From Gymnopus androsaceus JB14 (Eukaryota > Basidiomycota > Agaricomycetes > Agaricales > Omphalotaceae), in assembly GCA_009733575.1 (NCBI GenBank), contig ML769425.1:62001-126000 (forward strand): DNA of 64,000 nt. The letters are read 5' to 3'. A model generated the notes under the pieces. The model did not search any database and was not told where the DNA came from. It saw only the letters and a list, made by a program, of their open reading frames with translations. Below are positions 1 through 64,000 of this stretch, in pieces; the first letter of the stretch is position 1; every line of letters starts with the position of its first letter. The translations under genes and the position numbers were made by a program.

Positions 1-987
1 AACTGCACTTTCCAATGGATTCTCGTTACTCGGGGCGTCATTTCTCGTCTAGTTTGAATCTCGTCAAGCAACGTCAAGTCTCCCAAACCAACCCTACTAC
101 TACAGTCCTCAAGACTATGCAAGCTATTCTAAACCCCAAAATATTAATCACGGTAAGCTCTTCAAGAATTAACTTCACTGGCATGTATTCGTAATAACTA
201 CGCACATTGTGCAGACTCAACGACCCATGCTACAAAAAGCAGCTCTAGTAACTACTCTAGTAACTACACACATCGTGCAGACTCAACCACCAAGTGGTGG
301 TCGGCACATCGGCGCTGATACCAAACCTGACCTTCTTAACTGGACGCTCAAGGCATCCAGGGTTTGGTCATTTTGCAAATCATACCTCGAACATTTACTG
401 AAGGCATTTGTCTGGGAGTATGGACATAGGCTTGCCACATACATCTTCATAGTCGAAACGTTCACCTTTAATACGCTGAAGGCGTAAAGGGTCGTTTCCA
501 TTTGCTCTTGATACCTCTCGGACTCTCTTCATAGCCCGAGATCTAGAAACAAATTTAACTTACAAAGTTGTTTAATTGCATACCCTTCGGATGTTCCATG
601 CCAGTGTTAATGATTTTAAAAATGATCCCTCCAATGAAACTTGCTCGTTCAACTCAAAAAAAATACAATAGGGAGCGACGAAAACCAGAATTGTGAAAAG
701 GGTATTGAAATGCTGATTTTTCGTGGGGGAAAAGAATTTGTATTTACTGATGTGACGAGGACAAGCCACACGCAAGAAGAGCCTGTTCCAGGGATTCATG
801 TGGATCATTGGTGGTTTATCTGGCATTCCCATCGGGGAGCTTTACGATCTTTGATGAGTCGATGATATACTGACCTTGCGATGCACCAGTAACGCCCCAA
901 ACTTTTGTCAAATTTCCAGTCCTCCATGATGATTACTTGTAACAAACTTCCCTTCCTTGACTGTGCGGGCAAGTTTAAACATACCCC
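1..987. other. Intergenic, no gene recognised
   Basis: Only short open frames occur and none shows a domain, codon pattern or intron structure that I can support. No rRNA or tRNA is visible. Confidence 0.4.
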
Positions 988-1787
988 TTGATGTTGGGAT
1001 ACAGGGGTACGTCGTCACTCGAATAAAGGCAGCGTCAAAAGATATATTCCGTTTGAGCCTCGTAGTGGGAGTCGGGAGGCAACGGATAGGGATCAAAGTA
1101 CTACAAACAGGCTGATATACAGTAAATCAATATTTCCAATTGGAGGCCGTGGCGAGCAACGGCACTCGGCAAAAAATTAAATCCAACACACCCTCGTGAG
1201 TGCCGTGTGTGCTTCTCAAGCTCAACGCACCCTCGGAAAGTGAAAAGCAGGGAGGAAAATCTTCGGCGGGAATGGGAACAAACAGCTCAACATTCATCAT
1301 AGTCGGCGGGTCTACATCAATCATCTCGTGGCAGCTTTTCTTCTTCGGCAATAAATTTTATGTAACGTTCTTGTACTAGCCACACAGGTCATCTGCATCA
1401 ACAATAAGTGTACAGTGTTCGTCGTAACCGCACGGTTCAGCAAAAGTTTGTCTGAGTTGTCATCGTGACTCGGCAATGTCCACAGCAATCGTCAATGCTG
1501 GGAAAGGGACTCGGAATCGGGGTTCATCAAGTGGTAGCAAACACAAGAATATCATCGGTTGCACCTCGCCAGGCAACTTGGATAGAATCGAGAGAACGGA
1601 CAATGACTCGAGTGACGACGGTGAGGATAGGGGCTCAACCTAAAGATCCTTGTAGCGCTATTTAATGGCCCGCTAGACTAGCCAGGATCCGTTTGTGTTG
1701 GGATACAGGGGTATGTCATCACTCAAATGAAGGCAGCGGCAAAGGATATATTCCGTTTGACCTCGTAGTGGTAGTTGGGAGGCAAAC
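988..1787. repeat. Pair of direct repeats of about 90 bp
   Basis: Positions about 988-1085 and 1695-1787 carry the same sequence (from TTGGGATACAGGGGTA to GGGAGGCAA) in the same orientation. The second copy has TG or CA where the first has CG at several places, as expected from CpG decay. On the minus strand both copies can be read as a similar short peptide (core SSDDVPLYPN or LSDDIPLYPN), so they may derive from a coding exon of an unidentified element. The DNA between them (1086-1694) holds nothing I recognise. Confidence 0.5.
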
Positions 1788-2159
1788 AAGTGAGTGCTTG
1801 TCCATTGTCTCATAGAATAAACCAAAATCATGGGATTCCAAAGCATGACCAATGCTTGAGTGGCAGTTAAAAACATGATTACATGTAGCAGTCAGACTAC
1901 ATCCCAGAAAAAATCTCCACTACCCTTCTGTATCCCTTGGTTCTACTCTTCCTAATAGGCACTAGAGCTGTCAGCGGTGAATTATTTTGGTGAGCATTTG
2001 GGTGAGCCTGTTTACAACTGTTTCATTGGAGACTGCCACAGCCAGATTATTCGCAGCTCAAGCCAGTTTCACAACTGTAACTTGCATCAAAGTACTCTTG
2101 ATACAATACTCAATCTTTTTCGGGGCCCAATGTTGGTGCTCCGGCAGATACATAGCTTA

Positions 2160-2824
2160 CACTAGCGGCAAAAATTAACCGAACAGCCAATATCTCTACA
2201 GCACAGCCACATATTGACTTCAAACAAGTTGTAGATAAGAGGGAAAGAGTAACCTGATGTCATTTACTAATTTTTTTCACTACCAAATATGGTAATTCTC
2301 GGAATATACAGTAAATTGTGATAAATTTTGAGAGGTTGCATTCAGAAATTGATTTTTTGCAAAAATGGAGTTCACCACTGAAATCTAAATGAAAAACTAC
2401 CTAGGGTACAAATTTTTCCAATATGAATTCCTATGCTTGTTGCCTTAGAATAAAGCTTGCAAAGTGGCCATTTTGTGCAATTTTGGCCAATTTTAACTTC
2501 AAAATGCTAAAAATGGCCACTTTCATTGCAGTATAGAGGACTATTGACAGTATCAATTCATATTGGAAAGACTTGTACCCTAGGTAGTTTTTCATGTAGA
2601 TTTCAGTGGTGAACTCCATTTTTGCAAAAAATCAATTTCTGAATGCAACCTCTCAAAATTCACTACAAATTACTGTATATTTCAAGAATTACCATATTTG
2701 GTAATGAAAAAACTTTGTAAATGACATCAGATTACTCTTTCCCTCCTATATACAACTTGTTTGAAGTCAATATGTGGCTGTGCTGTAGAGATATTGGCTG
2801 TTCAGTCAATTTTCGCTACTAGTG
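2160..2824. mobile_element. Fold-back MITE with TA target duplication
   Basis: The two ends are long inverted arms of about 270 bp (about 2160-2431 and 2553-2824) around a loop of about 120 bp. The terminal sequence is CACTAGCGGCAAAAAT on the left; the right end, read inverted, begins CACTAGTAGCGAAAAT. TA flanks the element at 2158-2159 and 2825-2826. The duplicate locus near 41,350 lacks it, which confirms an insertion. There is no coding capacity. The TA site suggests mobilisation by a Tc1/mariner-type transposase; that assignment is inference. Confidence 0.8.
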
Positions 2825-2851
2825 TACGCACCACCTGTCCAAGCTCTGAAT

Positions 2852-3103
2852 CATATCAGCAAAACCTGTATGACATGGGCAGTGCTTGTGCGAACTGTCC
2901 AGAGCTCCCAGCGCTCCAGCATCCCAGCACTCAGATCCCAGAAGCTTCTAGAGGCCGCAAAATTACCTTATTTGGAAATAATGTATGATTTTATATTTCT
3001 GACAGCACTGGCAAGCACTGGCCAGCGCTGGGAGCTCTGGGAGCACTGGGAATTTTAAGTATTGCTGTGGGAATTAAAATGCAAAATACAGGTTTTGTTG
3101 ATG
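2852..3103. mobile_element. CATCAGC-family short element, copy a
   Basis: The ends are CATATCAGCAAAACC and GGTTTTGTTGATG (imperfect inverted repeats), flanked by AT at 2850-2851 and 3104-3105. The duplicate locus reads GAATTGGATTTC without it (around 41,394), which fixes the ends. The inside is rich in CACTGG, CCAGCGCT and GGGAGC motifs and resembles the copies at 32,727 and 33,072. Confidence 0.8.
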
Positions 3104-3229
3104 ATTGGATTTCTTTTCACCCTTCCTTTTCATCCCTTTCAATTCACCGTCTTTCCTTCGCTCAAGCACTCCTTTCAAGAAAATTGATGCTAATTTTTTT
3201 AATCAGCTGCTGAAAAGGTTATTTTCCGT

Positions 3230-3910
3230 TTCTTTCAAGTTACAAAAGCCAGCCTCCTCCAGAAAAAGCTTAATTTGAAGAAAAAAAGCAAATTCTGTTC
3301 GTGAGCGGTTTTTCCCCTCATATGAGAGCTCGAGAGCTTGCATATGAATTTGAAAGGTATGTCTTGTTTTATTAACCAAGCGGCAAGAGCGATGTAGAAC
3401 TGTTGGAGATTATGTCGGAAGTACCGATGGATGTGCAATTGGTCCGCGCACAGATCCGCCGTTATCTATTTGTCTGATGTACAGCCATAGATATCTTATC
3501 TGTGAGTTTGGTATATATAGGCACCCGTATGTACGATGTACCTTACCCGTTTATCCCTCCTCCATACTGTGAGGGCAATTGGACGCTTTTTCGATGATCT
3601 TCTCGGGCTCCTAACACTCACTCCAACAAGAACTTGGTCAAGCTCCTTTATCAATGAACTGCTCACCAATCGCTACCTTTTTTTTCACTCTAGATTTGGC
3701 CCCCCTAGTTTGCTGTGATGTGCCTGTTCCCTGCCATCCAACCTCTAGAGCTGCTCCGTGAGTACAATTGCATGAAATTTTGATGCTGCTTGTTTTCTTT
3801 ACAAAGTTTTGGGTCGAAGGAGAATCACAGAAGAATGAATGAGAAAAAAGTTTTCAATATCCTTCTTCGCATACGAGGTCTATGCTTGCTTGTCCCAAAT
3901 TTTCCGAATG
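3230..3910 (+). pseudogene. 5' fragment of an RRM (SR-like) gene
   Basis: It matches exons 1 and 2 and introns 1 and 2 of the RRM gene at 41,560. The stretch ILFVSGF...RARELAYEFER can still be read before a GTATGTCTTG donor. The start codon is lost, exon 2 has an extra base and a stop codon, and several CpG sites became TpG. Intron 1 holds about 230 bp (about 3,400-3,640) that the other copy lacks. RRM strand 3 and everything downstream are missing, so it cannot make an RNA-binding protein. Confidence 0.8.
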
Positions 3911-3920
3911 TCAATGGGCC

Positions 3921-5966
3921 CTATGTAACAACTCCCAGAGGAGTGAAGAGCTTAAGTTAATCACCAATGAGTATGACTGAGTTATATTCTCATGTACCCT
4001 AGGTGATAGTTAAAAGCTAAGGTAATTAATTATAAATGATACTATTAGTACACTTGAACATCACATGATACTGTGACATGATGGAGTTGTCACTGTTCAC
4101 GGACCAAATAGGGCATGATTTGCTGGTAACAGATTAGGGGCGTTACACCCTACTACAAATAGGAATTCTGGAACATACCTCAGAGGAACTATGGTGTGCT
4201 GCAGGATACACTTACTCTCAGCAACTGGCCAAGGCTACAAATAAAGACAAACCTACTTGAACCTTTGAGGAAATGGTCCCTGTCCCATACCAGAGACACA
4301 CTAAAGTTTTCTCTGAAAAGGAATCTGAATGTCTACCAGAAAAAAACCTTGGGACCATGCCATTGATTTAAAGCCAGATTCTCCAGAAACCATGCATAGC
4401 TGAATGCACAATTCCAACAGTAAGGGAGTGCAGGTCAAACATCAGCAAAACCTGGGTGAATGCTACGGCAACCACAGCAGCTTGTAGTGATCCACAGTGA
4501 TTGCTGTAGGTTGATTGTTGCTTAACCGCTCTGACACCTGTCATTCTCAACTGATGGATACAATGTCAGGGACATTGGACACTATTTAACCAGCAGTGTG
4601 TAATGTTGATGAGTTCAATTTCTCCAATTTCTCCCCCACCAAGCTCAACCCAACTCCAACAGCAAGTTCTCCTTTCTGAGTCTGTCATTTTGCGGGTACT
4701 CAATACATTCAATGATTTCTTATAGCTTCATTCACAATAAAATAGATATTACTGTACTCTTCTGAACAAGTGTTCATGGGGTGTGTTAGAGTTATATTCC
4801 TAAACAGGAAGTAGCAGCAATAAGTCCACACAGGACTTAGTAGTACGATCACACAGATTGATGGGGGGCGACAGTAATATTACAGGGTAGGGTACTAGGC
4901 TTTATATACAGTCCTATGTACAAACAATATATCAGGCAAGTGGCTACTGCGTGAATACTTGTGGCTACTGTCCATATGGTAAAGTGGGTACTACAAGAGA
5001 GTAAGTGGATACAGCAAGAGACTGAGTGGAGTCTGCGAGACGATAGCAGTGGAGTGCATGGGATGGTGATACAAACAAGTGGATACTACGAGAAAGCATT
5101 CCATGTATAGTTCAATAAGATATATATTTACCTTTGATCTTCCAACAGGGTGTGACAAGTGACCTACCCTGTTCAGAATTCTAAGTGTTCACAGATCACA
5201 GTGACCTGTGACCAAACTATGAACTGCTCACTGGGAGTGGATTCTGGTGGATTATCTGTACTTATTTCACAATATGATCTTCATTTTACCTTATTTGAAA
5301 CTATTTCTGGCTTGTTTATATGTAGACTGAGGGAAATTTGAGTTTTTTAAAAGTATTTCTTGAGCTATCTTGAGAATTTTTTTTTGTTTTAGTTGTCACA
5401 GTGTTCACAACCCCAAGTGACCAGTGACACCCTTCTGTGAACTGTTCATTTTGATTTCAATGCTCTATGATTTTGCTCTCAGCGCTTGCAAACCAAAAAA
5501 ACAATTCGAAGGGAATAGTATATTTGGGTTTGAATAGGACCCTGACATTGACATCGGATGACGTTCCTGTGGTTACTTTACATGTAAGTTACTAAATACT
5601 TTTGCAATCTGCTTTACTAACAGCAACATCTGCAGAAGCTACAGCAGGACCGGAACCCCAGGCAATGCACAACAGTAATAAGTCCAGCAATAACTCCAGC
5701 AGGCAATGCCACTGGGCATGGATAAGATTTGCCTGCAGTGAAGTTTCCCCTCAAAAAAATTGTGACAGATTAAGCTCAGAGCCTACTATACTTCTGTGCT
5801 GTCAAGTATAACTCTTCAAACTAGTGACTGGCATGCTAATAGATCAATACTGTGTTGGAATAAAATTGAGAACAATTGACTTTACTCCGGTCTATAGCAA
5901 AAAGCCTGAGCAAATGTGCAGGGAATAAATTTAAAAGTACCATACAATATATACCTAATCAAGTTA
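3921..5966. other. Intergenic; half of a CATCAGC element and a GTGAC-motif patch
   Basis: There is no convincing gene. At 4,440 a left end CATCAGCAAAACCTGGGTGAA is present, as in the element at 24,393, but I find no matching right end. Positions 5,148-5,455 are rich in GTGACC, TTCACAG and GTGAAC. They begin GGGTGTGACAAGTGACC, and the far end read inverted is GGGTGTCACTGGTCAC. This may be a decayed motif-rich element, but I found no target duplication. Confidence 0.35.
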
Positions 5967-6229
5967 AGATAGGGCTCATGGACGATGTACGCACATCACA
6001 TGACTAAGCGTGACAAAAGCTTTATTTTTCGTGCTCGGTCTATTGCACCGAATTATGGCCTTAAATAGAAAATCTGTGACCACAGATTCCTAGAGAATAT
6101 ATTTTGTAAGGATTCTGTGGAATTAGATTGTTTGTTTACGTGATTTTCTCCGTGGAATAACTGAATTACACCCAAAAAAGCCCATTTCCCGCCTCCTTCG
6201 CGCCAAAAATCGTGTTCTATCCTTCTGGG

Positions 6230-8887
6230 ATGGGCCGATCCAAGAAATCTAACCTCGGAAATTTCAACAAAGGTCCTATTGAATATGCAATCTCCACATC
6301 CAAAAGATATGCCGCCAAAAAACTTGGCGGAGTACCATGGAAGCGGGGAAAGGCAAAAAGTTCAGATGAAGTGTGTGTTTAACTTATAGAAAACAAACTC
6401 TATTGACTTGAGAGCATCAGAATGAAAATCCTATCTCCGAGGAAGGCCTCGAGCCTATACAAAATGCGTCAACTTCTTCTGATACCAACTCAGAACAGAT
6501 GAATACATTTGATAATTCCACGAACTCTCCTTCAAAACAAACTCGTAATTCACCACTTCTCCATGCAATCAGTCCCATTTTAAATGCCATTCACTCTCCC
6601 TTCCGTTCTCGCACACACTCACCAGTACGGAATGACATTGACACTTTGCCTTGCCATAAACGTGATGAAAGCACGTTCACGCGTCTTTCGTCACGTGAAT
6701 CTTCCACAATCGATCTGACGGCAACTGCCATTCACTCTCCCTTCCGTTCTCGCACACACTCACCTGTACAGAATGACATTGACATGTCACCTTGCCATAA
6801 ACGTGACAAGAGGACGTTCACGCATCTTTTGTTGCGTGAACCTTCCACAATTGATCTAACGGCGACTTCTGAATCTGAGGTCATGTTCACGGATCCTGTA
6901 TTCCTTGATGGTGAAACTCCTGCGCCCTGTCCCAAAAGTCCTATTCCAGAACCATATGTCGATTCAGACTTGGATTCCGAATCTATCTTGGATTTTGACC
7001 CGAATACTGGTTATTCATCTAGCTGGCAATCTCGAAAGCCTCCCACTGTAGTGATGGCTCTTGAAGCTTTAAATCACCTAGAGACAGTCCTACGTCCTCT
7101 GATGAGTGGTCCTCGGAAGCGTACTAAAGACTCATGCATCAATGGTTGGAGCAAAGCTCACCTTGAGGAGGTCAAGCGGATGCTCAACTTGTACACAGAT
7201 CCATCCTCTGCAACCTACAGTGAATGGCAGAAATCATCTGTCCAAGCTGCTGTTGTTGGACGGAAGAATCACAGCTCTTTGAAACCCACAAAATCTCAAT
7301 GTCGTGATGGTCCTTCACACCAAATTCGTCAACGTGCTCATGAATATATTGAGAAACGGGAGGTTCCTGTTAATCCTTTTGGATCTTGGGCAAAATCTTT
7401 ACTCGAGTCACGTCCAGATCTCAAGGAAGAGCTAATGGAACATCTCGTCTCAATCGGCAAGTATGTGCAAGCCCATGACATTGTGACTTTCTTGAATCGT
7501 CATGATGTAAAGGGGAAGTATGGCTTAGAAGAGACGATTTCCATCTCAACTGCTAAACGGCGGATGAAAGCACTGAAGTTTCGGTGGGTTCGGAATCACG
7601 TAGGCCAATACGTCGATGGGCATGAACGTGCAGATGTGGTTCATTACCGGCAGAATGTTTTCCTCCCTGCTTGGTACCGAGTCGAGAGTCAGATGTGCTC
7701 ATGGTCCTCAGATGACATGGAGGAGCTCGTAGATGAAATTAATGCCCTTGGTTGACGTGTTGTGGTTTGGTTTCATGACGAGTCAATATTCTATGCTCAT
7801 GACCGCCAAAAAGCGCAATGGGTCAAGGTTGGCACTTCACCGGAGCCTTATGCTAAAGGTGAGGGTGTGTCCATGATGGTCGCGGATTTCGTGTCTGCAG
7901 ACTATGGATGGTTACATTCAAAAGATGGGAAGGAGTCTGCGCGTGTTGTTTTTTGCCCTGGAAAGAATTGCGATGGATATTTTGACAACAATGACATTCT
8001 CACCCAAAGTTGGAAAGCACTGGACATCCTTACCCACGACTATCCTGATGAAGATCATGTTCTTGTTTTTGATAACGCCACAACTCATCTCAAACGTGCA
8101 GAGGATGCTCTTTCTGCTCGAAAGATGCCAAAATTCACACCAAAAGTTGGGATGAATTGGGGAATAGAGGTGACAATGAAGCGAGATGATGGTACAATTG
8201 TCTATGATGATAAAGGGAAGCCAAAGAAGACCAAGATCCACATGCGTAATGGGAAATTTGCTAACGCAACAATACAGGAATTCTACTATCCGGAAGGGCA
8301 TGAGCGTGCAGGTGTTTTCAAAGGTATGGCACAGATTCTGGTAGAGCAAGGTTACACAAATGCACCAAAGCTCCGTGCTGAGTGTGCACAGTTCAGATGT
8401 GACCCATTGCTAGAGGGAAGGTGCTGTTGTCAAAGGATACTCTTCAATGAGCCAGATTTTGCAGCTGGACTTTCCTTGCTTGAGGTCATGTGCAAGGAGC
8501 AGGGATTTCAAGTTATTTTTCTACCGAAGTTCCACTGTGAACTCAACTTCATCGAGCAGTGTTGGGGCGCTGCAAAACGTGCATACCGTCTGATGCCAGC
8601 ATCGTCCAAAGAGGATGATCTTGAACACAACATGATTGCATCCTTGGATGCTATTGAACTGATTACTATGCGCCGGTTTGTCTTTTATCATACTTCTTTA
8701 CCTTTAATTATGCTTATTTTCACGTAGATTCATGGATGCATACCACAGGGGACTTACAGGGAAACAGGCAGCATGGGCAGGGAAGAAATATCATGGTCAC
8801 AGAGTGCTTCCAGAGTCATTAATGAAGGATATGGAATTGGATAATATGTTAACCACCAAAACAATCATACATCTTCATCCTGCGTAA
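6230..8887 (+). pseudogene. DDE transposase, one in-frame stop
   Basis: Inferred exons are 6230-6370, 6421-8675 and 8728-8887, with introns of 50 and 52 nt; all junctions keep frame. The N-terminal half is basic and Ser/Pro-rich, with two repeats of HSPFRSRTHSPV, and probably includes the DNA-binding part. The catalytic core has WFHDES (first Asp), VFDNATTH (second Asp), a Cys cluster (GRCCC) and FHCELNFIEQCW (Glu). The C-terminus, FMDAYHRGLTGKQAAW...HRVLPES, is typical of this basidiomycete family. The reading frame is broken only by TGA at 7753-7755 just before the core, at a place where CGA (Arg) would fit, so a single CpG transition explains it. Its 3' end overlaps the minus-strand gene by 23 bp. 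Otherwise full length, about 850 codons. Confidence 0.85.
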
Positions 8888-9612
8888 CATCATAGATTCG
8901 TCGCTGAGGGTAGGGCTCCAGACGACGTTTTCGGCGCTCTCTATGCTCTCTACTTTCTGAACCATCCCTCCCGACCTGAATTAACCCAGTTGCAACTCTT
9001 CGAATGTCGCGCACAAAGTTCGGACCACCTGGCGGACTTGAATAAAGATCTTCCCCTAGCGTAATCATATCCTGACGAAGGAGTTTGATCTCCCTTTCAA
9101 GCGATGATGCCTTTGCTACAGCGGTGTCGCGTTCGGCAAGGGCATTGATGACTTGATGGCGGATTTCATCGAGAAACTTGCCTCGATGAAGCAGTCGGGC
9201 CATTTCCTCAGGTGACACCGTTTGGTGTAAGGCATTGTCTTCAGAAGGACCAAGTGAATTGACTATAAATAATATGATTAGATAAAATCACAAAATAGTG
9301 GTGCAAGCAATGCACCTGCATTGTGCCACTCCTCCATGCTAGTGGCAGCAATATCCCTTAACAATGTTAGCGAAGCTTCCAGAGCAGGCTCTGTATACAT
9401 CCCTTTTGCGCTATATTCATGCAATAAGAGAGTAAACATGTTTGTAATAAAATAGCAACATACCTCACGTCGTAATTCCACCCGTTGTCTGAAGGACTTG
9501 AGGACCGACTTTGAAGGGCCTGAGATTTAGCCTCATCTCCTTGGTTTCCGTCTTCATTACCGTCTGGCCACCATTCTACATCCGAGGATCCAGCACCATA
9601 ATGGTATGGCAT
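8865..9612 (-). CDS. Accessory gene of the DDE transposon
   Basis: Exons are 9464-9612, 9316-9410 and 8865-9262; the introns are short with GT-AG ends and the frame stays open, giving 213 residues. The start is ATG at 9612, the only ATG upstream in frame. The N-terminus is acidic (WWPDGNEDGNQGDEAK). The middle (ALAERDTAVAKASSLEREIKLLRQDM) looks like a coiled coil, and the end is basic (REHRERRKRRLEPYPQRR) followed by an acidic tip. I recognise no family. The location inside the inverted repeats and the convergent layout with the transposase suggest a transposition cofactor or a regulator that binds DNA or the transposase; this is inference. Confidence 0.65.
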
Positions 9613-9753
9613 TGGTTGAGATTGTCGAGAAGGAAGGAAAGAAGAAACCGACGCTAATTAGTGGCTATGTACCGTGTTTTCACAGGCTTCACATGATTAG
9701 TCACATTCAGGTCACAATGACGTAGGTGCGTACATTGTCCATGAGCCCTATCT

Positions 9754-10661
9754 TATAAGTTGAATTATCTACGCTATGCATTGTATTCACTGATAAGAAG
9801 AAAGCATGAAAACAACAAGTGGCGCATCAAGTGCATATACTGAATAAAAACGGAACCAGATAGGGTGTACAGCTTGATTGCCTGATACAGCTCTATCTCC
9901 AACATACTGGTACTACTGTCAATCCCAAGAATTTGATGGTTGAGATCTTTAGAAAGCATCCAGGAAGGATAGAATAATGCTTCTCTAAAGCTGGTAAAAC
10001 ACCAAGAGATATTATATAAGCATTGCTGTGGTGGAACTGGTTCAATCTGCTGAGAGGATTAGCCTATTAGCCTATTAGTTATCCGGCTGGTCCACAGTGT
10101 TTAGCCTTATATATATTTTTCATATTCAGATTACTATATACATGCTGTACCTAGTTACATACAATCAATCTTGCTGTCCCCCATTCGTCCAAGCTCTCTG
10201 ATCCTACCTATTGAGGTGTCCATCCAGCCATGTATCGCAACACAATCATACATTGACCAACAGTAAATAATGTATATCTTCACAGGATGAGATTCTTGAG
10301 CAAGCTTAAGCAACTAAGCAATCATCACTGAAGACATGCAATAATTAGTACAGCTTGAGTACAGCTAGTGGTTTTGGCCATAGGGGAGAAAAAGGATACA
10401 ATCATTGCTTCTAGAGATAATCAATCAAATCAGAGCAATCGGGAAATGCACAGCCATATGGGAGGGACTTGCCTTCAACTAGATTCTCTCACAAGGCATT
10501 TGTGAGAGTAGGTCATTTGCTCCTCTAGTCATTGTAGCTCGCCATAAACTAATTGCTGGAGGAACAAGAACAAGAAACAGGCACCGGAAGCATAATGTTT
10601 CTGAACTAAGTCCTTATCAGACTGCCAGGAGAAGGAAAGCACCGTGAATTTTTTCTAATGT
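9754..10661. other. Intergenic, nothing recognised
   Basis: AT-rich DNA without a supported gene or repeat. Confidence 0.4.
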
Positions 10662-11885
10662 CTATAACGATACATACATTGGAGGTGCATCCCCTGGCTC
10701 CATCTGAGCTTCAAGATGTTGCATATGTTCCATCAACCGAACAATTGTAGTCCTCATCTCCACATTTGAGTTCTGCAAAAATGCCACTTGAGATCGAAAA
10801 TCATTCCCTTCAGGCAATTGTAACTGCTCCAATCGAGTCTGTCCGGATGATTCCAGTAAAGGTATAGCTGCAGGACCAATAACCTCAGGCTGGTGCCCGA
10901 GTTGCACTGGCTGTGAAGAAATATTCTGCTCATAATAGATGCGATGCTTCTCTGGTATGAGAAGATTACTGGCTCTTGGGCCTCCTTCCAAAGGTGTGAT
11001 CTGGCTTTTTGCGCTTAGTCGAAGTCGATGGCGGCGCAGAATGAGTAGAATGCATATGACAGTTGCCAGTAGTGCAATCAATGCTCCAGCTACACTTCCT
11101 CCGATAACTGCAGCTGATGCAGCCTTTTGTGGAGTAGTGGAAGTAGATGATGGGGAGCCCCGAGTGGAAGTTAACGATGAGGAGCTAGTAGTTCAAACAA
11201 TCAAATGTAACCCAATAATATATTTACTCAGAGCGACAAACCTGGGCTTTGCTCTTGAAGATGAAGTCACTGCAGTGGAAGAAGAATTTGCAGTAGCAAT
11301 ACCAGAGCTGTCACTACAAGTGTAATTGATGGGAAACGGTCCTGCATATGAAGTGCCGAGACAAACCTGCCTTGTATTTCCAGCGGAAGTTGATGCTGTT
11401 GTGGGCTTGGGCTGAGTAAGGGAAGCGGAGCTACTGTAGGTCGTGGTATGGCCAGCAGAGCTGATAGTAGAGAAATCAGAACTGGTAGAGGCCCCAGGAG
11501 TGGATGAATTAGTATTGGTAGGGTTAGAGGAGTCGTTGCTGGTAGGAGTGGTGGAAACTGATGCGGTAGGAGCGGGGGAATTGGTACTCGTAGGAGCTGT
11601 GGTGGTACTAGACGTTGTGGGGCTGGTGCCAATGGGAGAAGGCTGGGCTCGGCCTCCACTGGCTCCACTGTCAATGATACAGGCGATGTTATCGTCACAG
11701 TCCGAATTCACATCATCACGCGCAATAGCAAAGTGCAAGGAAACGATGCTCGTGGCCTTGTTAGCTTGTGTAAAGCTGGGTGAAATGGATTTGGTAGTAA
11801 CTCCAGTCAAGGACAACATTATACCATGTCCACCATGTCCACCAGACAGAGGGACCAAACTGTCATCAATGCTCAAAATTGGCAT
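10662..11885 (-). CDS. Ser/Thr-rich single-pass membrane protein
   Basis: Exons are 11242-11885 and 10662-11184, joined in frame, giving 388 residues from ATG 11885. Residues about 75-190 are a Ser/Thr/Pro tract (TSPTTSSTTTAPTSTNSPAP and similar) as in heavily O-glycosylated stalks. A hydrophobic span, AVIGGSVAGALIALLATVIC, is followed by the basic stop RRHRLR and a cytoplasmic tail of about 115 residues ending in a possible coiled coil. The layout (outer domain, stalk, one membrane span, tail) is common in basidiomycete surface proteins of unknown role. No signal peptide is seen at this start. A coding-like stretch on the same strand at about 12,135-12,215 (VVSFNNAIEPFASEGDAPR) may be an upstream exon, so the true N-terminus is open. 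Confidence 0.6.
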
Positions 11886-12656
11886 GAGTAACTGATTTTC
11901 GGTTCAAAAAGAGTCTAGATCGCTCCAGTAGATCCCTGTCAGCGGAACCTGGAGTATTTAGGTGAATGATAACGCTGAATATTGGAAGATACAAACGTGT
12001 TCTAATAATTTGAGAACGAAGAGAGACAAAGTTAACACAGAACAAGAAACGGGTGAGGTCCAGCCAGTCGCTAGCATTACTCTTATATACATATACCTTT
12101 CTTCATCAGATCAATATCTGGTTGGTTACGATGTGGTACGAGGAGCATCACCTTCCGATGCAAACGGTTCGATGGCGTTGTTGAATGATACTACATCTGT
12201 ATGTGACCCGGTTCAAGCTTAGTTTGTATCTACTTACTCAGACATGAGGAGACTTCCGACTCCTTCGATTAAAAATACGAGGAAGTGATCTTTCTCCAAC
12301 TGGTTTATACACCCTGATTATTCAAAAAACAAACATCGGTCAGCCATCTCTGTTCAACTGTTCAAATCAGAATCATCACACAGTGAGACAAAAACTACCT
12401 GTACTGAGTCGACAGCGGACACCGTCGTTTTCAAACAAGTTGCTGTAGTGTGCTTGATGATCACTGCGGATGGCCACTGTGTAGTCACCGAGTAAACAAC
12501 AAGGATTATTCTTCCGAACAACCCTGTTGGAGGGGCTGTTCGCAAGTAACAACCCTCAAGACTCCGGATGTCACACCGGAGTTCCAGCGGGTCACTAAGG
12601 TCACTTGCGATACAAGTGTTTCTGCTTTGGACTTTACAAGCACTTCTCCCCTTTCT
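11886..12656. other. Probable 5' region of the membrane-protein gene
   Basis: It contains the possible upstream exon noted for the gene at 10,662-11,885 and otherwise no recognisable feature. Confidence 0.3.
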
Positions 12657-13214
12657 TAGGGCTCTTCACCGTATCCGTAGCATACGGTGTACGGACGGTA
12701 CGGTGTCCAACCGTACCGTACCGTAAGCCCTTCAAGAGTCCCGTATTTAACCGTACCGTTACGGCGTATACGGTACTTACAAGGAATGTGTGATTTCCGG
12801 AGCTCTCCAACTATAGAGAGCAATTTAATAGGATTAAAATTGCTTGAATATTACTAAATAAACACTCCTTAATACTTCTACTATTATTTGGGGTGTCCTA
12901 GATGTGTGTTACGCTGGTCACTTCATGTCACATACTATCACACGCGCATATCGTGACTCTTATTCATGGTTCTTGGTCACTATAGCACTTACTAGTAAGT
13001 ATCAAACACTTAAAACCTTTGATACATGTAAAATAAATACTTTGCACAGTGTCTTTGTTGCAGATAAGTGCTTGAGATCACGTGACCTAAAAAGTACCGT
13101 CCATATTCCGTATATGGCCGTATTTTTCCCGTACCGTACCGTGGCAAGAAATTTGGTCCATAAATACGGAAAAATTCTCCGTGCCGTATACGGTACGTAC
13201 GGTGAAGAGCCCTA
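12657..13214. mobile_element. hAT-type MITE, TAGGGCTCTTCACCG family, copy 1
   Basis: The terminal repeats TAGGGCTCTTCACCGTA and, inverted, TAGGGCTCTTCACCGTA are flanked by the 8-bp duplication CCCTTTCT (12,649-12,656 and 13,215-13,222). Eight-base duplications and TAGGG ends point to hAT transposases. The inner DNA near both ends consists mostly of the palindromic motif CGTACCGTA/TACGGTACG. There are no genes. Confidence 0.9.
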
Positions 13215-13398
13215 CCCTTTCTTACTACTTATAGCTGCAGCTACTATATCATGCTGTGGCACCTTTGTGTAAACACATACCGGATATCCACAACCTATTT
13301 ATGTACTACTTAGTAGGTACTTTGTAGGTTGTACTATTTATGTGCACGTTAGATATTAAGCACGCATGCGTTCAAGTTACGTGCCTGTATCAAAATTA

Positions 13399-13404
13399 CA
13401 CACA

Positions 13405-13446
<42 letters not shown>
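13399..13446. repeat. CA dinucleotide microsatellite
   Basis: A run of about 22 CA units with one TACA interruption. It lies in DNA without a supported gene (13,223-14,456). Confidence 0.9.
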
Positions 13447-13451
<5 letters not shown>

Positions 13452-14019
13452 TCAGTGCGCAACTCAAATATTAGATAAGACTTGGTCAGTCACATGCACC
13501 TGATACGTCGCCCTTGTTTCTGTTAGAATTCGTATCAGCTGGTCAAGCTGGATACAGCAACGGGACATTGGAGTCCTGTAGATCAGCAATAGGGATACAT
13601 ACCGGAAAGTAACAAAAATCTGCTCAGCAGATTTTTGGACTGATACACTAACAATTGGTCCATGTTTTGATGACACAGAAAGCCAGACTGAAACACAGAT
13701 TTTCAGCCAGGTGGAAACTAACTGAAAAGGGATGATTTGGCTCACAATTTAATACAGTGATGAGTTAGATTTGTGCTAGGTTTGAAAACCAACCAAACAA
13801 CACTCACCCTAATCAGATTCAATCTGAAAGGTTTAATTTAATGTGAGGAAGGAGGTTGTTAAAGGTTCCCTCAACTACTAATTGATTTGAAGAGAAAAGC
13901 ACTTGACAGTGGCACAGGCAGTGCAAATGAACAAGGTTTGTATTGGAGGAAGGTTTTGAAAAGCCAACTAACATACAATAACATACGATGATGCACTGAA
14001 CAAATTGGAGGGGAAAGCA

Positions 14020-14190
14020 AACACCAAAGCATGGGTCAAGTACACCAACTCAACAAATGACTTTGCATATCCACACAAACACCAAGGCACAGGTCAAGTA
14101 CACCAACTCAACAAATGACTTTGCATATCCGAGGTGAAACACCCAAGCATGGGTCAAGTATGCTGACTCAACAAACGACTTGGCGTGAAT
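14020..14190. repeat. Tandem repeat, about 60 bp x 2.5
   Basis: The unit contains GGTCAAGTACACCAACTCAA and ACTTTGCATATCC, with starts near 14,034, 14,093 and 14,153. The third copy is diverged (GGTCAAGTATGCTGACTCAA). No coding sense is apparent. Confidence 0.75.
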
Positions 14191-14456
14191 TGAGAGCCTT
14201 TACATTGCCGCGCAATGATACTCCAACTCTCAGGGAATCCTGCGAGTTACCTAACAAGCTTATACAACCACCATGCAAGTCACTCAAGTAGGTGTTTTTA
14301 ACACACTCAGTGAAGGCAGGCAAGAGGTAGAATCTGTTGGTAAGCTAGCTAACACTCCGAGAAGCTTCCTCACAAAAACTACACCAAGCCAACACTTGGG
14401 TCCAAGACCTTCCTAATCAACAATGGGCTTGTTGAGATTGGCACATTAGGCTCCAC

Positions 14457-15258
14457 TAGAGATGGGCACGAATAGCAAATATTTGGAAATATTCATGGAT
14501 ATTTGGTATTCATTATTCGTGAATAGAGTAATTGTTTTGATGAATATATCCATGACACGAATGTTTACTCGAGTGGAAATATCTGTTTCAGAACCACAAA
14601 TATTCATGGTCATTTAATTGCAAATATTCACGAATACTTGTAGATAGCTAATACTCGACTTGGGCATAGAAATAACAACTTAAAAGTACTTATAAGTTCA
14701 CTATTAGTACTCAATACGTATCAAAATGGCTACAATACATATATACAATTTTGGCATGTCCGGGAATTGAACTCAGCTGGTTAGCTATTGTCGGAAGGCC
14801 TGACCTTAATCCAGAGTCAGCGCCAACAACCACTTACAACCACTAAGCCATATGGATTTTGTTACATTTACCTAACCATACATGTATATACCTATCCAAA
14901 CAATGTTCCAAAACTTATACTAAGTTTATTTATCCATAAATGTACTTAAACAGCTAAGTACATAAGTCAATTATAATTTTTTTTGAATATAACTTTTTCA
15001 ATGAATACTGGCTACCCGGAAAAGTAACCGGAATGTTTGCTGGCCAGCCTGGCACAAAAAATTCCGATTAATTTTCCAGGTAGTGAGTATATTTGAGTAT
15101 TTGTCCTGAAATACTTGTATTCATGTATATTCGTTACTTGAGTGTTTATAACTGAAGATACTCGAGTATTTATCCGAGTATAAATGGTTGATTTTGTAAG
15201 TAAATATTTGTGACATGAATGACGAATATACTTGAGTACATATTCGTGCCCACCTCTA
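14457..15258. mobile_element. hAT-type MITE, TAGAGATGGGCACGAATA family
   Basis: The left end is TAGAGATGGGCACGAATA; the right end, inverted, is TAGAGGTGGGCACGAATA. The 8-bp duplication GGCTCCAC is at 14,449-14,456 and 15,259-15,266. Both subterminal zones are filled with CGAATATTC/ATTCGTGAATA-type repeats. The centre holds a tRNA-like segment on the minus strand. No transposase. Confidence 0.9.
14755..14860 (-). ncRNA. Possible tRNA-like or SINE-type Pol III unit
   Basis: On the minus strand TGGCTTAGTGGTT (rc of 14,838-14,850) matches an A box, and 66 bases further on GAGTTCAATTCCC (rc of 14,762-14,774) matches a B box. A full cloverleaf does not form convincingly, since the T stem has mismatches, so a working tRNA is unlikely. 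A tRNA-derived SINE piece captured by the surrounding hAT element is the best reading. Confidence 0.35.
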
Positions 15259-15266
15259 GGCTCCAC

Positions 15267-16982
15267 ATGTGGCCCTAAGACTGATGTGACCTCTCTCCGA
15301 GATGCAAACCAGGAATGCTCGACTTAATAGCTGGGAAGTAGAATGAATTGCCTCAGTATTATTGAGGTTACAAGAAAATTACCCATTTCAAAGGTTGTAG
15401 AGGATGATGCAGACACGTCTGAGCATGTAAAAATCACTACAGGTCCTAAGATAGAACTGCATTTCAGGTAGCAAGTCTAACTTGATTTGCTACATAGAAT
15501 GTAGCTACCCTTATATACTGGTACATCTCGGAAAAATACTAAAACAAAGAAATAATATGAAAGAGATTGAGACATGTCCATAAATGTAAAATAATAAATA
15601 ATCTTCCTCAATAAATCATCTTGGCACACCCAATCTTGGGGAAATTCATAACCCGGAATGGCAATGCTTGGAATTTGGTCCTAGATGAACTTGAGTCACT
15701 TTCTTTTGCCTCAGAAACTGTGCAGGTCCTCCAAATTTATGACTTGGTGAAGTTCTATGGTGTTCAAAAACATTCCATGAACAGCCCTTGGAAGTGTATC
15801 CATCTTTGCCTTGCCAATAGTGAGCTAGACATTATGTCTAGTTCTGTGTGGACTCAAGCCTAGATGCCTTGTAGCACTCCAATCTCGGAACAACAACACT
15901 GAAGCTTGGACAGGAATTATTCCTAGTCATTCCTTGCTCTAAGAGTGATTGTGATGAGGTTGATCAGGTGGCCACGTTGGTGATGCTGCGGCACCCTCTA
16001 GCAATGCGCAACCAAAAAAACACACCATCAATTACACTTGCCTCGGAGTCCTAACTGAGCCTCGGGCATCCAGCTAGTACAATATTTGGTCTCGGAGAGT
16101 TTTAGCTCGCCTGGATGATTCTGTTATCCTTGTTGCTTTTATCATCTCAGTCAAGAGACTTATGACATTGTGGGAGTGTTTCCATTCATCACTGCAGCTC
16201 CGGGCCAGAGTTACCAAACATTCCGTGACAAGATTGCCTAGGCAAGCTTTCATCTGGTCAAGAGTTTTCATCTCGGCAGAGTAACATTGTAAATTTTGTA
16301 TAACCAACTCCTTGGGCTGCACCAAGTGCTGCCTCGGAAACTTCAATCCCTTGGGTATGTCTTTTGATTTTCTAGCCTAGTAATAATTATATGTGGGCTT
16401 GGAATTAGAGATGTTGACAAGTCAGAGTCTTTGGGAGGTACCTGCAGGTTTATCCGTGGGAAAACCCATGGGTTAGATGATCCGCAGATCCAACTCATTG
16501 AGGGTCACAGATCACTGACGGTTCATGGGTCAGCCTCCTGGGAAATCACAGACCTGTAGCAGGTACCTGCGTTTTTTTTTTGCATTCGCAAGGACCATGG
16601 TCTATAGGAGAAATAACTTCACTTTCATAGATTGTGTCAAGTTACTCAAATACAAAGAACAAAAAAGAATTGCATTTTGTACATTCAATTGCTTATTACA
16701 ATTACAAACAAGGTAAAGAGGTGATGTTACAATTACACAGTATGATCATCAGCTAATACAACTGTTGAAATTCTGATCCTCCACCACATTGACAGGAAGA
16801 AGATCAGGGAGATCATCCTCCTCCTCCGCCACTGCACTCTCAATGCCTTTTCCCAAGATGGCAAGGACAAAACTAATGCATGGGAAGAGCTGCAAGCTAT
16901 TGCAGAACTGATGCACCTGAATGGAGATGAGGTTGTTGAGATTCAATTAAACAGTTGCAGCAGAATATGTGCACCAAACACA
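15267..16982. other. Intergenic; fragments only
   Basis: A minus-strand frame of 90 residues (16,074-16,346) and a plus-strand frame (15,621-15,863) are open, but I recognise neither. Positions 16,400-16,575 hold CCATGGGTT, GATCCGCAGATCC and ACCTGC motifs that may be another decayed motif-rich element. No ends could be found. Confidence 0.3.
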
Positions 16983-16987
16983 ATTTG

Positions 16988-17310
16988 TGTTAAATGTTGA
17001 CGGGCGTTTAGTGTGGCGCTGTATGTTTGGTTTGGCTTTCCTTTTCGGGTTCTATGTTCTTATTTGGTAATCTTTATTTGTTTACCGACGTGACCTATTT
17101 TCCATACTATATAAAGCTGGGCACATCAATTTCCCGCTTCCCTCAGTTCCATCATTATGACTGAGGGTAAGCTTCTTACTTCTACTTTCTCTTTCATTAT
17201 TGACTTTACCTATAGCCCTTGTTGTATTCATCGCGTCTATAGGTAATAAACAGTTCCATCATTACGACTGAGGCCCTCGTTGTATTCATCGCGTCTATAG
17301 GAATTTCACA
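16988..17310 (+). repeat. Copia 1 5' LTR with promoter and doubled leader
   Basis: TATATAAAG lies at 17,108-17,116. A likely start region, CCCTCAGTTCC, lies about 30 bases downstream (17,140-17,150). Leader copy A is 17,144-17,166 plus 17,216-17,243, split by an intron (17,167-17,215). Leader copy B, 17,251-17,301, is the same 51 bases with the intron exactly absent. Its differences from the 3' LTR are all transitions at CpG sites. Confidence 0.9.
17167..17215 (+). other. 49-nt intron inside the copia 1 LTR leader
   Basis: It begins GTAAGC, ends CCTATAG and has TTGAC near the 3' end as a possible branch site. Removing it gives ...GACTGAGG/CCCTCG..., exactly the sequence found undivided at 17,251-17,301. 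The 3' LTR has the same intron at 21,993-22,041. Confidence 0.85.
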
Positions 17311-17446
17311 GATTCGCAGTCAGAATCGCTGTTCTGTATCTCGCCAAATAGACTCTGGGTTTTACCTTCACTGCCTCGCCGTTGTCGAAATTTGTCTTTC
17401 TCGCCGTTGCCAAAACTTTATCCTTATCCTCTTTATCCTTTCAAAT
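17311..17446 (+). promoter_or_regulatory. Copia 1 leader and possible primer-binding site
   Basis: Immediately after the LTR the sequence is GATTCGCAGTCAGAA. Its complement, CTGACTGCGAATC, resembles an anticodon arm of the tRNA-Arg type rather than a tRNA 3' end. Priming by an internal tRNA fragment, as in copia, is possible. A set of host tRNA genes would be needed to test it. Confidence 0.35.
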
Positions 17447-20400
17447 ATGAGTTCAATGCCGTCCAGTCAACTTCCGTCTCTTATTTCGTTCCCCGAGAAA
17501 AAGCAACTGAAAGGTGCTTCGAATTGGGCCACCTTCTGTGATCACGTCAAGAGCGTTGCTCGTTCCTATGGGATGACTGGATACCTCCTCGGATCCATCA
17601 TCTGTCCCGCTCAAAACGCTGCTCCCGCTGTCCTCGCTGCCGGAACCACTCAAGCTGCTGTCGTTGTTCCTGTCGCCACGCCTGTCAATTCGCAAAACCC
17701 TTCCGATCAGGAATGGGAGCTTCGGGATGGTCGTCTCGCTGGAATCATTTACCAAAATATTCGCGATCCCTGTTCAATTAATCTGGGTGCTGAACTCACT
17801 GCGAACCAGATGTGGGTCAAGCTGTCTGGCGAATAAGATAAACAAAGTGCAGCTAATCGGACTCTTGCTACGGAACGTCTTCGTCAGCTCAAGTACGTTG
17901 AGGGGACGCCCTTTGAGAAGCATTTCGGTGCCTTGGAAGCTCTACGTCAGGATGCCTCGGATGCTGGATGCACAGTCACCGATGACGAGCTCCGTGGATA
18001 TTTCCTTAGTTCCTTGCCGATTCCTTCCCATCTCTGGATTATTCAGAATCATGGATCTCGAACGTACAAGGAGATCAAGCAATTCTTGGAGGAGTACGAC
18101 GTCCAGCTTCGTCTTGCTGGAGGCTTCAAATCCGATGGGTTGTCCGCTCTTGCCACAGTCACGAATACCGCGTATGCACAGAAGCCATTCGTTTGCGAGA
18201 ACTGCAAGCGTTCTGGCCACAGTCAGAAGCAATGCTGGTCGCCTGGTGGTGGTGCCGAGCACCGTGCTCCTGCCTGGTGGAAACAGGGTGTCGAATCGAA
18301 CAGGCCTGCTGCCGCTGCAGTCGCTGGGAGTTCTTCCGTCACAGAGCACATCGTCGCTGCTGCTACTTACGATTTCGGTTGCAGTGGTGCGTTTGGTACT
18401 CCAGTTCATGCTGCGGTAACTGACTCGAACCTCTTTAGACGCAGAGGGGAAAGCATTGCCGTGGTAGAAAATGACTGGTTGTACGATACGCTACCTACTG
18501 TTCTCATGTCTACAGTATCCTCATCTTTGTTTCCTTCAATTGAACGCGTTCCCACCTATATCGACAGTGCCGCTTCTGAATGGTGCATTCGTGATAAGTC
18601 ATTGTTCATCGAATACACTCCTGTTCGTATTGTGGGTCGGATGGCTACGGAAGGAGAGGGTGGTCAATTCGTTATTGAAGGCAGAGGAATCGTTGAATTG
18701 CACGTACGAACGTCTAGCGGGGTTGTGAACAAACTGCGTTTTCCCGCTTCGCATACCCCTTCGTTCTCAATGAACCTGTTGTCGCTCCCAGCTATGGACG
18801 TTCTGGGTTATCGAGGGACGTGGGGGAGTGGTATCTTGACGGTTGCTGATAAGACTGGGAAGGTAGTGGTGGATGGCAAATTGGCTTCTGAGAAAGCACG
18901 TCACCGTTTATACGAGGTGGACGTTGTCAGTGTGGAGCCACCTGTGGTGGCAGTTACCATTAAGTCTCGGTCGATGAATGTGCCTTGCTCATTGGAAATG
19001 TGGCACATCCACTTCGGGCATGTGGATATAAACGTCGTCCGCATGATGTCGAAGAAGGGCTTGGTTGGTGGGTTGAATATCTCGGATATGACGGTGTGCG
19101 GAAAGTGTGAGGTCTGCTTGTTGACGAAGGCTACTAGAAGACCGTTCGATGCGGTTGTTATCCCATCATTGGAACCTTTGGATTGCGTTAGTCTCGACTT
19201 GTGGGGGAGAGCAAGAACTACCAGTCTCAGTGGTGCAGTCTACATGCTGCTAGCTTGCGACGACGGTACAGGCATACCGTTTCCATATTTCTCCGCCACA
19301 AAGGACGCTCCAAAGATCTTGTCGTTGGTAAAAGTCTTCATCGCTTTGGCTGAGACCCAAACGGGGAGGAAAGTACGTGTTTTTCGTATCGACCTTGGTC
19401 GAGAATTTGACAACAAATGGTTTGAAGATTTTTGCAATGAGAAGGGTATTGTCATCGAGCGCGTTCCTAAAGACTCTTCAGCTGCAAACGGACAAGTAGA
19501 ACGAGCAAACCGTACCATTATCGAAGGTACTCGTGCCATGTTGGAGGATTCTGACCTCGATAAAAGGTTCTGGGCGGAGGCTGCTGCTGCTCAATGTTAT
19601 ATTAGAGGGTTTATTCCTACCATGCGGCATCCTGGACAGGTTCCCTGGCAGAAGTGGAAACGATCTGACACTCTTGACGTCTCGCATCTACGAAAGTGGG
19701 GGTCGAAGGTTTGGGTTAAGGATCTGGATCACAAGGAGGGGAAACTGGGTCAACAAGCTTGGCGTGGCTTTATGGTTGGTTACCTTGGTGCACGAGGTTA
19801 TAGAGTTTACGATCCCAATAGGAAAAGCGTCTATTTGGTTAGGGACGTAGTCTTCGAGGAAGGAACACCGAGAAGGACTCAGCGTGTTGAAACAGGTCCG
19901 GCGGATGACGAAGAAGCTTTTGAGGTAGAGCTTGCTGGTCGCGATCCTGTTGAAGAACATCCGCGGACCCCAGAAGACGTTGGACAAGCTCTTGAAGTAC
20001 CTCCAGAGACTCCTCGACGTTCGAGTCGAGTCTCCGTTCCCTCACCTGCGCTCTTACGCTCAATCGACTACTTGAGGGACAAAGAGGGTGCGAAAGCCGA
20101 CGAGCTCGAGTGGGCAAATATAGCTGTCCTTGCTGTCAACATTATGGAAGATGAACGTAGACAGAGGGAAAATGAAGAAACTGTTTTGGCCTTGGCTAGT
20201 GCTGTAAAAGGGGGCGGTGATATCGTGATTCCGTTGTCGTACAGAGAGGCCATGCGTGAACCTGAGAAGTGGGGTCCAGCCATGGAGGCCGAGATAAAGG
20301 GCCTGAAAGATCGAGAGGTTTGGAAGCTTGTCGACGCTCCAGAAGGTGTCCGCATACTAGAGGGTATGTGGGTATACGATTTGAAGGTAGATGGGGAAGG

Positions 20401-21826
20401 AAAAGTTTTGAAAACTAAAGCGCGTTACGTCGCTAGAGGCGATATGCAAATTGCGGGTGTGGACTACGAGAAGAGTTGGTCGATGGTCGCGCGTGTGGAG
20501 TCGGTTTGTATGCTTATGGCGGTCGCAGTTGGCCTCGGACTGGAGATGAGTCAATGGGATTTCTCGTTGGCCTACTTGAACGGGACTTTGCCAAAGGATC
20601 CGCCAGTTTATATGCGTCAGCCTACCGGTTTTGCTCAGATGGGGGAGGAGGCGAAAGTGTGTCTGATGCAAAGACCTCTATATGGAATGGTACAAGCAGG
20701 CCATATTTGGTACAACGAACTAGAGGACCAGTTCAAGAAACTGGGCTTCAAGTCCTCACGCGCCGATCCTTGCATTCGATCTCGATTCGACCCTGCTTCT
20801 GGTCGTAGGACCATTGCGTCCGTCCACACCGACGATATTTTTGCGGCTTCGACAGATAGAAAGGAAGCGGAGAATGCAATTCATGGCTTCAGAATCTGGG
20901 ACCTGAAGGACGTCAAGGATAAGAATGTCCTCCTTGGATTAACTATCGATTACTTGCCAGATGGTTCAATTGGCGTTACGCAAGCCCCGTTCTTCCTCAA
21001 AGCTTTCAAATACTTTGGTATTCTCGACGATCTTCAACCACTGTATACTCCATTCCCTCCCAGCTACTCTATACCTGCGAGAGGGAAACGATCGAAGGAG
21101 GATGACGCGTTCATGAACGACAAGCCATACCGAGGTTTACTGGGTTGTTGCCAATGGGGGAGTGGATGCAGCAGACCGGACATTAGTTTCGCATGTTCGA
21201 GTCTGGCGACGGTTCAAAATGAACCGTTCCCCGAGGATTGGGACCTCCTCATCAAACTATGCCGTTATATTCTAACGACAGTGCATTACGGAGTGAAGTA
21301 TAAACCTTGCGTGGATAAGAAGGTTACGACGGTGGGCTATTCGGATGCGGATTGGGCTGGTTGCAAAGCTACGCGTCGGTCGACCTCTGGATATATATTC
21401 TTGATGAATGGTTGTCCTGTGGCGTGGGCTTCGAAGAAGCAAAATTTAGTTTCCTTGTCGTCGACGGAATTGGAGTATATTGCATTAGCAAAATGCGTTC
21501 AGCAAGCTATCTGGATGGCGAGTTGGTTACGAGAGGTGGACTTGGACATGGGAGGACCGATGGGTTTGCTGGTTGACAACCTAGGAGCGATTGCGTTGTC
21601 GGAGACGACGAAGGGGCACAACTTGGCCAAGCACATTGACATCCGGTACTTCTTTATTCGGGACGCTGTCAAGGAAGGACAGGTATCCATGTATCCGGTG
21701 GCGTCTTCTCAGAACCTTGCGGACATTATGACCAAGTCGTTATCCAGGGAGAAGCATCATCGCATTGTGACTGCATTGGGTTTGGATTGGTGGTATAACG
21801 ACGCCAGGGGGAGTGTTAAATGTTGA
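17447..21826 (+). pseudogene. Copia 1 Gag-Pol polyprotein, one in-frame stop
   Basis: One frame of 1,460 codons is interrupted only by TAA at 17,834-17,836 in gag. Domains in order: Gag; zinc knuckle CENCKRSGHSQKQC (near 18,190); protease with IDSAAS in place of the usual DSGAS; GAG-pre-integrase HIHFGH...CGKCEVC; integrase DLWG, RIDLGREF and VERANRT (Asp, Asp, Glu); reverse transcriptase with VHTDDI where most copia elements have YVDD; RNase H SDADWAGC, STELEYIA, LVDN and AKHIDIRYFFIRD. Copies without the stop would probably be active. Whether HTDD supports full polymerase activity is uncertain; the second Asp pair is kept. Confidence 0.92.
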
Positions 21827-22136
21827 CGGGCGTTTAGTGTGGCGCCGTATGTTTGGTTTGGCTTTCCTTTTCGGGTTCTATGTTCTTATTTGGTAATCTT
21901 TATTTGTTTACCGACGTGACCTATTTTCCGTACTATATAAAGCTGGGCACGTCGATTTCCCGCTTCCCTCAGTTCCATCATTACGACTGAGGGTAAGCTT
22001 CTTACTTCTACTTTCTCTTTCATTATTGACTTTACCTATAGCCCTCGTTGTATTCATCGCATCTATAGGTAATAAACAGTTCCATCATTACGACTGAGGC
22101 CCTCGTTGTATTCATCGCGTCTATAGGAATTTCACA
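21814..22136 (+). repeat. Copia 1 3' LTR
   Basis: Same length as the 5' LTR with 7 substitutions. In six of them the 5' LTR has the TG or CA form, and in one the 3' LTR does. It holds the same intron and intronless leader pair. Confidence 0.95.
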
Positions 22137-22141
22137 ATTTG

Positions 22142-22850
22142 AACCCCTGACTACTATCATGGAAGTCATCATTGAAATAGGGACTGAACATGGAAAGAAA
22201 GGTGTTTTGGAATTGGGAGTAGTTGAGATTAAATGGGGGATGATTTACACGTATGGTTGAAACATAAATGCTGACAAATTTTGCCACTTGCAAGGAGTCC
22301 ACCTCAATAAATAGAAATTAGTAAAAAGAGAGACTCTAAGATAAAAAAAACCAACACACTGCGAATGCCTCCTGCAGATCTGATAATGATGGTTGTTGAA
22401 TAATCAGAAGCTCCTGAAATAGCAGCAGCATGTCAATATCAAATACTGCATGAAGTATGGCAGTTGAGATGGTCAACTCATTAGAAGTGGTGTAGATCTA
22501 TTGAATAGTTAGCAATTCCTCTGACTCTTATACAAGATGGGCTATATACTCACTGACATCTTGTAGATGAAGATCCAAGTATTAGCGCAATGAAATGAAA
22601 GAACTGGTTAGAGTTTGACAAAGGGCGGGAAGCAAATAAAAGGTAGAGAGGGAGATTTCGGATGCTTGCATCAAGACTTATCTCCATTATATACCAGACA
22701 CCCATCATGAGTTACCTACCGCAATCGAGAGTTAGTTGCCCAAAAAATGACATTGCCGATCATCGGATCACGGATACCGGTGATCCTTGCCTCAACTCTT
22801 CGGAGGGCTTCCGAATTATTAATTCTTTACATGTATCGATACTATCATTA
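22142..22850. other. Intergenic, nothing recognised
   Basis: AT-rich DNA without a supported gene. Confidence 0.4.
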
Positions 22851-23421
22851 CCCCAGAAGTGCAAAAAAAAATGTCACTGTAGAAAAAGTTTTGCAGTTTT
22901 TAATGGATGGCTCCCGGATTTTGGGAGGCCATATTTAAAATGTCAGAGTGTCTTCTCGTCAACTTTGGCGATTTTTAAGAGACGTTTAAAAAGATACCAG
23001 AGGGAACCAACGAGACCCTTTGAAATGGCGGAGAAGTGCAATGAGCGCTTAACGGCACTTTAGCAGTGCCCGAAACTGCACTTTTTCACCTCTTCCGCTT
23101 GCGAAATGACAACCAGCTGTCGGACACCTTAATGGATCGGCAGTACCAGTTTAATATATGTACCAAAGCCACTGTCAAAACCTTATACCTATCCGTGCAG
23201 TATTTATGGCTCTCAAAATTGAGGATCTTGTGCAAACCTGAAAAATGTGTGATTTCGCTCAAGTTTGAAAATCCTGAATCCTTCCCTCATTGTATTTCTT
23301 CAAAGTAAATAGACAGATGTCTTTAAAACATGTACAAGACCTTACATTAAAATTTTGAAGAGCAACCATTGAGATATCTGAGAGCTACAGCCTATATACT
23401 ATGATTTTTGCACTTCTGGGG
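22851..23421. mobile_element. MITE with TA target duplication, CCCCAGAAGTGC family
   Basis: Inverted ends CCCCAGAAGTGCAAAAA (17 bp) at 22,851 and 23,405-23,421 are flanked by TA on both sides. There is no transposase inside. A Tc1/mariner relative is the likely driver. Confidence 0.75.
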
Positions 23422-23932
23422 TAATAATAGTAAGCTTGACTCATGGATATCCATAAGATAGGTGTCAGGCAAACCTAAAAGATGTGGCAAGATGTGATGG
23501 ACTTTAATAAAAGGTAATTTACATACAAGAAACACTCATATCTTTAATTGCATACACTCATAACACTAAAAAGTGGTAGATTAGCCCTTAGCTTCATGTA
23601 GCTATTTTTATATAAGATAGAGGACAAGCAAACTCAGCCAACCCCATGTGAGCATGTTGCATGTTACATCCCACTCCTTATAGTTATTTAGTACCTTTTT
23701 TGTCTTCATTATATATTAGCCCAACCAAAGGCTTTCTGGCAAATCCACTTCCAAAATTTTATTTGAATATATCTCATGAAGCTACAGTCAATTATTTCAT
23801 ATGGAATACCATCGGTTCCCCTCCAAACCATATTCCATATGACAGATATTCCATAACAGATATTTTGATTTAAATCATTTATTTTCACTTTAGAATCATG
23901 CTCAGTGTATTTCTACATGTAAAATCAACTCA

Positions 23933-24290
23933 TTACTTGACAAAATAATCTTCAATACCTGTTTGTACTTTACTTGGATTTGCAGCAGTGCGCTCTTGCA
24001 TCTCCCCACACTTTTTCAAAATCTTCAACAGTGCACCCTGTGTAAAAGATAGAACACTGGACTTCCGTGTCTTGAAATAGACAACAACCTCCTTCTGAGT
24101 CTTGTCCTGGTGACTCTCAACATAATCTATCACTTCTAACCAATTGCTGAGAGTGACTCGTGAGATCCTCCCTGTGCTGGTTCAGTGGTTTCGCTGTTGT
24201 TTTGGGCCAATTTCTGCTTTTTTTGTTGAGTCCGACTGTCCATGAGGTTTAAATACAGTTTGCTTCTTCTGATTAGACTGGATTTTTCAA
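23933..24290 (-). pseudogene. Remnant of a pogo/Tigger-type transposase N-terminus
   Basis: The minus strand reads RISRVTLSNWLEVIDYVESH, KEVVVYFKTRK and LSFTQGALLKILKK. This matches the helix-turn-helix and start of the CENPB-type DNA-binding region of fungal pogo-like transposases. An upstream piece (MDSRTQQKKQK) is in another frame, so there is a frameshift near 24,160. The DDE domain is absent. Confidence 0.6.
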
Positions 24291-24392
24291 GTTGCATTGT
24301 TGCCCATTATTGAGTGTTAGAAAGTCTGAAAAAAGGCTAATCTACAGAATATGGCAATATTTATTACTGTGGGACCCTCAAACTCAGCAAGT

Positions 24393-25281
24393 CATCAGCA
24401 AAACCTGGGTGAACTGGATAGCACTGGATAGTGCTATCCAGCACTCATAGCACCCATAGCACCCATAGCAAGGTCCCCATCTATCCAGAGCTATGGACTG
24501 CTATGGGCTGCTATGGATTGCTATAGAGCATGACATCTGTCAACAGGCAATATAATTTGGGAAGTCCATAGTAACTCATAGCTACCCATAGCAATTCATA
24601 GCTAGTGATGTGCCGGCTCGGCCTGAAAGCCGTAGGCCGGGCCAAGCCGAGCCAAGCCAGGCCGTCAAAAGCCGGGCCCTGACCTTTGGCCTGAGACGGC
24701 TTTTGGCCCGGCTTCAGATTTTTCAAGCCCTGAGCCGGGGCTTCAGGCTGGGGCTTTTCAGCTATTTTTCGCAGGTATTTAATGTCATTTTTTGTGAAAT
24801 TTCCCAGCCTATTTGTACACTCTTGAATGATCAGAATTCATTGTTTAACATTTTGAGTGTAAATTACAGTTCCGGCACATTGCTAGCTTTGTCTTTCCAT
24901 TTTGGGACATTAATATTCAATTATCAAAGTTCCTTTGGTGCTCCCTTTCAGTTACTAGTGATAGTATAAGCTTTAATTACAGTATCAATTATGATACATG
25001 GCTCACTGTAAGACCTTGCTTCAAGAATTTTTTCAAAAATTTCCATATACAGGATGTATACACAGCCACCTGAAAAGCCGCGGCTTAGGCCAAAGCCAGG
25101 CCGGGCCAAGCCGGAGCCCTCCTAGTAGGGCCCGGCTTCAATTTCTCCAGGCCAAAGCCGGGGCTCGTAGGCCAAAGCCAGGCCGGCACATCACTATTCA
25201 TAGCAGTTATAGTTCTATGGCTGCTATGGCTTGCTATGGCTTGCTATAACAGCTATGGCAATTATCCAGGTTTTGCTGATG
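24393..25281. mobile_element. CATCAGC-family element with CTATGG filling, copy c
   Basis: The ends are CATCAGCAAAACCTGG and CCAGGTTTTGCTGATG. The inside consists mainly of GCTATGG/CCATAGC repeats and is interrupted by a nested hAT-type element (24,603-25,196). The flanking dinucleotides differ (GT and AA), unlike other copies. Confidence 0.75.
24603..25196. mobile_element. hAT-type MITE, TAGTGATGTGCCGG family (nested)
   Basis: Inverted ends TAGTGATGTGCCGG...CCGGCACATCACTA are flanked by the 8-bp duplication TTCATAGC (24,595-24,602 and 25,197-25,204). The subterminal zones are filled with GGCCAAAGCC, CCGGGC and GCCGGG. An AT-rich centre of about 250 bp has no gene. It sits inside the element at 24,393. 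Confidence 0.9.
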
Positions 25282-25335
25282 AAGAACTTGGTGCTGCACT
25301 CAAGCCACACTTCGACTCAATTACCTTAGCTCAAA

Positions 25336-26175
25336 ATGTACATTTACTACCAATATTACTACCTTTTGACTGACCGCCGTATGGAATATGACCCCAATAT
25401 GGTATTCCATATTCCGGATGACGGTTGCATGGAATATTCTCGCCTCCCGGCTCGGGGGAAGACTAATCTTGATTCCATATGGCGGATATTCCATATGATG
25501 TTATTCCATATGTGGGGGTCAGGATGTACCAGGCCCGACATCTGCTTCGCGTCGAACATGCTTGCCAGATATCAACTCAACCCTGGCCGATACCACTGGG
25601 AACTCGTGGAGTGGTTAGCTGGCTACATTAAGTGGTCCATCCACTATGCTATCACGTACCGGAAACCGAGACAGGGAGATACGAGGCCAGGGGCAGGACT
25701 CAAACCGGCGGGACACATAGACGCAGATTACACAGGCTGCATTGACACCCGGAGGTCAACATCTGGATTTGTATTCCTGATGGCAGGAGCACCTATCTTG
25801 TGGAGCTCTAAATGACAGGCAATAGTAGTGACATCAACGGTAGAAGCCGAATATGTGTCCTTGGCTAGAGCAAGCCAACAAGCCATCTGGATGTCATTGT
25901 TCCTGTCCGAGGTAGATCTGGACCAGGTTGAACCGGTGGATCTATATGGGGATAACGAAGGGGCAAACAGTCTGGCGGAGAACTCAAGGCAGCACGCGCT
26001 TATTAAACACATTGATGTCCGCCACCACCACATCCAGGAAAAGGTGACTGATGGAGACATCAGAGTGAAGGGAATCAGGTTGAAGGACAACCTGGGTGAC
26101 CTCTTCACCAAACCGCTAGCTGCACCGGCCCACTCGAAACTGGTCAAACTACTGGGGTTGGATTGTACGGAGTAG
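25336..26175 (+). pseudogene. Copia 3 remnant: RT C-terminus and RNase H
   Basis: One frame reads MWGSGCTRPDICFASN, then the RNase H blocks HIDADYTGCIDTRRSTSG, EAEYVSLARASQQAIW, DNEGANSLAEN and KHIDVRHHHIQ. TGA at 25,813-25,815 replaces what is normally Arg (CGA) in the SSKRQ block. The 5' part before 25,480 is replaced by DNA rich in TGGAATA/TATTCCA motifs, so the gag, integrase and most of the RT are gone. Confidence 0.85.
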
Positions 26176-26181
26176 GGGGGG

Positions 26182-26391
26182 TGTTGGATAAGGTACTCCA
26201 CACGGTACGACACGCTTTGACTTTCCTTTTATACTTACTATTTCCTCTATGATTTTCCTTACGTTTCACATACTATTTTTCCGGTTCCGAGGTGCCGCTT
26301 ACATAGTCATACGATTGACGTATATACTCGCAGCAACGACGTTTTGCTCCCTCAGTTGTCCCACTACCTAGTGCTCAACTGAGATATCTTA
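26182..26391 (+). repeat. Truncated 3' LTR of copia 3
   Basis: A run of G (TAGGGGGGG) is followed by TGTTGG, the expected LTR start. The promoter has TATATAC near 26,319, then CCCTCAGTTG and, after 16 bases, CAACTGAG, which pair. The LTR stops where gypsy-like coding sequence begins. Confidence 0.6.
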
Positions 26392-27480
26392 TTGCCTTAC
26401 ATGGAGGTTTTGGACTTGATGGTAGGGATGGTAGGGACAGAAGAGATGGAAGGGATGGACATGATGGATGTGATGGGTGGCAGAGTAGAGAAGAAGAAAT
26501 GGAAGAAGAAAGACAGAGGAGACGGCAGCATGAAGATGAAAGGGATGCATATACTCGAGCTCTAAACCTTGAATCAAAAAAGGATTTTGGAAAACCTGAA
26601 CCATTTTCTGGTACTGATCGTAAAAAGTGGCACCCACTTGTAGACAAAATTGTCACTATATTCAAAGGCAAACCCACAATCTATGGATCCGACACTGCAA
26701 AAATACCATTGGCAGCATCATATTTGACTGATGCTGCATATACAACATATCAGAATCTACTTCGGGGACAGGAACAAGGAGAAAATGTACCTGAACTAAT
26801 CTACTGGGACCATTTCTTAATAAAGTTTACTGAAAAATTTGGGCTGTATGATGAGCTACTTTCCGTGCAAGCTATGTTAGATAAGACTTATCAGGATAGA
26901 AATGAATCATTTGGGGATTATATTACAAGATTCAAAGAATCTGCCTATAAATCCCAGTATAACGATACAGCTAAACGGTTCAGATTAATTAAACAAACAG
27001 GACCTGATTTGTGCGAAAAGCTCACAAATAGAGCTGGGGGACTTCGTACCACATATCAGAATGTTGTTGATTACCTTATGGCAGTGGATAATGTAAGAGA
27101 AGCCTTTAATGATATGGGATTCTCTGCAACCACTTACCAGGGGGCAAGAAACAATGAAGAAAGAAACACTCAGGGAGGAAGCTCTAATTATCAAGCAACT
27201 TCAAGACCTGGACAGGCTGGACCTAAAAATTGATTTCCAAATACAGGGGAAACAGGTAGGCAAGCTGCAACTGGAGAAGAAGATCCGCAGCAAGAAAATA
27301 AAAGGAGTACAAGGTCACAATATCCAAGAGTACCTCAGGATGTATGGAATCAGCGATGGAAAGATGGTTTATGTGGACTCTGTGGGGAAAAGGATCATAA
27401 GTATTATAATCATTTTAATGGCAAATTAAACAAGAAAAAGGGAGTTACTGGAAGAGCAGCATTTGAAGGATATGATGATG
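26392..27480 (+). pseudogene. Ty3/gypsy Gag remnant
   Basis: The frame is open from 26,392 and starts with an Asp/Gly/Arg tract, then an E/R-rich coiled region. A Ty3-type capsid follows (PFSGTDRKKWHPLVDKI, YQNLLRGQEQ, WDHFLIKFTEKFG). After 27,233 the frame shifts and a degenerate zinc knuckle, CGLCGEKDHK, is read near 27,380. The 5' end and LTR are missing. Confidence 0.75.
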
Positions 27481-27644
27481 CTGGAGGAGAGTTATTGGAA
27501 CCTTATGTAGAGGTTGAGGGATTTGATCATCCAGTACATGTGGATGATCCCATTTTGAATGGGCCAGTGGGAGAGGAAGATTGATGGTGAAACTCTGAAT
27601 GATTCAGGAAACTGAATACCGACTCATCAGAAAGTGGGGAATTT

Positions 27645-28478
27645 GTGAGTCGGGATATAGAAACAATACCCCAGTATTTGCGGGCAGGAAGAATTGAAAG
27701 TGTAACGATAAACTCTAGATCAGAGGATTCATTTACACTACCCATAAAAATTGAAAGTAAAAATTCACCATCATATTTCACCCTAATAGACTCTGGGGCT
27801 TCAAGCAAGTTCATTGACACAGAGTTGGCCAAAAGATATTCAAACAAAATGATAGAATTGGGATATTCAATTCCTCTCAAGATCAAATTGGTTACTCACA
27901 TAGTTTTTGAAAATGGAGTGACTCCAGAAATTGAATTTCTGGTCACAAAACTACATCCAGATACACCAATTGTATTAGGAATTCCCTGGCTAAGAAAGTG
28001 GAATCCACTAATCAACTGGAGAGAACTAAAGATTTCATTTTAGACAGGAGTACAATTGCATGGGGCATTGGTAAAGGACATACCTTGTGCTGATAAAGCA
28101 TATACATCCAATATTCCAACAGCTGGAAGAAATGAAATTGCTGATAATTTCAAGCATTCTGAAAATAAACCATTGGTTACTGTACTGGATACAGAGGATG
28201 ATGAAACTAAAGCAGCAAAGAAGAAACCCAGATTATCATTGAATGAACCCATATTGCTCTGGGAAGATGAAGTGGAGGAATACCAGAGGAATAGGTGGGA
28301 GGAAGAAACAGAATTAACAGAATTGGAAGCAAAGGTCAAGGCCAAACAAAAGATGAAATTAGAGGAGTTTCATCAGTCTAATTCCAATAGTCTGGGATCA
28401 GAATCCGAGTTAGGAATACCTTTGGATTCACCAGAAACAGAAAAAGATGCAGAAAATCAGGTAGGTAAAAGGGAGTAA
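27645..28478 (+). pseudogene. Ty3/gypsy protease and linker remnant
   Basis: FTLIDSGASSKFIDTELA is the retropepsin active site of a gypsy element, followed by VLGIPWLRKWNPLINW, as expected. A TAG at 28,041 ends the frame. A Glu/Lys-rich linker continues in a second frame to 28,478. Confidence 0.75.
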
Positions 28479-28687
28479 AAACCAAAAGGAAACAATGGGT
28501 TAAAAATGAACATTGGGCAAACACTCACAGGGGACGTAAAATTGGCCTTGTTGGTGCTGCAGCCTTTTCAAAGCTTGCAGAAGCAGGTTGCGAAACATAT
28601 ATTTTACACCTGAGAAGGGATGGAACAATACATGAGGAAGAGAACTGGAAGAAAGGAGAAGCTGGAAGAAAAGCAGAACTAGAGGAA

Positions 28688-28961
28688 ATGAAGCCCAAAC
28701 CAGCTCATGAAGAGATGCTCTACACAGTTCCAAAACTGAGTGGATCAGTGGGAAAAGATGAGGAAGCACTAAAACAACATGTACCACCACAATACCATGA
28801 CTTTGCAAAAGCCTTTGCCGCAGGGGAAGCAAAGACTCTTCCGCAGCATAGGAGTTATGATATGAGAGTGGAAACTGTATAACATGTCAGAAATGGAACT
28901 CAAGGCATTGAAAAGTTATTTAGATGAAATGTTGGATAAAGGATTTATTAGAGCATCAGTA
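28688..28961 (+). pseudogene. Start of gypsy reverse transcriptase, cut by Tc1 element
   Basis: Reads PPQYHDFAKAFAAGEAKTLP and, after a stop, SEMELKALKSYLDEMLDKGF, which are the blocks just before RT motif 1 in Ty3 elements. The sequence ends abruptly at the TA (28,960-28,961) where the next transposon starts. Confidence 0.75.
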
Positions 28962-30402
28962 CAATGTATCATAGTCTATACATGCAAAAAAACCGAAGTT
29001 ACATGGATAAACTGCTCAAAATTAGCAATTTCTTCTTCTTCAAAAAAAAAAGGCAATATCTTCCATTAACACTTTGTCCACAACCCTTTAGCCTTGAGCA
29101 ACTTCTCCATACAAGTGGGGACCAACTCGTAAAGCCTCCTCACATATTCACTGAAGCTGGGCCAGCACCATTCCTCCTGCAGAGCCACCCATAATTCAGC
29201 TGGGTTCTTTGGCTGCTCCTACTGCTTCTTCACCTGCCTCTCCAGATAGTCCCAGGCATTCTCAATGGGCAAAAGGTCAGGCGAGTTGGGAGGCCACATG
29301 AGAGGATAGATTCCGTGGTCCTGGAGCCAATTTTTTGTGGCTCGAGAGGTGTGTTTGAAGTCGTTATCCTGCTGAAAAATCCAGGAATCATTGGTGTAAT
29401 GACAGTTGGAAATGGTAGGAAGGAGTGCCAATTCAAGAATATGGATATATTGGAGGCTATTCATGTTGCCCTTGATGAGATGAAGTTGTCCAACACCATC
29501 AGGAGTGATACAGCCCCAGACATTGACCTTCCCAGAACCCAGACCTTGCCTCACATGTTCGGAAATGTTACGCTTTGCCAATTGGTCAACTCCTTTTGGC
29601 CTGCAACACCACTGCAACCCATCCGACCCATCGAGGTTAAATTTGGACTCATCTGAGTACATGACAACAAACTTTTTCCATTCCTCTGGATCTCTCCAAT
29701 CCTGCCATGTTTGTCCAAATGCATGCTGTTTTGCAATGTGAATTGGTGACAGGAAAGGCTTCTTGCAACAAATGAAGCCATGGCAGTCATGTTGACAGAG
29801 GTTTTCACAAATATTGTGCTGAGGAACACTGGGAAACAAGACACGCCGCAGATCTGCACTATCTATGACTTGACCAGTATCAATGAGCTTGACTGCATCA
29901 TCCATTTCTTCTGCAGAGAAGTGTCTTGGACAACCAATATGCTCTCCATAGGAATAACACCTTCCGTGCTTGCCACATCATAGTCCCGCGAGATGGTGAC
30001 ATGAGTGGTTGATGTGTTTCGGAATTCTGGTGCATTTTTTGCTATCCAGTGGAATGATTTGTGGAGATTATCATGGTAAAACAGTATAGCCTTGCACTTA
30101 GTAGGTGTGCAAAATATTGCGGGGCATCCGCGAGGCTTGTGGCTACGTGCCATGGTTGTAGTTGAGAATAAACATGGATCTTGGCCTGATTTTGCACTTT
30201 ACAGTTATTTTTGGACTTTTTTCTCACTTAAATGCATTTTTTTTTGCTACATATTCACTTTACATTGTAAAAGGAATTTACCGCACCTTTTTGAGCCCTC
30301 AGGCTGCCATCGTTGTTGAAAATGAGCTCGTCAAGCTCAGGAGAACAATTTAAGCGCCCGAATTCCACATTTGGGGTGGTTCATCAATTTCCGCCATCAC
30401 TG
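28962..30402 (-). mobile_element. Tc1/mariner DNA transposon, decayed
   Basis: TA lies on both sides (28,960-28,961 and 30,403-30,404). The right end, read inward, is CAGTGATGGCGGAAATTGAT. The left end, CAATGTATCATAG, matches it only weakly, so the left repeat is decayed or truncated. It carries one transposase gene. Confidence 0.65.
29219..30153 (-). pseudogene. Tc1-type transposase, frameshifted
   Basis: The start is ATG 30,153 (MARSHKPRGC). The first part is the DNA-binding region. Near 29,975-29,990 the frame changes, after which GRCYSYGEHIGCPRHFSAEE continues in the other frame to 29,219. Catalytic triad: YSDESKF, QQDNDFKHTS and LLPIENAWDYLE, with 34 residues between the second Asp and the Glu (DD34E, the Tc1 hallmark). 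It cannot make a full protein as it stands. Confidence 0.85.
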
Positions 30403-30404
30403 TA

Positions 30405-31249
30405 GACTCTGATCACACATTCTCATCCTCTTCTGATACTGCGAATGAGGATCCCTCTACTCCAAAGTGTTGTGAAAGAACAACAAAAATTCTTGAAGAA
30501 AGTTGCAGTGTTCTTGATTCACCTCCTCTTACACCCTCAGCTGCACTTTGGGCACTTGCTACTGTTACAAATGAAGCAGAACACTTGTGAGCACAAACTG
30601 CAATACAAAATGGGTGTACATGCAAACTTCAAAAGACAGAGGCAGGTTGGAAAAAGAAGAGTTACTGCGGTAGAGTTCCTGGAACGGCTCGAGTATTTGA
30701 TCAAGATGAATTGAACAAATTGCAAGAAGAGAGGGTTGGATGAAGACCTGGGTGGTGGAATAACGAATAACACAAGAGGTCATTGATTCATTTGATGGTG
30801 ATGTTCCAAGGATTGTATATAACAAATCCAAAGATGAAGCAGGTGATGATCTGTCAGGGGATGAGGGGGAGGGAAAGCTCAAAGGTAGTCTCAAGTGTCA
30901 TCCCTCAAGCCCAGCATATTATACATGGTCCCATAAGCATTCTAGGACCACGGAAATGTGATTTAATCCATTCAAAAGTGACTGGCTTGGGTATAATTGC
31001 CTTTTTTTTGGGATTGTTTGTGAATTTTGACATTTTTTATTTTCTTGGGACACATATTGGACTGCAGATGTATCTAATGTATCTTAGTTATAGATTAAAT
31101 GAACTCTAGGCCTTTTTAAAAAAAACCCTGTGCTGAAAGCTGTCCTACGTGCTGCAAAATTCAGATGTTCCGGTTCTGGGCATGTTTTGGTTCCAGGTTC
31201 GCTTCTGTACCTGTTAGTGAATAACAATCTAGTAAGAATACTGGTAAGT
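30405..31249 (+). other. Unidentified coding-like debris
   Basis: Short Ser/Glu-rich frames (SDHTFSSSSDTANEDPSTPK near 30,415; VIDSFDGDVPRIVYNKSKDE near 30,785) lie in different registers. They look like broken exons of one gene or element, but I recognise no family. Confidence 0.3.
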
Positions 31250-31257
31250 ATCAAAAT

Positions 31258-31887
31258 TAGGGCTCTTCACCGTACGTACCGTATACGGTACGGTGAAAAT
31301 TTCCCGTGATACGGTACGGAGCAGCTACGGTACGGCCGAATACGGTTTGATTTTTTGCTCCACGGTACGGTACGGCAAAAATACGGCCGTATACGGATAC
31401 GGTACGGAGTTTCAAACACAATCATTCAAGTACCATTTTTCTATCCATATAATGCACCTGTAAGAGGTACAATTGCTACTCTGAGAGTCCAGTAAATATT
31501 TTTGTATGAAGTCAGGATAATCACCCTTAAGAACGCTACACAGACATGGGTAACACATCTGTCACACTGTGTGACTGGGTCAATCCTCACCAAAACCTGA
31601 AGATTGGAAGCACAAAATCGAGGCAGAAGTAACTGAAACACTATACTATGTTAAAGATTGAAATATAGTGTATGTAGCTCAATAATCGTTTTAATACAAC
31701 AGTTTTATCGAAACCTTCCCTGTAGCCTCCGTAGTACGGCCGTATTCCCGTATACGGTACGGTAAAATACGGGAATTACCGTACCAGATACGGTACGGTC
31801 CCATGACCAAAAATCTGAGACGGTACGGAACGGTCACCGTATTTTACGGCCGTATACCGTAGGCTACGGATACGGTGAAGAGCCCTA
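31258..31887. mobile_element. hAT-type MITE, TAGGGCTCTTCACCG family, copy 2
   Basis: Same ends as 12,657-13,214. The 8-bp duplication is ATCAAAAT (31,250-31,257 and 31,888-31,895). The subterminal zones are filled with CGTACCGTA/TACGG motifs; the centre (31,400-31,700) is unrelated AT-rich DNA. Confidence 0.9.
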
Positions 31888-32208
31888 ATCAAAATTGGTC
31901 TGTATGTAAGCAGAACTCTCAACTCAGTTGGACAACAGGTGATGGTACAATCGAGGTGGAAAAAATATAGGCTGGGTATATAGGTCAATCATATGATTGA
32001 TGTATGTAAGCCAAAACATTGAGACCAGGAAAACATACTAAGAGTCACAAGAAAGGGAAATCAAAGTGTAAGGTCTCATACAGAGTACTATTCCAACAAA
32101 TTCATTGCAAAAAATAATGTGCCCATTCATTGCCCTGGTAAGTATTAGCCATTCTCATCCTTTCTACTTGCTGGACTCATGGGTTGAAATCATATTGAGA
32201 CAGGCTAT

Positions 32209-32287
32209 CATATTGGTCACCAATATGAATCTTTTGCTTGTCCTTCCATGTCTATAATATAGACATGGAAGGACAAGCAAAAGATTC
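32209..32287. repeat. Two adjacent palindromes, one a perfect 30-bp hairpin
   Basis: 32,227-32,256 and 32,258-32,287 are perfect inverted repeats with a one-base spacer. Just before it, 32,209-32,227 is a second perfect palindrome (9 + 1 + 9). No element ends or target duplications were found around them. Confidence 0.9.
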
Positions 32288-32726
32288 CTGGGCCCACTCC
32301 AATACTGATCTAACTCCCACATCCATACTACTCATGCCCATTCTAGCCTTCTGCAACATCCTCATTGTAATCTGTGTCTATGCCAGAGACATCAACATGG
32401 ACATTGGGGTTGAGAAAGACTCAGACTTTGATGAGGGTCTGATAAGTGCTGGGATTCAAGAAGTTGTCAAAGGTGGGTTTTTGGCCCAAGGGTCAAAGAG
32501 GATTAATAGGCCTCCGCTGAGACTAGTAGGACTTAATTGGCTAGGGGGCCCATGAGGTAAAGCAGAAGGTGGTACCCATAAAGCTGTTGGTATGAGCAAT
32601 GTTCAAGCATTTAGGGGAGAAGCAAAACTGGGACCAGCAGTGCCAAACCCAAGCAACAACACCATAACAGATGCTGAAGCTGGATAAGGCTGTTTCTGTT
32701 GGTGTTGGTAAAGCTGAGCATGAGCA

Positions 32727-33001
32727 CATCAGCAAAACCTGTATGACATGGACAGTGCTTGAGCAAACTGTCCAGAGTTCCTAGCGCTCCAGCATCCCAG
32801 CACTCAGATGGTCTGGCTGATGCAGGAGGGGGCTCCCAGAAGCTCCCAGAGGCCGCAAAATTACCTTATTTGGAAATAATGTATGATTTTATATTTCTGA
32901 CAGCACTGGCAAGCACTGGCCAGCGCTGGGAGCTCTGGGAGCGCTGGGAATTCTAAGTATTGCTGTGGGAATTAAAACGCAAAATACAGGTTTTGCTGAT
33001 G
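32727..33001. mobile_element. CATCAGC-family element, copy d
   Basis: Ends CATCAGCAAAACCTG and CAGGTTTTGCTGATG, with CA on each side (32,725-32,726 and 33,002-33,003). Inner CACTGG, CCAGCGCT and GGGAGC motifs match copy a almost throughout. Confidence 0.85.
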
Positions 33002-33071
33002 CAATGCCAAATATCAAAGAAGGAAGCATATTTTAGTACTGATACTGGTGTAAAGGCATCCTGGAATCCTA

Positions 33072-33327
33072 CATCAGCAAAACCTGTATTTTGCATTTTA
33101 ATTCCCACAGCAATACTTAAAATTCCCAGCGCTAGCCAGCGCTTGCCAGTGCTGTCAGAAATATAAAATCATACGTTATTTCCAAATAAGATAATTTTGC
33201 GGCCTCTGGGAGCTTCTGGGAGCCCCCTCCTGCATTGGCCGGACCATCTGAGTGCTGGGACACTGGAGCGCTGGGAACACTGGACAGTTTGCTCACGCAC
33301 TGCCCACGTCATACAGGTTTGCTGATG
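33072..33327. mobile_element. CATCAGC-family element, copy e (inverted)
   Basis: Ends CATCAGCAAAACCTG and CAGGTTTGCTGATG, flanked by TA (33,070-33,071 and 33,328-33,329). It is the reverse complement of copy d, 70 bp away, so the pair could fold into a large hairpin. Confidence 0.85.
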
Positions 33328-33374
33328 TATCTCTGTGCAAGTGAGTGAACAAGGGCAAGGGTGAGTATGAGTAT

Positions 33375-33856
33375 TGTCAAACAAAGTATATAAGTAAAGT
33401 TATCCTCAGCACAACACAAGTATAAGGTGTCAAAAAGACTCAATATATTAAAGGGATAAGTACCTGTCAAATGGAGTATATAAGTAAAGTTATCTAATAA
33501 ACTAGTTAGCTTTGTAAGATGACAAGTAATAATAAGATACTCACCCTCAGCACAACACAAGTATAAGGTGTCGAAAAGACTGAGGGCAAGGATCGTGGAA
33601 GGTAGGTTTATATGCAAAATGTCCGTAACAACCAATCTAGCGCAGCAGGTCAGTCGTACCAAATATGTAGCAAGATTGAAATAGAATAGTGAAACGAGGA
33701 GAGGAAACGTTAAGCCATACGTGTATGATAAACGAAATGTAGAGACAAGGAAAAACGGAATAGGAAAAGGGAAAACTTATGGTATATTCAACCGGAGACT
33801 GGGATCTCCGGTGGGACTCAATCACTAACTTACGCTTTGACTGTCTATCTTCAACA
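33375..33856 (-). repeat. Copia 2 3' LTR
   Basis: The leader intron is at 33,494-33,544 and the intronless repeat lies next to it, as in the 5' LTR. Confidence 0.95.
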
Positions 33857-34010
33857 CTCCCCTAGTCCCGGCGGAAGATCACAGGTCGAGGTGAAGAAGA
33901 CCGATTTGACGACGGTGAAGAGTAGTTCCTAAGAACTTTGTGAGAATGTTGGCGGGGTTGTCTTTGGATGCAACGTATTCGATTTTGACTTCTCCACGTT
34001 CGACGGCCTC

Positions 34011-35378
34011 TCAGATGAAATGATAACAAACGTCAATGTGTTTGACACGAGAATGGAATTTAGGGTTTTCAGAGATGGCAATAGCACTTTGATTGTCGCA
34101 GCAGATGATGGATGGGAGAGATACCGCGTGACCCATTTTGGAAAGGAATTGGTGAACCCATCTGGCCTGCTGTACCCCTTTCACAAGGGCGATGTATTCA
34201 GCCTCCGTAGTTGACAGAGCTACTACCTGCTGCCTCTTCGACATCCAAAAGACCGGGCCCCCTGCAATGATGGTCAGGACACCAGAGGTAGAACAACGGG
34301 TATCTACACACGCTGTGTAATCGGCGTCGACGTAGGTGATGGGGGTGATTCCTCTGGGAGCATCTCGTGTGAACGTAACTCCATGATCTCAAGTTCCTCC
34401 AATGTACTTGATAAGGTGCATAAGAGCATTCCAGTGGATTCTTCGAGGGTTATGAGCGAATCAAGACAGAACATTAACCGCTTGAGCAATCTCAGGACGG
34501 CAAGCTCCTGCTCCAAATTGAATGGCTCCAAGAATCTCTCAATAGGGCTTGTCTCACATCAATTCGAGCTCTTTGGGGGATTCAGGTGATTGATCAACCG
34601 AGAGTGTCGTTCCAGGAGGGAGAGGAGTCAACTTTGGTTTGGAAGCATCAAGTTGGTGCTTAGTGAGGAGATTATCCCAGTAGGCGGGCATGGAGAGGGT
34701 GGCGGTACCGAGAGCAAACTGAACGCTGTCAGTGTTCTTTATACGGTACCGTTCACCGATCTCCCGCTTGACATTTTCCATCTCCTGAATCGACAAGGAT
34801 CCCCCTAGCGTGTCATTGGTGTAAGTCCCGGTCATTGTCTCCCCTGACTTCGATATCCGACTCCTGATGCACTGGTCTGCCTGAGAGCATTTGAAACCAA
34901 GTTCCTTATACGAGGCATCGAGAGTTCTCCACCAATTTCAACCTGCTTGCATCATTCCATAAATTGACTTTCTAATCCTCATTACCTTTCCATCTCCCTG
35001 TCCTGGATATCCTTGGGGGGGCCAAGCGTATAATTCTTCCTTGAGATCGGCATTTAGGTACATGGAGGAGAAATTGATTCGCCAAATGTGATAACCCAAT
35101 ACAACCCAAAAGGCAATGAGTATCCTGAGAGATTCAAAACGGAGTACAGCCGCAAAAGTCGCGTAGAAATTGCGTCCTTCTTCCTGGGTTCGACCGTCAA
35201 CAACTAGACGAGCTTTATGCTTGATAATGGCTCCTTCCCTGTTAAGTTTGTGAGCGATAACCCAAAGGGGATGCAGGATGGTAGCATTAGGAGGAGCGTC
35301 TTGTAGGGGTCCGAATACGTCGAATTCCTTCATCCGCTGAATCTCCTTTTTGATCGCAGGTGACCAATGGTCAGGGTC
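34011..35378 (-). pseudogene. Copia 2 RT/RNase H region, broken
   Basis: The pieces are KHKARLVVDGRTQEEG and KSIYGMMQAG (RT), then MTGTYTNDTLGGS (the YVDD block, here YTND), then RNase H (VALSTTEAEYIALVKGVQQA, DNQSAIAISENP, VKHIDVCYHFI). TGA follows GMMQAG where Arg is usual. A frameshift near 34,550 and another in the 34,200-34,390 stretch break the rest. Confidence 0.85.
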
Positions 35379-38186
35379 CTACATGGCTTTCACATAGCTT
35401 TTTGGAACAGGAGGGATTCCCAGAGCGGTAAGTGCGGAATTTGATTTGAAGGATACTTTGTTGAATCCTTGGACCAAGGTTGTCAGACTGGCTTGAGGTT
35501 GGGATGCATCAGGAGTAGGTGGAATGGCTTGATGATGAGCAGAACAACGGAGAGGAATGTTTGGATCAGGGATGAATTTCATTCGAGTACGACGAGCTGG
35601 ATGCTCAGGAACTGGACTCTTGTCAGGGGTTTGATCGGAAGACGGAGTTTCCGGTTGATCGAGGATTTGATTGGAGGAGGATTTGATTGTGGCGTCGGTG
35701 GCATCAGGGGGCATCAAATCAACAACTTCCTCATTGTTCATCTCTTCCTCCCCTCCGCCTGGCGACAGTGTACGGTTAGGTTGTCCTTCCTCAAACACTA
35801 CATCTCGACTCAAAATAATCTTTCCGGAGGGTAAGTACATCAAGTATACTCCCCTCTCACCATATCCAACCATTCTCCCCTCAACCGCTCGATTATCCAA
35901 TTTACCAGGTGTCCCATCAACAATTGTTGCCCATCCTTGCACTCTGAAAGGTCTTAGATGAGAGATGTCCTGGCAAATACCAAGAAAGATTTCAGCCAGA
36001 ATACGAAAGCCATTTCGAGCTGAAGGTAGGAGGTTCTCTGTGTATACGATGTAAGCCGCTGCAATTGCCCATAAGAAAAGGGGTAAACTGGAGTTGTCCA
36101 GGATGACACGAACTTTGGCAAAGGTGACAGCATGTCTCCTTTCTGCCACCCCATTTGCTGCTGAAAAATATGCCGGGGTATGCTCGATTTTGATCCCAAG
36201 TCCGTCAGCCCACTTCCTCCACTTTTCGTTGATGAACTCTTTTCCACCATCAATCTGGATCACCTTCAACTTGTTTCCAGTTTGCCTTTCCGCCATAACT
36301 CGATACAAATCCATGCACAACAACATCGTATCAGCCTCCTTGTTTGCGGTATAGTAGTCTTTGTTAAAGGAGGAGCAGTCGTCAACCACCGGCAGGGAAT
36401 AGTAGAATCCCCCTCGGGCCATGGTGCACATAGGTCCCATTAAATCGAGATGAACTTTTGCTAACACTTCTTCTTCCACAGGCACAACACCATCAAATGG
36501 TTGTTGAACAGCAGCACCCTTTAAGCAGTTTACGCACTTCCCTTCAAGACTACCACCAGGTTTGACAACAAACCCATCAACGAGGTCCTTGTTCCAGAGA
36601 AGTTCAATACGGTGAGCTCCTGCATGAGCCAGACAATGATGCCAGGTAGCGAGGTCAGTCGGCTTGTTCAAGGAACATGACTTCGCAGCAAGGGATACCA
36701 CAGTAAGGGCTTTGGGTTTCTCTTTCAGCTTGTATAACCCTCCTGACCCCATTCCAGTTAGGAAATGAGTCCCCGCAGGCGAATAAAACTTCGCACATCC
36801 TTTCCCGAAATGGATTTCATAACCGAGCTGGTCAAGCTTTGCAATGGAGATGAGATCAGACGCGACGGTCGGGCAGTGTAGGGCATCCTCGAAGATAAGA
36901 ACTACTTCCTTCCTGTTCTCGATTACAACCTTTTTGGCTCTCCCCACTCCCTTTATACACAGGGCCATGGATTTCTCGGAGGAGCGACCAATACAGTTGC
37001 ATGGTGTATAAGTCAGGAAGTTGTCCCGGTTCCAGAAGAAATGGTCAGAAGCACCTGAGTCGGCGAAGAGTTCCCCGGGCTGGTAATTGTCAAGGGAAGC
37101 GGCCATCCCATAGTGTTGGGTAAGTTCGCCTATAGCCATAGATGCCGAGGGTATCTCAGATGGGGAATTTAGAGAAGGTATAGTCGTATCCTTCTTATCT
37201 CTCCACCAGGCCGGATACTGACCTTCCTTTCCCCCTCCCTTTCTAAAGCAATCCTCCTTGATATGTCCTGTACGTCCGCAATTGTGACATTTCTTGTCAC
37301 TATTTCCTGACCTCACCATTTTTGCAGCCACCAAGTTTTCCAATTGCTCGATCTTCAACAGCAAGGCCACATGAGGGGATGTTGCTGCATGGGCCTGGGC
37401 AATACGGTCCCCCGAGACCACAGCATCAGGTCGGTTCTTGACTTGCGAATACTGGAAGGTAATTTGCTGGATTACAGATGCCGCAGAAGGATATTGGGAT
37501 TCGTTTGCCATGATATTCTGAATAATACTGTTGAAAGCTAGCATAGGGAATGCAGCAATGATGATTTCTCGGAATGTCTTGTCCTCGATAGTATTTCCTG
37601 CTTCCACAGCCTCCTTCCTGATTTCCCTGAGTTGTTTGAAAAACTCGTCAATCGGTTTGGCCTCCTGGAACACAAAGGAACGGAGACGTCGTTCGGTAAG
37701 TACCTTACGCATTCCGTCATTCTTTGCGAATTCTCCCTCCAGGGTATTAAAAACCTCTTTAGCAGTTTTGTCGTCAATGTTAGGCATCAGGGAAGGTAAA
37801 TTGTTGATGTGCGATTCGACAATCCCTTTTGCTCTATTGTTTCTGAACACCCATTCCTCTAGGGAAGGTGTTAGGGAGAACACTGCAGTTGCTTTGGAGG
37901 TTTTGGTTGAAGTAGGAGTTGGAGCTGGTGCAGTCGCAGTTGCTGTTGTAGTCACAGCAGCAGTCGTGGTTGCGGGAGGCAGAGGAGGCGGGGGAGGAAT
38001 AGGAATAGGTGGACTAGGAGAAGGTTTAACGATGGATCCATCAGTGTATCCGAGGAGACCTTGGGTTTTGAGCGAGTTCACAATCCTTTGTTTAACCAGA
38101 GCCCAGCCAACTTTGACTCCTCTGTCAAACTTCAGGTCTGCGGAAACCTCAGGTATAGGAGGCGGGATAGCGCCGTTACTAGCCAT
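35379..38186 (-). CDS. Copia 2 Gag, protease and integrase
   Basis: Open for 935 codons from ATG 38,186. Gag comes first, with a proline/alanine-rich tract at residues about 50-95 (PSPPIPIPPPPPLPP). Next are zinc knuckle CHNCGRTGHIKEDC; protease FADSGASDHFF; GAG-pre-integrase WHHCLAHAG...CVNCLKG; and integrase HLDLMGP, QIDGGKEF and GVAERRH (Asp, Asp, Glu). TAG at 35,379 (AM-stop-DPDHW) separates it from the RT part in the same frame. Integration functions look intact; reverse transcription is lost. Confidence 0.88.
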   Translation of the reverse strand: MASNGAIPPPIPEVSADLKFDRGVKVGWALVKQRIVNSLKTQGLLGYTDGSIVKPSPSPPIPIPPPPPLPPATTTAAVTTTATATAPAPTPTSTKTSKATAVFSLTPSLEEWVFRNNRAKGIVESHINNLPSLMPNIDDKTAKEVFNTLEGEFAKNDGMRKVLTERRLRSFVFQEAKPIDEFFKQLREIRKEAVEAGNTIEDKTFREIIIAAFPMLAFNSIIQNIMANESQYPSAASVIQQITFQYSQVKNRPDAVVSGDRIAQAHAATSPHVALLLKIEQLENLVAAKMVRSGNSDKKCHNCGRTGHIKEDCFRKGGGKEGQYPAWWRDKKDTTIPSLNSPSEIPSASMAIGELTQHYGMAASLDNYQPGELFADSGASDHFFWNRDNFLTYTPCNCIGRSSEKSMALCIKGVGRAKKVVIENRKEVVLIFEDALHCPTVASDLISIAKLDQLGYEIHFGKGCAKFYSPAGTHFLTGMGSGGLYKLKEKPKALTVVSLAAKSCSLNKPTDLATWHHCLAHAGAHRIELLWNKDLVDGFVVKPGGSLEGKCVNCLKGAAVQQPFDGVVPVEEEVLAKVHLDLMGPMCTMARGGFYYSLPVVDDCSSFNKDYYTANKEADTMLLCMDLYRVMAERQTGNKLKVIQIDGGKEFINEKWRKWADGLGIKIEHTPAYFSAANGVAERRHAVTFAKVRVILDNSSLPLFLWAIAAAYIVYTENLLPSARNGFRILAEIFLGICQDISHLRPFRVQGWATIVDGTPGKLDNRAVEGRMVGYGERGVYLMYLPSGKIILSRDVVFEEGQPNRTLSPGGGEEEMNNEEVVDLMPPDATDATIKSSSNQILDQPETPSSDQTPDKSPVPEHPARRTRMKFIPDPNIPLRCSAHHQAIPPTPDASQPQASLTTLVQGFNKVSFKSNSALTALGIPPVPKSYVKAM

Positions 38187-38287
38187 GGTTAGGTTTCAAG
38201 ATGTAAGGATGAGGTGACGTAGATTTTTGAGTAATGAGTCTAGGATTTCTTGTGTCATTTCTTCGTAGGTAAATTCAGCTGCGGGCG

Positions 38288-38299
38288 GGGCCCATAACC
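38288..38299 (-). promoter_or_regulatory. Copia 2 primer-binding site for an initiator tRNA-Met fragment
   Basis: On the coding strand GGTTATGGGCCC directly follows the 5' LTR. It is complementary to GGGCCCAUAACC, the anticodon arm of eukaryotic initiator tRNA-Met. Copia elements are known to prime with a 5' half of this tRNA, so this supports the same mechanism. Confidence 0.75.
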
Positions 38300-38781
38300 T
38301 GTCAAACGAAGTATATAAGTAAAGTTATCCTCAGCACAACACAAGTATAAGGTGTCAAAAAGACTCAATATATTAAAGGGATAAGTACCTGTCAAACAAA
38401 GTATATAAGTAAAGTTATCTAATAAACTAGTTAGCTTTGTAAGATGACAAGTAATAATAAGATACTCACCCTCAGCACAACACAAGTATAAGGTGTCGAA
38501 AAGACTGAGGGCAAGGATTGTGGAAGGTAGGTTTATATGCAAAATGTCTGTAACGACTGATCTAGCGCAGCAGGTCGGTCATACCAAATATGTAGCAAGA
38601 TTGAAATAGAATAGTGAAACGAGGAGAGGAAACATTAAGCCATACGTGTATGATAAACGAAATGTAGAGACAAGGAAAAATGGAATAGGAAAAGGGAAAA
38701 CTTATGGTATATTCAACCGGAGACTGGGATCTCCGGTGGGACTCAATCACTAACTTACGCTTTGACCATCTATCTTCAACA
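38300..38781 (-). repeat. Copia 2 5' LTR with promoter and doubled leader
   Basis: On the coding strand CATATAAAC is followed by CCCTCAGTC about 30 bases later. Leader copy A consists of 38,470-38,506 and 38,390-38,418, split by the intron at 38,419-38,469. Leader copy B, 38,300-38,365, has the same 66 bases undivided with two transitions. A 24-nt linker lies between them. Confidence 0.9.
38419..38469 (-). other. 51-nt intron inside the copia 2 LTR leader
   Basis: It begins GTGAGT and ends TTATTAG, with CTAAC near the 3' end as a good branch site. Removing it gives ...GTGCTGAGG/ATAACTTTAC..., the exact sequence of leader copy B. Confidence 0.85.
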
Positions 38782-38875
38782 AGTATAACCACAAGCACTG
38801 AAAAAAGTAGTCCAGTGTTGGCTTTAGCAGTTGCAGAAGAGGAGTCAGTTGACATGGGGTTACCAAAGAAATGTA

Positions 38876-39086
38876 CAGTGGCGGTGCTTCGGAATGGAAC
38901 AAGGGGTTGGAAAAATGTGCAATTTTTTTGTACTTACTGCACCTCTATGCTCAAGCCAAATTGTGGGCATGAATTAGGTGCCTATCCCACCAAAATCCAC
39001 CACTTGGATGATTACCATATATGGTGATTGGCCGGAGATGGGTGCATCTTTATATACCCCTGTTTCATTCCGAAGCGCCGCCACTG
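38876..39086. mobile_element. Tc1/mariner-type MITE, CAGTGGCGG family
   Basis: 211 bp. The ends CAGTGGCGGTGCTTCGGAAT and, inverted, CAGTGGCGGCGCTTCGGAAT are flanked by TA (38,874-38,875 and 39,087-39,088). No coding sequence. Confidence 0.88.
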
Positions 39087-39875
39087 TAGCTATAGTAGGA
39101 CCAGGGAACACAAAAGTGACAGTAATGTCATCACAGACCTGTGGAGACTGTAATTAGCATACTATACAAGCCCAGAGCCAGTCAAAAGCAAAAACACGAC
39201 ATGCACATCAATAAGAATACCTGGATCAGTATTGCTATATGCCCCGGGAAGCATTGCTGTCTCATTCTCCAATGGCATGCCAGTCCCATTACATGTGTGG
39301 AATAAATATGCTCCTCCCTCCAGTGTTCTACCATAAGCCCTTAAATAACAATCTCAAAATCTTTAGGGCTTAAGCCCATTTAAGGCCTTAATTTAAGGCC
39401 TTAATTAAGCCTTAGGTTGATAATTCATTTTTTATTATTTTTAAACTGACCATGTCAGGCCAGTGCCACAGGAAAGTAATGAAATTTTGTGTTATACAAA
39501 ATACTTCTACATTATAATTTATAATTTATTCTTCATTATTGCCAATCTTGTTAGCACCTTCAACAGCCCAGTGCAACACCAGTGTCTCCATAAACTCTGC
39601 ACTTCATCAACTAAGTATCCTTCTGGATTATTGATTGATTATGGAAATATCAAGTAAAAGGTAGAAAAATGAGACTTTATTGAATATTCCTACATATTTC
39701 CCTTTTGGCTTGGGACACAGCCACTTAAGCCTTTGTTAAGGCCTTAAGGGATCCGAGGAAAATCCTGAAGCCTTAACATAAGGCCTTAACTTAAGGCCTA
39801 TGTACTTAAGGCTTAGGCCTTTGGTAGAACACTGCCTCCCTCCACTTATGCAATCTGCAACACAATCCACTCATG
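39087..39875 (-). pseudogene. Relic of an AA9-type polysaccharide monooxygenase gene
   Basis: On the minus strand 39,220-39,310 reads LFHTCNGTGMPLENETAMLP, then GAYSNTDPGILI, close to the AA9 C-terminal block (PGAYxxxDPGILI). After a short intron FVFPGPTIAT (about 39,090-39,120) matches the AA9 ending PGPxxxT. The upstream part, GGAYL preceded by an intron acceptor, continues beyond the hAT element at 39,843-39,870. Two elements cut the gene, one at each end of this exon. The copper-binding N-terminal His region is not present. Confidence 0.5.
39321..39834. mobile_element. hAT-type MITE, CAGTGTTCTACCA family
   Basis: Inverted ends CAGTGTTCTACCA...TGGTAGAACACTG have an exact 8-bp duplication, CCTCCCTC (39,313-39,320 and 39,835-39,842). 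The subterminal zones are repeats of TTAAGGCCTTAA; the centre is AT-rich. It is inserted in the AA9-like exon. Confidence 0.92.
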
Positions 39876-40132
39876 TCAGATAATTTGCACAGCAAAAAGA
39901 TTAGTGAGAGACATGTTTCACAATTGCTTGTGATTGTAAGAGAAAAAAGCCAAACTGAATAGCCATTTTATACTGTATCTCAAGTTTGCAGCCTAGCAAG
40001 TAAATGGGTGCTCATCCAATGTCTCATGAATAAGAAAATTGTGAGATTCCACCTCGAACCCAGTGAAAGCATCCTAATACGCACTTGAGCAGGCACTGGA
40101 GCTGTTGGTGGTGGATTATTTGGGTGAGTGTT

Positions 40133-40938
40133 CATCAGCAAAACCTGTATTTTGGATATTTTCTCCCACAGTGTTGCTGAGATTATCCAGTGCCTCCAGT
40201 GCCACCAGCCAGTGCCTGCCAGTGCTTCCTGGAATAAATTTTAATAAAAAGTTGTACAAGATACAGAAGCAAACCCTGATCCAAAACAAAATTAAAAAAT
40301 AGACACACAGTATGCAAATATTGATGGATTTTCTTGATTCTTTTTACATTCATGGTTGAATATATGCCAGAGAAACAGATTCTGAATTTTCCAGATTTCT
40401 TAGATGGTGTCCAGCATGTCTGTAAAGAAATTTCTGCTCCTTTCTCAAAAAGCACTAAAAACCCCCATCTGAAACATATGGTCTGAGGCAATGAAATATA
40501 GGAAACCTGCTGTTCCTTTTACTATGGGAGCCTACTCTCATATATTTATCATGATTTTTGAGCATATTCACGTGCATATAACTGGGTTTTTCACTGTAAC
40601 AGGCCCATCTTAACTTTAAAAAAAAGGTTTTCGGCCTATAGAGCCATATTTATTTTTGACAACATATTATGTATTTTGGTTCAGGTATCATATGTCTGAG
40701 TCAGGGCACACTCAAATACTTGTTACAAAAAAATTCCAGGGTCAAGTGGTGCTCTGCAAGTGAGAATATCACATGTTTTGCTTCTGGGTCTGTTTCGCTT
40801 CTGGTTTTGCTTCTGTACCTTTTTGATCTCCAAATAAGGCTATTTTTGGCCTGCTGGGAGCTCTGGCCAGTGCTGGGGCACTGGAAGTGCTGGCTGGCAC
40901 TTTTGGGCACTAACCGCACAACACATGGTTTGCTGATG
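40133..40938. mobile_element. CATCAGC-family element, copy f (longest)
   Basis: Ends CATCAGCAAAACCTG and GGTTTGCTGATG. TT is duplicated (40,131-40,132 and 40,939-40,940), and the empty site in copy 1 (GAGCATTTGGG near 1,990) agrees. The ends match copy g, but about 550 bp of extra AT-rich DNA lies inside, so copy g looks like an internal deletion. No transposase frame. Confidence 0.85.
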
Positions 40939-40999
40939 TTTGGGTAAACCTGTTTGCAACTGTTGTTCATTGGAGACTGCCACAACCAGTTTATTTGCA

Positions 41000-41258
41000 C
41001 ATCAGCAAAACCTGTATTTTGGATATTTTTTCCAACAGCATTGCTGAGATTTCCCAGTGCTTCCAGTGCCTCCAGCACAAGCCAAAGCCTGCCAGCGCTT
41101 CCTGGGATAAATTTTAATAAAAATTCATACAAGTTACCTTTTTTATTTCCAAATAAGGCAATTTTTGGCCTGCTGGGAGTGCTGGCCTGACCATCTAGGT
41201 GCTGGAGCGCTGGCCGGTGCTTTCAGGCACTAGCCGCACAACACATGGTTTGCTGATA
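41000..41258. mobile_element. CATCAGC-family element, copy g
   Basis: Ends CATCAGCAAAACCTG and GGTTTGCTGATA. CA is duplicated (40,998-40,999 and 41,259-41,260). The empty site is TTCGCAGCTC near 2,050. The inner motifs are CCAGTGCTTCCAG and GCTGGGAG. Confidence 0.85.
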
Positions 41259-41559
41259 CAGTTCGAGCTAGCTTCACAAGTGTAATCATAAAGGCGGGTC
41301 CCAAAAAGATTGAAGATTGTACGCTTTGACCTACTAAATACAGTATCAGATGTCGGTGCTCCGGCCGACGGCTTGTGCACCGCCTGTCCGAGCTCCGAAT
41401 TGGATTTCTTTTTTACCCTGCCTTTTCATCCCTTTCAATCCACCATCTTTTCTTCGCTCAACTCCTTTCAAGAAACTCGAAGCTAATCTTTAATCAGCTG
41501 TCAAAAAGTTTATTTTCTGATTCTTTACGAAATCTGGCCTCCTTCAGAAAAAGCTTAAA

Positions 41560-42452
41560 ATGCGAATTTTATTCGTGAGCGGTTTTTCGCATCGTATTCG
41601 GGCTCGAGAGCTTGCGTATGAATTCGAAAGGTATGTCTTGTTTTATTCATCAAGTGTCGAGATCAATGTAAAGCTCCTTTATCGATGAACTGCTCACCAA
41701 TCGCCACTTTTTTTTTTCGTTCTAGATTCGGCCCATTAGTTCGCTGTGATGTGCCTGCTCCCCGTCATCCGACCTCTAGAGCTGCTCCGTGAGTACAATT
41801 GCATGAACTTTTGATGCTGCTTGTTTTCTTTACAAAAGTTTCGAGTCGATGAAGAACAAAGTTTTCGATATCCTTCTTCGCATACGAGGTCTATGCTTGC
41901 TTGTCCCGATTTTTTCGACCTTGATCGCCTGTCGTCGTCTTGCTCGATTATCTTTCCCTACGCATCGCAACTCAACAATATATTACGATCTCGTCTTGAA
42001 CAGTTATGCATTTGTGGAATTCAAAGATGGACGTGATGCTGAAGATGCGTATCGTGATATGTTTGTGGAATACCTCTCATCCATCCATGATTGCTCTGAC
42101 GCTACAATTGCTTTCAGGCATGGAAGGAATTTTGATGGCAGTCGTTTGACGGTTCAAGTGAGGCAATGATTTTATTTGTGCTATAGTAGCTAATATTCAC
42201 CCTTTTTCTGTCAGTGGGCCAGAAAACCTCCATCTTCAGCTTGGCGCATGGATGGAGATTCACCTGCACAATCCTCCCGCTCGAATCGTGAATCTCGCGC
42301 ACGCTCCCGTAGCCCCCGTCGACGAAGCCGAAGCCCGATCGCAGACGAGAGAGAGATCCAGAGTCTCGGTATGTCGTTCAATCAATAGGAGAAATCACTT
42401 TGCTCATATATCTATAGGCACAGAGAGAGGTCAAAACAAGAGACCGGGGTAG
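41560..42452 (+). CDS. SR-like splicing factor with one RRM (gene A)
   Basis: Exons are 41,560-41,630, 41,726-41,788, 42,004-42,060, 42,118-42,157, 42,215-42,368 and 42,418-42,452. The RRM covers residues 1-77: RNP2 ILFVSGF and RNP1 YAFVEFKD, with ARELAYEFERFGPL between. It is followed by WARKPPS and an Arg/Ser-rich stretch (SRARSRSPRRRSRSP). Such proteins bind pre-mRNA through the RRM and recruit the splicing machinery through the RS tail. Exons 1-5 keep phase. The 3' end is uncertain: with the last acceptor chosen the frame ends at 42,452, but RS-like codons (RDRGRERTP, SRDRGRDYDD) go on in other registers to about 42,650, so a further exon or a frameshift is likely. Confidence 0.7.
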
Positions 42453-42902
42453 AGAAAGAACCCCTACTACTACGACCGCAACCCCGATGGCTGACAAGGA
42501 ATATAGAAGCCACAGGAGCGACACAGAATACAGAGAGGCCGACAGATACAGCGATAGAGCGCAGAGATGATAGTAGGGACCGTGGTAGGGACTACGATGA
42601 CAGGAGCCCAGAAGAAATCTACAGTCGCGTTCCCGTCGATGATTCAGGAATATCCGTACCAATTGGATGTTTGAGATACTGACGTTTCTTGGACTTTTTT
42701 TGCCTCAAAATTCGTACCACTATATCTGTTGGTAATATATCTATACAACTTTAATCCTGAATACAACGCATTCGACGCGTCTGATTGAATGCTCGCGCGA
42801 ATTGAGTACTTTGTGAGAAAAAACCTGGTTACCATTTTTAGCATTTGCAACGTGCTTGGGGGAACATTTCTTTCTTCCTTACCACTACATAACGCGTCTT
42901 GC

Positions 42903-44131
42903 ATGCGCGAAACATTATTTGTCGGTGGTCTAAACCCAACCACACGCGCTCGAGATCTGGGAGAAGTATTTGAGAGGTGCGGTCTTTGTTAGAATTACTA
43001 TCCAACTCTCAAATCTAACCGAGTTCATTGTTTAGATATGGCCTCTTGAACGATGTGACGTTGTACCTCCAAAAAACTCGCAAATAAATTCCAACCCGTA
43101 AGCGCGAAGAAGCCTATGGAATTTCTTTGGTCCAACTCTTCTTTTCCTCTGCCAGATATGCTTTTATCGAATTTCGATCTGGTCTTCATGCTTCAGAGGC
43201 TATGCGTGCCTTGTAAGTTGGTCCAATGTCGATTCAAGCTCTCTTTTACTATCCTTTTTTGAACCATAGGGATCATACTTTCTTTGACGGTTACCGATTG
43301 AAAATATCCGTGAGCCATTGCACTCTCTTCCTATATTTCTTTTACTCAAGTGGCTCATTCGGACTAGTGGGCTACGAATCCTCCTTCCAGGAAATATAGC
43401 TATAGCCCAACTCACCGTGGAGATCGATCGCGGAGCCCTAGTCGACGTGAAGCGCGTCGCCATAGCCCACCAGTGGTCCAAGTCTTTCACGAACGCGAAT
43501 CGAGACGCTCTCACGATAACTACCGAGACAGAAGAGATGATAACTTTGACGAGAATGAATACAGGAGCAGGAGGGGAAGCCGGGAACGATCATCTCGATA
43601 TATGGATTATGGCTCAGAGACGCGTTACGATGAGCCCTGCAACCAATACGACCGTCCCCTACGAACTGGGAGTTCCGATTCACGACCACGTCCAGCACGA
43701 TATAATTCTTCTTCTTCGCCTCCAGATCGACGGAGACGGTCTGCGCGCTCTTCACGGTCCTCACGATTTGAAAAGCGGACTCCTATTAAACGACAATACG
43801 AGAGGCGCAGCTGGGATCGACCTATTGACGAAGCCCCTACACCTCTCAAACCACGAAGCCCAAGCAATCGCTCTCCAGACCCAGAGCTATATCCCGACGC
43901 ACTCCTTCTCCTTATCCAGAGCCTCTATCACAGGATCTCACTCGTTCTCCTCGTGGTGCTCAGACACCGGGCACACCGGGAAGACGAACGCCCGGTACAG
44001 ACTATGCTCGCACTCCGCCAGGTATGCCTCCTGCCGAAGATTATGCGATGACACCGCCGGGTAAGCCTCCAGGCGAAGAAGAGGAGCAGAATGTTGCGAG
44101 GAACGACTCGGAGCTTGATCATGGTACATAA
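42903..44131 (+). CDS. SR-like splicing factor with RRM and long RS tail (gene B), two apparent frameshifts
   Basis: Exons are 42,903-42,976, 43,036-43,097, 43,156-43,212, 43,270-43,309 and 43,368-44,131. The RRM has RNP2 LFVGGL and RNP1 YAFIEFRS; WATNPPS follows, parallel to WARKPPS in gene A. The tail is rich in RS/RD/RR and ends with TP repeats (AQTPGTPGRRTPG, YAMTPPGKPPG). Exon 2 is one base short near 43,042, because the expected register (ERCDVVPPKNSQ) is read only with a one-base shift. The tail shifts once more near 43,896. Both lie at runs of C, so sequence error is possible. The gene lies 450 bp after gene A on the same strand and looks like an old tandem relative. Confidence 0.7.
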
Positions 44132-44408
44132 AAGGGGTAACGAACGCCTCACACTCACACCAACTGACGAAGAAGAAAAACCATTTTCTTGAAGCACCCG
44201 CGCCCTACATGCATAGCAAAAAAGGTCCATCCTATTTCTTGTTCATCTTGCACATATAGTAAACGACCGAATTCGCACTTGAATCTTGCACCACAGATAA
44301 CAGATATGCCTGCTGCTGTATTAATCTTAGCTACCGATACAATTTAGGTTACATATCAAAGTAGCTAACATACGTATATATATATCGACCCGTACATAGT
44401 CAGTCGTA
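44132..44408. other. Convergent 3' region
   Basis: About 280 bp lie between the ends of gene B and the RING-CH gene. It has an AT-rich TATATATA run at 44,376 and no gene. Confidence 0.5.
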
Positions 44409-46111
44409 CTAGCTCGTCGACCTATTGATCAAATCGAGTCCACTTATATCGACCCCTGCAAAATCGCGGTTCTTGATTTTTCTAGTCTCGCGTTCGCGCT
44501 TGATGAGCCATAGGTGGAGAAGATTCAGAGCATCTTTGGCCTGGAGAAGGTTAGAAAGGGACAGTAATTGTAATGGAGAGAATACTCACAACGACAAAGA
44601 GGCCGAATCCTAGCGTGTTTCTCCACCTGTCATAAAGTTATATTGGAAGGCAAGAAAAAGCAACGCATCAACATACCAAACAGGATCAAATTCTGCCCAT
44701 ACTCTCGACCCGCCCCATAAAGCACGCAACACATCTTTCCAAGCCACATCACTCCCAAAGCCATTCTTATCAAGGCTCCATCGATAACTCCCAACACCAA
44801 TACTACTAACCGAAGACCCGCTAGATCTAGAACCCAACGAAGAAGGCTCCCACCATCGATTCGGAGTAGCTTTTGGCGCAATAGCGAGGATTTGTCGTAG
44901 ATATCGCGCAAACGTACCCTCTTTACATGCAAGCCGCAGCAGAAAGTTGCCCATATGGCGTGCGATCATTGGGACAAGAAGGGCACCGGCGAGTTTACGA
45001 CCTAGTGGGGAAGCGTAGATGGTGATCGTCTGGTCTGCGGGGTTATGCTCGGCGACTGGTTCATCGAGCGCTGGTTCTCCGGGAGCCGGTTGTGCATTCG
45101 CATTCGCAGCTTGCTGACCAGCGTTTTCATTGGCAGCGTTGGCATCTCCTCCGCCTCCTCTGACCCGCACAACCATCAATGCATTCTCCTCCTCTCCATC
45201 TACAATAGGTATCCTAGCACCCAAAACCCAGTCGGTCACCCTCTTCAGAGCCTTATTATATAGGATCCGAGTGATTGGTAGGAGGATGAATCCTATGGTG
45301 TACGGTGAAGGTGGATAAAGGCTCTTGGCATTCCATTCAACCACTGCACGGCTTTGCAAGCTACGATCATAGATACTTGGCCATTCGAGGAGGGCAGAGA
45401 CCATCAGTAAATAGCCGTATCTTTTGAAACGGGAAAGGATGAGGTAGATGGGGATGAGAGGGAGATTGATATAGCATTCCATGGCCACTTGCTCATGTCG
45501 GAAGTTAAAAAGGTATCGTATACCCTGTAAAGAGGAATGAGTTTCGTTTAGAAATCAAACAAAGAAACTTACTCTTTTCCGAAGAATTCATGTACAGCGT
45601 ATGCACCGTACTTTGTTAGAATCCAATAAGTGCCTAGATGCAATTTAGAGGAAGATTGGAAAAAGAGAGAGGGAGCATGCTGACCTGCCATGACTACACT
45701 AGCTATCGTTATTGGCACTGCGACCAGAACGACCTTTCCTAGATAACCCACGACAATATTGGTCTCGGTTAACATTCTCCAGACACTACGCTGCAAGTAG
45801 CCCCATTTCCCGTCAGCATGCACAATTTCGTATCGTGTCGCGCACTGGGGGCACTGTAACGCATCTCGGCCAGAAGGTTTTGCTTGAGCCGTTTCGATCC
45901 AGGAAAGCTAAACATGATTCGTGAGCAATCAGCGTGCATTTGCAAGGATGCGTCCAAGCTCGTGGCGGATCCTCAGGCTCTGTGTAGATGAATATTAGTG
46001 AAAGTTCAAAGAAACGAAATGCAAGCGCGCACCATCGAAAGACTCCTCCTCCCTGCAGATGTAGCACATTTTGACGCGAATATCGTCAATGGTCGGTACA
46101 TAGTCGCTCAT
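44409..46111 (-). CDS. RING-CH (MARCH-type) membrane ubiquitin ligase
   Basis: The start is ATG 46,111. Exon 1 carries CYICREEES; exon 2 carries HPCKCTLIAHESC and then CPQCATRYEIV. These eight ligands (C-C...C-C-H-C...C-C) form a RING-CH finger, which recruits an E2 enzyme. Hydrophobic segments follow (GYLGKVVLVAVPITIASVVM; INLPLIPIYLILSRF; IGFILLPITRIL), then an Ala/Asn/Pro-rich loop and a C-terminal segment (RNTLGFGLFVV), ending at TAG 44,409. The role expected for this family is ubiquitination of membrane proteins in the secretory or endosomal system. One extra base near 45,908 breaks the frame between HESC and the WIE block; no intron explains it. Five short introns were placed. Confidence 0.75.
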
Positions 46112-46405
46112 GGTTCTTCCAAAGTGAGTGGAAAACGTATTTAGATTAAAAGAAAAAGGCTTTATAATGTCAAAAGTTGTTACCTTTCAAGTCTTCGACT
46201 CGATGACGATGTGAAAGGAGGAATGTTTTAAGCGCCCGTGGCTGGCGACTGGACGCCACATCTGTCGGACTTGCAATTGATCTTGGATTCTGGACTCGGT
46301 ATCCCTCTGCAACACTCACAACAGGTAAGGGTCGACGAATTTCTATTTGTACAAATACTAATTTTATCTTGATACAGAGCAGTCTTTATACAAGCTACAA
46401 AACCG
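46112..46405. promoter_or_regulatory. Divergent promoter region
   Basis: About 290 bp between the start of the RING-CH gene (minus) and the next gene (plus). An upstream intron-like GTAAGG...TACAG (46,325-46,377) suggests that the plus-strand transcript begins near 46,240. Confidence 0.35.
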
Positions 46406-46784
46406 ATGTTCACAGCTGGCGCAAACCCGACTTCTCCCCGTACAAACATTCCCCCACGCCTGAGTGCTGCATCCAAAAAACTTAAAATCCTGCGTCATGG
46501 ACGCGATAATCATAATTTAGTTTGCGTTTCTGTCGGTTCATACGATGTACGCCAAGTCCTGCCTCTCAAATCACCCAATATTCTTAACCATTCTATATCA
46601 TAGGAAACGATCCAAGCAGCAAAGAGGGAGTTTCACCTATTTGAGGAGTTCTAACAATGTCGAGCTTAAGGCAGCGTTAGTTCTTTCCGATGGCAACTGC
46701 CACCTGGTGCCCTTGAAAAGGGATATATTTGACCTAGTACTGGCCCAATACGAGCCAATGAAACTCCTTGTCACGGCTGAATGA
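46406..46784 (+). CDS. Small hypothetical protein
   Basis: ATG 46,406 starts MFTAGANPTSPRTN; residues 24-47 are basic then hydrophobic (KKLKILRHGRDNHNLVCVSV). A 57-nt intron (GTACGC...CATAG, 46,547-46,603) leads to ETIQAAKREFHLFEEF and a stop. A downstream frame shifted by one base continues with NNVELKAALVLSDGNCHLVP to 46,784 and looks coding, so a one-base error or frameshift near 46,665 is likely and the full protein would be about 105 residues. I do not recognise the family. Confidence 0.45.
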
Positions 46785-46789
46785 TGAAA

Positions 46790-47612
46790 TATAAATACAT
46801 GTGTATTATATATTGTGTATCAACTCCATCTACATGCATGTACAAATCCAAGTAGAATACCCACCACCAACCACCAACCATTTCCCCTGTACCTGGGCCA
46901 TATCACCCTTTGTGTTGCTAGTGCAAACGGGGCTGATATGGGTTTTGAGAATGGAATCCTCATTAGTGACTCGGGGGGTTAGTAACGAGGAAAGGTCTAG
47001 CAGTGGGGATCTAATAACCATCCTCTATGTAAGTACCTTTGGCTTGTGCGGAACCACCGCAGGGGGTTCAGTGACCGTCTCTTAATCTCTCTACACCTTC
47101 CTCGCTCCTCTTCGCCCAAACCTAAACCTTCTTGGTCTACCGTCCGTCTTCCAATGGTGTGTCTCGCGATACAGGAGGTGGAGCTGGCACCAGAGGCGGA
47201 CGGGAATAGAGAGTCGGTAAATTTGCTTATCTTTAACATCTAGCATTAATAGCGAGCATGAATTTGCCTTTGGAGGAGAACAAATGATTGATGGGCCCTC
47301 CGCTCGATTCCTCGTGTTGACTTTGTAGCTATCACAGATGGAGCACCTCCTCAATCAGTCTAAACTCAATCCAAACCTTCATTGTGATTGCATTCGATGC
47401 TGGAGACAATATGAGAAAGGGATATTAAATAAGAAGTCGTTTGAATGCCTGTGAGATATAGGAAACCCCAATGGAAAAATCTCGTCGTCTCAGTTGAACT
47501 CGGAAGCATATAACGAATCTCCTTGTTAAATCTATAAAAATTTTAAATACATGAATAGATGCAGTATGATACAAAATTGCGCTGATAGACCGAGTCCAAT
47601 GCAAAACGCGTC
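46790..47612. other. Intergenic between two convergent genes
   Basis: It contains an ACC(A)ACC-rich run near 46,860 and no supported gene. Confidence 0.4.
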
Positions 47613-50020
47613 CTAATCTTCGTCAGATGAATCCAAATCCACCATCATCTCTCCGAGTCCTACACCAGCCCTCTGCTCCGCACCCATACTAGCGCTGGGA
47701 CCAGGCGCGTTCCTAAACTTTGGCTGGTTCAACGGCAGGTTTGAACACTCCCGAACGAATCTTGGGTCCCGGACGGGGACCAAGGTTAACTTCCTTTCGA
47801 CCTTTTGTTAAAGCAGCGAGATCAGCCATCTGAAACAATGGTGAGGATCAGCTTAAGCGGAAAAAAAGTTCTATAACCGACCTTTTTCTGAACATCCTCA
47901 CTGCTCTTCCTTTGCGGCCCAAGTTTCATCGCGACAGGATCAAATCCAAGACTCTTGATCATCTCCGGACGATAACGAGCCGCGGCAGGTAACTCCTTTG
48001 GCTCTTCCTTCTCCTCCTCCTCCTCATCATCATCATCATCCTCGTCCTTCCTTGATTTCCTCTTCTTCGACAGCTTCATCTCCTTATTCGCCTTATCAAT
48101 AGCCTCTCTCGCCTTCAAAATACTCTTCACATGGCTCCCATTATCCTGCGCCGTTTCCTTCTTCAGCATCTTCTTCAACAACGCATCCTCCTGTCTCCTC
48201 GCCTCAGCACGCTGTGCCCGCGCTTGACCTTCTCGACCCATTTGTTCCGAAACGTGCGCCGCATCAACAGTGTTGGAGTTGTTGATGACATGCCCAGAGA
48301 GAACATACGTTGCACCTGTCTCTCGTTCGTATGCGCTGGAAGGACCGGCTTTACCAAGGGCTTCTCCCCGAGGGAGTAGGCCTGTTTTCCGAACGGGATC
48401 GTAGTTGGATTTGGAGTCGAATTTGCGTTTGACAGCAGGGGTGTTGGTCATACCAGATGTTCTAAGCGTTATGGTCGGTAAGAAAAAAAAAACTCAAGAG
48501 GCGAACAAAAAAAAAGTCTCCTTACCCGATAGCGAATTCGGACCTAGCTGCTCTCCGGTTCTGTACCGCGTTGGTGACATGCCATTCGCAGACATTCGAA
48601 ATACGCTTGTCACACCATGAACCGCATGCCGAACCGTCTCGCTTCTTGACCATACACATGCCAAGGTCGAGACTGCGGCCGATATGGGTTATGGAGTTGG
48701 CGTTGGTCGGAGTCACAGCGAGGATATTATGTACTGGATGAGGGTTAGACGATGATGAATTCTAATACTAATTGTCAGAACTTGCTTCAGGTTGTACAAA
48801 GAGCATTCGCATACCGTAAAAGGCTTCATGATCCTCGGATTCAACAGTGCAATAACATCTCCCTCCTTCAACCTTGACATGACCTCGAAAGCACCCCCGC
48901 TCCCACCTCTATACACTTTCCGTGGCTGGGCTAGTTTCTCGCCGTACTCTTCCGTGACTAGATCGAATGCCTCGGCTTCGAAAAGCAACAACGTCAGAAA
49001 CGCGTCGCCGCGAATATGAGCTTTGGTTCCAGTCGATGAAGAGGAGCGCGAGCCGAAATCGATAAGTTTGACATTGACGTATCGTCGTCTCGGATTCGGC
49101 GCGTTCGACGGCTGTTTCTTCTTGGTCCATTTCTCCTTGCCTTTAGTAACGCTCGGTTCGACCATCGTCTTCAGCCTCTTCCTCCTTTCCAATACCTACT
49201 GGAGGATTCGTGTACTTGATAGGCCCACGTTCAGCTACCACGGCAATGGTTATCCAGTCTCCGTCCACGGGCACGTCATACCCAGTCTTGTCAGGCAGGA
49301 GGCTGATGCAAGAGTAGAGACGAGAGGGAGAAAGATAGTAACGACCACGGAGATGGTCCTGTAGATCTTCATGAGGTAAAATACGAGATCTGTTTCGTGT
49401 TAGATACAATGTCGTGTTAAGTGAATGAAACGCACTTTAAGCGAATGCCAGAATTCGGTTCGACACGCTCAAAGTGCGGATCGTCGAATGGAGGCTTGTG
49501 CTCTACTGGGCCAGGTTCAAGCGATTCAATGATCGCAAGGTCTTCGTTTCGTCTAGATGAAGCGGGAGGTATGATTTCGGCTGGTTTGTCGGTGAAGGAT
49601 GTCGTTCGTTGGACAGATTTCGAAGAGTCCTCTTCCGAGTGTAGCTTTGAAAGCTTTTGGACTAGATTTGAAGGAGCCAATTTCGGTGGAGCATAATCGG
49701 GTTTTTCTGCGGTTGTTACATGTTTCGCTGTACTGTTGACCTTTGACACTGCAGCGCTCAAGACAGGCCGTCTCGGCTCCTCGAGCTTCCTCTTCTTTCC
49801 TGTAAGGATATTAGCTTGAAAACTGTAGAAAGAAAATCTACAACATACTGGGAGAAGGAGTACCAGGGACTAATAAACCCGAATCTGCTGCTTTTGGTTT
49901 CGGCGAAGTGGGTATTGGTTCATCGTTATCAGATAGTTGAGACTGTAACAAAGCGATTTGGTTGCGCAAAGCTTCCTTTCTTTCCTTCTCTTTGAGAGCT
50001 AGGCTAGCAACAGATTCCAT
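47613..50020 (-). CDS. mcm10: Mcm10, DNA replication initiation factor
   Basis: Six exons on the minus strand: 49,849-50,020; 49,436-49,799; 48,815-49,389; 48,526-48,761; 47,882-48,461; 47,613-47,829. The N-terminal region has a coiled coil (LALKEKERKEALRNQIALLQ). The OB fold runs from RLKSRILPHEDLQ through GDWITIAVVAERGPIKYT to RLKEGDVIALLNPRIMKPF. The Mcm10 zinc finger is DLGMCMVKKRDGSACGSWCD...CEWH. The C-terminus is basic with an Asp/Glu run. Mcm10 binds the CMG helicase and DNA polymerase alpha at replication forks in the nucleus. Two one-base insertions break the frame: near 49,185 (before LERRKRLKTMVEPSV) and near 47,723 (before QPKFRNAPGP). Both sides of each stay conserved or coding-like, so they may be errors. 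The start, MESVASLALKE, is the first ATG of exon 1. Confidence 0.88.
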
Positions 50021-53000
50021 GAAGGCAATAAACAAGCGCGTCGTTAGACGCGAGATCTCGGTCAGGTGCACTAACCCCTTTTGGTTCCGCTTTCAATCTC
50101 CGCTCCTTCCTTCTCATTGGCTCCTTGCGAATCTCTCCGTAGAATCTTCTATAACCTATCTGTCCTTTATTTATTAGTCTAAATTTGTAGAATAGCACAC
50201 TGTGTACGGCCGAGAATAATTTCTTGCCTGTGAGCGGCATACATTTTTTATTTGCGAGTTTGAACAAAATTCGGCAATCCCCGAACAATGCTGCTTTGCG
50301 CTAGAAAAACGCAGACGACTCAGATTACATTTCGGAACACAGCTTGAAATCAAACTACCACCTTCCCGAATGGTTTCTCTGGACTCTCCTATTTCCACTT
50401 CATCCTTTCACTCTAACACCACAAACTATCCTCATTCTGAGGACGTAACTGAATTAGAGGGCGCGGCTTTTTTACTCAGTGCTGCCGCTATGACAATAAA
50501 TGATTCTCCACAATTTCTGGATCCGTCGAAAACTGGGTCCAGCTCAGACGCTACTGCATCGTCAAGTTCTCTCGATAAATCACTCGCGTGGCGTCTTCGT
50601 CACTTTGATTATTCGCTTGAAGCTCTGCAAGAACTTCGCTCTCGGTTTTTCAAAAACGAGCATCTCTTGCCCGACGATGAATTCTGTCTATCTGCGTCCA
50701 GTGTAAGTTGACAGATTTCTTTTATTTTCAGGCCCTTCTAGCCTCCGAATCTATGGTTGTCTTTACTCACACTGAATTCCTTTTTTTTTCTGGGCTCTGC
50801 TAGATCATGGACCTTATAGAGGCAAGTATTCTCGACATCCAGTGTGGATTTTTTTTCTCCGAAGCTTACATTTTACGGCCAGATCGCAAAATCCACACTA
50901 GAAGACGTCGGTATAGACTTGTGGCCGCACTCTCTGTGTTTCGTCTCTCTTCGTCCACACAAGAAAGCTTATTTTGCTTTGCTCAAATTATTGCGGAGTC
51001 GGACGGATTGCCTGAATACTCAGCTACGAGGTCAGTGTCAATGTCTCCCCAAGTGACTTTCAACTCGTTCGAGTGATGATACATCGTTTTTAAAATAATT
51101 CTTTCGGGTTTCCATATCTCCATCGAGGCGGAGTATCTTCCTTCATTGACGGAGTGTTTAAATCAGTGCTAAGCCTGATCATCCTGCTTCCGAGTCCGTC
51201 CATTTGATGGTTGAATTCAGTTTCCCGTTTACATATAGCATTCGATCACATTGACTTGTCATACTTACCGTTGCCTTTTCCAACAGCACGCAGCCTCAGG
51301 CTTACCTGTCGTCTTTCGACGAATTTTTCTATCCATCTTGACCCTGCCTATGATTTTTACCTGCCTCCAAAGCCACGGAGGCCTAAACGGAACATGGACT
51401 CTTCACAGCCCCAGCAGCTCAAGGAAGTATGTCGAAGCATGCCTCGTAAGTAGTTTTTCTCACCACGCCCAGGTACTGGGGATCATATCGGCCTCAGGCT
51501 ATTTTTTCTCTCCCTCTATAATAATAGACAGACACTGACTCTTATTCCTACCCCTAATAGCACCCGACGCTTTTCCGCCTTCTGGCTTTACGCCTATATC
51601 TTCTCGCTCGCTTATAAGTCCACAACGGAGACGAAAAAGGATGTGCCTCGATTTCTCCAGTGAGGTTTGGGATTCTCTGGCTTTGGTACCCCTACGGTGC
51701 CCTACCGCGGCAGCTGCATCCAAGTCTTCATAATAAACTGCACACCAGTGCATCAGCGTCCGGAAATCCGAGTCCGAATCGACGTCCAGCAGCTGGAAAC
51801 AGTAATACCTTCAAGAAACAGCGTTTCGGTATTTTTTGCACTGGAAAGACCGAGTTTGGGCTTGGCGGTCGAGTAAGGGTGATCAGTATGGGTGCGGGGA
51901 AGCAGTCGTATCGAAGGTTCTGAGTTTGAATCTGAGCTGGCTCCGAACTGGGGAGTCGGTTACTCGGGGACCAGGCGGATTTCATGCTTTGTATCTTTAA
52001 TGGGTTCATTATGGTTTACCGCTTCTTTTCTTGGTTTTGCTGGATCTGGAGCCCAGCGTGAGCTTGAGAGGTCTTCAGGTTCCTTACTTACCAGCCCACA
52101 TTCGTATGTATTTTGATTGGATTGTCGGATTTTCCAAATACTACATTACTTGTTGTGATAATCGTTGCAAAAAAAAAAATCTAAATCTTCAAGTTGTATG
52201 AAACGATAGGAGTTGTAGATCTTGAACGCTTGAGCCTGAATATTTTGTAGATATGGATTCAGAGCTGCCTGTGAGGTTTAGAAACTGTGAATCGAAACCT
52301 AGTATTTTTCATTCCCGATCTACCAACCCTTTCGTATTATACAATTTTTTAAAACTTCAACTTCCAAGTACCCTAGTCCGTGAACATCCCTCCCTCATGT
52401 TCAGGCGGCACCCTTCGAACTAGACCTCGATTTACTAGTCTCCGGTGTCCGCTGCCCAGCACGTATCTCATCCAACTCGACTCTCCACTGTCTAAACCTC
52501 CTCAACAACTCATTCTCATCCTCCGATCCACCAACAGACGACTCCTCCCTTTCGAGAATATCAACAACGTTTCCTAGTGCATGATCGACTTTGGCGAATG
52601 CCTCACGCATGAGAGAGGATTCCCGATGAGGGTTTGGGAGCTGTTTGAGCGTCCGGTGCCAGGGATGGTGTGGAGGTGGGCTGTCACGGTAATTAATTTG
52701 GATTAGATTGGACAGGAAGAAGATGTGCGTTGGGTTAGAAGCGTAATTAATGAGGACCGTAGATAGCAGGTAGGACGAACCAGGATGAGGATCGGATCTA
52801 GGGTAGACCTAAGAGATTGGGGGTGATGTAGCTTTTGGTACGTATGGCTAGATATAACTAGTCACAAACCTTGGCCAGGATTCTCGACTGTCGGTGAAGG
52901 AGGAATGTCAAGGCTTCCGACGGAGGTAGGAATTTCGCTTCGGCTGTACGGAGGGATCATTGGATGCAAGCATGAACGAACGCTAAAACCGTTGTTGCGT
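49930..53000. repeat. Tandem segmental duplication, copy 1
   Basis: It aligns over nearly its whole length with 56,180-59,070 in the same orientation. It spans the first exon end and promoter of MCM10, the unknown gene at 50,370 and the 3' exons of the membrane-protein gene. Confidence 0.9.
50370..51923 (+). pseudogene. Unknown basidiomycete protein, copy 1 (frameshifted)
   Basis: Exon 1 starts at ATG 50,370 (MVSLDSPISTSSFHS) and the exon pattern is the same as in the intact copy at 56,695. Exon 2 has one extra T in the T run near 50,850, and exon 4 has a 10-base tandem insertion near 51,690 (CGGTGCCCTAC); both break the frame. Comparison with copy 2 shows mostly synonymous change in exons 2 and 3, so the gene was under selection after duplication. 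The family is unknown. Confidence 0.65.
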
Positions 53001-54126
53001 GATGCAGCGTGAAGCTTGGCGCATACTCGCCCTGGACTTGCGAGATGAGATATCTTCTTGTTGCGGCAAAAACCTACGAAGTGAAAAGCGCGACAATGAA
53101 TGCAAGAGTCGCAATGCATCGAGCAAGCTTACTTCTGTCATCGTAAGCAAGGCTCTTTCTGAGAGTTGATAGTAGTACAGGGCACACAGGTACCTTGTTG
53201 TCGTCATTCGCAGAACCATTGTGTATACCCACAAGAGGGGACGACAACATAGTCATGTATCGGTTCATCAGACATATCCATGGTGGTCGTAAGAAAATAA
53301 AATTTGATGCGATTGTATGGCTACATGTACAGAATGCCCAGAACTATCGTTCACGCTACATGACTTTGTCGGGATACAAATCGATTGAAAAGACAAAAAA
53401 AATCAGTCTTTCCTCAAGTCCACTTACGCTCCGACCAGCGGAGTTAATCAATCCGAGCGCGTACATATATCTCTTGCGAAGTCGTGGAGAAGCTAAAACC
53501 ACAAAGATGAGAGGAAGGACGAACATGAATCACGGAATTTGGACATACATAACGTTAGTGTTATGCCACGGCCGACTTCTTTCTTGCGTAGTACGATTGG
53601 TCACCGTGCGCATGACGGCTGAAAAAATGAGAAAACGACATCGTACTCGTAGGATTGAACATACCTCCAACCCCGAACGTTCGTCTAGTCTTTGCGCCAG
53701 ACTGTGAAAGTAGCTCAAGATCAAAGGGACGGTCGAGGAAACGTTTACAACTGACCTTGACTGGACCAACGATGGACGCGCTCGTGTTCTCCTTCAAATT
53801 GGGCCTCAAGAATTTCCTCTTCTAGCAATTGATGAGGTCAGATAATTAAATTCGACATCTAACAAAATAGTAAAACTTACCTTTGCCATCTGGATCTCTT
53901 CTGGTTTCTCCTTTCCATCTTGGAATGCAGTCTTACGATTCCGCTGAGGATGCAGGTGAGATGATAATTCAATGACAAGGGCGATCGTACCTTGGGTGGA
54001 GTGACTGGTCCTGAGAGGGAAAGCCTCGTCTTGCTTACCTAAAAAATCAACGGAGATAAGAATCCGACAAAACAACAGAATGATAAGGTCTACCATCGCC
54101 AAAGCCGTTTCTTCAGAGGCCGCCAC
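52401..54126 (-). CDS. Predicted membrane protein, structure partly resolved
   Basis: Consistent exon pieces on the minus strand: a frame with LIILLFCRILISVDFL; then RNRKTAFQDGKEKPEEIQMA; KRKFLRPNLKENTSASIVGP; SGAKTRRTFGVG; VMRTVTNRTTQERSRPWHNT; then FMFVLPLIFVVLASP (membrane-like); later CIATLAFIVALFTS (membrane-like); and a C-terminal cytoplasmic part with MREAFAKVDHALGNVVDILE ending at 52,401. TGA near 53,531 separates VMYVQIP from FMFVLP, where Trp (TGG) would keep the frame. The junction at 52,680/52,868 does not keep phase. Family unknown. The start and exon order are provisional. Confidence 0.4.
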
Positions 54127-54413
54127 TTTACAAGAAAGCCGCTTGCTCCGTCTCTATCATGGATGCTCCGATTTAGAACGCCATCCAACGATAATGCAAA
54201 AAACCACATACCAATGGGGGATTCACCTCCTTACGTTCGAAAGCCGGAATCTTGAAACTCTCCATTTTCCTCCGAACCTAAGAGATTGGTTGAGAAAGAG
54301 TTGTAGCGAAGTTGTAGCGAGGGTGTATTTACCGATTCTGGGGAGTGCTCATCGTCCGAGGGAAGGAAGTCCCTACTTGGTTGATCAGCACTGAAAAGAA
54401 CCAAGTGCGGGAA

Positions 54414-54940
54414 TTAAACATACCACCGTTGCAAGAGGTGAGAGAATTCGTCAAGGTACGTATTGAACAATTGACGGATGACCGTGCTGTCGTACTCGCC
54501 TCTTCCTAGTAGAACAACGAAGGAGCGAGTTCGAGCCTTGATACTGCTGACAGACAGATCCAAGCCGTCCCGCAGTGCGATGCGCTTGAGGATCTCAGGG
54601 ATGCTATCCTTGACAGTAGTGAGACTAAGCTGAAAACCAATTATATCAGCAATGGAGAATTAATCAGGCTTGTTGCAAGGCCCACCTCGTAAAAGACAGT
54701 CGAAGTCTTCCTCGATACGTCCAACTCCAGCAGATATGCTTCTACGTGATCCTCAATGATAGCGTACCCCTTCGTCTCAGATTCCTGAATGACGTTCTTC
54801 AAGCTTCGGAGCTTAGTAATGTCCTCGGGCATTGCAAGTGATGGTGGCGGATGGTATTGTATACTACGTTTAAGAGACTGGAGCATGGCCGCCTTCAAAT
54901 CTGCATTGCTGGTTATAGATTTGACGTATTTCGTGGGCAT
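54414..54940 (-). CDS. Small hypothetical protein, 156 residues
   Basis: Exons 54,686-54,940 and 54,414-54,629, joined in frame over a 56-nt intron. The start MPTKYVKSITSNADLKAAML and the end FNTYLDEFSHLLQRWYV frame a charged, probably helical protein without membrane spans. I do not recognise a domain. The frame is fully intact, unlike several neighbours. Confidence 0.65.
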
Positions 54941-56179
54941 CCTATCGAAAGAATAAGTAGAGGAAATCTTCACTCATAGATATTTCGAGAACTGCCTTAT
55001 GAGAGGGCTGTTAATCTAAACTGGTCAAATGAGTAAAGGCGAGGCCGCTTCGACGACTAGAGATTTACGCACGAACGGTTGGAGAGGGACAAGAGAGGAT
55101 AACCAGCAAAAGCGAGAACAATGCGCGACTTGGAGGCTCAGCGTGATTGCTTGAAGAGAAAATTGACGCGCTAAAATTATAAAGTAAGTTGGATAGACAA
55201 CAAAGATAGCTAATGCGCGACTCGGAAGCTCACAAAGTCTGGAGAACGCGACTTGCGGACGGCCTAAGAGAACAAAGAGAGAAAGCTCATAAGAAATTGC
55301 AGTAAGCGAGACTCTATCCTGACCCTTACTTGAGGTGCCGCGCTGCGATGGTAGTGGTAGAAAAGAAAGAAAGAATAATGATGCAGGACGCCGATGATTT
55401 ACTTAAGTAGGTTCTTGGCACGTGTCCTTCTCGATTTGGACATGGCGTAACCCGAATTGTGCCGGTCAAAGCTGGTCTTATCGACCCAGTTCAATATTTG
55501 AAGATTCAGATCAAGTATATACTTGGAAATCGATTGTGAAGGTTCAACCGTCAGCATGTTTTGACGTAAGACCAATGATGCAGAAGGACACGCGTCGCAT
55601 ACTTGCATTCCGAAATCGTTCAACGTTCACGATCTTGCTACTTGCATAGGCTAATCCACAGGGAAAGAATATTAACGAAGAGTACTAAAAAAGATTGTCA
55701 GTATCTGTTCAAACTCTGAGGATATTTTAGACTTACTTGTTTCGTGTTCTATTTCTGCTTTCACCCTAGGTGGCCCGTGTCCAGAGCTGACAGCCTCTGC
55801 TAGGGGATGGGTCAGGATGATAGGTCGTTTAATTCATTGCCAATTTGGAATTTAGACCCATCGTTCCAATGTACAATGACGAGCCTATCACCCCACGGCT
55901 GCCCGCTGGACGAATGAACAACCCAGGGCCCGCCAGAACCTCTCAATGGGTTAGGCATCGTCTCGCGCCGTGATACTAAGTATAGGGCAGCCCTACATAT
56001 GGAGAACACAGTTTTAATTGTACGCAGTCTACGGGATAATTATGCGCGGTTTGCGAAATTAAGCTCCTAATCGATCACCATAGAGGCCCCTTTAACCTCT
56101 GACCCAAAGCGTCAACTTCAAGTAGATTTCACACACAGAATGAGGAAATACGGGAGCGCAAATCAGATATTTTAGATTG
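54941..56179. other. Intergenic with possible small minus-strand exons
   Basis: Minus-strand frames at 55,812-56,009 (PLRGSGGPWVVHSSSGQPWG) and 55,399-55,623 are open, and some exon-like ends occur. No family or consistent gene model emerges. Confidence 0.3.
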
Positions 56180-56185
56180 CAAGAA

Positions 56186-56260
56186 ATCGATTTGTTTGCG
56201 CAAAACTTCCTTTCTTTCCTTCTCTTTAAGAGCTAGGCTAGCAACAGATTCTATGAGCGC
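56186..56260 (-). pseudogene. Stub of MCM10 exon 1
   Basis: It matches the 5' part of exon 1 (ESVASLALKEKERKEVLRKQ-like on the minus strand). The ATG has become ATA at 56,252-56,254, and nothing of the rest follows. Confidence 0.8.
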
Positions 56261-56694
56261 GTAACTTAGACGCGAATCGGTCAGGTGCACTAACTCCTTT
56301 TTAATCTCCGCTCCCTCTTTCTCATTGGCTCCTTGCGAGTCTCTCCGTAGAATCTTCTATAGCCTATCTGTCCTTTATTTATTAGTCTAAATTTGTAGAA
56401 TAGCACACTGTTTACGGCCGAGAATAATTTCTTGCCTGTGAGCGGCATACATTTTTTATTTACGAGAACAAGCAAAATTCGGCAATCCCCGAACAATGCT
56501 GCTTTGCGCTAGAAAAACGCAGACTCGGATTACATTTCGGAACACAGCTTGAAATCAAACCACCACCTTCCCGAATTGTTTCTCTGGATTCTCCTAATCC
56601 CACTCCATCCTTTCGCTCTAAAACTACAAACTATCCTCATTCTGAGGACGTCACTGAAATAGAGGACGCGGCTTTTGCACTCACTTCTGCCGCT

Positions 56695-58102
56695 ATGACA
56701 ATAAATGATTCTCCACAATTTCTGGATCCGTCGCAGAATGGGTCTAGCTCAGACTCTACTGCATCGTCAAGTTCTCTCGATAAATCACTCGCGTGGCGTC
56801 TTCGTCACTTTGATTATTCGCTTGAAGCTCTACAAGAACTTCGCTCTCGGTTTTTCAAAAACGAGCATCTCTTGCCCGACGATGAATTCTGTCTGTCTGC
56901 GTCCAGTGTAAGTTGACAGATTCCTTTTGTTTTCAGGCCCTTCTAGCCTCCGAATCTATCGCTGTCTTTACTCACACTGATTTCCTTTTTTTTTTTCTGG
57001 GCTCTGCTAGATCATGGACCTTATAGAGGCAAGTATTCTCGACATTCAGTGTGGATGTTTTTCCTCAATGCTTACATTTTGCGGCCAGATCGCAAAATCC
57101 ACACTAGAAGACATTGGTATAGACTTGTGGCCGCACTCTCTGTGTTTCGTCTCTCTTCGTCCACACAAGAAAGCTTACTTTGCTTTGCTTAAATTATTGC
57201 GGAGTCGGACGGATTGCCTCAATACACAGCTACGAGGTCAGTGTCAATGTCTCCCCAGTGACCTTCAACTCGTTCGAGTGATGATACATCGTTTTAAAAA
57301 TAATTCTTTCGGGTTTCCATATCTCCATCGAGGCGGAGTATCTTCCTTCATTGACGGAGTGTTTAAATCAGTGCTAAGGATACTTCCGAGTCCGTCCATT
57401 TGATGGTTGAATTCAGTTTCCCGTTTACATAGCATTCGATCACATTGACTTGTCATACTTACCGTTGCCTTTTCCAACAGCACGCAGCCTCAGGCTTACC
57501 TGTCGTCTTTCGACGAATTTTTCTATCCATCTCGACCCTGCCTATGATTTTTACCTGCCTCCAAAGCCTCGGAGGCCTAAACGGAACATGGACTCTTCAC
57601 AGCCCCAGCAGCTCAAGGAAGTATGTCGAAGCATGCCTCGTAAGTAGTTTTTCTCACCACGCCCAGCATATCGGCCTCAGGCTATTTTTTCTCTCCCTCT
57701 ATAATAATATGCAGACACTGACTCTTCTTCTTACCCCTAATAGCACCCGACGCTTTTCCGCCTTCTGGCTTTACGCCTATATCTTCTCGCTCGCTTATAG
57801 GCCCACAACGGAGACGAAAAAGGATGTGCCTCGATTTCTCCAGTGAGGTTTGGGATTCTCTGGCTATGGTACCCCTACCGCGGCAGCTGCATCCAAGTCT
57901 TCATAATAAACTGCACACCAGTGCATCAGCGTCCGGAAATCCGACTCCGAATCGACGTCCAGCAGCTGCTAGTGGAAACAGTAATACCTTTAAGAAACAA
58001 CGTTTCGGTATTTTCTGCACTGGAAAGACCGAGTTTGGGCTTGGCGGTCGAGCAAGGGTGATCAGTATGGGCCCGGGGAAGCAGTCGTATCGGAGGTTCT
58101 GA
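56695..58102 (+). CDS. Unknown basidiomycete protein, copy 2 (intact from an internal start)
   Basis: Exons 56,695-56,907, 57,011-57,236, 57,481-57,639 and 57,744-58,102 give 318 residues with all phases matching. The upstream start used in copy 1 is changed here from ATG to ATT, so I place the start at the next in-frame ATG (MTINDSPQFLDPS). The N-terminus is Ser-rich. The middle (KSTLEDIGIDLWPHSLCFVS, YFALLKLLRSRTDCLN) is hydrophobic-helical, followed by DPAYDFYLPPKPRRPKR. The tail has GPQRRRKRM (possible nuclear signal) and a conserved end, KKQRFGIFCTGKTEFGLGGR. The function is unknown. Confidence 0.65.
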
Positions 58103-58493
58103 GTCTGAGTCTGAGCTGGCTCCGAACTGGAGGAGTCGGTTACTCGGGGACCAGGCGGAGACTCGAGATTTCATGCTTTATATTTTTAATGGGCTCATAT
58201 CGTGGTTTACCACTTTTTTCTTGGTGCTTATATTTTGCTGGATCTGGAGCCCGGCGTGAGCTTGAGAGGTCTCCAGGTTCCTTATTTACCAGCCCAAATT
58301 TGTATGTATTTTCATTGGGTTTGTTGGATTTTTCAAATACTATTACTTGTTGTGATAATCGTTTAGAAACCATGAATCGAAACCTATTTGATTTTTCATT
58401 CCCGATCTACCAACCCTTTCGTATTTTACAACTTTTTAAAACTTCAACTTCCAAGTACCCTAATCCGTGAACATCCCTCCCTCATGTTCAGGC

Positions 58494-59030
58494 GGCACCC
58501 TCGAACTAGACCTCGATTTACTAGTCTCCGGTGTCCGCTGCCCAGCACGTATCTCATCCAACTCGGCTCTCCACTGCTCCTCAACAACTCATTCTCATCC
58601 TCAGACCCACCAACAGATGTCTCCTCCCTTTCTAGAATATCAATAACGTTCCCTAGTGCATGATCGACTTTGGCGAATGCCTCGCGCATGAGAAAGGGAT
58701 TTCCGATGAGGGTTTGGGAGCTGTTTGAGCGTCCGGTGCCGGGGATGGTGTGGAGGTGGGCTGTGAGTAGTATGGATTAGATTGGACAGGAAGAAATGTG
58801 CGTTGGGTTAGAAGCGTAATTAATGAGGACCGTAGATGGCAGGTAGGACGAACCAGGATGAGGATCGGATCTAGGGTAGACCTAAGAGATTGGGGTGATG
58901 TAGCTTTTGGTACGTATGACTAGATATAACTAGTCACAAACCTGGCCAGGATTCTCGACTGTCGGTGAAGGAGGAATGTCAGGGCTTCCGACGGAGGTAG
59001 GGAATTTCGCTTCGGCTGTACGGAGGGATC
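58494..59030 (-). pseudogene. 3' fragment of the membrane-protein gene, copy 2
   Basis: It carries MREAFAKVDHALGNVIDILE and the preceding exon end, SPTVENPGQ. Eight bases are missing near 58,575 compared with copy 1, which shifts the C-terminal frame. No upstream exons. Confidence 0.75.
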
Positions 59031-59070
59031 ATTGGATGTAAGCATGGAAGATCGCTAAAACCGTTGTCAA

Positions 59071-59551
59071 TTACAGTACCTTCGCCTAAAGACATTGTGT
59101 TTCTTCAAGTAAAGATGAGTGCTCTAGTCAAAAGGTGGATGATGCGATGAGGTTTTATACCTACGATCGATGACGTCGATTCGTGCTGTATTTGATTTCG
59201 AATGTTACGCCACACTCCCGAACGCGGCAGTTTTCCTCGAAGGATTGTTCAATGACGATGGTTCTGGTTGAAGAGACATTCACCATGCTTCTCGATTCTA
59301 TGGCCTTTTATTTTCTTTGTCTTGTCGCTGAGCATCCTTCCACCACATCTATTCAATCAACATTAAACTCGAAAAAAAATTGGGATTTGGGAAGGTCACA
59401 AAATGGCGAACATATGCAGATCTACAAAGGACTAGGGTTTACGAAGTACAAAGTAATAATAAAAAAGACGTAAAAACCGAAGGTTGCCTCGCTTTCGATT
59501 GTTGGTTTCACTGTAAGAGTGATGAAGGGAACATCCAAAAACAAAAGCAAA
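59071..59551. other. Intergenic, nothing recognised
   Basis: No supported gene. Confidence 0.4.
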
Positions 59552-60489
59552 TTAGCCTACCAGTAAGGCCTTCATAGCCTCAAGGCATTGGAAGACGGCC
59601 TGTCGGCTTTGTGAGTCGGCCATGCCTCGCTTCGCGTAGAGCTGCGCGTTCGGAACAGGGGGTACAAGGCTTTGCACAACGGTAGGCTGTGGTGGATACT
59701 CGCCTCGCGCAACAGCGTCACCAAGTTGTTGGGTTACTGGAATGCGATAGAACATCGGGGTTACACCAGCAAAGCTGACGGCGGGGAATGTTTTCTGGTG
59801 CAGAATCGGACGACCTTGTTGTGCAAGAATACGATTATTTTCTCTGAATGCAGCGATGGCCTCAGCAATCAATCGAGGTAAAAGATCTGCGTTACTCGTA
59901 CCATGCTTGGAGACGTTAGTATCGTGGCGAACAAGTCGTTAGTATGTTTATGGCAACTCACTTTATCCACCTGAGCCAAAAGTAAATGTTCCCCGTCCTC
60001 TTTGACGATGGAAATATCTGGCTTTGTACGAACCGTTTTGTGGTACACTGTGAAGGGTAATACCATCCTGGAGCAAATAAAACGCTCTCCGTTGCCAAAA
60101 TGAAGGAGCCTGAGGATAAATTGAGCGAAATCGTTCACCGCAGCTTTGTCTTCGGTGAGCGCACAGAAAAGGTAGCTGAAGAACAAGCTGTCGTCGTTGC
60201 TCAATTCGCTCAAGGGTCCCCTAGGCTTCGCATCATTGTTGAGAATCGAAGGCGAAATCTGTCTAGCCGGGAGCTCCTTTACACCAAAGAAGGTGCTAGC
60301 ATCGACGCTGATGGTGGATACGTTGAAGGTATGAAGTTCGCTTTCCGTCCATTGGTGACTAGACTTTGCAGAACAGATCATGGCCATGATGTCGGAGGAA
60401 ACAACCCCTATGTACATGTCACATGTCCACTGCCTTGACTCAGACTCATTGGACCAAGCAAGTCTCGTATAACCGTAAAACCTGATCAT
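59552..60489 (-). CDS. Hypothetical protein, possible PD-(D/E)XK nuclease fold
   Basis: Exons 59,962-60,489 and 59,552-59,905 give 293 residues, all in frame. The core KPDISIVKEDGEHLLLAQVD-K resembles the Asp...(E/Q)-x-D-K arrangement of a large family of basidiomycete proteins with a restriction-endonuclease-like fold. The second half, RLIAEAIAAFRENNRI...PMFYRIPVTQQL, also fits that family. The N-terminal 130 residues are not recognised. The usual members are multi-copy and of unknown role. Catalytic activity is not assured, since Gln stands at the usual Glu position. Confidence 0.55.
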
Positions 60490-60515
60490 ATTATCATTAC
60501 TCCTTCGAATGGTTT

Positions 60516-61772
60516 CTAGACAAACTGTAATGGATGTCTATCGCTACTGCTAACAACGACATCAAATGGTTCATTGAATCCAGAATCGGACTTGGATGCC
60601 TGCTGTTGTAGCTGCGCTTGCAGCTTGGAAGCAAGAATAGGGAGATATCCTCGTTCGGTATTCGTATGGCCGCCTACAGCAAGAGAAGATCGTCAATTTG
60701 GGAGCTACCGAACGAGGATAGAGAAACTCACATAGAATAACATTGGTTCCGGCAGCGACTGCTGCTAAGACTTCATGCTGAGAAAACCCTGTCAGATTAG
60801 TTGATCTAAGAAAAATGCAAAGAACGTACATGCTGCATTTCCCCAGTAAAGTACACATCAGCCTTTTTACCCGCAAACACTGAACCACCGCTACCGGCAC
60901 AGATAGCAACAGTTTTTACAAGTGCTGTTGGAGACCTGATTCCGTCCCGAGTGGCGTAACCTACTTGAACTTGAGAGCATCAGAGCAGATATATCAGTAC
61001 GAGGATTATATAGGAAGGATGAACCAAGAGAAGGATGCTGCTAAGTGGCAGATACGCACCTTGTGAAAGCTTCAAATGCTGTTTGACCCTTTTTTCAATC
61101 ACTTCCATAGGAATAGGAGTCTTCAAGGTGAGCAGTCTTCCCAATGCGCCTTCGCTCTTGCCATTTATTGGAGAAATTTTCTCCTGTTGAAGGGCACGCA
61201 CGGTCCCAGCATCTTTTCCACCCATAATACCCTCGGCAAGCCAATCATTTATACCTCCCCAGGTGCAGTCAAGCGCGGTATGAGGGCAATATACCGAAAT
61301 TCCTGCAGCGGCGCATCGAAGGAGATTTGCTTGCAAAGGGTTCGCAAGGGTAAAGGATTTCAAAGCGCCAAAGATCGTTGGATGATACGCGATGATCACT
61401 GAAGCCTCTTGAGATATTGATTCATCGACAACCGCGGTGGTGAGACTGATCTCAACGTCAATTTGAATCGAATCGATGTCGAATGTGGCTGGGAAAAGCC
61501 GGATATTTGGAGCTTACTCGATGGTTAACATGACACGGTTTCGTTTCGACTGGGTTAAAGGCGTTTCTGAGAGATCTATTAGACTAAACAATTCGGGAAT
61601 CTTCAAATCTTCACCAACCCAATAATAGACCGACCTAGTTTAAACGAGAGTTGTTCAGTATCGTAAGTTGGAAGCAGATATTAGCACTGACATTATCGAA
61701 GGATTCTGCGAGTCTCAGAGGTGCAATTCTTCCCATTGCAGTCGAAACTGCTTTCAAAAATAAGCTAGGCAT
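60516..61772 (-). CDS. NIF3-like (YbgI/DUF34) metal-binding protein
   Basis: Start ATG 61,772 (MPSLFLKAVSTAMGRIAP...ESFDN); stop 60,516. Conserved blocks: VIIAYHPTIFGALKSFT; GISVYCPHTALDCTWGGIND; ICAGSGGSVF; ADVYFTGEMQHHEVLAAVAA; CGHTNTERGYLPILASKL. The His and Asp/Glu residues in these blocks bind two metal ions in the family. The cellular role of Nif3 is not settled. Five or so introns of 50-90 nt were placed. A four-base repeat (TTGG) near 61,603 shifts the frame just after DNVGLLLG; the next block is conserved in the shifted frame. Confidence 0.85.
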
Positions 61773-61937
61773 CCTGATCTCAATAGACGAAGAAAGAAAG
61801 CGTGGCGTTCAAGCGCTTACGCGCGCTCACGGGCCGACTCCGGAATTTGCCAGCGTCAGTTTCTCCGAAGTCTTCCGTCTTGCCCAACATCAACGCCAAC
61901 GCAGCTCCGCTCGGTGTAGCTGATAAATCAAAGTAAC
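61773..61937. promoter_or_regulatory. Short bidirectional promoter, NIF3-like gene / QCR6
   Basis: 165 bp separate the two divergent start codons, so the two genes must share a promoter region. No TATA box is evident. Confidence 0.6.
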
Positions 61938-62650
61938 ATGAACAACTCATTAACCTCCTTCTTCTCCTCATTCCTGCCTACTATTCAGGCTGACGCCGAA
62001 AGCGAAAAACCCGCCGCTGCAGAAGAATCATCTTCGAAAGAGGCTACGGAGAGCGGAGCTTCCGCTGAAGAAGGAGAGGCTGAGGAAGAACCTGCAGCCG
62101 AGGAAGAGGAAGAGGAAGAGGAGGAGCCTGAAGATGTACGTTCTTCGTTTTCAACTTTTTCTTTTCGCTTTCTGACTTGCTATCCATTGCCTAGGCCCAC
62201 CCAACCATCCGCGCTGACTGTCAATCGTCCTCCAAATGCGCTCCCCTCGCCAAACATTTTGAACACTGCCAGGAAAAAGTGAATGCTGGAGAAGGGTTTA
62301 AGGGAGAAGATTGCGTCGAGGAAATGTACGTTGTCTGTCTGGCTTTTTGTCACTGCTAACTGTTCCGACTTTTGTAGGTGTACGTCTAATACTCGTCTTT
62401 TTGGGCTTCATGGAGCTAAAATTTGAACGTAATTCTCTCCTGGTCGTTTCAAATACGTGGTGCAACTCGTACCTTGAATCTACAGTCCAGTACGTCTATT
62501 TTTTTTCTGCTCTGTCCTTATATTGACTGTCATACGTCCTTTTTCTGTCTGTGCGCCTCCGTCTGGTGCCTCCCTACTCATCAAATCAACAGTATGATGC
62601 ATTGCGTCGATGACTGTGCTGCTCCCAAGCTTTTCGCCAAGCTACGATAG
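61938..62650 (+). CDS. qcr6: Cytochrome bc1 complex hinge subunit (Qcr6)
   Basis: Exons 61,938-62,135, 62,195-62,325 and 62,593-62,650 give 128 residues in frame. The N-terminus (SLTSFFSSFLPTIQADAE) is followed by a long Glu/Ala-rich acidic region (AEEEPAAEEEEEEEEEPED). The hinge domain has DC...KCAPLAKHFEHC...GEDCVEE...MHCVDDCAAPKLFAKLR, with the Cys residues that form disulfides. Qcr6 sits on the intermembrane-space side of mitochondrial complex III and helps cytochrome c1 dock cytochrome c. The 267-nt second intron is unusually long and may hide a very small exon (family members often have EMYHMMHC or ELFHMMHC here). Confidence 0.88.
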
Positions 62651-64000
62651 ACGGTAAAACTTAGGGTGGGTTAGTTGATTCCCAATGGATGGTAAGCTAG
62701 TTCACTATCCGTTACATCTATCCTATGCGAACGCCGAGACGACTTGCTTTTTTAATAGGTTAAATGGTGGAATCGAACTTCGAAGAACATGTAGAATAAG
62801 GAGCAGAATGAACGAATCCCTGTCCTTGGCTTACTACCGATTCTCGAGTTCCTTCTCCATCACAATGCCAATGCACATTGCAGATTGCGGGACATCTTTT
62901 TGACCAATGCCTACGAAACTCTCCAAGCTTCTGAGAAAGCAATTTTTTTTGGATTCAAACAATCCGACTACCATCTTATGCCGCCATTTTAGTAAGCCTT
63001 CTGCAGTTAGCTGTCGCAGTGGCGAAATAAAAGCGCTTCTGCTTGTACGGTTGACATCAGTCGGGCTCTCTAATACCATCGGAATGAGTAGTGACTATCA
63101 TGATGATCATCCATACTCGATGCATATGATGTTCTACTGCAGTTCGAAATCCGCGGTGCGACTGCTTCAAGGTATAGAAGTATCTGATCTCGGAGGATGC
63201 AGGGTAAGTAGTATCGCAGACAAGAATCCTACAGAAAAATGTCGGTCCATTATTACCTTTCTAGCAATTAGCTGACCTTTAGACTTCAAGTCTATTATCT
63301 TCAAAGACGGTGTAGACTACATCCCATGTCGTATTCAAGTCTGTCAGGGAGATCACGTCGACGCTGTCTGACTGTAAGGACCACGGACTCACGTTATGAT
63401 ACCGTTGGGTACTGACCTCCTCAAACGTTCTTGGCGCAGTGCAGCCCGCATAGCAATTCAAGAAAATCTTCGTGCGCTATTAAATATCATTTTGAGTGCA
63501 TTCGGGTAGTCAAGAGCCTGCGGTTTTGGCGAGCACGTCTTCATTCTGATCCGCTCATTGTTATATAGGCAAATTACACAAACAATCTCAGCATTCGTCG
63601 AACTCGTCGTAAAGCTCAACGAGCCATTCCTTCCGACCCTTCTCTAGGCGCTGTACGACTGGATGTTTGCAGGAGAAAATAATGGTAAGTCTGTTCATTC
63701 ATTCGTTGTGCCTTTGCTGTTTATGACTTGTTTACGCAGATGTACATATGAATGATTATAATGCTTTTCTGTGCATGTTTTGATCGATCGCTCATTCGTT
63801 CACCTCTCTGATGAACCGATATGTTGTTGTCCCTCTTGTGGTATACTCAACGCTTCGGCAATAATCTCGAAATGGCTAAATTCTCCTGACTGCTAGTGTC
63901 ATGCGTAGACACCGTCACAGACGATATCATTCTCAACTAGACATCCTCATGCATACACGCGCCGGAGACGTCAAAACGAACTGTCTGCTTCGATGAGTGC
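62651..64000 (+). other. Broken or partial gene, possibly UTP10/HEATR1-like near the end
   Basis: Several exon-like pieces lie on the plus strand: ILEFLLHHNANAHCRLRDIF (near 62,840), AARIAIQENLRALLNIILSA (near 63,440) and FVELVVKLNEPF...ALYDWMFAGEN (near 63,595-63,680). The last resembles the C-terminal HEAT-repeat region of Utp10/HEATR1, a nucleolar rRNA-processing factor, but contains a stop (TAG near 63,646). The pieces may be from more than one gene, and the window ends at 64,000. Confidence 0.3.

Follow-up and report, generated by a model that had tools for sequence, protein, structure and literature searches.

The window, that is, the whole 64,000-nucleotide stretch of Gymnopus androsaceus JB14 DNA analysed here (contig ML769425.1, positions 62,001 to 126,000 of the forward strand), contains two Ty1/copia-type retrotransposons, copia 1 and copia 2. 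Each of their long terminal repeats (LTRs) holds a leader sequence, A, which a short GT-AG intron (intron 1) divides into A1 and A2, followed by a spacer and by a second copy, B, in which A1 and A2 are joined. The features of copia 2 are listed below; a caret marks an observed or predicted exon–intron border.

38300..38781, minus strand: 5' LTR, TGTTGAAG...TTTGACA, 482 nt, with TG..CA ends
38530..38539, minus strand: TATA box CATATAAACC, letters read directly, putative promoter element
38505..38515, minus strand: 5' arm CTTGCCCTCAG of a predicted RNA hairpin (the masking hairpin), straddling the predicted transcription start (+1) at 38506
38470..38506, minus strand: A1, first leader exon, 37 nt, beginning at the predicted +1
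38419..38469, minus strand: intron 1, 51 nt, GTGAGT...GCTAAC...TTATTAG, its exact removal recorded in copy B
38389..38418, minus strand: A2, second leader exon, ending ACAG^GT
38388-38366, minus strand: spacer
38300..38365, minus strand: copy B, spliced A1A2, 66 nt, ending exactly at the LTR end (TTTGACA)
38299..38388, minus strand: predicted intron 2, 90 nt, comprising the spacer, copy B and the first G of the primer-binding site (PBS)
38275..38299, minus strand: primer-binding region GGTTATGGGCCCCGCCCGC..., letters read directly
35379..38195, minus strand: gag-pol frame, 938 aa to the first stop, with copia gag, zinc knuckle and integrase
33375..33856, minus strand: 3' LTR
33375..33581, minus strand: A1-intron-A2-spacer-B of the 3' LTR, in the same layout as in the 5' LTR

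The two LTRs of copia 2 are 96.9% identical in a pair comparison, and re-reading of the letters shows a 5-bp target site duplication (TSD), ATACT, flanking the element. The TATAAA motif starts 31 nt upstream of the predicted +1, and CTAAC within intron 1 is a branch-point-like motif. The domains matched in the frame are copia gag, rve and SH3_retrovirus, with RVT_2 presumably lying beyond the first stop. The primer-binding region presumably resembles that of Drosophila copia in being complementary to the 5' half of initiator tRNA-Met; a GGTTATGGGCC-like sequence directly follows 18 of the 33 copia-2-family LTRs described below, and no tRNA genes were found within the 64-kb window. The initial annotation had placed a 51-nt GT-AG intron at 38419-38469, splitting leader copy A, and had equated copy B (38300-38365) with the splice product apart from two transitions. 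Both statements stand on re-reading: the coordinates are right, and spliced A and B, with the next base included, differ at 2 of 67 positions, both by transitions. Three further features were absent from that account, namely the AG^GT at the end of A, a possible second 5' splice site, the potential for an AG at the point where B stops, and a hairpin predicted across the start site. It had also described the arrangement as common to copia 1 and copia 2 in unlike letters, and the order of parts in the two elements is indeed identical while the sequences are not:

16988..17310, plus strand: copia 1 5' LTR, same layout as copia 2, TSD ATTTG
17145-17166, plus strand: A1
17167-17215, plus strand: intron 1
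17216-17242, plus strand: A2
17243-17300, plus strand: predicted intron 2, 58 nt
17252-17300, plus strand: copy B
21814..22136, plus strand: copia 1 3' LTR, same layout, intron 1 from 21993

The copia 1 LTRs likewise have TG..CA ends and a 5-bp target duplication, and the element encodes, in order, gag_pre-integrs, SH3_retrovirus and then RVT_2 domains. The proteins of copia 1 and copia 2 are 27% identical over 790 positions, so that the shared layout must be old or must have arisen more than once. Both strands of the window were scanned for GT-AG segments, 40-130 nt long, with flanks that, once joined, occur again no more than 400 nt away (12 exact bases plus at least 17/20), and the three matches are all copia LTRs (both of copia 2 and the 3' LTR of copia 1); the 5' LTR of copia 1 has the layout and was missed through one change in the 12-base seed.

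The 83-Mb genome was searched with each LTR, and 40 of 40 copia-2-family and 39 of 40 copia-1-family matches were fetched, the locus left out being copia 1's own 3' LTR, which already lies in the window. The layout could be parsed in at least 62 of these 79 loci, comprising 33 of 40 in the copia-2 family and at least 29 of 39 in the copia-1 family, and such counts are lower bounds because only the best 40 of 78 copia-1 candidates were scored. By eye, the remaining 17 loci include six damaged A and B layouts (L010, L013, L020, L055, L056 and L070), nine single copies with the intron (L023, L025, L051, L052, L060, L062, L071, L072 and L079), one single copy without it (L038) and one rearranged LTR (L029). 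For a wider sample, 40 of the best 150 of 629 RVT_2 candidates were chosen by hand, not at random, and a 1.3-1.5-kb stretch was taken at the expected place of the 3' LTR, LTRs outside that stretch being missed. The full layout is present in 7 of these 40 copia 3' ends, falling by eye into four LTR groups (L086/L090/L100; L101; L103; L116/L118), and a form with one intron in 2 of the 40 (L110 and L113); L099 has the start motif, the hairpin and an intron-1-like 5' site, with no visible B. In the scan of the other 30 3' ends, one of them partly N, the GT-AG layout was absent. A first scan gave L090 a score of 34/36 with GT-AG and L086 the same score with its 5' site decayed to GC, against controls of up to 35/36 on opposite strands without the GT-AG filter and up to 26 in shuffles; at a second threshold of 29/32 with GT-AG, 5 of 20 sense strands pass versus 1 of 40 opposite strands. 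In another copia lineage, L082 and L097 carry a 5'-splice-site-like AG^GTGAGTAWTG(C/G)ATCTCACC in the LTR end region, sitting in its own GGTGAG/CTCACC stem; no A/B layout was seen there.

The initial annotation had left a choice between parallel events and a very old shared design, and had allowed that the pattern might be confined to the two elements in which it was noticed. The LTR survey finds it in further families and groups, and its presence in at least 62 of 79 family loci and 7 of 40 sampled 3' ends speaks for the old design. The groups have in common the +1 position, intron 1, a spacer starting with GT and the hairpin, while the letters of A and B change in concert. Because the start motif, the hairpin and AG^GT are common to the groups, the comparison favours one old origin of the layout over several.

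The relationship between A and B was followed through 33 copia-2-family LTRs (528 pairs, 65 columns, gaps counted). A differs at 20 or more of the 65 columns in 381 of the 528 pairs (mean 29.9), and 88% of the A changes in these distant pairs are matched in B. Inside one LTR of this family, A and B differ at a mean of 2.67 columns and are identical in 8 of 33. The copia-1 family (29 LTRs, 406 pairs) behaves similarly, with 80% of changes matched in B in the 162 most distant pairs, a mean of 1.72 of 51 columns different inside one LTR and 5 of 29 identical. Since A and B are near-identical within an LTR though distant copies differ at nearly half of the columns, B appears to have been rewritten repeatedly from spliced A. 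In close pairs, with A differing at 0-5 columns, just 15-39% of changes are matched, as expected of private decay after insertion. The A1–A2 junction is represented by 26 distinct 20-mers across 62 LTRs and recurs in the LTR's own B exactly in 41 of 62 and with at most two differences in 59 of 62, so that B has kept to A's precise exon borders even where the beginning of A2 has undergone changes and indels. This record in genomic DNA is evidence that intron 1 undergoes splicing and that the spliced RNA serves as a template for reverse transcriptase.

Several copies have the same A-B difference, at one site in L001/L003/L006/L008 and also in L031/L034/L036/L037, and L036 and L037 share five such sites. 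Either renewal is imperfect, or these copies came from one source whose two LTRs differed. Of nine presumed LTR pairs, seven lack any A-B difference common to both LTRs; L001/L003 have one in common and L036/L037 five, the latter being 16 kb apart and possibly not one element. LTRs whose A and B stem from different subfamilies were sought as proof of transfer between RNAs; B lies at least four columns away from the A of its own LTR in 13 of 62, and none was judged a clear chimera.

The sequence that follows A has features of an intron in its own right. When the end of B is taken from the B side and the same offset is read in A, AG^GT is found at the homologous A position in 61 of 62 LTRs, and the sole exception, L068, has AG^GT one base earlier. 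The spacers behind it come in 44 distinct versions that vary in length and letters, and their first hexamers, under a pattern demanding GT, are GTACTT (17), GTAAAT (15), GTAATA (13), GTAGTT (10), GTATTT (4), GTAATT (2) and GTAGTA (1). By eye, the further groups read CTCTAG^GTAAA, TTATAG^GTGAAT, GTTAG^GTACTT, CTATAG^GTAAT and CCAG^GTATGA. Because A ends AG^GT opposite the end of B, spacer and B together have the appearance of a second intron, and splicing would leave a leader A1A2-PBS; removal of this predicted intron 2 leaves A1A2 joined to the LTR tail and PBS, which is the sequence of B plus the tail. Branch-point-like motifs occur by eye in B (CTGAT in L100, CTAAG in L101, CTAAT in L103, CTAAG in L116 and TACTAAAC in L110). 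In the copia-2 family the acceptor AG spans the boundary between LTR and PBS, its A being the final LTR base and its G the first base of the PBS. In copia 2 itself, where the predicted sites are GTACTT and GACAG, it is present in the 5' LTR only, the same position of the 3' LTR reading GACAA, without AG. The copia-1 family and the other groups have the intron-2 AG inside the LTR, so that the 3' end of the RNA would need to fall short of this AG. The one-intron elements L110 and L113 consist of A-spacer-B alone, with spacer and B bounded by CCAG^GTATGA and TACTAAAC..CCAG; L114 holds a remnant of this design. Against a second intron, its 5' sites (mostly GTANTT, GTAAAT and GTAATA) have no G at the usual +5 position.

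A third spliced copy was found in 0 of 62 LTR loci, as expected if B leaves the leader before copying; otherwise each transfer to B would add one. Two other ideas were discarded. Direct splicing from the A1 5' site to the end of B would discard the latter half of B. A cap-templated G before B, considered as a universal mark, is present in 57 of 62 LTRs of the two families and fails elsewhere by eye, the base being C in L100, A in L101, C in L103, T and A in L116/L118 and A in L110.

Across the groups examined, sequence around the predicted start shows complementarity to the intron-1 5' splice site; in copia 2 the 5' arm is predicted to pair with CTGAGG^GTGAG at 38475-38465. Since the 5' splice site pairs with sequence upstream of the predicted start, a masking hairpin would be possible solely in the 3' LTR copy of the RNA. 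When upstream sequence is included, the predicted local stem reaches the splice site, and when folding begins at +1 most of the stem is gone, with mean local fold energies over 62 LTRs of -17.6 kcal/mol for the read-through form versus -5.3 kcal/mol from +1. Seventeen hand-chosen representatives were folded in detail and compared with 300 shuffles each of the upstream 30 bases. The read-through fold is the more stable in all 17 (for example -22.2 versus -8.0 kcal/mol in copia 2 and -26.0 versus -0.9 kcal/mol in L110) and beats the shuffles with z from -2.0 to -6.4, 0 to 10 of 300 shuffles reaching it. The splice site is less open in the read-through form in 16 of 17, the local order being reversed in L103 (0.20 versus 0.01). 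When 60 nt of upstream sequence are included, 50 of 62 LTRs show a less open 5' site in the 3' copy (mean 0.14 versus 0.23), and in 48 of 62 the site is less accessible than it is when the upstream bases are shuffled; long-context folding weakly favours masking.

The hairpin arms covary between groups, as in CCCTCAG/CTGAGG^G, CACCTCAG/CTGAG^GTG and CCCCAGAG/CTCTGGG^G, and L033 has CTTACCCTCAG with CTGAGG^GTAAG. In L110 and L113 the stem has 16 pairs, and its 5' arm occupies the region 9 to 27 nt upstream of A, wholly outside it. The CCCTCAG arm hardly varies inside the copia-1 and copia-2 families, which amounts to conservation and not to covariation, and this arm may be partly promoter. The A1 and B1 parts of the copia-2 family (L001-L041) also contain an inner stem, [CT][GA]ACAC/GTGT[CT][GA], within the leader hairpin, with some compensated changes and, by eye, a broken outer pair in several lineages.

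The layout, the precise junctions, the concerted evolution, the conserved AG^GT and the complementarity of the hairpin arms are read from the DNA. From them we construct a replication cycle of which the start site, splicing in vivo, masking, the 3' end of the RNA and the order of transfer are the presumed parts. Transcription would begin at the first base of A, cutting off the 5' arm of the hairpin and leaving the 5' site of intron 1 free. Intron 1 and intron 2 (spacer and B, bounded by the AG^GT that closes A and the AG that closes B) would then be removed to give a leader A1A2-tail-PBS. At the 3' end of the RNA the same LTR would be read through, the complete hairpin would hide the 5' splice site and intron 1 would be retained, while intron 2 would have no usable acceptor ahead of the RNA end. 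The strong-stop cDNA of A1A2 would pair with B at the 3' end, the 5' version of the terminal repeat R thus being A1A2 and the 3' version B. Extension of the cDNA through spacer, A2, intron 1, A1 and U3 would yield a new LTR, U3-A1-intron-A2-spacer-B, in which B is fresh from spliced A. B would be R and a record of the last spliced leader at once. We regard it as fairly probable that copia genomic RNA is spliced at its 5' end in this way and that the LTR, including its introns, is rebuilt in each cycle.

Transfer of incomplete cDNA to A2 would generate U3-A1-intron-A2-tail, and transfer to A1 would generate U3-A1A2-tail. Both forms exist, as a single copy with the intron in 9 of 79 loci and without it in 1 of 79, and plain deletion between repeats explains them equally well. 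L079, a 5' LTR with a single copy, and L045, a 3' LTR with A and B, belong to one insertion (TSD ACATC), and their mismatch in B requires a deletion after or during insertion. Against the proposed cycle, the intron-2 acceptor of the copia-1 family is also present at the 3' end of the RNA unless the RNA stops earlier.

Four other readings of these data deserve consideration. Direct repeats are prone to reverse-transcriptase jumps, and intron 1 alone might be spliced, the enzyme slipping from B to A on a leader A1A2-spacer-B during strong-stop synthesis so that the collapsed cDNA transfers to B with no second intron. We consider this unlikely: such jumps are common at direct repeats, and an A2/B2 jump or deletion would give the 9 of 79 loci without spacer and B, but the slip would be needed in nearly every cycle, and its failures would leave three copies, which are seen in 0 of 62 LTRs. 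It also leaves unexplained the GT straight after A (61 of 62 LTRs and five more groups by eye) and the intron signals on spacer and B alone in L110 and L113. The inverted repeat at the start site could, moreover, be a promoter palindrome unrelated to splicing, with intron 1 retained at the 3' end by other means or by selection against intron-free copies. The CTCAGT at the start, which we take to resemble a Drosophila-type initiator, also occurs in copia LTRs that do not have the layout (for example L094 and L097), and we grant this reading a real if minor chance, although the stem reaches the first base of the intron in 17 of 17 chosen representatives, its letters covary between groups, and in L110 and L113 the 5' arm, 9 to 27 nt upstream of A, is separate from the initiator.

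An origin of B in rare single events fares worst. Each lineage would have made B once, through a rare template switch in which spliced strong-stop cDNA jumped to the terminus of an unspliced LTR, and today's copies would be independent fossils; B does begin at the predicted +1 and equals the spliced product, as one switch would give. The same unlikely event would be required in every lineage, however, and intron 1 and spacer are alike by eye across subfamilies within a family, which implies that the layout was inherited while B was updated, and we hold such an origin to be very improbable. That the genomic RNA is unspliced, with the intron serving a separate mRNA and the likeness of A and B due to gene conversion or reverse-transcriptase jumps, has a precedent in BARE, which is reported to replicate unspliced RNA and to splice another pool (PMC3735527). 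We nevertheless judge it quite improbable, since conversion would often carry or delete the intron whereas B holds the exact exon borders, and since the hairpin straddling the start and AG^GT are left unexplained.

Returning to the proposed spliced cycle, these elements resemble Ty1/copia (Pseudoviridae, including Drosophila copia and Tnt1) in their copia gag, integrase before RVT_2, TG..CA LTRs and 5-bp target duplication; integrase-side domains precede RVT_2 in copia 1, and the duplications are ATACT, ATTTG and ACATC. They differ in that each LTR has one or two introns together with a spliced version of its own leader inside it. R of a textbook Ty1/copia element is one continuous stretch, identical at both RNA ends, whereas the sequences here suggest an R represented by spliced A at the 5' terminus and by B at the 3' terminus. 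Foamy viruses and HTLV/BLV carry a splice donor in R and are alike in having a 5' splice site inside the repeated end; we know of no acceptor, intron or spliced copy inside their LTRs.

A spliceosomal intron in a retrotransposon transcript is shared with Ogre, EVADE, BARE-1 and the copia gag mRNA, where splicing is reported to yield subgenomic RNAs (PMC12786077, PMC3735527). In contrast to Ogre, EVADE and BARE-1, the present elements have these introns in the LTR leader, ahead of the gag frame and not in the coding part, and we propose that it is the spliced leader that replicates. The BARE study holds that reverse transcription of spliced RNA is something retrotransposons have to avoid (PMC3735527). 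Penelope-like elements do keep introns through retrotransposition, and an antisense template has been proposed for them (PMC3846280). Unlike the present elements, they are not LTR elements with strong-stop transfer; copia 2 and copia 1 have a copia integrase and RVT_2, respectively, and no GIY-YIG match. The HIV-1 5'-end G and strand transfer are dealt with in PMC4668388. The earlier remark that no LTR class with this layout had been described accords with our literature search, in which no LTR with an intron and its own spliced copy was found among open-access titles and abstract openings. Two apparent hits were set aside: an "intron-containing LTR" proved to be the bacterial gene ltrB (PMC4256276), and a "spliced LTR" referred to human chimeric transcripts (PMC6771403).

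Copying via spliced RNA is expected to erase introns, yet several copia lineages here seem to replicate spliced RNA and to inherit their introns all the same. We give even odds to a general solution for keeping introns, in which a hairpin split by the start site distinguishes the 5' and 3' copies of a repeat, splicing is confined to one end, and a stored spliced leader serves as an R that is rewritten in each cycle. If true, the RNA ends of an LTR element need not match, R can be split into an interrupted and an uninterrupted copy, and a hairpin divided by the start site can act as a position sensor for splicing. The LTR would store genomic evidence of its own splicing, a rare DNA-only record of splicing and start sites whose signature could be searched for in any fungal genome.

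No relatives were found in viral contigs by tblastn, and the nearest named proteins to these elements are from Lentinula edodes, Collybiopsis and Pleurotus. Elsewhere in the window, at 49928-58895, direct repeat blocks about 6.1-6.2 kb apart and 88-99% identical resemble a segmental duplication.
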